IMG/VR virus record: IMGVR_UViG_3300025671_000497
Span: 1-24,714 of that record
Strand: one strand, 5' to 3'
Length of the DNA: 24,714 nucleotides
Source: a virus
In this document: positions 1 through 24,714 of the stretch, piece by piece
Layout: every line of letters starts with the position of its first letter
How positions within the stretch are numbered: the first letter of the stretch is position 1
The notes under the pieces: model-generated
Databases searched by the model: none
What the model saw: only the letters and a program-made list of their open reading frames with translations
What the model was told of the DNA's origin: nothing
Program-made: the position numbers and the translations under genes

Positions 1-2
1 TA

Positions 3-131
3 CAGATTGCTGAAAAGATAAAAAACGGAGAAGCAAAAGTGTCTTCTGTAACTTTTAATCGTGATAGTGTGGGTGTTTTTACTACAGGATTGACTACGAT
101 TACCTTTGAGGTTCAGGTGTGGGACACCTGA
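3..131 (+). CDS. C-terminal end of an unrecognised protein (cut by window edge)
   Basis: An open frame enters from the left edge and stops with TGA at 129-131, giving the last 42 residues of a protein. The tail is rich in beta-branched residues (TTGLTTITFEVQVWDT), as in beta-sheet proteins. The bases are AT-rich like the next four genes and unlike the terminase operon. A hairpin terminator follows directly, so this is the last gene of its unit. The family cannot be named from so short a piece. Confidence 0.55.
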   Translation, partial: QIAEKIKNGEAKVSSVTFNRDSVGVFTTGLTTITFEVQVWDT

Positions 132-142
132 ACAACTGGCAC

Positions 143-168
143 AAGGAGACCCCACAAGGTCTCCTTTT
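143..168 (+). terminator. Hairpin terminator after the left partial gene
   Basis: A perfect 9-bp stem AAGGAGACC / GGTCTCCTT (143-151 with 158-166) closes a 6-base loop and runs into a short T tract. It lies 12 bases after the stop of the partial gene and just before a TATAAT box. The stem is strong but the T run is short. Confidence 0.7.
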
Positions 169-172
169 GGTC

Positions 173-178
173 TATAAT
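173..178 (+). promoter_or_regulatory. TATAAT box, probable promoter -10
   Basis: A perfect TATAAT sits immediately after the terminator at 143-168 and 21 bases before the ATG at 200. No convincing -35 is visible, because the -35 position lies inside the terminator hairpin. Confidence 0.5.
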
Positions 179-199
179 ACACTCATACACAACAAACCG

Positions 200-361
200 A
201 TGACTGACCTCACCAACCTCTCTTACAAAGAACTCCAACAACTTGAAAAAGAAATTGATGAACGCAAATATGAATTGCTTAAGTCAAAAGAGTGTGTTGA
301 AGGTTATAAAATCACGTTCTGTGTAAAGTTCAATCCTGCTGCCGCAGGACTTGAGAAATGA
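200..361 (+). CDS. Small coiled-coil protein, unknown function
   Basis: A 53-residue product. Residues 5-30 form a strongly helical heptad stretch (LSYKELQQLEKEIDERKYEL) that should be a short coiled coil, possibly for dimerisation. The N-terminal pattern loosely recalls the oligomerisation helix of H-NS-like proteins, but no DNA-binding motif is present. I chose the ATG at 200 because it lies downstream of the TATAAT box; an upstream in-frame start would precede the probable transcription start. The last codons overlap the next gene by 4 bases (ATGA), implying translational coupling. Confidence 0.6.
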   Translation: MTDLTNLSYKELQQLEKEIDERKYELLKSKECVEGYKITFCVKFNPAAAGLEK

Positions 362-549
362 CACGATTTGTAAAGAACCCAGACGAGTTTGTGCTGGAGG
401 ATGTTAAGATGGTACACTACGAGACCATGGAGGAAGGACGTGCAGTATGGTTGGGCATCTATCTCAACAACGGCAAAATGTATCACCTAAACATTGGTGG
501 TGACAATCTGTATGTGAATTACTCTTATGAGGGAACAATCAATGACTGA
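358..549 (+). CDS. Unrecognised 63-residue protein
   Basis: The start overlaps the previous stop as ATGA. The product alternates hydrophobic and polar residues (AVWLGIYLNNGKMYHLNIGG), which suggests a small all-beta fold. It has no cysteine pairs, membrane segment or known motif. It is the second gene of an AT-rich five-gene unit and overlaps the next gene by 8 bases. I do not recognise the family. Confidence 0.6.
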   Translation: MTRFVKNPDEFVLEDVKMVHYETMEEGRAVWLGIYLNNGKMYHLNIGGDNLYVNYSYEGTIND

Positions 550-907
550 ACACAATCTACCTGATAAAGATGATGCTCCATGGTTAGACACCACATACGA
601 TGGATTCAACTGGAAACCCGAAAAGAATATCTCATCTCCTTGGGATGTTGATGTCTGGGAAAATAACATAGGACAACCAGTATCGGAGCAAGTTGCTGAT
701 GGATTGAAAGAAGCATTTAGAGAAGCAGTCAAGCAAGGTGTAGTTTCATCTTCTACCAAATCACCAACTCTGTACGATGTGATTGCCGACTGGTGGGATG
801 AAATCTTTGATGTTAATCCACCACCAATAGATCGTAATGGTGAGTATCTTGATAAAACTTATGTTATTATGAATCTTGTCAAAGCTATTAGTGAGATTAA
901 GCGATGA
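542..907 (+). CDS. Acidic 121-residue protein, unknown function
   Basis: The product is acidic and tryptophan-rich in its first half (DAPWLDTTYDGFNWKPEK) and helical in its second half (residues 50-70 and 78-118). The ATG at 542 overlaps the previous gene by 8 bases, and the stop overlaps the next ATG as ATGA. The architecture recalls small helper proteins of T4-like cyanophages, but that is memory rather than a search result. No catalytic motif is visible. Confidence 0.6.
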   Translation: MTEHNLPDKDDAPWLDTTYDGFNWKPEKNISSPWDVDVWENNIGQPVSEQVADGLKEAFREAVKQGVVSSSTKSPTLYDVIADWWDEIFDVNPPPIDRNGEYLDKTYVIMNLVKAISEIKR

Positions 908-1014
908 CTCAAGATGACAAAGAAGCACTGAAAGAATTTTTGACTGGATTCTTCAATGTTGTTCTGATGACGGCGTTCTTTTTCTTGATCGTCGTACTGA
1001 TAAGTTTACTCTAG
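904..1014 (+). CDS. 36-residue single-pass membrane protein
   Basis: After a charged helical start (MTQDDKEALKEF), residues 15-36 are almost entirely hydrophobic and end the protein, predicting one transmembrane helix with a cytoplasmic N-terminus. The start overlaps the previous stop (ATGA), which is the main support for so short a gene. The TAG stop lies inside the stem of the next terminator. A role in membrane targeting or lysis is possible but unsupported. Confidence 0.55.
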   Translation: MTQDDKEALKEFLTGFFNVVLMTAFFFLIVVLISLL

Positions 1015-1034
1015 GCCTTCGGGCCTTTTTTTTT
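1013..1034 (+). terminator. Rho-independent terminator with TTCG loop
   Basis: AGGCC-TTCG-GGCCT (stem 1013-1017 with 1022-1026) is followed by nine T residues. It separates the AT-rich small-gene block from the terminase operon, and base composition changes at this point. Confidence 0.85.
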
Positions 1035-1040
1035 ATGCCT

Positions 1041-1049
1041 TGGAATACT
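1041..1049 (+). promoter_or_regulatory. Possible extended -10 promoter for the terminase operon
   Basis: TGG-AATACT has the TGn extension and lies 23 bases before the terS start, directly after the terminator. The match to TATAAT is only four of six and no -35 is apparent. Position and spacing resemble other -10-like boxes in the window. Confidence 0.3.
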
Positions 1050-1072
1050 AGCCCGCAGGAGAGATTCCAGTT

Positions 1073-1696
1073 GTGTCAAGTGATCCCAGTAGTTGGTCGG
1101 AAGCAAAGCCGCCATACAATCCAGGCCCGATTTACAACTTCAGGAGAGGGTATAGGGTCGCTGAAGCAGGCAGGCACGAAACGGACAAGGAATTCCGGGC
1201 ATTTCAGGTCTACATGCATTTAGGTTCTGGCCGCTCTTACAAGGCGGTGGCGGAGATCCATGGCGTGATTGAAGATACAATTCAAGTCTACGCCGATCGC
1301 TTCAACTGGCAACGTCGCGCTGCCAAGTGGGATCAGAAGCAGATGGCGCTTGCGCTGAAAGATGCCAATAAAATGGAGAGGAAGCGTCACAAGGAAAATA
1401 TTGAAAAGTTTCGTGTCACCCAGCAAGAGCAGGCGGAGAAGTTTGTCGAGGTCAGCAATGACCTGATGAGGATCATCCAGAAGAGAATCGAGAAAGCAGA
1501 TGCCGAAGGGGAGGACATCCCGATGGCACTCATCTCCGGCTTAATGCGGGCTGCCGCCAACATTAGCGAGCAGGGCCGTCAAGCTTGGGCAACCTCTCTT
1601 GGCGTTAATGAGCTTATGCAGGTCGTTGAGACCGAGCTGGAGCAGGTTACGGTTGAAGACGTAACCGATGTTGACGGAATCCCACTCGACGAATGA
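1073..1696 (+). CDS. terS: Terminase small subunit
   Basis: A 207-residue protein directly upstream of the large terminase, the usual order. It recognises packaging sites on phage DNA and hands them to the motor. Residues about 53-90 form a helix-turn-helix of the terminase small-subunit type (RSYKAVAEIHG... then NWQRRAAKWD, the typical 'W..RA..W' ending). Residues 95-150 are long charged helices suited to ring oligomerisation, and the C-terminus is acidic (about 185-207). The start is GTG at 1073, 9-10 bases after an AGGAGA ribosome-binding site. No ATG fits as well. The end lies one base before the terL ATG. Confidence 0.8.
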   Translation: MSSDPSSWSEAKPPYNPGPIYNFRRGYRVAEAGRHETDKEFRAFQVYMHLGSGRSYKAVAEIHGVIEDTIQVYADRFNWQRRAAKWDQKQMALALKDANKMERKRHKENIEKFRVTQQEQAEKFVEVSNDLMRIIQKRIEKADAEGEDIPMALISGLMRAAANISEQGRQAWATSLGVNELMQVVETELEQVTVEDVTDVDGIPLDE

Positions 1697-1697
1697 C

Positions 1698-3221
1698 ATG
1701 GCTCAGAAACTCGGTAAAGACTATCTGGCGAAGGCGGCCCAGGGACAGGATCTTGTCAAGGCGGTAAAAGCTAGCAAGGCTGAACGCCAGCAGAATGGCA
1801 ATAAAGTTGTTCTGTGGAAGTTCATCCGAAAGGTGTTCCCTCAGTACAAGTTCTACAAATTCCATGCTACACTCATCGAGCAACTCCAGAAGGTTATCGA
1901 CGGAGAATGCAATCGACTCATACTTCAGGTCCCGCCTAGACACGGCAAATCACTGCTTGCGAGTCAACTTCTCCCTGCTGCTTATTTACTTGCTCACCCT
2001 GATCGGTATGTGGGCATTAGTTCCTACAGCGCAGAACTCGCTGAAGGCTTCTCCCGTAAGGCCAGAGAGTATTACAAAGAGGCCGGCGGACTTCTTAACC
2101 CATCTTCGCAAGCCGTAAATGCCTGGGGAACTGAAGGAAATGGTGGCCTCTGGGCAGCTGGTGTTGGTGGTGCTATTACTGGTCGCTCGGGCCATCTACT
2201 TATCATTGACGACCCGGTTAAGAACAGGGAAGACGCGGAAAGCCCGCGAATGATGCAGAAGCTCAATGACTGGTACACCTCCACCCTTTATACCCGTCTT
2301 GAGCCTCAGGTTGGTGCAATCGTTGTTATCCAGACTCGATGGTCTGAAAATGACATGATTGGCCAGCTTCTGGAAAACGAAATGAATGTATCGGAGAAGG
2401 GCCGTGAAAACTGGGCTATCGTGGATCTTCCAGCTCTTTACGAGGAGGAGGACGACCGTCCTATTCTCCCAGCCCATTGTGAGGTTATCCCGGACTGGCG
2501 TACCGAGGTGGGCCAGGCGCTTTGCCCCCAGCGTTACGACGTGGACGATTTGGAGCGAATCAGAGAAGCAGTTGGGTCCCGCGACTTCGCATCCCTCTAC
2601 CAGCAGAGGCCGGCACCGGAAGGTGGCAATATGTTTGCTCCTGACTGGTGGCAATATTACAGCCACGACACTGTTATGCCGGACTTCCAGCGTGTCATGC
2701 TGGCGGTCGACGCTACCTTTACGGCTACCAATAAGAGCGACTATGTCGTTGGGATTGTCGTTGGACAAGCAGGAAATCAGTTTTACGTGCTCGATCTCGT
2801 CCGAGAAAAGCTGGACGTTGTCGGTACAATGTCAATGATTGCAAGGCTTTATGGACGACACGCTTTATCTGGCACTGTTATTGAGCTTGCTGCTAGTGGC
2901 TACGCTGTTTATCAGATGATGTCCAAGAAGGTCCCTGGTCTGATTGGTTTCAAGCCAGATAAGAGCAAAGAGGCCAGGGCTAGCGGCATCGTTCCACTAG
3001 TAGAGGCTGGTAATGTTTACCTGCCGGCCTCTGCTCCTTGGCTCGATGCATTCATCAATGAATTCTCGCTTTTCCCCGCATCGAAGAACGATGACATGGT
3101 TGACGCCCTGACGATGGCTATCAACTACATGAGCCAGCGCTCCGCTCCTCAAATGACATCGGTTACCTGGGGGCGTGGTGACAGGGTTTTGCCAAATGTT
3201 CCCAAGTATCAAGCCTGGTAG
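1698..3221 (+). CDS. terL: Terminase large subunit (packaging ATPase and nuclease)
   Basis: A 507-residue DNA-packaging motor. The N-terminal ATPase shows Walker A VPPRHGKS (78-85), Walker B LLIIDD (167-172) and a coupling-type segment IVVIQTRW (209-215). The C-terminal RNase H-like nuclease domain starts at VDAT (D338), with further acidic candidates at E396 and in NDDMVDA (465-470). The length is usual for siphovirus and podovirus large terminases. The ATG at 1698 follows the terS stop by one base; an in-frame TTG further upstream is less likely. It is the most secure phage marker in the window. The next gene is a sigma-like protein rather than portal, which is unusual. Confidence 0.93.
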   Translation: MAQKLGKDYLAKAAQGQDLVKAVKASKAERQQNGNKVVLWKFIRKVFPQYKFYKFHATLIEQLQKVIDGECNRLILQVPPRHGKSLLASQLLPAAYLLAHPDRYVGISSYSAELAEGFSRKAREYYKEAGGLLNPSSQAVNAWGTEGNGGLWAAGVGGAITGRSGHLLIIDDPVKNREDAESPRMMQKLNDWYTSTLYTRLEPQVGAIVVIQTRWSENDMIGQLLENEMNVSEKGRENWAIVDLPALYEEEDDRPILPAHCEVIPDWRTEVGQALCPQRYDVDDLERIREAVGSRDFASLYQQRPAPEGGNMFAPDWWQYYSHDTVMPDFQRVMLAVDATFTATNKSDYVVGIVVGQAGNQFYVLDLVREKLDVVGTMSMIARLYGRHALSGTVIELAASGYAVYQMMSKKVPGLIGFKPDKSKEARASGIVPLVEAGNVYLPASAPWLDAFINEFSLFPASKNDDMVDALTMAINYMSQRSAPQMTSVTWGRGDRVLPNVPKYQAW

Positions 3222-3224
3222 ACT
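3216..3224 (+). promoter_or_regulatory. Possible extended -10 over the terL stop codon
   Basis: TGG-TAGACT overlaps the TAG stop of terL. It lies 15 bases before the GTG and 21 before the ATG of the sigma-like gene. The hexamer matches TATAAT at four of six and there is no clear -35. Confidence 0.22.
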
Positions 3225-3239
3225 GGAACTAGCTGTTTT

Positions 3240-3980
3240 GTGAACATGGCTAGAAAGCCAGCCAAGTTTAAATTAGACAAGGAACAGCAAAAGCTAGCAA
3301 CTGAAAACCTGAACCTAGCCAGACGAGAAGCGTGGCGCATACAGCGCTCAACCGGTATCGAGTACTCGATCCTTGAATCGGTCGCATTCGAAGGTCTTTG
3401 CAAGGCTGCGTTCAGGTACGATGCCAGCAGGCCTCATCCTGTGACTGGCAAAAGCATGAAGTTCTCTAGCCTTGCTGTTCCCACGATTCGCGGCGAGCTG
3501 CTGCACTGGGTGCGCGACCGTACCTATTCCATGCGCCTGAGCCACAAGATGCGAGAGCGTTGGGTGAAGGGGCGTAAGCTGCTGTACCGTGGTAGTACCG
3601 ACATCGAAATCGCGGCCAACCTCGGAATTACCTTGCAGGAATGGCAGGAAGTGCGCAAGGTCTGTTCTGGCCCTCCTCTGGAGTTGAAGGATCAGGCAAC
3701 GCCTACAGAGGCCCTGGAGCCCTCTGAAGTCAATTTCGCTGGCCTGTACCTAGACCAAGCTGAAATGGCTCTGAATAAGCTCTCGGGCGACCTGCAGAAG
3801 CATCTGGACAAGATTGAGCTGTATCTCAACGGAAACGGCGGAAGGATCCCAAGGGAGGCCGTCGATGCTGTGCTATCTGCCGCTGGGTGTGCTACGATGG
3901 ACTGGTCGGACGTGGACATTAGCCTGTTAGAAGGCTGGGAAGACGTCGGCGACGGTCGGTTCCAACCTTCTTTGTTCTGA
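3240..3980 (+). CDS. Phage-encoded sigma-70-family-like factor (regions 2-3, no clear region 4)
   Basis: Predicted to bind host RNA polymerase core and direct promoter choice. Residues 24-97 resemble sigma region 2 of the SigB/SigF type: FEGLCKAAFRYD (50-61), then FSSLAVPTIRGELLHWVRDR (75-94), matching the family pattern FS(S/T)xAVPxIxGEIxxxxRD. Residues 100-148 resemble region 3 (STDIEIAANLGITLQEW). The C-terminal 90 residues show no region 4 'LPxRE' or helix-turn-helix signature, so -35 recognition may be absent or replaced. The start may be GTG 3240 or ATG 3246; neither has a strong ribosome-binding site. It lies between terL and primase in the same orientation. An RNA-polymerase-binding decoy is an alternative to a working sigma factor. 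Confidence 0.65.
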   Translation: MNMARKPAKFKLDKEQQKLATENLNLARREAWRIQRSTGIEYSILESVAFEGLCKAAFRYDASRPHPVTGKSMKFSSLAVPTIRGELLHWVRDRTYSMRLSHKMRERWVKGRKLLYRGSTDIEIAANLGITLQEWQEVRKVCSGPPLELKDQATPTEALEPSEVNFAGLYLDQAEMALNKLSGDLQKHLDKIELYLNGNGGRIPREAVDAVLSAAGCATMDWSDVDISLLEGWEDVGDGRFQPSLF

Positions 3981-3984
3981 ACCT

Positions 3985-5586
3985 ATGGCAGTAACCCCCC
4001 GCTCCCTGCAGGCCATCAAGGCAGCCCCACTCTCGTCCGTCATCGAAGCTTCTGGCGCCAAGCTGAAGCGGGTTGGGCGGGAGTTTTTGACTCAGTGCAT
4101 TTGGCACGACGACACCAACCCGTCCCTTACGGTCAACGACGACAAAGGCTTCTGCTTTTGCCACGTCTGCCGCCAGGGAGGTGATGTGATTGACTACCTA
4201 CAGCAAAGCAGGGGCATTACCTGGAGGGAAGCTGCCGAGATTGCAGCTGACATCCTTAGCGTTCGCTTTGAGACTGATGACGAGGATCCGGAAGAGGCTC
4301 GCCGTCGTAAGGCTGCATTCATGGCAGCCCTGGAGAAGAACGAAGCTGAAAACAAGCGCTACGAAGAGAACCTGCACGATTCAAGGGCTGGTCGGATTCG
4401 GCAGATTCTTAAGGACCGAGGCATTACGAAGGCCGCGGCTAAAGAGTTTCAGCTGGGATTTGCGCCAAGTGGTTTTTTTGCTGGTCGTATCACGATTCCA
4501 ATTCGAGACCATCGAAACTACTTGGTCGGCTGGACTGGCCGAGCATGTGGCGACCAGCCGGGCAAGTATAAGAACAGCGCCGACAGCGATCAGTTCCAGA
4601 AAAAACAGCTGGTGTTCAACGAGTATCGCGCCAGGGAAGCAGCCAGAGAGGCCGGCTCTCTAGTATTTGTCGAAGGCCACCTTGACGTGGTCAGCATGTG
4701 GCAGGCCGGCATACGTAATGTGGTTGCCCTGCAAGGTACCGGTGTTCCTGAGAAGGCTGTACTAAAGCGACTTTCTGGTATAGCCAAGAACTTCATCCTC
4801 TGCTTCGACGGAGACGCTGGCGGGCAGAAAGCCGCAGAGCACTTCATTAGTGCCGCCGGTCCAATGGCTACGGCTGGTGAGGTTAACATCAACGTCGCAT
4901 CCCTTCCTTCAGGGCAGGACCCGGACGAAGTTATCCGTTCAGGAGGGGATCTTTATCACTACCTGGCATCCGCTCCATCCTGGCTTGACTGGGTGATTGA
5001 TGTCTGGGCTGCCGCCCTGGACAAGAGCAACACGGCCATGGTTACCGACGTAGAAGAAAAACTGCGTCAACTGATCGACTCTCTTCGCTCAAAGGCTCTT
5101 CGTACTCACTACATCGACAAGGCCGCGAGAGTCTTAAGCTCCAGCGACAAGGAGGCTGACAAGCTTGCAAAGCAATGGGGTAACACCGACTTTAATGCGC
5201 TGGAGACTGAGTGGTCGCCTCGTGACTACCAAGAAACACGCTTGGCTGCCGAGCGTCGCCTGCTTCGTATCTACGTTCATCGCCCCATGATCAGGGAGCG
5301 TTTGGCACCATTGCTTGACAGGATTGAGAATCCTGCGCTAAGATGGCTGAGGTTAAGGCTTCAAGAGCTTGAGCTTTACTCTGCAGTAGACCTAACCCCT
5401 CACAGCGTCATGTCTATTGTCGTGGTTGCTGAGCCCCACTACATGCAGCAGCTTCGAGCGCTGGTCCGCCCAAATGTTATCATCGATGACAGCGAAGGCG
5501 TTCTTGCTCATCTTGACCTTATACTGAATGATAACCCCTTCGAGGACCCCAATGAGCCTTACGCCGATCAGTCATCTCAGGGATGA
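3985..5586 (+). CDS. DNA primase (CHC2 zinc finger plus Toprim)
   Basis: Makes RNA primers for lagging-strand synthesis. The 533-residue protein begins with a CHC2-type zinc finger whose ligands are C38, H41, C59 and C62, followed by GGDVIDYL. The middle has a DnaG-type core (about 133-215), then a Toprim fold with FVEGHLD (E230, D234) and CFDGDAGG (D275, D277) that binds catalytic magnesium. The C-terminal 180 residues are helical and have no P-loop, so no helicase is fused, unlike T7 gp4. A separate helicase would be needed from the host or another phage gene. The start follows the previous stop by four bases with no clear ribosome-binding site. It overlaps the next gene by 35 bases. Confidence 0.88.
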   Translation: MAVTPRSLQAIKAAPLSSVIEASGAKLKRVGREFLTQCIWHDDTNPSLTVNDDKGFCFCHVCRQGGDVIDYLQQSRGITWREAAEIAADILSVRFETDDEDPEEARRRKAAFMAALEKNEAENKRYEENLHDSRAGRIRQILKDRGITKAAAKEFQLGFAPSGFFAGRITIPIRDHRNYLVGWTGRACGDQPGKYKNSADSDQFQKKQLVFNEYRAREAAREAGSLVFVEGHLDVVSMWQAGIRNVVALQGTGVPEKAVLKRLSGIAKNFILCFDGDAGGQKAAEHFISAAGPMATAGEVNINVASLPSGQDPDEVIRSGGDLYHYLASAPSWLDWVIDVWAAALDKSNTAMVTDVEEKLRQLIDSLRSKALRTHYIDKAARVLSSSDKEADKLAKQWGNTDFNALETEWSPRDYQETRLAAERRLLRIYVHRPMIRERLAPLLDRIENPALRWLRLRLQELELYSAVDLTPHSVMSIVVVAEPHYMQQLRALVRPNVIIDDSEGVLAHLDLILNDNPFEDPNEPYADQSSQG

Positions 5587-6823
5587 GATAACTCAGCTTT
5601 ACTTGGAAAAAGGATCCTATCTGGGTGCCGCAGAAGCGCTGTTTGAGCGCCATCCGTACCTCGCTAAACCCAACCAGCTGCGCGGCTACATCAAGACTGA
5701 AATCAACGCAGCTGACGTCGACCATGAGATCATTAGCGAGAATGCTCGCCTAGCAAAGTCCAATCAGGCCTATGCTGATAGGAATCGTATAGCAAATAAA
5801 GCTTTTCGCGAACATGCAAGAATTGAAAATGCAGTTGAGGGCTATAGTCAGGAAATTCTGCGACTTCTGCAGGAGGTCGGACACTCACTTGCTGGCTGTC
5901 CTCGTCGCAGTGGGCCTCTTGATCCCGAATCCCCTGTTGTTGTTGTTCACCTTTCTGATAATCATTTCAATGAACTAGTCAACCTGCCCACTAACAGGTT
6001 CGACTTCGAGGTTGCCGCCAAGCGCCTGCAGCTGCTTGCTCAGAAGGTCAAGCAATACGCGGCCCCTATGGGCGTTCAGAAGGTTGTCGTCTTTTTCGGT
6101 GGCGATCTAATGAATAGCGACCGTCGCCTGGATGAGCTGCTCGCAATGAGCACCAATCGTGCCAAGGCCACCCTGCTGGCTGTGCACCTGTACAAGCAGT
6201 TCCTCATGGATCTGTTGAATGACTTTTTCGTCGACTGCTTCGGCGTTGCAGGTAACGAATCAAGAGTCAAGAAAGATCTGGGCTGGGTTGATGTCGTAGC
6301 GACCGACAACTACGATTTTACAATCTTCAAAATGCTGGAAGCAGTTTTTGACGAAATTGACGATCGCACCATTCGCTTCCATGATTTCAATGCCAACGAG
6401 GTGGTATTTAAAATACATAATCAGACCTTCCTTGGCATTCATGGTCATCAGGTAAATGCCACGGACCAGAAGAAGGTTCAGGCCATGATCGGCAAGTATG
6501 CTGCCAAGGGTATCAACATTACGCACATTCTTTGTGGTCACATCCATTGCTCAATGGTCTCCGACTACATCTCCCGTAACGCATCCCTTGTAGGCAGCAA
6601 TGCTTATTCCGAAGAGGCTCTTGGTTATGTTTCAAAAGCCGCTCAGAACATCCACATTGTCACACCCCAAGGACTGGATGGTATCAAGTGTGACCTTCAG
6701 AACACCGACGGGGTTAAAGGTTACAATATCATCGCAGCACTTGAAGCTTACAACGCAAGGTCGGCGGACAAGGCTCACGAAGCTATTGTCGAGCCTCAAA
6801 CGATTATTCGTGTGGTTGTATGA
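5552..6823 (+). CDS. Calcineurin-like metallophosphoesterase
   Basis: A 423-residue protein. The N-terminal 120 residues are helical with a lysine- and arginine-rich region and may bind DNA. The catalytic domain shows the metal-binding blocks in order: HLSDNHF (D136, H138), FFGGD (183-185), GNES (234-237, where most relatives have GNHE), GIHGH (295-299) and CGHIH (328-332). Known relatives include SbcD/Mre11-type nucleases and phage phosphoesterases. The missing histidine of the GNHE block weakens classical nuclease chemistry, though metal coordination by N235 is kept. The ATG at 5552 has a GAGGA site just upstream and lies inside the primase end. Co-transcription with primase suggests work on replicating or recombining DNA. 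Confidence 0.75.
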   Translation: MSLTPISHLRDEITQLYLEKGSYLGAAEALFERHPYLAKPNQLRGYIKTEINAADVDHEIISENARLAKSNQAYADRNRIANKAFREHARIENAVEGYSQEILRLLQEVGHSLAGCPRRSGPLDPESPVVVVHLSDNHFNELVNLPTNRFDFEVAAKRLQLLAQKVKQYAAPMGVQKVVVFFGGDLMNSDRRLDELLAMSTNRAKATLLAVHLYKQFLMDLLNDFFVDCFGVAGNESRVKKDLGWVDVVATDNYDFTIFKMLEAVFDEIDDRTIRFHDFNANEVVFKIHNQTFLGIHGHQVNATDQKKVQAMIGKYAAKGINITHILCGHIHCSMVSDYISRNASLVGSNAYSEEALGYVSKAAQNIHIVTPQGLDGIKCDLQNTDGVKGYNIIAALEAYNARSADKAHEAIVEPQTIIRVVV

Positions 6824-7287
6824 TGCAATTAACAACTTCTGATCTTTATTTCGCGGCTCAAGCCGGGATCATGCGTCGTATCTCGGCTATTAGGGCCAAC
6901 CGGCCAGAGCCCTACGGAGCTTTGGCGGAGGATCTCTGGGGGAACGACATCGAATCGTGCGCTGCTGAAATGTTGGTGGCCAGAGCCTTTGGCGTGAACT
7001 GGATTCCTTATGCTAACAACCCGCAAAGCATTACTGCAGATGTGGGAGACAACATTCAGGTTCGTTCAACACGAAGGGACAATGGCTGCTTATTGCTCCA
7101 CAAGGAGGACAAAGACGATCACATCTATGTCCTCGTAACGGGGTCTGGGATTCAGAAGCGTATCAGGGGCTGTATTCTGGGTTCAGATGGCAAGCGCAGT
7201 GAATATTGGCGCGAGTCGACAGGTCGCCCCTGCTACTTTGTCCCTCAGTCCAAGTTGTCCGGTATCGCCGACATGCGCCATGGATGA
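6820..7287 (+). CDS. Possible PD-(D/E)XK-type nuclease, 155 residues
   Basis: The start overlaps the previous stop (ATGATG), so ATG 6820 or 6823 may be used. The order of conserved-looking pieces resembles restriction-endonuclease folds: an acidic helix (ESCAAEMLVARAFGVNW, about residues 46-62), then ADVGDNIQVRSTRR (about 73-86), then a hydrophobic strand (IYVLVTG). If so, D74 or D77 and Q79-R81 would occupy the D...(E/Q)xK site with an arginine for lysine, which is not canonical. Sitting beside primase and a phosphoesterase, a resolvase or repair nuclease is sensible. I treat the family as unproven. Confidence 0.4.
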   Translation: MMQLTTSDLYFAAQAGIMRRISAIRANRPEPYGALAEDLWGNDIESCAAEMLVARAFGVNWIPYANNPQSITADVGDNIQVRSTRRDNGCLLLHKEDKDDHIYVLVTGSGIQKRIRGCILGSDGKRSEYWRESTGRPCYFVPQSKLSGIADMRHG

Positions 7288-7438
7288 ACTACCTGCCGGC
7301 GTCTTTCCTAGAACCATGTCCTCTGGCGAGGTACTCTACCTAGCAACGGCAAAAATCAAGGGCACAGTCGTCTGGCTGGGCCTTTGGCCAACGCCGAAAA
7401 AAGCAAAACAAGCCATCGACCGAATTACTCAGCAATGA
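7280..7438 (+). CDS. AP2-like DNA-binding mini-protein
   Basis: A 52-residue protein whose whole length follows the AP2 domain pattern: a GV start (residues 7-8), two short beta strands (YLATAKIKG), then WLGLWPTPKKAKQAIDRI, matching the family's 'xLGxFxTxxeAaxAyD' ending. In phages this fold is often attached to homing HNH nucleases; here it stands alone. The ATG lies 8 bases inside the previous gene and the stop overlaps the glutaredoxin start as ATGA. It could be a free regulator or a remnant of a homing endonuclease. A second AP2-like protein is at 21489-21689. Confidence 0.5.
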   Translation: MDELPAGVFPRTMSSGEVLYLATAKIKGTVVWLGLWPTPKKAKQAIDRITQQ

Positions 7439-7629
7439 CCTACACCGTTTACACCCGCGAAGACTGCCCTTGGTGCTCGCGTGCCAAACTCCTTCTGGAT
7501 AAAATGGGCGCCAATTATGAAGAAGTGTCACAAAAACACCCAGATTGGCCCACTTATCCGGCTATCGTTGCCGAAGGAAACCTAATAGGCGGTTTCACAG
7601 AGCTGGCACGGTCTATCCGAGTCAGCTAG
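7435..7629 (+). CDS. Glutaredoxin
   Basis: A 64-residue thiol-disulfide reductant. The active site CPWC is at residues 11-14 after a first strand (TYTVYTRE). The cis-proline loop TYPAI is present, and LIGGFTEL matches the glutathione-binding 'IGGxxxL' signature. It is shorter than the usual 80-100 residues, ending right after that motif. It overlaps the previous gene by 4 bases and is the last gene of the terminase operon. It may reduce the C-terminal cysteine pair of the ribonucleotide reductase encoded at 10045-12342. Confidence 0.85.
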   Translation: MTYTVYTREDCPWCSRAKLLLDKMGANYEEVSQKHPDWPTYPAIVAEGNLIGGFTELARSIRVS

Positions 7630-7660
7630 ACCACCCGAGAGCACGATACGCTACACCAAG

Positions 7661-7682
7661 CCCAGGCCCTGCCTGGGTTTTT
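7661..7682 (+). terminator. Rho-independent terminator ending the terminase operon
   Basis: CCCAGGC-CCT-GCCTGGG (7661-7677) is a perfect 7-bp stem followed by five T residues. It lies 31 bases after the glutaredoxin stop. Confidence 0.88.
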
Positions 7683-7724
7683 GCGTATAGCCCCTGCCGT
7701 GTTTGTCGGTTACCGAGATCTTTA

Positions 7725-8327
7725 ATGTTTTATCGACTAACAACAGTTGCCACCGCTGCGCTGTTTCCTCTCAATACGGCGCATTCGACTCCATCTCTTC
7801 CGCCACCAACCCAGGAGGTCCAATTGGCTACTTTTGAAGAGCGCTGCCAGCCCATCGCTGACCTGATCGCCAAAGGGGAAGGCACTTGGAACTCAGTCAA
7901 CAGGGGCCGTGCAGGAGACACTCCTGGAGGCATCAAGAGCATTACTGGTAGAGAGTTCCACCAGATGACAATTGAAGAGGTGCTCTGGCTTCAACGGGGC
8001 AGCGTATACGCCGTTGGCCGCTATCAGCTGATCCCTACCACCATGAAGCTGGCTGTCAAGTGGTCGAAGGTCGCCTGGTCCGAGAAATTTACCAATGAAG
8101 TTCAAAACAAGCTGTTCTGCACGCTACTGAGTCATAAGCGTCCACAGATTGGCCGCTACCTGCTCGGTGGAGGCTCCTTACAGTACGCTCTGGACTCCCT
8201 GGCCAAGGAGTGGGCTTCCGTGGCTTACAGAGGCCCCTACAGCTACTACAGCGGCATTGGCGGGAACCGTGCTCATATTACGATGCATCAAGCTACGGTT
8301 GCGCTAAATGCGGGCAGAGCCCTATGA
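7725..8327 (+). CDS. Secreted lysozyme-like endolysin
   Basis: A 200-residue cell-wall hydrolase. Residues 1-20 form a signal-like segment (short basic start, then TTVATAALFPLNTA), suggesting export by the host Sec system rather than through a holin. The catalytic domain begins near residue 38: IAKGEGTWNSVNRG (about 48-61) carries the likely catalytic glutamate E52, and YAVGRYQLIPTTM (about 95-107) is the substrate-cleft motif seen in phage lysozyme or transglycosylase-like enzymes ('AVGRYQxIPxT'). The C-terminal part is helical and ends GRAL. The ATG at 7725 places the signal peptide at the N-terminus; a longer frame upstream crosses the terminator. It is first in a unit ending with an M23 peptidase. 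Confidence 0.75.
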   Translation: MFYRLTTVATAALFPLNTAHSTPSLPPPTQEVQLATFEERCQPIADLIAKGEGTWNSVNRGRAGDTPGGIKSITGREFHQMTIEEVLWLQRGSVYAVGRYQLIPTTMKLAVKWSKVAWSEKFTNEVQNKLFCTLLSHKRPQIGRYLLGGGSLQYALDSLAKEWASVAYRGPYSYYSGIGGNRAHITMHQATVALNAGRAL

Positions 8328-8328
8328 T
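8323..8328 (+). promoter_or_regulatory. TATGAT box over the endolysin stop codon
   Basis: TATGAT includes the TGA stop of the endolysin gene and lies 25 bases before the ATG at 8354. It is one of several such boxes in the window. No good -35 is seen. Confidence 0.3.
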
Positions 8329-8353
8329 AGGCCAGTACCCAGGAGATCCTCTT

Positions 8354-8512
8354 ATGACTAAGGATTTCACCGTCGTTTACCAAGATGGGAACGGCACTCG
8401 TCGCGAGCTGTACATCAAGGCATATTCAATGTGCCATGCCACCTTGACGGCCCGCGAACTCTTACCACAGTGCGTTGAAATAGTACGCACATACCATGAT
8501 CCAAGCTGGTAA
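8354..8512 (+). CDS. 52-residue protein, unknown function
   Basis: The first half is beta-strand-like (FTVVYQDGNGTRRELYIKAYS) and a short helix follows (ATLTARELLPQCVEIV). I chose ATG 8354 because an AGGAGA ribosome-binding site precedes it at good spacing; ATG 8324 would instead overlap the endolysin stop. The stop overlaps the next start as TAATG. No motif identifies it. It belongs to the run of tiny genes between the two wall hydrolases. Confidence 0.55.
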   Translation: MTKDFTVVYQDGNGTRRELYIKAYSMCHATLTARELLPQCVEIVRTYHDPSW

Positions 8513-8769
8513 TGACCAAAGTCTTCAAAAACCCTGAAGCCACCAAGTTATGCGAAGAGATTCGCTGGCTTTATAACATCAACTCCCGCGACAAATGGGT
8601 CGCCCGCCCCCGTCACGGCGCCAAGCAAATCGTAGTTGGGCATCCTGATTACTGTAACGACCTGGACATTTCTACTCAGGTTGATGCGCTAATCTACTCA
8701 CTGGAGCACTTGGGTCTCGCCGAGGCCTTTGGCTATACCATTCACAACCTCGCAGACGACCCTGTATGA
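8512..8769 (+). CDS. 85-residue protein, unknown function
   Basis: It begins at a TAATG overlap and ends overlapping the next gene by 4 bases (ATGA). The sequence is mixed helical (ATKLCEEIRWLYNI near residues 10-23; VDALIYSLEHLGLAEAFGY near 58-76) with a basic loop (RDKWVARPRHGAKQ). No membrane segment, metal site or known family is visible. Confidence 0.6.
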   Translation: MTKVFKNPEATKLCEEIRWLYNINSRDKWVARPRHGAKQIVVGHPDYCNDLDISTQVDALIYSLEHLGLAEAFGYTIHNLADDPV

Positions 8770-8999
8770 CCCACCTCTACATCTACGCCTTTCTGGCGGC
8801 TCTCGTGATCCTGTTCCCTAAGGATGCCCTCCTGCTGCCTCTCTGGGTCGAGGCCCAGATCAAGCTTCATTACGTTAATGCAAAAATGTTCTGGTGCGCT
8901 TGGACCATGCATCGTAAACTGAAGAAGGACTTCGGCGCCCTTGGGTGGCCGGTCCCACCGTTCAAATTCATCCCCATCTGGGAGAGAGAGCAACTATGA
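8766..8999 (+). CDS. Small membrane-associated protein, holin candidate
   Basis: A 77-residue product with one strong N-terminal hydrophobic helix (residues 3-18), a second amphipathic helix rich in tryptophan and methionine (WVEAQIKLHYVNAKMFWCAW), and a proline-rich tail (GWPVPPFKFIPIW). It lies three genes after the endolysin and before the M23 enzyme, a position where holins are common. The pattern resembles a small protein I recall from cyanophages. Holin function is inference from size, position and hydrophobicity only. Confidence 0.5.
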   Translation: MTHLYIYAFLAALVILFPKDALLLPLWVEAQIKLHYVNAKMFWCAWTMHRKLKKDFGALGWPVPPFKFIPIWEREQL

Positions 9000-9148
9000 G
9001 CTACAGCGCAATCCGCAAGAAAGGCGCCTCCTACGCCCGCGACGGCCACAAGCTTGGAGACTTCGGCAAGAAGACTTCGATTGGTGATGGCAAGCGCAAG
9101 CGTGGCTCGCTCAAGGGATCCAAGAAGTATAGAGGTCAGGGGCGGTGA
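8996..9148 (+). CDS. Very basic 50-residue protein
   Basis: The start overlaps the previous stop (ATGA). The product is rich in lysine, arginine, glycine and serine (GDGKRKRGSLKGSKKYRG near the C-terminus), so it is likely disordered and nucleic-acid binding. No fold motif is visible. It could be a DNA condensing or virion-associated peptide. The stop overlaps a GTG start for the next short gene. Confidence 0.5.
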   Translation: MSYSAIRKKGASYARDGHKLGDFGKKTSIGDGKRKRGSLKGSKKYRGQGR

Positions 9149-9312
9149 ACGATCTACCACCCCCGCCGGCCTTTATCCAGGAAATCCCGAGTTCAGCGGT
9201 CGACGGGGTCCCAGTCTTCGGGGACTTTGAGATCCTGGTTAAGCCACCGTCCGATCCGACCAAGCCGCACCATACCGGTCTTGGTATTCAAGTCCCCTTT
9301 ACGATTTGGTAA
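9145..9312 (+). CDS. Proline-rich 55-residue protein (GTG start)
   Basis: Reading from GTG 9145, which overlaps the previous stop as GTGA, gives a proline-rich product (LPPPPAFIQEIPSSAVDG, later VKPPSDPTKPHH) ending in FTIW. No ATG exists in this frame, so it rests on the overlap pattern and the lack of any other gene here. The composition suggests an extended linker-like peptide. Function unknown. Confidence 0.4.
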   Translation: MNDLPPPPAFIQEIPSSAVDGVPVFGDFEILVKPPSDPTKPHHTGLGIQVPFTIW

Positions 9313-9314
9313 TC

Positions 9315-9443
9315 ATGACCTGCAACAACCCTGACTGCGAAAACAAGGATTGTCCCTGTGACAAAGATCAGTCCACGAAGGCCTTTGAAGCCTTCATCCA
9401 AGAAAACCCTTCTCGCCCTGAAGCAAAAATTTACGATGTTTAA
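9315..9443 (+). CDS. Cysteine-rich 42-residue protein
   Basis: ATG 9315 follows the previous stop by two bases. The N-terminus has four cysteines in a tight cluster (CNNPDCENKDCPC, residues 3-15), typical of a small zinc knuckle or metal-binding loop. A short helix follows (TKAFEAFIQE). It overlaps the next gene by 8 bases. No named family. Confidence 0.45.
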   Translation: MTCNNPDCENKDCPCDKDQSTKAFEAFIQENPSRPEAKIYDV

Positions 9444-9624
9444 GTTCCTTTTTGGTCGCCAACGTGAACTCAACTACCTCGTGTTCTACAAGCTCAAGGG
9501 CAGCGACTTCGTTGTTTGCACGACTATCAAGGGTGTTGACGAGTTCGACGCCAACCGCATCTTCGATCAAACTTATCCCGTTGAGTACCAACGACTGCCA
9601 AACACTACCAGACTAGCCCGATGA
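9436..9624 (+). CDS. 62-residue protein, unknown function
   Basis: I chose the ATG at 9436 over an earlier in-frame GTG because the upstream stretch is used by the cysteine-rich gene. The product has two beta-strand-like segments (LNYLVFYKLKGSDFVVCTTI) and a short helix with a tail ending in LAR. The stop overlaps the M23 gene start by 4 bases. Function unknown. Confidence 0.5.
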   Translation: MFKFLFGRQRELNYLVFYKLKGSDFVVCTTIKGVDEFDANRIFDQTYPVEYQRLPNTTRLAR

Positions 9625-9950
9625 TCATCCTCCCAGTCACAGGCCCCGTCATTCAGGAGCCATCCCCGCACCATCAAGGAATCGACCAGGCCTGCTTGCT
9701 TGGTTCCGAGGTTCGCGCCATGGGGAATGGTTACGGGAGATTTCACTGGAGCCGTGACATGGGATGGGTTTTTACTCAGGAGACTTTTGTCGGCACCATC
9801 TCCATTAGCCATTTGCACTACAAAGGCGTCGACGGCTTCTATCAGGCCGGCCAGGTTGTCTCTCAGTGCGGTTCCACGGGAAGGCTTTCTAGAGGGCCTC
9901 ACGTCCACGTAGAGGGGCCTCCCGTCATCAACTCATTCTTTGGGTTGTAA
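9621..9950 (+). CDS. Minimal M23-family metallopeptidase
   Basis: A 109-residue peptidoglycan peptidase-like protein comprising only the catalytic core. Zinc-ligand motifs are visible: HHQGID (H18, D22, the 'HxxxD' motif) and GPHVHVEG with the HxH pair (H94, H96). Between them lie SISHL (H64) and the typical GQ...G.TG.S.GPH run (77-94). M23 enzymes cleave peptide cross-links of the cell wall. No signal peptide or membrane anchor is present, so it needs a holin, or acts from the virion. It is last in the endolysin unit and overlaps the previous gene by 4 bases. Confidence 0.8.
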   Translation: MIILPVTGPVIQEPSPHHQGIDQACLLGSEVRAMGNGYGRFHWSRDMGWVFTQETFVGTISISHLHYKGVDGFYQAGQVVSQCGSTGRLSRGPHVHVEGPPVINSFFGL

Positions 9951-9966
9951 CCGAATATTACGACTA

Positions 9967-9987
9967 AGGGCCTCCGGGTCCTTTTTT
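9967..9987 (+). terminator. Rho-independent terminator after the M23 gene
   Basis: AGGGCC-TCCG-GGTCCT (with one G-T pair) is followed by six T residues, 16 bases after the M23 stop. Confidence 0.8.
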
Positions 9988-9989
9988 CA

Positions 9990-9998
9990 TGCTATGCT
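9990..9998 (+). promoter_or_regulatory. Possible extended -10 for the nucleotide operon
   Basis: TGC-TATGCT follows the terminator at 9967-9987 directly and precedes the reductase start by 46 bases. The TGn extension is present and the hexamer matches TATAAT at four of six. No -35 could fit outside the terminator. Confidence 0.3.
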
Positions 9999-10044
9999 TT
10001 GGTTGTGCCGAAAGGCATACTAACCTCGCGTCTCAAAACCAGAT

Positions 10045-12342
10045 ATGTCCGACTTCCGTCCTCAAGCCCCAAGCGCCGAGACGGTCTTTCTTCGCACTTA
10101 CTCCCGCCGCAAGGAGGATGGCACCCGAGAGAGCTTCCAGGAGGCCATGACCCGCACGACGGACGACCTTGCCGACATTGGCAAGTTCACTCCAGAGGAG
10201 AAGGCCATCGTTCAGGAACAGGCCCTCGCGCAGCATGCATTCCCTTCTGGTCGTGCCTTCTGGGTCGCTGGTACCGAATGGGGTAAGAAGCCCGAGAACT
10301 TCTCTGGCTACTACAACTGCACTTCTACCCACATCCAAGACCTTCAGGCTTTTGGCCTGCTGGTTGATCTTGCTATGCAGGGATCTGGCACTGGCGCTGT
10401 TCTCGAGCAGGATGTGATCGACAAGCTGCCGCCCATTAAATCCAAACTCAACATCGTCCGCGTCAATCCCGTCGGCGACGCCCCTGGCAGCCCAGGCACC
10501 CACGTAATTTCCGACCAAACCAGCATCATGATCTCCGTCGGCGACAGCCGTAAGGGATGGATGGATGCTTACCAGGCCGTGATCAATGCTGCTTGTTACG
10601 GTCGTCCAGAGATGGACCTGACCCTGGACCTTGGCCAGGTGCGCCCTGCTGGAGAGCGTCTGAAGGGTTTTGGCGGAACCGCCAACCCCATCAAACTGGA
10701 GCAGATGTTCCGCAAGGTTGTAGACCTGCTGAACACCGCTGTGGGTCGCCAGCTGACTACCGTTGAAGCCTGCCTGTTGATTGATGAAGCTGCTACTTGC
10801 ATTGTTGCTGGTAACATCCGCCGTTCTGCGGGTATGCGTCAATTCTCGCAAGACGACAGCGAAGCGGCAACGGCGAAGCTCGGCCTCTACAGTCAGGACG
10901 AGGAAGGCAACTGGCGAGTAGACCCCAAGAAAGAAGCACTGCGGATGGCTAACCACACCCGCTGCTACCACACCAAGCCGACCTACCAGGAGGTTTTTGA
11001 TGCGGTAACACTGCAGTTTCATTCGGGTGAAGGTGCTATTCAGTACGTGCCAGAGGCAGTCGCTCGCGCCAATGCGGACCTGCTAGACACCCCTGCCGCC
11101 CGCAAGCGCTTCCTCTTTGCCTACACCAACGCCGGCCGTGACGCAGCCAAGGCGCAACTGAAGAAGGAGGCCCAGGGGCGCTATGAACTGGACGAGCGGG
11201 AGCTTGAGCACCGTATGGATCGCTACGGCCTGAATCCCTGTGGCGAGATTGTTGGCCGTGACTTCCACTGCAACCTTGCAGAGGTTCACCTCAACACCAT
11301 CGACCCCAGCGACTACGACGGCCTCGACAAGGCTTTCTATGCTGCTGGCCTCCAGGTAGCTGCCCTGCTCCAGCACAAGTTCGTGCACGAGCGGTACCAG
11401 TACAGTCGTGAAATTGATCCCATCGTGGGCGTCAGCTTCACAGGACTGTTCGACTTTTATATGCACGCCTTCGGCTATGGCTGGCTGGAGTGGATGATGG
11501 CTGGTCGCCCCGCTGGTGGCCGTGCCGACAAGATGTACAACGCAGCCGAGCAAGACTACCTGCGTCGTTTCCGTGAAGCCGCTCACCGTGGCGTGAAGGA
11601 TTATTGCTCCAAGCACGGTATCCGCACTCCCAACCGCATCACCACCGTGCAGCCTGCAGGCACCAAGAGCCTGCTCACAGGCGCCTCCAGTGGCTGGCAT
11701 CCGCCCAAGGCCCAACGCTTCATCCGCCGCATCACCCTGGGCGTCAACGACCCCCTGGTGCCCGCTCTGATTGAATACGGCTACAACGTCATCCCCGCCC
11801 AGAGTGCTCGCGACGATGAGGGCAACCTTCTGGACGACATCTCTGATCCCCGTGTGCACGAGGTTCTGGTAGAAATTCCTACCGAGGTGTCCTGGGCAAA
11901 CATTCCTGGTGTCGATCAATTCGATCTAGCCAAGCTGCCCGTACTCGCTCAGTGGGGCATCTACATGAATGTCCAGAACTTCTATACAGATCACAACACT
12001 TCCGCAACCATCGAGCTGCGTGATGATGAGATCGAAGACCTGGCCAAGGCAATCTACGAGGACATTCAAAACGATGGTGGATACATTAGCGCGGCTCTGC
12101 TGGCTCGCTTCGATGTCTCCGGCGGCACCTTCCCTCGCCTGCCCTTTGAACCTATCTCCAAGGAGCAGTACGACCTGGCCATCCTGCCCCGACAGGTAGT
12201 TGCCGAAACCGACGACCGAGATCTGCTCGCTATTCTGGAGAAGTACGACAGCTCTGAATGGTCGATCGAAAGCGTGGCTGGTTGCACAAATGCAAGCTGC
12301 ATCGCTAAGGCCGAAGCAGAAGAGCGGGAAGGGAAAGTATGA
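10045..12342 (+). CDS. nrdJ: Class II (B12-dependent) monomeric ribonucleotide reductase
   Basis: A 765-residue enzyme converting ribonucleotides to deoxyribonucleotides with adenosylcobalamin as radical source. Length and motifs match the single-chain triphosphate reductase type known from Lactobacillus leichmannii, cyanobacteria and cyanophages. Visible sites: C92 in YYNCTS and C409 in FHCNLAEV (the reducing pair), C399 and E401 in NPCGEI (radical cysteine and catalytic glutamate), the loop TTVQPAGTKS, and a C-terminal CTNASC pair (C747, C752) that passes electrons from thioredoxin or glutaredoxin. The frame is uninterrupted by intein or intron. It heads a unit with dCTP deaminase. Being oxygen-independent and single-chain, it needs no small subunit, but does need host cobalamin. 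Confidence 0.93.
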   Translation: MSDFRPQAPSAETVFLRTYSRRKEDGTRESFQEAMTRTTDDLADIGKFTPEEKAIVQEQALAQHAFPSGRAFWVAGTEWGKKPENFSGYYNCTSTHIQDLQAFGLLVDLAMQGSGTGAVLEQDVIDKLPPIKSKLNIVRVNPVGDAPGSPGTHVISDQTSIMISVGDSRKGWMDAYQAVINAACYGRPEMDLTLDLGQVRPAGERLKGFGGTANPIKLEQMFRKVVDLLNTAVGRQLTTVEACLLIDEAATCIVAGNIRRSAGMRQFSQDDSEAATAKLGLYSQDEEGNWRVDPKKEALRMANHTRCYHTKPTYQEVFDAVTLQFHSGEGAIQYVPEAVARANADLLDTPAARKRFLFAYTNAGRDAAKAQLKKEAQGRYELDERELEHRMDRYGLNPCGEIVGRDFHCNLAEVHLNTIDPSDYDGLDKAFYAAGLQVAALLQHKFVHERYQYSREIDPIVGVSFTGLFDFYMHAFGYGWLEWMMAGRPAGGRADKMYNAAEQDYLRRFREAAHRGVKDYCSKHGIRTPNRITTVQPAGTKSLLTGASSGWHPPKAQRFIRRITLGVNDPLVPALIEYGYNVIPAQSARDDEGNLLDDISDPRVHEVLVEIPTEVSWANIPGVDQFDLAKLPVLAQWGIYMNVQNFYTDHNTSATIELRDDEIEDLAKAIYEDIQNDGGYISAALLARFDVSGGTFPRLPFEPISKEQYDLAILPRQVVAETDDRDLLAILEKYDSSEWSIESVAGCTNASCIAKAEAEEREGKV

Positions 12343-12524
12343 GCGAGTTAAGTGAGGCCCTGGAGGAATTCAGGGCCCGCTTCATCTTCTACTCAGAGAA
12401 GGTAAAGCGAAAGTATCACTTCAAGGGCGACATTGATTGCGATGTCGTCTCCGGCGCCTGGGTGCGCTACCTAAGACTACGCAAACAACAGGAGGGCAAA
12501 AAGCTCGATGCCGACAATCGTTGA
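12339..12524 (+). CDS. 61-residue helical basic protein, unknown function
   Basis: It starts by an ATGA overlap with the reductase stop and overlaps dCTP deaminase by 17 bases. Residues 3-28 are helical (LSEALEEFRARFIFYSEKVK), and a second helix covers 38-55 (VVSGAWVRYLRLRKQQEGKK), basic at the end. Its place between two nucleotide enzymes hints at a link to dNTP supply, but no family is recognised. Confidence 0.55.
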   Translation: MSELSEALEEFRARFIFYSEKVKRKYHFKGDIDCDVVSGAWVRYLRLRKQQEGKKLDADNR

Positions 12525-13005
12525 CCACCAGATCACTGCATTAGCCAACAGGCGTGAGATGATCTCCCCCTTTAGGCCCGAACAGGTTAATCCCGCCAGC
12601 TATGACGTCAGGCTTGGTGATTACATCAAAGTCGAGACTAGAGATGGCTGGGTCGAACAGTTTATCGACAAAAGCACCTACAACATGACGCCTGGTCAGT
12701 TTGTTCTTGCTTACACTGAGGAGATCATTCGAATTCCTGAAAACCTCGAATGCATCTTTCAGCTGAAGAGCAGCAGGGGTCGAGAAGGTTACGAGCATGC
12801 CCTGGCTGGATATATCGATCCTGGGTTTTATGGACAGGTAACGCTAGAGCTATCCAACTTGAACCGTTACCACTCACTTCCTCTGTATAAAGGCCTGTTG
12901 ATTGGTCAGCTTCGTTTTGCCAGGCTCGACACTACGCCGGATCGGACCTACGCTCAAACCGGTCGTTATCACCTAGACATGGGTGCCCAAACGTCCAAAG
13001 GGTAG
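12508..13005 (+). CDS. dcd: dCTP deaminase
   Basis: A 165-residue member of the dCTP deaminase/dUTPase fold, converting dCTP to dUTP and ammonia. Motifs in order: NPASYDVRLG (28-37), KSSRGREG (87-94), GYIDPGFYG (101-109) and TLEL, whose E114 is the expected catalytic glutamate. It is shorter than the 193-residue bacterial enzyme, mostly at the C-terminus (GAQTSKG tail kept). Beside a ribonucleotide reductase it would supply thymidylate precursor. A bifunctional deaminase/dUTPase is possible but cannot be told apart here. A terminator follows 30 bases after its stop. Confidence 0.88.
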   Translation: MPTIVDHQITALANRREMISPFRPEQVNPASYDVRLGDYIKVETRDGWVEQFIDKSTYNMTPGQFVLAYTEEIIRIPENLECIFQLKSSRGREGYEHALAGYIDPGFYGQVTLELSNLNRYHSLPLYKGLLIGQLRFARLDTTPDRTYAQTGRYHLDMGAQTSKG

Positions 13006-13035
13006 GTAGCCTTAATATGAGTTCGAGATACCCAG

Positions 13036-13055
13036 GCCCCGTAAGGGGCTTTTTT
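13036..13055 (+). terminator. Rho-independent terminator ending the nucleotide operon
   Basis: GCCCC-GTAA-GGGGC (13036-13049) is followed by six T residues. It separates dCTP deaminase from the portal gene. Confidence 0.87.
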
Positions 13056-13146
13056 GTTGCTCAGGCAAACTAATAGGACGGGTGTGCGAGACGCCGCCGG
13101 TACTTTAAACATTCGGAGCGCGACGCTCATCATCGCTGAGAAAGCC

Positions 13147-14742
13147 ATGACACACGGCATCAACCACCCGGCCAACGACCCTTCCCTCGTTAGCTATCAC
13201 CGTCCAGAGCTTGTGCGCCTGCTGCCGCAGCTCGAACAGGCCTACGACTGCTGGACGCTACTCAATGGGGAGGGGCACGGAGAGTGTAAGGCAAAGTATC
13301 TCCACCAGGAGCCGGCGGAGCCCCATACTGCGTATCTAGCCAGATTGTCCAGGGCAACCTATGCCCCCATGTACCGGGACGCAATCAAGTCTTACGCAGG
13401 CCTTCTCAGTCGATTCCAAATGATTGATGTTCCGGGCACACTGGAAGAGCATCAATCTAACGTAGATCTGCAAGGCTCAAGCATTCAGAGTTTTTTGACC
13501 TTGTGCGATGAGTATGCGCTTCGCGACGGCGGCACCTTCGTCATGGTAGACATGATGCCGGAAAATGGTGTAAACAATTTCTTCGATGAGATGAATGATG
13601 GGCGTCATCCCTATTTCATGAACATCAAAAGGGCTGATGTTATCAATTGGCAAGTAAGCTACGAGCGAGGCCGCGAAACCGTTGAGCAGGTGACTGTGCG
13701 TCAGTTGCGTTCTACGCCAAACCCCGAGGGCCAGTTCGGCAGCAAGATTGAGCCAATTTACTACGTCCTGACACCAGGCAAGGTTGAGATGTATCGCCTG
13801 GTCAGGAGCGACGCTCAACGCTGGTCTAATGTGAAGATTGACGAGATTGCCACCTCCCTGCCCATCGTTCCCTTGATCTGGTATGGCGCCAGCACTAGCC
13901 GCTTCGCCCAGGGAGACCTTCCCCTGTCTGGACTGGCCGATCTCTCGATCCAGCACTTTAATCTGCGCTCCGACCTGGGCGAATTGCTGCACAAGTGTGC
14001 GATGCCGGTGCCTGTGCGTAAAGGCGCTCCCATCGGCCCCGACGGTAATCCTGCTCCGTTGATCCTGGGCCCCAACACCGCCGTGGATCTGTCCGCCGAA
14101 GGAGGTGACTTCAAGTTCGCCGAACCCTCCGGCAAGAGCCTTGAGCGCCATCAGAGCGAAATCGAGCACGTAGAGGCGCTAATGGACCGCTCCAGCTTGA
14201 ACTTCCTGTATGGCGCCAACATCAAGACGGCTACAGAGGCTTCCCTGAGAGCCTCCCAGGTTGCTTCCAGCGTCTCTGCGCTGATCCGCAACAAGGTGAG
14301 CATGTTTAACATCCTGGTCCGGATCTGGGCCTGGTATTCCGGCGAGGTTGATCAGATCACGCCAGAAACGGGTATTGCCATCAACGACTCGCTGATTAAC
14401 AAGCCCCTGGGCGCCTCTGAAATGGCTCAGCTGGTCAACCTGTACAGCCAGGGCCTGCTGTCCAAGCGAACCGTTCTCGACGAACTGCAGCGTGGTGGCG
14501 TGCTTGATCCTGACATGGTTATTGATCAAGAGCTGGAGCGACTTGAAGAAGATCGCCAGGAGGGCATGGATCAGGCGGCTGAAGAGGCCGAAGTCAAGTT
14601 AGACCAGGACCTGCAGCGTGCGGAGAAGTTCCAGGCCACAGCTCCTAACCAGCCGGGCCAGGCGGGCAACAACACCCCTTCTAGCGGCCAAAGCAGCTCC
14701 AACAAGAACCCTGCCGACAAGAAGGAAGAGCCGAAAGCTTGA
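13147..14742 (+). CDS. Portal protein (DUF4055-type)
   Basis: A 531-residue protein matching DUF4055 phage portal or capsid-associated proteins. The portal forms the ring at one capsid vertex through which DNA enters and leaves. Pieces typical of the family: an N-terminal helical region with AYLARLSRATYAPMYRD (about 62-78), FVMVDMMP near 133, PLILGPNTAVDLSAEGGDF near 304-322, the helix SLERHQSEIEHVEALMD, and the TATEASLRASQ segment near 360. The C-terminal 90 residues are acidic, then glutamine- and asparagine-rich (disordered tail). I chose ATG 13147; a longer frame from a TTG at 13054 runs through the terminator. The 90-base leader holds a hairpin (GAGCG-CGA-CGCTC, 13116-13128). It is far from terL and has no capsid gene after it. 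Confidence 0.8.
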   Translation: MTHGINHPANDPSLVSYHRPELVRLLPQLEQAYDCWTLLNGEGHGECKAKYLHQEPAEPHTAYLARLSRATYAPMYRDAIKSYAGLLSRFQMIDVPGTLEEHQSNVDLQGSSIQSFLTLCDEYALRDGGTFVMVDMMPENGVNNFFDEMNDGRHPYFMNIKRADVINWQVSYERGRETVEQVTVRQLRSTPNPEGQFGSKIEPIYYVLTPGKVEMYRLVRSDAQRWSNVKIDEIATSLPIVPLIWYGASTSRFAQGDLPLSGLADLSIQHFNLRSDLGELLHKCAMPVPVRKGAPIGPDGNPAPLILGPNTAVDLSAEGGDFKFAEPSGKSLERHQSEIEHVEALMDRSSLNFLYGANIKTATEASLRASQVASSVSALIRNKVSMFNILVRIWAWYSGEVDQITPETGIAINDSLINKPLGASEMAQLVNLYSQGLLSKRTVLDELQRGGVLDPDMVIDQELERLEEDRQEGMDQAAEEAEVKLDQDLQRAEKFQATAPNQPGQAGNNTPSSGQSSSNKNPADKKEEPKA

Positions 14743-14768
14743 CAGGAACCTTGAGACCCCCTTATATT
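14739..14768 (+). promoter_or_regulatory. Strong sigma-70-type promoter after portal
   Basis: TTGACA (14739-14744) and TATATT (14763-14768) are separated by 18 bases: a perfect -35 and a five-of-six -10. The portal stop codon TGA lies inside the -35 hexamer. Predicted transcription begins near 14775, about 19 bases before the next ATG. The 13 bases starting at the -10, TATATTGGGTGGG, recur at 17702. Confidence 0.75.
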
Positions 14769-14793
14769 GGGTGGGTCCTCAGCCAAAAAGCCA

Positions 14794-15003
14794 ATGTCAC
14801 CAGCTACAACTCCGCCCATCGTTGCTCGCTTTCAGTTCAAGCCTGAACGAGCCGCAGAATTCTCTTACAGTAGTGAGTTCGTCGAAATGCAGTTGGACGA
14901 GATCGAGGAGGTCATTGCTTACTGCGAGGAATTCCAGGATGCCCTGGTTGACTGCACGGCCTGCGTTAACGGCCGCATCATCTCCTTGGCGGACTTCAAG
15001 TAA
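14794..15003 (+). CDS. Acidic 69-residue protein, unknown function
   Basis: The ATG at 14794 lies just downstream of the strong promoter; a TTG further up would sit inside the -10. The product is acidic, with a helix VEMQLDEIEEVIAYCEEF near 31-49 and two close cysteines (DCTAC). Function unknown. The stop overlaps the next gene as TAATG. As the first gene behind a strong promoter it is probably well expressed, though no ribosome-binding site is obvious. Confidence 0.6.
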   Translation: MSPATTPPIVARFQFKPERAAEFSYSSEFVEMQLDEIEEVIAYCEEFQDALVDCTACVNGRIISLADFK

Positions 15004-15356
15004 TGCAGTCGGTCTACTCGTCTGGCAAAAAGCTCCGCTCACCTGGCGGCAGCTTCCTGTATATAGTGCAGGGTCCATGCTGCATGCTGTACGACCGAGA
15101 AGAGTTACCGTGGCCCTCTTGCAGCCTGCAGTGGCGTGGTAAGCAACCCAGCTGGAACCGTATAGGTCCCAGGTTCGTTGCCGACATCTCCACCTGCAGG
15201 TTCCCGTCGTACTCCGTTAAAGGATGCGACAACTGGGGCCACGAATGGGAGCAAACGCTTACCCTGTATCAGGAACGGATGTCAACCAGCCTTAAGAAGG
15301 CCTGGTATAGCAAAGTTCCAAAAGGTCACCCTTACCCAGAGTTTGCTTATGAATGA
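15003..15356 (+). CDS. Tryptophan- and cysteine-rich 117-residue protein
   Basis: It starts with a TAATG overlap. The sequence is rich in aromatic residues and cysteines (GPCCMLYDREELPWPSC; later TCRFPSYSVKGCDNWGHEW), with a helical stretch near 83-100. It has no signal peptide. The cysteines could bind metal but are not in a spaced zinc-ribbon pattern. It overlaps the next gene by 8 bases. Unrecognised. Confidence 0.55.
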   Translation: MQSVYSSGKKLRSPGGSFLYIVQGPCCMLYDREELPWPSCSLQWRGKQPSWNRIGPRFVADISTCRFPSYSVKGCDNWGHEWEQTLTLYQERMSTSLKKAWYSKVPKGHPYPEFAYE

Positions 15357-15489
15357 AGGTAAACAAATCACCCCGGCGCCCGACTGGGATGCTATCTTCA
15401 AGCGGAGGCCTGATCTCAACCCACCTGGTTACGACGAGACCTGCGCCTTAATCAAATCACTCAAGGAGAACGACCATGATGTCCCGTGA
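15349..15489 (+). CDS. 46-residue protein, unknown function
   Basis: The ATG at 15349 lies 8 bases inside the previous gene. The product has a proline-rich middle (RRPDLNPPGYDE) and a C-terminal helix (TCALIKSLKEN). An AAGGAGA near its end serves the next gene, which overlaps it by 14 bases. No family recognised. Confidence 0.5.
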   Translation: MNEGKQITPAPDWDAIFKRRPDLNPPGYDETCALIKSLKENDHDVP

Positions 15490-15733
15490 CAAAATGCTCA
15501 GAGCCCAAGAGTACATGAAGGCCTGGATTGCCTGCTGTGGCAGATTCGATCTTGAGGATGTCTGCGATCGAGCCGGCGTCCTAAGGGAACTAGTCTTCGT
15601 TCGCCAGGCGCTCCTGGAGCAGCTTGACGATCCGGGCATGTTCGAGCTAGAGTACGACATGTACAGCGAAGCACGCTCCAAAGAAGCCTGCAGCGACTGG
15701 CTGAGGGAGTTGACAGAACGCTACTTCAGCTGA
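15476..15733 (+). CDS. 85-residue helical protein, unknown function
   Basis: An AAGGAGA ribosome-binding site precedes ATGATG, so residue 1 or 2 may be the true start. The product is almost entirely helical and acidic, with segments QEYMKAWIACCGRF, DVCDRAGVLRELVFVRQAL and KEACSDWLRELTERYF. The RELVFVRQALLEQL part has a leucine repeat. Its last codons hold the -35 of the next promoter. Unrecognised. Confidence 0.6.
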   Translation: MMSRDKMLRAQEYMKAWIACCGRFDLEDVCDRAGVLRELVFVRQALLEQLDDPGMFELEYDMYSEARSKEACSDWLRELTERYFS

Positions 15734-15739
15734 TACAAT
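15710..15739 (+). promoter_or_regulatory. Strong sigma-70-type promoter, extended -10
   Basis: TTGACA (15710-15715) and TACAAT (15734-15739) are 18 bases apart. The upstream gene's TGA stop (15731-15733) supplies the TGn extension of the -10. Predicted transcription begins about 22 bases before the ATG at 15768, with an AAAGGAGGAAA ribosome-binding site between. Confidence 0.75.
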
Positions 15740-15767
15740 CAACACCACACAAAGGAGGAAACCCCTA

Positions 15768-16208
15768 ATGCGTTCCAATCGTCCCCTCACTGCTTTCGCC
15801 GTCTGGAAGCTTGAGCAGTTTGTACAGTCCGAGTTCTTCCGTCCTGGCCACCGAGGCAATACCAGCGTCAATGTCATAACGGAAGACAATCTCCAGATTC
15901 TCCGCTTCTCGTTGCACGGTACTCCAATTGCCGAACTGGCATTTGAAAAAGGCAACTTTGTCGAAGCCGACATTTTTGACGGGGGATTCTACGATAAGGC
16001 CGGCCGCCCCAGCCGCACCACCAGGGAGCGCCTTAATGGCCTCCTTGACGCGATGGGTGGCCTCAACCTTATCCCTGAAGGCGTCCGCGTCTTCTTTGAC
16101 GACGAGAAGTGCTTCATCGGCCGCGAGTCCGCTCGACAGCCTTTCGGTGAAGGATTTCCCCCTGTCGCTATTAGCAACAATGTCAATCAAGTGGAGTTCC
16201 TAAAATGA
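15768..16208 (+). CDS. 146-residue conserved-looking protein, unknown function
   Basis: It has its own strong promoter and a near-perfect ribosome-binding site. The N-terminal half is beta-rich (NLQILRFSLHGTPIAELAFEKG), followed by a highly patterned segment (about residues 65-110: IFDGGFYDKAGRPSRTTRER, then LNGLLDAMG and IPEGVRVFFD). The dense small and charged residues there look like a conserved functional site, but I cannot name it. The C-terminus overlaps the next ATG by 4 bases. Probably abundant, given its expression signals. Confidence 0.65.
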   Translation: MRSNRPLTAFAVWKLEQFVQSEFFRPGHRGNTSVNVITEDNLQILRFSLHGTPIAELAFEKGNFVEADIFDGGFYDKAGRPSRTTRERLNGLLDAMGGLNLIPEGVRVFFDDEKCFIGRESARQPFGEGFPPVAISNNVNQVEFLK

Positions 16209-16486
16209 ACCCGATGTTTGCCCAGCGCTCTAACGACCAAGCACTGCTGTACAGGCTAGCCGAGGTCAGTAAACCTAGCTCATACGACAAGATTCACCTG
16301 GCGGCGCTCATGATGCGCTACAGAGAGGCCGGAGAGTTTCATGATCACGTCAACCTGGTCGTCAAGTCGTGGAACCTCACACCTCGCCAACTGTTCGTCC
16401 AAACCAGAGAAATCTGGGCAAACGGCTTTCATCCAGACTCGATGTCAGAATCAGGCAGCTCATGGGACGCAAGCTCTGGCGAGTAA
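16205..16486 (+). CDS. 93-residue helical protein, cyanophage-like
   Basis: The start overlaps the previous stop (ATGA). The body is helical: SYDKIHLAALMMRYREAGEF (near 27-46), then HVNLVVKSWNLTPRQLFVQT and REIWANGF, with a serine-rich tail. A motif of this form ('LAALMIRYR... W.LT...L...TR.IWA.GF') is one I recall in small cyanophage proteins, so it is probably conserved. Function unknown. It overlaps the next gene by 25 bases. Confidence 0.6.
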   Translation: MNPMFAQRSNDQALLYRLAEVSKPSSYDKIHLAALMMRYREAGEFHDHVNLVVKSWNLTPRQLFVQTREIWANGFHPDSMSESGSSWDASSGE

Positions 16487-16698
16487 TTGCCAAAGCCCTT
16501 GGGGAGAAGGCTTCACCCCATAACAGAGAGGCCGACGCGGTAGCAGCCATTCGGCTGTCTATCCTGTTGGCCTATATGACCACAAACATCTTCATCTGTG
16601 CCGGAGTAATTCGGCACTGGAACTCAAATGAACGAACTCCCAGTCGGACACAGCTTCAAGAAGACTCGAGGAGGGCTTGTGTCTGTCCTCGACCCTGA
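16462..16698 (+). CDS. Small membrane protein, cyanophage-like
   Basis: A 78-residue product from ATG 16462, within the end of the previous gene. A basic amphipathic start is followed by HNREADAVAAIRLSILLAYM and the transmembrane stretch TTNIFICAGVIRHW (about 22-53 in total). The 'READxVAxIR...TNxFIxAGVIRHWN' pattern is one I associate with small cyanophage membrane proteins. One membrane helix is predicted. It overlaps the following gene by 71 bases, so its C-terminal tail is either dispensable or the two genes share sequence. A holin-like role is only a guess. Confidence 0.5.
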   Translation: MGRKLWRVIAKALGEKASPHNREADAVAAIRLSILLAYMTTNIFICAGVIRHWNSNERTPSRTQLQEDSRRACVCPRP

Positions 16699-16819
16699 GG
16701 GCAAACCGCTTCTCTATTCATTAAACGAGGAGCAGGCACTCAAAGCGTTACGCTGCCTGCCTCAGTTTGGAGGCGTTATCACCACCGAAAAAACCAAGGA
16801 GGACTATGTTGAGCTTTGA
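16628..16819 (+). CDS. 63-residue protein, unknown function
   Basis: The first half contains beta-hairpin-like segments (GGLVSVLDPEGKPLLYSL) and the second half a short helix (NEEQALKALRCLP). It begins within the preceding membrane protein gene in another frame and ends 14 bases into the next gene. An AAGGAGG ribosome-binding site near its end serves that gene. Unrecognised. Confidence 0.55.
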   Translation: MNELPVGHSFKKTRGGLVSVLDPEGKPLLYSLNEEQALKALRCLPQFGGVITTEKTKEDYVEL

Positions 16820-17084
16820 CTTCGACAAGGAAAGCGTTTTCGAGACTAACATCGAAGAGATGTCTACCGAGTTCCTAGAGCAGGCCACTGACGAGTTCGT
16901 AGTCAAGTTTCTGGTCTCTTTCTTTGGAGAGGAAGGACTTAAGAAGCTTTCAGAAGACGACCAGGCTCGTTTTGCAACCGTACTGATTTGCGATCGGTTC
17001 ATCAAGATGATGTACGAACGGTCTGTTCGGTTCACCGAACGTCAGAACAAAGTCGACTGGCTTAACAGCTTAATCGACCGGTGA
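16806..17084 (+). CDS. 92-residue acidic helical protein
   Basis: The AAGGAGG site before ATG 16806 decides the start. The product is acidic and helical (EEMSTEFLEQATDEFVVKFL; then GEEGLKKLSEDDQARFATVL; ends DWLNSLIDR). Heptad-like spacing of hydrophobics suggests a helical bundle or dimer. It is the last gene before a terminator. Unrecognised. Confidence 0.6.
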   Translation: MLSFDFDKESVFETNIEEMSTEFLEQATDEFVVKFLVSFFGEEGLKKLSEDDQARFATVLICDRFIKMMYERSVRFTERQNKVDWLNSLIDR

Positions 17085-17107
17085 ACCGAACAAAAAGGTG
17101 TGGCAAA

Positions 17108-17139
17108 CCCCAGTTCCTGCAAGGGATTTGGGGATTTTT
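17108..17139 (+). terminator. Hairpin terminator
   Basis: CCCCA (17108-17112) pairs with TGGGG (17129-17133), enclosing an inner CCT/AGG stem, followed by five T residues. It lies 24 bases after the preceding stop. The interrupted stem makes it weaker than the others. Confidence 0.6.
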
Positions 17140-17147
17140 ACTGGCAA

Positions 17148-17153
17148 TATAAT
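17148..17153 (+). promoter_or_regulatory. TATAAT box before the 60-residue coiled-coil gene
   Basis: A perfect TATAAT lies just after a terminator and 26 bases before the ATG at 17180, the same spacing as other boxes. No clear -35 is present. Confidence 0.5.
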
Positions 17154-17179
17154 AACGATTAAGTTAACTCCTAATCATT

Positions 17180-17362
17180 ATGTTTGACTTATTTGATTCT
17201 CTTTCTCCTCGTGTTTATGTCGTCAGCGACTCTGAGTACAAGAAGTATAGAGAGCGCCAGAACGACGCCAAGATTGAGCGCCTAGAAGAAGAGCGCCGTT
17301 ATTACCAGAAGCGACTAGACAAGCTAGATGCCGAGATCGAGTCGCTACGGTCGGTAGACTGA
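17180..17362 (+). CDS. 60-residue coiled-coil protein
   Basis: After a short hydrophobic start (MFDLFDSLSPRVYVV), residues 22-58 form one continuous charged heptad helix (RQNDAKIERLEEERRYYQKR then LDKLDAEIESL), a clear coiled coil. It may be a dimer or a scaffold peptide. No ribosome-binding site is obvious. It begins a short transcription unit shared with the DUF4278-like gene. Confidence 0.55.
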   Translation: MFDLFDSLSPRVYVVSDSEYKKYRERQNDAKIERLEEERRYYQKRLDKLDAEIESLRSVD

Positions 17363-17424
17363 GGCATACGTTCGGTAGCAACCGCTACTGCAGCACGCCT
17401 CGGATTATGGAACGGGAGTCCGAG
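17344..17424 (+). promoter_or_regulatory. Structured leader with mutually exclusive hairpins
   Basis: Hairpin A has outer stem GAGGC/GCCTC (17361-17365 with 17397-17401) and inner stem GTAGC-AACC-GCTAC (17375-17388). Hairpin B is CTCGGA/TCCGAG (17399-17404 with 17419-17424). The two share bases 17399-17401 and cannot form fully together. A GCTAC at 17344 offers another partner for GTAGC. The leader ends at a GAGGA ribosome-binding site before ATG 17443. It could be a translational switch, but may be chance. Confidence 0.35.
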
Positions 17425-17442
17425 CATTGTTGAGGACGATCC

Positions 17443-17619
17443 ATGAACCACCTGTCTCTGATCAAGAAGGGCATCGAAAAGCGTGCCCGTCTGTCTCAGG
17501 CCCAGTTTCTGATGGCCAAGGCCTATCGCGGTGTTGATTACGTCGACGCCGTGCATGACCGCCCCGAGAAGGAAGGTCCCACGGACCTCTCCTATCGCGG
17601 GATCCATTACCAGGTCTGA
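17443..17619 (+). CDS. DUF4278-like protein
   Basis: A 58-residue protein with two copies of the 'YRGxxY' motif: AYRGVDY near residue 28 and LSYRGIHYQV at the C-terminus. That pattern defines the DUF4278 family, small proteins of unknown function common in cyanobacteria. The N-terminus is a basic helix (SLIKKGIEKRARLSQAQF). The ATG at 17443 follows a GAGGA site and a structured leader. It is the last gene before the terminator at 17637. The family link supports a cyanobacterial host. Confidence 0.55.
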   Translation: MNHLSLIKKGIEKRARLSQAQFLMAKAYRGVDYVDAVHDRPEKEGPTDLSYRGIHYQV

Positions 17620-17636
17620 CTATTGAGCAATGTAAC

Positions 17637-17666
17637 AAGGCCTTGACTTCGGTCAGGGCCTTTTTT
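17637..17666 (+). terminator. Strong rho-independent terminator, TTCG loop
   Basis: An 11-bp stem AAGGCCTTGAC / GTCAGGGCCTT around a TTCG tetraloop runs into a T tract ending at 17666. It is the strongest terminator in the window. Confidence 0.9.
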
Positions 17667-17678
17667 ATTGGGCACTCA

Positions 17679-17707
17679 CCGACATCTGCATGATCTGTCG
17701 GTATATT
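17679..17707 (+). promoter_or_regulatory. Promoter for the HNH gene
   Basis: CCGACA (17679-17684) and TATATT (17702-17707) are 17 bases apart. The 13 bases TATATTGGGTGGG are identical to those of the promoter at 14763, so the two may be coregulated. Transcription would begin about 20 bases before ATG 17735. Confidence 0.6.
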
Positions 17708-17734
17708 GGGTGGGAACACCTCGAGGTCAAGCAA

Positions 17735-18334
17735 ATGTCCTGCCTGGAATGCGGCGCCCCGCTCGGCAAGCGCCAGAAGAAGTTCTGCTGTTGCAGGTGT
17801 ATGAACACTTTCAATGGCCGCGCCATGGTCGAGAAGCGCAAGGTCTCCAACCCTGACAGGTTCCGTGTGTGCTCTGAGTGCGGTGAAAACAAGGCGATCC
17901 GTATGTTTTCACTGATCAACAAGACCAACGCCTCTGAGGGGCACAGAGAGGTCTGTAAGCGCTGTTCTGCCGCGCTGAGGTATCGCCAGAGAACGGAGCG
18001 CCTCTGGCAGGAGGATGCTGTCGGCATAATGCTGATGAACTCCAAGCAAAGAGCGAAGAGCAAAGGCCTGGAGAACACGCTGACAAGAGAGGACATTGTT
18101 ATCCCAGAATTCTGCCCTGTGCTCGGGATCAGACTGCACGTGGAGGACAGGGCGGCAAAGTACGCAGCCCCCTCCATCGATCGCATCGACAACAGCAAGG
18201 GCTACACCCCAGACAACATCGTGGTGGTTTCTGTTCGCGCCAACATCCTGAAGCGAGACGCCACCCTGACCGAGCTTCGCGCTCTTGTTAAGTTCTACGA
18301 CACACTGGTCGACGAGCACCCTGGATTGTTATGA
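17735..18334 (+). CDS. HNH-type endonuclease with two zinc ribbons
   Basis: A 199-residue protein. Residues 3-22 (CLEC ... CCCRC) and about 46-79 (CSEC ... CKRC) are two four-cysteine zinc-binding modules. The C-terminal nuclease part shows FCPVLGIRL, then PSIDRIDNSKGY and IVVVSVRANILKRDATL (about 127-180), the phage HNH-variant pattern 'PSxDRIDxxKGYxxxNxxxxSxxAN'. Such enzymes nick DNA and are often mobile homing genes. Standing alone with its own promoter and terminator it fits a homing cassette, though many phages keep an HNH for packaging. I chose ATG 17735 because it lies downstream of the promoter; an earlier ATG at 17690 does not. Confidence 0.75.
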   Translation: MSCLECGAPLGKRQKKFCCCRCMNTFNGRAMVEKRKVSNPDRFRVCSECGENKAIRMFSLINKTNASEGHREVCKRCSAALRYRQRTERLWQEDAVGIMLMNSKQRAKSKGLENTLTREDIVIPEFCPVLGIRLHVEDRAAKYAAPSIDRIDNSKGYTPDNIVVVSVRANILKRDATLTELRALVKFYDTLVDEHPGLL

Positions 18335-18335
18335 T
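18327..18335 (+). promoter_or_regulatory. Extended -10 over the HNH stop codon
   Basis: TGT-TATGAT contains the HNH stop TGA and lies 27 bases before the ATG at 18363. The hexamer matches TATAAT at five of six, and no strong -35 is seen. Confidence 0.45.
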
Positions 18336-18362
18336 GCAGGGGTACTCAAGAGAGGAACACCC

Positions 18363-18863
18363 ATGAACGTTTTCTTTGTAGACCACGACCCCACCGTCGC
18401 AGCCCGGTCACTTCCGGACAAGCATATTTGCAAGATGCCGATCGAAAGTGTACAAGTATTGGTGTCAGCCTTAAACCGCTGGGGTTTGCAGCCAAATGTC
18501 ATCACCAAGGCAGGCACCGTGCACAAGGGCGGCTATGCCAAACACCCCTGCACCATCTGGGCCGGTGACAACCGTGAGAACGCCTGGTGGCTCCTTCGCC
18601 ACGGCTTCGCCCTCTGCGCCGAGTACACCAAGCGCTACGGCAAGACCCATTTCGCTGAAGGCCAGCTGCGCACCATCCTGGACAGCAAGCTGATCGGCGA
18701 ACTGCCCCTGGGCCCGCAGACCCCTCCTGCACTGGCCATGCCTGACGAGTGCAAGGTGGCCGACCCCGTCGAGTCCTACCGCAACTGCATCCGCCTCAAG
18801 GTTGTTACGAAACCTGACAGTTTTGTATGGCGCAAAGGGACTCCCGCTCCCGAATGGCTATGA
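18363..18863 (+). CDS. Endonuclease V/pyrimidine-dimer glycosylase-like protein
   Basis: A 166-residue protein resembling the PF03013 family, to which T4 DenV belongs; that enzyme cuts DNA at UV-induced thymine dimers. Visible family features: MNVFFVDHDPTVAARSLPDK at the N-terminus, the helix with E28 (candidate counterpart of the catalytic glutamate), HPCTIW..DNRENAWWLLRH (about 60-80), and ALCAEYTKRYGKTH. T4 DenV uses an N-terminal threonine; here residue 2 is asparagine, so glycosylase chemistry may differ. A GAGAGGA ribosome-binding site fixes ATG 18363. UV repair suits a phage of sunlit cyanobacteria. Confidence 0.6.
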   Translation: MNVFFVDHDPTVAARSLPDKHICKMPIESVQVLVSALNRWGLQPNVITKAGTVHKGGYAKHPCTIWAGDNRENAWWLLRHGFALCAEYTKRYGKTHFAEGQLRTILDSKLIGELPLGPQTPPALAMPDECKVADPVESYRNCIRLKVVTKPDSFVWRKGTPAPEWL

Positions 18864-18864
18864 T
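18859..18864 (+). promoter_or_regulatory. TATGAT box over the repair-gene stop codon
   Basis: TATGAT contains the stop TGA (18861-18863) and lies 27 bases before the ATG at 18892. It follows the same layout as 8323 and 18330. Confidence 0.35.
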
Positions 18865-18891
18865 TGAGACATCCACCAAGGAGGACTAACC

Positions 18892-19074
18892 ATGTACGTT
18901 TCACGATTTGAGCTTCTCACCGCCGCAAGCCGGCTGCACGTCGCCAAGCACACACTCGTAACTGCCGAAGAGGAAGTTCTTCACCAAAAAGCACGTTACT
19001 TGAACCGTGTCCTGCTGGCCATCCTTGATGGCAATATTGCAGGGCTTGACGAAGCCGAGTCACCATTTGAGTGA
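18892..19074 (+). CDS. 60-residue helical protein, unknown function
   Basis: An AAGGAGG ribosome-binding site precedes the ATG. The product is one long amphipathic helix region (SRLHVAKHTLVTAEEEVLHQ, then KARYLNRVLLAIL) with an acidic tail. Unrecognised. It lies between two boxes resembling -10 elements and so may be transcribed alone. Confidence 0.6.
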   Translation: MYVSRFELLTAASRLHVAKHTLVTAEEEVLHQKARYLNRVLLAILDGNIAGLDEAESPFE

Positions 19075-19078
19075 TTTG

Positions 19079-19084
19079 TATACT
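19079..19084 (+). promoter_or_regulatory. TATACT box before the cupin gene
   Basis: TATACT is four bases past the preceding stop and 20 bases before ATG 19105, with a CAGGAGGAA ribosome-binding site between. No -35 at the proper distance. Confidence 0.4.
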
Positions 19085-19104
19085 GACAACACACAGGAGG
19101 AATC

Positions 19105-19590
19105 ATGACCAAACCCGTCCTTCACGCCGCTCGCGTCTTTCGCGAAACACCTTCGGTCTACTTCGCAGACGCATGGATTCCTGGCCAAAATGGCCTAGAC
19201 GTTGTGACACACCATGGCCCAGCGGTTAGTCCGCCCACAATCGACGACGAGGCGCAGTTCTACGTGCACCGCCATCAAACCGACATGAATCGGGTTGTCT
19301 ATGGCAGTCGCGTGTTTGAGCTTGTCTATCCGGATCAATCTCATTGGCTGGTGTTGCTCGACGAAAGCTCTGGTGCGCTGGAAATCCCGCCAGGCACCTA
19401 TCATCGCTCCGTAAGCTGTGCCAGCGGCTCTGTGCTGCTTAATCAGGCCATCAGGGATCGCTTCTATGATGAGAACAATGAATTCCATCCCCGGCGACCT
19501 AGTCAAGACGAGGGTCTCATGTTAGGGTATCTCCAGCCGATGCAAATGGTCGGCGACTTCAGTAAAATCGTTGAAATTATCTATTCATGA
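19105..19590 (+). CDS. Cupin-fold protein
   Basis: A 161-residue protein. Residues 47-75 (FYVHRHQTDMNRVVYGSRVF) and 92-115 (ALEIPPGTYHRSVSCASG) form the two cupin-type blocks, with H54, H56 and H100 as likely metal or substrate ligands. The ending VLLNQAIRD..YD..NEF.P matches sugar-epimerase or isomerase-like cupins that I recall in cyanophages. Role may be sugar modification or small-molecule sensing; no substrate can be assigned. A strong CAGGAGGAA site fixes the start. It overlaps the next gene by 4 bases. Confidence 0.55.
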   Translation: MTKPVLHAARVFRETPSVYFADAWIPGQNGLDVVTHHGPAVSPPTIDDEAQFYVHRHQTDMNRVVYGSRVFELVYPDQSHWLVLLDESSGALEIPPGTYHRSVSCASGSVLLNQAIRDRFYDENNEFHPRRPSQDEGLMLGYLQPMQMVGDFSKIVEIIYS

Positions 19591-19823
19591 ACGACGTTAT
19601 CAAAGGCCTGAATGACTTCAATATTGATGCCTTCCGCCGGGCGGCTCATCAGTACGTGGTAGTTTGGCCCAGGGGTGGCATCGCCATCTTGGACTCCAGC
19701 GAAGCCCGCGAACTCCTCAAGGAAGTCCGTGTCGGCATCAAATGGGAGAACAGGACCTTGGACCAGATCCAAGAAGAGTTTTTCCGCCTTCATAAAGACC
19801 AGCTCATCCCAACCATCTACTGA
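19587..19823 (+). CDS. 78-residue protein, unknown function
   Basis: It begins with an ATGA overlap and ends as TGATG with the next gene. It has a helical start (IKGLNDFNIDAFRRAAHQYV), a central strand (VVWPRGGIAIL), and a helical end (ENRTLDQIQEEFFRLHKD). No motif identifies it. Confidence 0.6.
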   Translation: MNDVIKGLNDFNIDAFRRAAHQYVVVWPRGGIAILDSSEARELLKEVRVGIKWENRTLDQIQEEFFRLHKDQLIPTIY

Positions 19824-19990
19824 TGAAAAGCCTCGACTACCACGTCTACTGCCATCACGAAACCGGCGTGACCCTTTTCGGGTCCTTTGAGACGCTGAAC
19901 GAAGCCAAGTCCTATTGTAACGATTGGCGACACAAGGACCCTGATCACGTCTACGACATTACTGGTCCTCAAGGTTTGGTGCTACACTGA
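19823..19990 (+). CDS. 55-residue protein, unknown function
   Basis: The start shares the A of the previous TGA stop (TGATG). The product is beta-alpha-beta-like: LDYHVYCHHETGVTLFG, then the helix TLNEAKSYCNDWRH, then VYDITGPQGLVLH. It ends within the next promoter-like box. Short phage proteins of this layout are common; no function assigned. Confidence 0.55.
   Translation: MKSLDYHVYCHHETGVTLFGSFETLNEAKSYCNDWRHKDPDHVYDITGPQGLVLH
19980..19988 (+). promoter_or_regulatory. Extended -10 over a stop codon
   Basis: TGC-TACACT abuts the TGA stop (19988-19990) and lies 26 bases before ATG 20015. An AAAAGGAGGAA ribosome-binding site lies between. No clear -35. Confidence 0.4.
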
Positions 19991-20014
19991 TCATGTTCAA
20001 AAGGAGGAACCCCA

Positions 20015-20281
20015 ATGCTCAACCACGAGACCATCCGCGAAACCATCACCAACGCTGGCAGCAAGCTCGTTTCCGTCCGCTTCACTAAGGCCGATGGCTC
20101 CGAGCGCCAGCTGACCTTCAACCCGCTCGACTTCGCCGACATCAAAGGTACTGGCCATGCCGCCAAGGATCCGAACATCTTTCGTATCCGCGACATCAAG
20201 CTCGGCCAGTGGCGTTCTTTTGACGCTCGCCGCGTACACTCAATCAAGGTTGGTGGCAAGTTGATCAAGGAGGACTCTTGA
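20015..20281 (+). CDS. SH3-like beta-barrel protein
   Basis: An 88-residue protein with the layout of small phage SH3-fold proteins: KLVSVRFTKADGSERQLTF (17-35), NIFRIRDIKLGQWRSFDARR (54-73) and HSIKVGGK. The pattern 'VRFTKxDGxER...VxDxxxxxWRSFxxxxVxSIK' is one I recall widely in phages, role unknown. A strong ribosome-binding site and a -10-like box suggest high expression. The next gene starts at TTG overlapping its stop. Confidence 0.6.
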   Translation: MLNHETIRETITNAGSKLVSVRFTKADGSERQLTFNPLDFADIKGTGHAAKDPNIFRIRDIKLGQWRSFDARRVHSIKVGGKLIKEDS

Positions 20282-20532
20282 AACATCATTTAAACCTTGG
20301 CCTTTGTGTCAAGGGAGCCGCCAGGGCTCGCAGGCTGTCTGTTGTTACCAATGTTGCCAGCTATCTGCTGTTCCTGTATGGAGAGCTTCCAGTGGCCGCT
20401 TTGACTAAGATCATTGCCGAATTCCTACGCCTGCCCTACTTCTATTACACAGAAGCCTGGGATATGGTCTGGTTGGCAGCCTTCTTCATCATTGCGTCAT
20501 TCGTGTCGCTCCTCCTCTGGTTACCACATTGA
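20278..20532 (+). CDS. Two-helix membrane protein (TTG start)
   Basis: An AAGGAGG site at 20268-20274 precedes TTG 20278, which overlaps the previous stop as TTGA. The 84-residue product has a basic N-terminus (CVKGAARARR), a first hydrophobic segment (VASYLLFLYGELPVAALTKI), and a second at the C-terminus (MVWLAAFFIIASFVSLLLWL). It should be a two-pass inner-membrane protein. A holin role is possible but the lysis genes are elsewhere. Confidence 0.55.
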   Translation: MKHHLNLGLCVKGAARARRLSVVTNVASYLLFLYGELPVAALTKIIAEFLRLPYFYYTEAWDMVWLAAFFIIASFVSLLLWLPH

Positions 20533-20693
20533 CTCTTCAGAAGTACGCCTTTAAACACCGGGAAACCCTCAAAAAGTATGCAGTCGGTGCATACGATCGG
20601 GATGAAGCCATCGAAATGGTTGCTGAAATCTGTGGCGATTTCAATTTTGACGAAATCTTAATCGAGGAACTCCCGGAGCATCTTCAGAAATGA
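20529..20693 (+). CDS. 54-residue protein (probable TTG start)
   Basis: Reading from TTG 20529, overlapping the previous stop, gives a helical acidic product (FKHRETLKKYAVGAYDRDEA, then EMVAEICGDFNFDEIL). There is no ATG before residue 30. Support is the overlap pattern on both sides (ATGA at 20690) and the absence of another gene. Function unknown. Confidence 0.45.
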   Translation: MTLQKYAFKHRETLKKYAVGAYDRDEAIEMVAEICGDFNFDEILIEELPEHLQK

Positions 20694-20791
20694 TCCATGC
20701 TATTCTTCTCTACGGCTGCGGCACTGCTCTTGGCCTGCTGCTCGTCTTTCTCCCCTACATCTGGCAACGTATCCCCCGAGGTAAACACTGA
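20690..20791 (+). CDS. 33-residue single-pass membrane peptide
   Basis: From ATG 20690 (ATGA overlap) the product is a hydrophobic helix (AILLYGCGTALGLLLVFLPY) with a basic tail (WQRIPRGKH), a classic membrane microprotein. It ends at TGATG with the gene at 20791. A different frame over the same bases also starts with a hydrophobic segment. Confidence 0.45.
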   Translation: MIHAILLYGCGTALGLLLVFLPYIWQRIPRGKH

Positions 20792-21044
20792 TGGCTTATC
20801 GCGACCCCCACAACCCACATCCAGGCCGAGTACTGGTTCTGGCGGCTTTTCTTCTCTGGGGAGCAATGGTAGCAGTAGCGTGGCGCGGGGAGCCAAAAGC
20901 ACCCCTGAATCCTTCCCCAAAGGCCACCCTGAGCACATCTGCACCCGATTGCACATCGAACTTGAAGCACAAGCGTCTGAGGGTCTCCTAACGCCTTCTC
21001 ACGCCCGTTCCATTCTCCAACGCTGCAAATCTTTCTATGGCTGA
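20697..21044 (+). CDS. Possible lipoprotein-like 115-residue protein, overlapping two smaller frames
   Basis: This frame opens with MLFFSTAAALLLACCSS, a hydrophobic segment with a lipobox-like LLAC, then a proline- and serine-rich stretch (GLSRPPQPTSRPSTGSGG), then a more globular end with the helix HARSILQRC. The lack of N-terminal positive charge argues against a good signal peptide. It overlaps 20690-20791 and 20791-20991 in other frames and ends 8 bases inside the next gene, so at least its C-terminal part is likely translated. A shorter form from GTG 20880 (54 residues) is the main alternative. Confidence 0.35.
   Translation: MLFFSTAAALLLACCSSFSPTSGNVSPEVNTDGLSRPPQPTSRPSTGSGGFSSLGSNGSSSVARGAKSTPESFPKGHPEHICTRLHIELEAQASEGLLTPSHARSILQRCKSFYG
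20791..20991 (+). CDS. 66-residue single-pass membrane protein
   Basis: ATG 20791 shares a base with the previous TGA. Residues 13-31 (RVLVLAAFLLWGAMVAVAW) form one transmembrane helix with a basic tail beyond a proline- and serine-rich linker. It lies entirely inside the longer lipoprotein-like frame. Such embedded frames occur in spanin pairs, but no coiled coil is present here. Confidence 0.4.
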   Translation: MAYRDPHNPHPGRVLVLAAFLLWGAMVAVAWRGEPKAPLNPSPKATLSTSAPDCTSNLKHKRLRVS

Positions 21045-21492
21045 TGCACTTCAATGGTTAAGGCGCTCCTGTGGTATGTGGCGCTCTGAGCGTCGCTACT
21101 TCTTCAGTGCCGACGGCAAGCCCATTAACCTCAGAACCCTCATGGATATCTATGAAGGGGAGCGCGGCAACGAGTTTGTCATCGAGTGGTCCGGCAACAC
21201 CAAAGGTAAGATGGAAATCGCCCTAGAAGGAGACACACTGCGCCGCAGTCGTGACTATTTCGGCGATAAAGCCCATGAGGCCAAGGTCGAGATGCTCAGC
21301 AATGACATCTTCCGTACTACCACGAACTACAACAACGTCACCTACGTGGAGACGATTGAGCTGCTCAGTGAGGATCAGTACCGCCTCCGGCAGACCTTCG
21401 GTACAAACCCGGACGGCTCATTCGCTCTTGTGGGACAATACATGGAGTTCAGGCGGTACGACATCCAGGAGGTCCTAAGAGCGCAAAAATGA
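21037..21492 (+). CDS. CpcS/CpeS-like phycobiliprotein lyase relative
   Basis: A 151-residue protein whose ends match the calycin-fold bilin lyases that attach chromophores to phycobiliproteins: WRSERRYFF (15-23), and DQYRLRQTFGTN then VGQYMEFRR (113-140), like the family pattern 'W.SERRY ... RxRQT ... xIGQYxExR'. The middle is shorter than in host lyases (151 against about 180-200 residues). Cyanophages are known to carry T-type lyases (CpeT); an S-type relative would be rarer. If active it may keep or change light harvesting during infection. The start lies 8 bases inside the preceding frame. Other lipocalin-like functions remain possible. Confidence 0.5.
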   Translation: MADALQWLRRSCGMWRSERRYFFSADGKPINLRTLMDIYEGERGNEFVIEWSGNTKGKMEIALEGDTLRRSRDYFGDKAHEAKVEMLSNDIFRTTTNYNNVTYVETIELLSEDQYRLRQTFGTNPDGSFALVGQYMEFRRYDIQEVLRAQK

Positions 21493-21689
21493 AGCAACCA
21501 CCACATGAAGGCCATGCTCTTGTCAAAAAACCCGCATCCGGCTATGCCGGTGTTAAGAAACATGGCGTTTTCTGGGTTTATGAGATCAGGAGGCGGTCTT
21601 TGGGTATAAAAGTGTACAAAGGCGGGTTCTTGTCCGCCTTAGCGGCCCACGAAGCCCGGATCGCCCACCTTAAGCAACTCCTAGGATGA
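21489..21689 (+). CDS. AP2-like DNA-binding mini-protein (second copy of fold)
   Basis: A 66-residue protein following the AP2 pattern: GYAGVKKHGVFWVYEIRRRS (18-37), then LGIKVYKGGFLSALAAHEAR. It starts with an ATGA overlap and ends with ATGA. It is distinct in sequence from the AP2-like protein at 7280-7438, with longer flanks and a basic N-terminus. As with that one, no nuclease domain is attached. Confidence 0.5.
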   Translation: MKQPPHEGHALVKKPASGYAGVKKHGVFWVYEIRRRSLGIKVYKGGFLSALAAHEARIAHLKQLLG

Positions 21690-21898
21690 TCAACCTAACA
21701 CCACTCAGAGATGCCATCAGAGACTTCGCCAGATTATCCCCAGAGGAAATCGGCGCGTTGTACCAGGGCTTCGCCCTTCGTCGTCTCGCTCCGCTCGTCG
21801 CCGGTACATATGCAGCCGGCTACATAACGGGCAAGTTCATCCATGATCTAAATGATCGTTTGCCACGTATTCTTCGTTTCTTGGGAGTAAACCGATGA
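21686..21898 (+). CDS. 70-residue membrane-associated protein
   Basis: The start overlaps the previous stop (ATGA). The N-terminal helix is LRDAIRDFARLSPEEIGALY and a weak hydrophobic segment LAPLVAGTYAAGYITGKFI (about 34-52) may span or bind membrane. The C-terminus is basic. It overlaps the next gene by 4 bases. Unrecognised. Confidence 0.55.
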   Translation: MINLTPLRDAIRDFARLSPEEIGALYQGFALRRLAPLVAGTYAAGYITGKFIHDLNDRLPRILRFLGVNR

Positions 21899-22212
21899 CC
21901 AAAATGAATGAAACTCAATTAGCACGTTGTGCGATTAAGTTACAGCGAATTGCTATTGATCTAAGCACCTTAATTGACGAGACTGATTTCACTCCAACAG
22001 GAGAGACGCTTGCTGATCGTATTGTCGCAAACTGCGTTGAGCTGCAGGAATTATTCCTGAAGGATTGGGCGGTTGAACGTGCAGAGCGCAAGGCACTAGA
22101 AGCAGAAGCAGCTGCTAGGGGTGAGATTTTGATTCCACAGCGCGGTCCTAGCGATGCTGTCAGTGTCAAAAACCTCAAGCGAATGCAAAACGGCACAGAT
22201 GAGCTTAAATAA
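21895..22212 (+). CDS. 105-residue helical protein, AT-rich gene
   Basis: The start overlaps the previous stop. It is predicted nearly all helix (ETQLARCAIKLQRIAIDLST; later AVERAERKALEAEAAARGE), with an acidic and basic alternating second half. The DNA becomes AT-rich here, like the left end of the window. The stop overlaps the next gene as TAATG. Unrecognised. Confidence 0.6.
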   Translation: MTKMNETQLARCAIKLQRIAIDLSTLIDETDFTPTGETLADRIVANCVELQELFLKDWAVERAERKALEAEAAARGEILIPQRGPSDAVSVKNLKRMQNGTDELK

Positions 22213-22385
22213 TGAATAAAGAACAGTTTTATCTTGATCACATCGAAAGCATCAATGAGGCACTGAGTGATTTGACTGATTTCTTTGATCTTGAACCAAA
22301 GGTATTAAGTTCAATCAATGGTATTATTGCATTGAATATGGCTGCATTGAATGTGCTGAAGGAGGAAGATGACGAAGTTAGTTAA
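22212..22385 (+). CDS. 57-residue acidic helical protein
   Basis: A TAATG start overlap. The product is helical and acidic (HIESINEALSDLTDFFDL, then INGIIALNMAALNVLKEE). An AAGGAGGA inside its end is the ribosome-binding site of the next gene. It overlaps that gene by 17 bases. AT-rich codons. Unrecognised. Confidence 0.5.
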   Translation: MNKEQFYLDHIESINEALSDLTDFFDLEPKVLSSINGIIALNMAALNVLKEEDDEVS

Positions 22386-22536
22386 CACTGGCAAATTCAA
22401 CATCTTCGAGTTCCATACAGGACGCTTCAATGATGACGGTACTGAATTGTTCATTACTATCTATGGAGTTGGCCGATGGTTAGTGGAATTCAACAGGAAT
22501 GGCAAACGTTTTTCAATCAAGAGGCTCAAAGCATGA
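22369..22536 (+). CDS. 55-residue beta-rich basic protein
   Basis: The AAGGAGGA site inside the preceding gene decides this ATG. The product is strand-rich (FNIFEFHTGRF, then ELFITIYGVGRWLVEFNRNG) with a basic end (KRFSIKRLKA), a small beta-barrel-like layout. It ends at ATGA with the next gene. Unrecognised. Confidence 0.5.
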   Translation: MTKLVNTGKFNIFEFHTGRFNDDGTELFITIYGVGRWLVEFNRNGKRFSIKRLKA

Positions 22537-22757
22537 CTGATTCCAACCTGCACTACACCGCAATTAACCCGTTGCCGTATGCCGAGCAACGTTATGAGAG
22601 ATTACAGGATTCGGTTGCCGAGTACCTGGACGATGATCTGCCTTATGACCTACTTGTGAAGGACTTGGTAAGGGCTCTTGAAGAGAGCCGAGTTTATTAC
22701 GACAAGCAGGTCGCCAAGCACAACGACCTAATCAACCTACTCCAAGGAGAATGCTGA
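22533..22757 (+). CDS. 74-residue helical protein, cyanophage-like
   Basis: An ATGA overlap fixes ATG 22533; an upstream in-frame ATG at 22476 would enlarge the overlap. Helical body: YAEQRYERLQDSVAEYLDDD (16-35), then LLVKDLVRALEESRVYYDKQ. The pattern resembles small conserved cyanophage proteins that I recall. It shares a base with the next start (TGATG). Function unknown. Confidence 0.55.
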   Translation: MTDSNLHYTAINPLPYAEQRYERLQDSVAEYLDDDLPYDLLVKDLVRALEESRVYYDKQVAKHNDLINLLQGEC

Positions 22758-22939
22758 TGACACTTCCCACTTCCCGCTCTACCCGTAACCAAGAGCACGC
22801 CCTGAGCCTTGCATACGCCCTTAGAAGCGTGATCAGCAGTTACGGTAAAGTCTTCGACAAGGAACAGTACCGAGCCCTTAAAGAAGCACGAGAAGCCCTG
22901 TTGGAATTCCAAAAGGACAACTCATTCTTTGATGCCTGA
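22757..22939 (+). CDS. 60-residue protein, unknown function
   Basis: An AAGGAGA site at proper spacing favours ATG 22757 (TGATG overlap) over ATG 22751. The product is helical (ALSLAYALRSVISSYGKVF; YRALKEAREALLEFQK). The stop shares a base with the next start (TGATG). Unrecognised. Confidence 0.55.
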   Translation: MTLPTSRSTRNQEHALSLAYALRSVISSYGKVFDKEQYRALKEAREALLEFQKDNSFFDA

Positions 22940-23454
22940 TGTTCAAAGCCTTTTTTGCCCTGGCCGCTGCTTCTTTACTGGCGGCCTCTCCTGCTTTTGC
23001 CTTAACTGAGGCAGATGCAATCGCCCACAACAAACTAGCGGAGGCTCTTACCGACCGTGGAATCAAGCTCTATACCGATGCAGCAGACTGCAAGGGTGGT
23101 GGCCTTGCTGGCTTCTATCACAGCCCGAGCAGGTCCCTGGTCATTTGTAACAAAGGCTCTGCCAAGATGACTGCAGCAAACCTGAATACATTGCGGCATG
23201 AAACTATCCACATCATTCAGGACTGCAAGGTAGGTGGCCTGGGTGATCAACGCCTAGGAAGCGTCTATAACCCCACTGCAATTAAGAACCTGGCCAAGTC
23301 TCATAACTTGGACTTGCCGGCCATTGCTGCAGCCTACAGTGCTCGTGGTGCAAATGCTCAAGTGATCAGCCTTGAGTATGAAGCTTGGACTGCTTCTGTC
23401 GCATACAATGCTGATCAGATCAGAACTAAGCTTGAACAGACATGCCGCCTGTAA
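22939..23454 (+). CDS. Secreted protein with HExxH zinc-peptidase motif
   Basis: A 171-residue protein. Residues 1-21 are a signal peptide (MFKAFFALAAASLLAASPAFA with an AFA cleavage site). The mature part holds HETIH (H87, E88, H91), the HExxH zinc motif, preceded by LNTL and followed by IQDC. E146 or E148 (SLEYEAW) could be the third ligand. Three cysteines (C51, C70, C96) might form disulfides after export. The domain order is gluzincin-like, but the family is unnamed. It would act in the periplasm, on a host envelope protein or on virion maturation. The next gene overlaps as TAATG. Confidence 0.6.
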   Translation: MFKAFFALAAASLLAASPAFALTEADAIAHNKLAEALTDRGIKLYTDAADCKGGGLAGFYHSPSRSLVICNKGSAKMTAANLNTLRHETIHIIQDCKVGGLGDQRLGSVYNPTAIKNLAKSHNLDLPAIAAAYSARGANAQVISLEYEAWTASVAYNADQIRTKLEQTCRL

Positions 23455-23630
23455 TGACCCATCCAAAAGTTTTTCTGGATGTATTCCTTGCCTTGATGTT
23501 TACGGAAGCAATCCTGAAGCCCATCGCTGTACGTCTTAGTAAACGTCTGATGCGTAGAGTTGATGAGCAGATTGATGTCATTCCTGATTTCCTTTACGAA
23601 AACCAAAACTGTTGTCATGAGGAGGAGTAA
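23454..23630 (+). CDS. 58-residue membrane-anchored protein, cyanophage-like
   Basis: A TAATG overlap fixes ATG 23454. One hydrophobic N-terminal helix (FLDVFLALMFTEAILKPIAV) is followed by a basic helix (RLSKRLMRRVDEQ) and an acidic tail. The 'FLDxFLAL..EAILKPIAVR' pattern resembles a small cyanophage membrane protein that I recall. A GAGGAGG site near its end serves the next gene. Function unknown. Confidence 0.5.
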   Translation: MTHPKVFLDVFLALMFTEAILKPIAVRLSKRLMRRVDEQIDVIPDFLYENQNCCHEEE

Positions 23631-23833
23631 TGCTTGCCCTGCCGAAAAACTCAACCCTTTTTGGGTTACATCATCTTCTTGATCATGCTACCCGTTGGCT
23701 AGATCATTGCGAGTCCCAAGGTGATTTTAATACCATCGAGGACTTCATCACTGAGCTGGAAATCAAGATCAGTGAGGTGACATCAACCATTGATTTTTTG
23801 GAGCGCTGCTATGGGCAACCAATCGACAGCTAA
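23630..23833 (+). CDS. 67-residue helical protein
   Basis: A TAATG start with GAGGAGG upstream. The product is helical (LLDHATRWLDHCESQ, FNTIEDFITELEIKISEVTS), acidic, with a coiled-coil-like centre. It overlaps the next frame by 23 bases. Unrecognised. Confidence 0.55.
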   Translation: MLALPKNSTLFGLHHLLDHATRWLDHCESQGDFNTIEDFITELEIKISEVTSTIDFLERCYGQPIDS

Positions 23834-23972
23834 GCTTATCGGCTACCTCATCGGGAGGTTCGGCCTGGCATGCTTTGCGGCCTGGATCATCACCTCTACC
23901 AGCTTCGGCTTCTGGGGTGTTGTGTTAATTTGTTTTCTTTGCAGTCCCTCGGGACCTCCACCAGGGGAATAA
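23811..23972 (+). CDS. 53-residue membrane protein, last gene of the cluster
   Basis: From ATG 23811 the product has two hydrophobic segments (LIGYLIGRFGLACFAAWIIT and FWGVVLICFLC) and a proline-rich tail (SPSGPPPGE). No ribosome-binding site is clear, so it relies on coupling to the preceding gene. It is the last + strand gene before the non-coding region. Confidence 0.45.
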   Translation: MGNQSTAKLIGYLIGRFGLACFAAWIITSTSFGFWGVVLICFLCSPSGPPPGE

Positions 23973-24011
23973 TTTCCCTAATAGGATTTTGGTTCATCTG
24001 GCCACTTTTTT

Positions 24012-24051
24012 AATCTTTTTTTGTCAAGCTGAATCTTTTTTTGTCAGGCTG
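24012..24051. repeat. Tandem 20-bp repeat with T7 tracts
   Basis: Two adjacent 20-base units differ at one base (AATCTTTTTTTGTCAAGCTG and the same with GTCAGG). On the opposite strand each holds a TGACA followed by seven A residues; one is a full TTGACA. Both units lie just before the likely terminator. Confidence 0.75.
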
Positions 24052-24076
24052 TCCTCTTCGGCGGCCTCTTTTTTTT
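24046..24076 (+). terminator. Probable terminator after the late small-gene cluster
   Basis: AGGCTG (24046-24051) pairs with CGGCCT (24062-24067), with one T-G pair, and is followed by a run of eight T residues. It lies 74 bases after the last stop. The 10-base loop makes it moderate in strength. Confidence 0.5.
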
Positions 24077-24146
24077 GCTTTTTTTCTACCACCAAAAAGC
24101 CTTAACTGTCATGCTAAATGTTCAACAGAATACATAAAAGTGACCA

Positions 24147-24166
24147 CTGACGGGGTACCCCCTCAG
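24147..24166. promoter_or_regulatory. 20-bp near-perfect palindrome centred on GGGGTACCCC
   Basis: CTGA-C-GGGGTACCCC-C-TCAG is a dyad with a single C/C mismatch in each arm. It is the first copy of the repeated element that follows. Dyads of this kind are typical of dimeric protein binding sites. Confidence 0.6.
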
Positions 24167-24253
24167 GTAGTACTACTTTACGGGGTACCCCCTGAGTGGA
24201 CACTTTAGTACCCCCTGAGTGGACACCTAGGTACCCACTGAGTTCCTACTTTT
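24155..24253. repeat. Iteron-like array of 23-bp direct repeats
   Basis: Four copies begin with GTACCCC or GTACCCA at 24155, 24185, 24208 and 24231. The last three are exactly 23 bases apart with no spacer, and begin GTACCCCCTGAGTGGACA or a close variant. The first is 30 bases from the second. Copies 1 and 2 are extended leftwards into the palindrome GGGGTACCCC. Copy 4 is the most degenerate. It resembles plasmid and phage replication iterons or a repressor operator array. Confidence 0.7.
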
Positions 24254-24308
24254 GAAAGCATATACTATATATACTCTAAATACACTTCTTAATACAGTTA
24301 ATACAGCT
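24254..24308. other. AT-rich tract next to the iteron array
   Basis: An AT-rich stretch (including CATATACTATATATACTC) ends with two tandem copies of TTAATACAG (24289-24306). It could be a DNA unwinding element beside the iterons, or alternatively carry -10-like promoter boxes. Confidence 0.5.
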
Positions 24309-24369
24309 TGTGCGTGTGTAAGGGATGAACTACTGGTTATGCGCCTACACGCATAGAAGGCTAACCTGA

Positions 24370-24714
24370 GTGATCTTCGCCAGGAATTGCGGCTGGATGC
24401 CCGTCACTTATAAGTACTGCCTGGTGGCTGGTATTTCGGAAATCGTAGTGGTGGTGTTGCGGGGGATAGCCGACCCCGGATCGCTTTCTCCGCTATCTGT
24501 ACGCCCCTACAAGGCCGCTCCGCCCCCTTTTAGGTATACCGACATGGTCAGGGGGTTTAGAGGCCCCTTACAGGCGATTCTGGAGGGGCACCACATCCGT
24601 ATAGGGGTAGTAAATCTGTACTATAGGGGGTTATTTCCAGAAGCCGCCGCCGAAAAAGCCGTCCATGACAGTGATCTGGGCCAAAAATCGCCGATGGTAA
24701 AAGCGCGCGTGACA
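24370..24714 (+). CDS. Open frame running off the right edge, doubtful
   Basis: From GTG 24370 the frame stays open for 115 codons to the window edge. A weak AAGG lies about 10 bases upstream. The translation looks poor (proline runs, many rare-looking codons such as CGG, AGG and ATA), unlike the genes elsewhere. It overlaps hairpins and the candidate - strand end. It may be chance. Confidence 0.15.
   Translation, partial: MIFARNCGWMPVTYKYCLVAGISEIVVVVLRGIADPGSLSPLSVRPYKAAPPPFRYTDMVRGFRGPLQAILEGHHIRIGVVNLYYRGLFPEAAAEKAVHDSDLGQKSPMVKARVT
24631..24714 (-). CDS. Possible C-terminus of a minus-strand gene at the window edge
   Basis: On the - strand an open frame enters from the right edge and stops with TAA at 24631-24633. 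Its last residues are MDGFFGGGFWK, a glycine- and aromatic-rich ending of the kind seen in phage structural proteins. If real, a convergent gene cluster lies to the right and the non-coding region is between two clusters. Only 27 codons are visible, so this is weak. Confidence 0.25.
   Translation of the reverse strand, partial: CHARFYHRRFLAQITVMDGFFGGGFWK

Follow-up and report, generated by a model that had tools for sequence, protein, structure and literature searches.

An array of 23-base repeats and the AT-rich tract adjoining it, located near the right end of a viral DNA fragment, probably form a replication origin of the lambda/iteron type, which would be bound in trans by a modular initiator and be present as two copies per genome that evolve in concert. 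The fragment, hereafter the window, is the whole 24,714-base IMG/VR stretch that we analyzed. The evidence was computed, and comprises the anatomy of the array, its synteny, a motif common to two places in the genome, turns in GC skew, and the domain modularity of the initiator. The first-pass annotation had proposed a candidate origin composed of iterons and an AT tract; this proposal is supported by synteny, by the skew turn, and by a motif that in relatives recurs only at an initiator gene, but the proteins it suggested as binders are not.

Source phage and gene content of the window

The phage from which the window derives is a cyanosiphovirus, with Synechococcus phages S-CBS2 and S-CRES1-3 as relatives. 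For the terminase and sigma-factor genes, the closest counterparts are in S-CBS2 (terminase 90% identical), S-CRES3 and S-CRES1/2, phages with genomes of 71–74 kb. Genes for terminase, sigma factor, primase, exonuclease, ribonucleotide reductase, dCTP deaminase and portal are present, and the array occupies a gene-free gap at the right end. The absence of genes from this region, as stated in the first-pass annotation, fits our analysis: the open reading frames at 24041–24208 and 24370–24714 are mechanical calls, the latter without a family match. The same annotation noted that the window holds no obvious initiator, which is true, but only because a 24.7-kb fragment of a phage type with 71–74-kb genomes was being examined. 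A DNA similarity search with the whole array region against phages and plasmids returned no match because the motif varies from phage to phage, and Rfam and tRNA searches were empty.

Architecture of the array and its flanks

The features of the region are as follows.

22939..23454, + strand: neighboring gene (171 aa, phrog_16003), used as a same-place marker in S-CRES3, S-CRES1, G002, G003 and G006
24046..24077, + strand: intrinsic-terminator-like hairpin (8-pair stem) and T run, at the end of the upstream gene block, before the array
24137..24253, no strand: iteron array of five partly palindromic related sites, from repeat analysis and shuffles; repeat written as GTACCCMCTGAGTGGACAC
24140..24158, − strand: iteron site 1, inverted orientation, GTGACCACTGACGGGGTAC on +; 84% complementary to 24208–24226
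24155..24173, + strand: iteron site 2, degenerate, GTACCCCCTCAGGTAGTAC, identified from the sequence; GTAC overlap with site 1
24185..24203, + strand: iteron site 3, GTACCCCCTGAGTGGACAC, direct repeat
24208..24226, + strand: iteron site 4, GTACCCCCTGAGTGGACAC, direct repeat
24231..24249, + strand: iteron site 5, degenerate, GTACCCACTGAGTTCCTAC, direct repeat adjoining the AT tract
24243..24306, no strand: AT-rich tract, proposed DNA-unwinding element, from calculated stability and the skew minimum
24289..24306, + strand: tandem TTAATACAG within the AT tract, from Tandem Repeats Finder
24307..24714, no strand: non-coding DNA to the right of the AT tract, truncated at the contig end; open reading frame without family match, no Rfam match

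The direct repeats first noted have an exact 23-base period (24185–24207; 24208–24230, 87%; 24231–24253, 74%; Tandem Repeats Finder score 90), and dinucleotide shuffling of the window, done 300 times, never reached the period-23 self-match of 35/46 (mean 25.6, maximum 29). The 20-bp dyad corresponds to CTGACGGGGTACCCCCTCAG at 24147–24166, and the tandem element was likewise located in the AT tract. The array is wider than first described, with five related, partly palindromic sites of ~19 bp between 24140 and 24249, spaced by 15, 30, 23 and 23. For a lambda-type origin, dyad sites are expected in tandem at ~18–24 bp, and the spacing is 23 bp in the window and 21–24 bp in relatives. The AT tract lies directly beside the iterons, as also expected of this type; calculated nearest-neighbor stability is lower there than anywhere else in the 24.7-kb window, for stretches of 50 as well as of 60 bp.

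Upstream, the terminator-like hairpin has a predicted RNA folding energy of −12.1 kcal/mol (z −3.2) and a counterpart at the same place in S-CRES3; it may shield the proposed origin from transcription. Just before it, AATCTTTTTTTGTCAAGCTG occurs twice in tandem (24012–24051). Downstream of the AT tract, S-CRES1 and S-CRES3 have several hundred gene-free, poorly conserved bases at the equivalent stretch. We considered a conserved RNA or second element here, but alignment gave no block common to all, and no RNA is claimed. The short words AGTACAAATACCTA and GTACAAATGTACTA are repeated in the gene-free stretch to the right of the corresponding arrays of several of G002–G006, S-CRES1 and S-CRES3 (e.g. 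L185, L177), and could be promoters for a phage sigma factor or another binding site.

Arrays in relatives keep the structure and change the sequence

An array of 21–24-bp repeats followed by an AT tract is found at the syntenic gap in S-CRES1, S-CRES3 and ten IMG/VR relatives (G002–G006, G008, G009, L109, L111 and L112), each with a different repeat sequence. In S-CRES3 the gap follows orthologues of the same neighboring genes and contains four 22–24-base units with the dyad TACCCAACCGTTGGGTA, then the AT tract; in S-CRES1 the tract is preceded by a 21-base unit that is built on TGTCCA/TGGACA and present about seven times. The period is ~22 in G008, G009, L109, L111 and L112. The first-pass annotation had taken absence of the repeats from close relatives as evidence against an origin: the repeat sequence is indeed absent from them, but the structure is present with another sequence. 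A universal TRYCCA-N5/6-TGGRYA motif, derived from the first four phages, was dropped, since other relatives have unrelated sequences. The array of G004 (29285–29392) is mixed, with two sites resembling those of its own initiator-side array and three of GGTGTCC type, as if caught mid-change.

A second copy at the initiator gene

Each of the seven records in which both places were found repeats its private motif at exactly one other place, 23–28 kb away. This second place immediately precedes a gene for a lambda-O/DnaD-like initiator, which adjoins the DnaB helicase gene and is annotated in complete genomes as “DNA replication protein” (S-CRES) or as hypothetical (S-CBS2 gp057). Ten records were scanned, with no motif assumed, for 9-mers in common with the initiator-side array, and in seven the single outstanding other region was the place syntenic with the window array (window-type). 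The exceptions were S-CBS2 and the fragments G001 and G007, which we suspect end short of that place; a scan of the complete S-CBS2 genome for a second array found none, so that only its initiator-side array was detected. Window-type arrays share 19–87 8-mers with the initiator-side array of the same record, against a mean of 1.3 for other pairings, and none of the 5,040 pairings scores better than the true one. When a weight matrix for S-CRES3 was run over all 71 kb, the only strong sites were 3 + 4, with nothing near them in score elsewhere; the initiator-side array of this phage is at 3.3 kb. Each IMG/VR initiator gene inspected has its own upstream repeat array. Compared with ten initiator-side arrays, the window array has most 8-mers in common with that of S-CBS2 (10); exact scans of IMG/VR with the window motif found no copy at an initiator gene, and the 39 matches of one such scan are single sites that we read as chance.

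The window-type AT tract is less stable than the initiator-side one in six records with two arrays, G005 being the exception among the seven. In S-CRES3 and in G006, no other stretch of the record is as unstable as these two tracts, and the window-type tract comes first.

GC skew turns at or near the window-type array

A cumulative GC-skew check, which the first-pass annotation had suggested, was run on the window and its relatives, and the turning point supports an origin at the array. In the window, the minimum of the raw curve is at 24,295, within the AT tract and with ~420 bases to its right. In S-CRES3 the skew turns at 29,774–29,842, where array and tract span 29,690–29,831; the turning point is ~10 bp from the AT tract. 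The turn is in or beside the AT tract in G004 (29,424, detrended curve only) and G009 (10,433 of L193, detrended), and 0.7–1.6 kb from the window-type array in G002, G003, G005 (at the array in the detrended curve only), G006 (raw curve only), G008, L111 and S-CRES1; several of these values come from fragments, detrending is sensitive to the ends, and skew points to an origin only indirectly. Both flanks are mostly transcribed in the same direction, so the turn is not accounted for by gene orientation.

S-CBS2 (NC_015463) does not fit this pattern: its skew turns at ~5.6 kb, though no second array is present, and the turning point at ~5.4–6.0 kb lacks an array of this phage's motif. Was a second origin lost here, replaced, or mis-assembled?

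The initiator is modular

An O/DnaD-like winged-helix initiator was found in the relatives; that of the window's own phage lies outside the fragment. Across 22 initiators the C-terminal part is common and the N-terminal part variable. The N-terminus matches a DnaD-like helicase loader (1e-10) and O-like initiator families (to 1.4e-4), passes the HTH_36 cutoff, and is modeled as a winged helix (pLDDT 86). Among the PDB structures of similar fold are two N-terminal domains, 4pql and 4pta (“MDR initiator”), with weak E-values of 0.05–0.3 and probabilities of 0.92–1.0. RepA_N is absent from the family matches listed for the initiators, as is Rep_3 from the Pfam/PHROG matches listed for the 22 proteins.

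The initiators of S-CBS2 and L102 are 86% identical in their C-domains and 14% in their N-domains, and their arrays are unrelated, as if a swap had moved domain and array jointly. When all pairs are taken, the correlation between array similarity and N-domain identity is weak (0.19; partial 0.18), because arrays are nearly always unrelated once the domains differ; single domain-swap pairs are therefore more telling. Site and initiator appear to change together. The likely binder is this lambda-O/DnaD-like winged-helix protein encoded outside the fragment. The small basic and AP2-like window proteins put forward in the first-pass annotation have no family match and no reason to covary with the repeats, and were dropped as candidates.

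In S-CRES3 (OQ587941), the annotated start of gp3 (2181–3107, minus strand) looks too short; the open frame and homology reach an ATG near 3224, beside the array, which restores the N-terminal part of the winged helix.

A distant relative, PSS2

Cyanophage PSS2 is a distant, integrase-bearing relative whose initiator gene contains an array with a 22–23-base period and, after it, an AT tract. This gene, gp107 (NC_013021, 93538–94455), encodes a hypothetical protein that is probably the replication initiator. The motif of the array returns at 24,835–24,924, in an intergenic gap ~38 kb away, where a second array is accompanied by a comparable AT tract; no other region of the 107-kb genome matches as well (18 8-mers vs 5 for the next), and nowhere in the genome is the DNA less stable than in this tract. 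The skew of PSS2 turns at ~10–12 kb, 13 kb from the nearest array, which does not fit an origin at either. PSS2 suggests that the scheme is tied to the lambda type and that the two-copy arrangement is old.

Proposed mechanism and alternatives

Binding, unwinding, firing and autoregulation are what we infer from these features. The phage winged-helix initiator (gp3 in S-CRES1 and S-CRES3, gp057 in S-CBS2) would bind the dyad sites, and the bound protein would open the adjoining AT tract and recruit or load the phage DnaB-like helicase, primase and the host polymerase, leading to bidirectional replication. Use of the host polymerase is probable because no DNA polymerase is annotated in the complete relative genomes. 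The initiator would be encoded ~23–28 kb away, outside the fragment, with the second array and AT tract directly upstream of its gene; this second copy would probably serve autoregulation and possibly act as a second origin. Both copies would change sequence in concert with the N-terminal domain of the initiator.

The copy at the initiator gene could instead be the true origin, and the window-type array a control site that titrates or handcuffs the initiator in the manner of the incA/incC loci of iteron plasmids. The motif is common to both places; iteron replicons are documented to have negative control sites at which the initiator binds repeats (PMC6090056); lambda (PMC7466680) and PSS2 have the array within the initiator gene; and S-CBS2 carries the initiator-side copy alone. 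We nevertheless regard this arrangement, the main rival, as unlikely: an unwinding tract would be superfluous at a control locus, whereas the window-type tract is the less stable one in nearly every two-array record, and the skew turns at the window-type array and not at the initiator gene.

A still less probable alternative, also raised in the first-pass annotation, is that the array is an operator for a transcriptional regulator, either the initiator or another dimer, controlling promoters in the AT tract. The sites are dyads, and in several phages a −10-like sequence (e.g. GATATACTGG) adjoins the initiator-side array ahead of the initiator start; an operator role is plausible for that copy. 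One promoter-like match (10/12) spans the S-CRES3 tract, but such matches are no commoner than in shuffles, and S-CRES3 has no annotated + strand gene for ~3 kb after the tract. Neither the skew turning point nor the location of the genome's least stable DNA is predicted by an operator array.

We consider a partition (parS-like) or packaging (pac-like) site very improbable: dyad clusters in non-coding DNA are compatible with either, but the relatives have no annotated partition genes, the motif recurs at the initiator gene and not at terS or a par gene, and private sequences are unexpected of a pac site among phages with 80–90% identical terminases. Equally far-fetched is a cruciform or single-strand hairpin element at 24137–24206, where an inverted repeat of 35 + 35 nt (83% complementary) can fold as a 70-nt hairpin (−40 kcal/mol, z −5.5), since the hairpin is a consequence of dyad sites in both orientations and no long inverted repeat is reported within the S-CRES3 array.

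Comparison with known replicons

A lambda/iteron-type origin at the array, our preferred reading, invites comparison with several described systems. In satellite phage P4, two separate cis sites, ori1 and crr, carry the same initiator-binding repeats ~4.5 kb apart, and the alpha protein is a combined primase, helicase and initiator. The two sites resemble the cyanophage pair, whereas the initiator type and the ~4.5-kb spacing differ. Among iteron plasmids, incA of P1 and incC of F are control iterons. Iteron plasmids and chromids likewise place initiator-binding repeats at the origin, the initiator promoter and control sites, RctB of V. cholerae chromosome 2 exemplifying a chromid with control iterons (PMC6090056); their initiator families differ (no Rep_3 or RctB match here), and the cyanophage system stands out by its phage context and an AT tract at both copies.

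The origins of lambda, lambdoid and Stx phages consist of four to six iterons beside an AT-rich tract and are bound by a phage initiator (PMC7466680). As in lambda, the cyanophage initiator has a winged-helix N-terminus and a separate C-terminal part, and no phage DNA polymerase is annotated in the relatives. Lambda, however, has a single origin within gene O, whereas here the window-type copy is intergenic, 23–28 kb from the initiator gene, and another copy lies upstream of that gene; an array inside the initiator gene, the lambda trait, is seen only in copy 1 of PSS2 and in none of the window-type arrays. In contrast to lambda-type origins, the helicase is phage-encoded, and nearly every phage of the clade has an iteron sequence of its own. 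The RepA_N replicon of the PLE satellites of Vibrio cholerae also has semi-palindromic iterons (PMC7145576), and covariation of domain and origin is known there (PMC8263062); it has two specificity groups and one origin, compared with ~20 array types in one clade, two linked copies per genome and no detected RepA_N match in the cyanophages.

Thus, lambda-type iterons and an unwinding tract served by a modular initiator are known already. As far as we have found, what is new is the displaced, intergenic position of the proposed origin, its linkage to a second copy, and a repeat sequence that is private to nearly every phage yet matches at both places of one genome. We found no published replication origin for marine cyanosiphoviruses, within an incomplete coverage of the literature.

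Implications for cyanosiphovirus replication

These results provide marine cyanosiphoviruses with a testable origin, initiator and opening tract. Since initiator domains and repeats are matched within one clade, the sequence code of O-type initiators could be read from nature. Tentatively, and with slightly more doubt than conviction, we suggest that: (i) the two origin modules of a genome share a phage-private “barcode”, and the pair switches as a unit with the initiator N-domain; (ii) the barcodes act as incompatibility types, which set replication specificity, and their diversification is driven by co-infecting phages, decoys or satellites; and (iii) the clade is a natural library of ~20 matched initiator–iteron pairs. 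Ectopic lambda origins arrest lambda growth (PMC4488673), and origin-targeting nucleases have been described (PMC8263062). The fast turnover of the repeats suggests selection on replicon specificity, perhaps from decoy origins or from nucleases of this kind, and raises the question of how and why far-apart copies evolve in concert while their sequence changes between phages.
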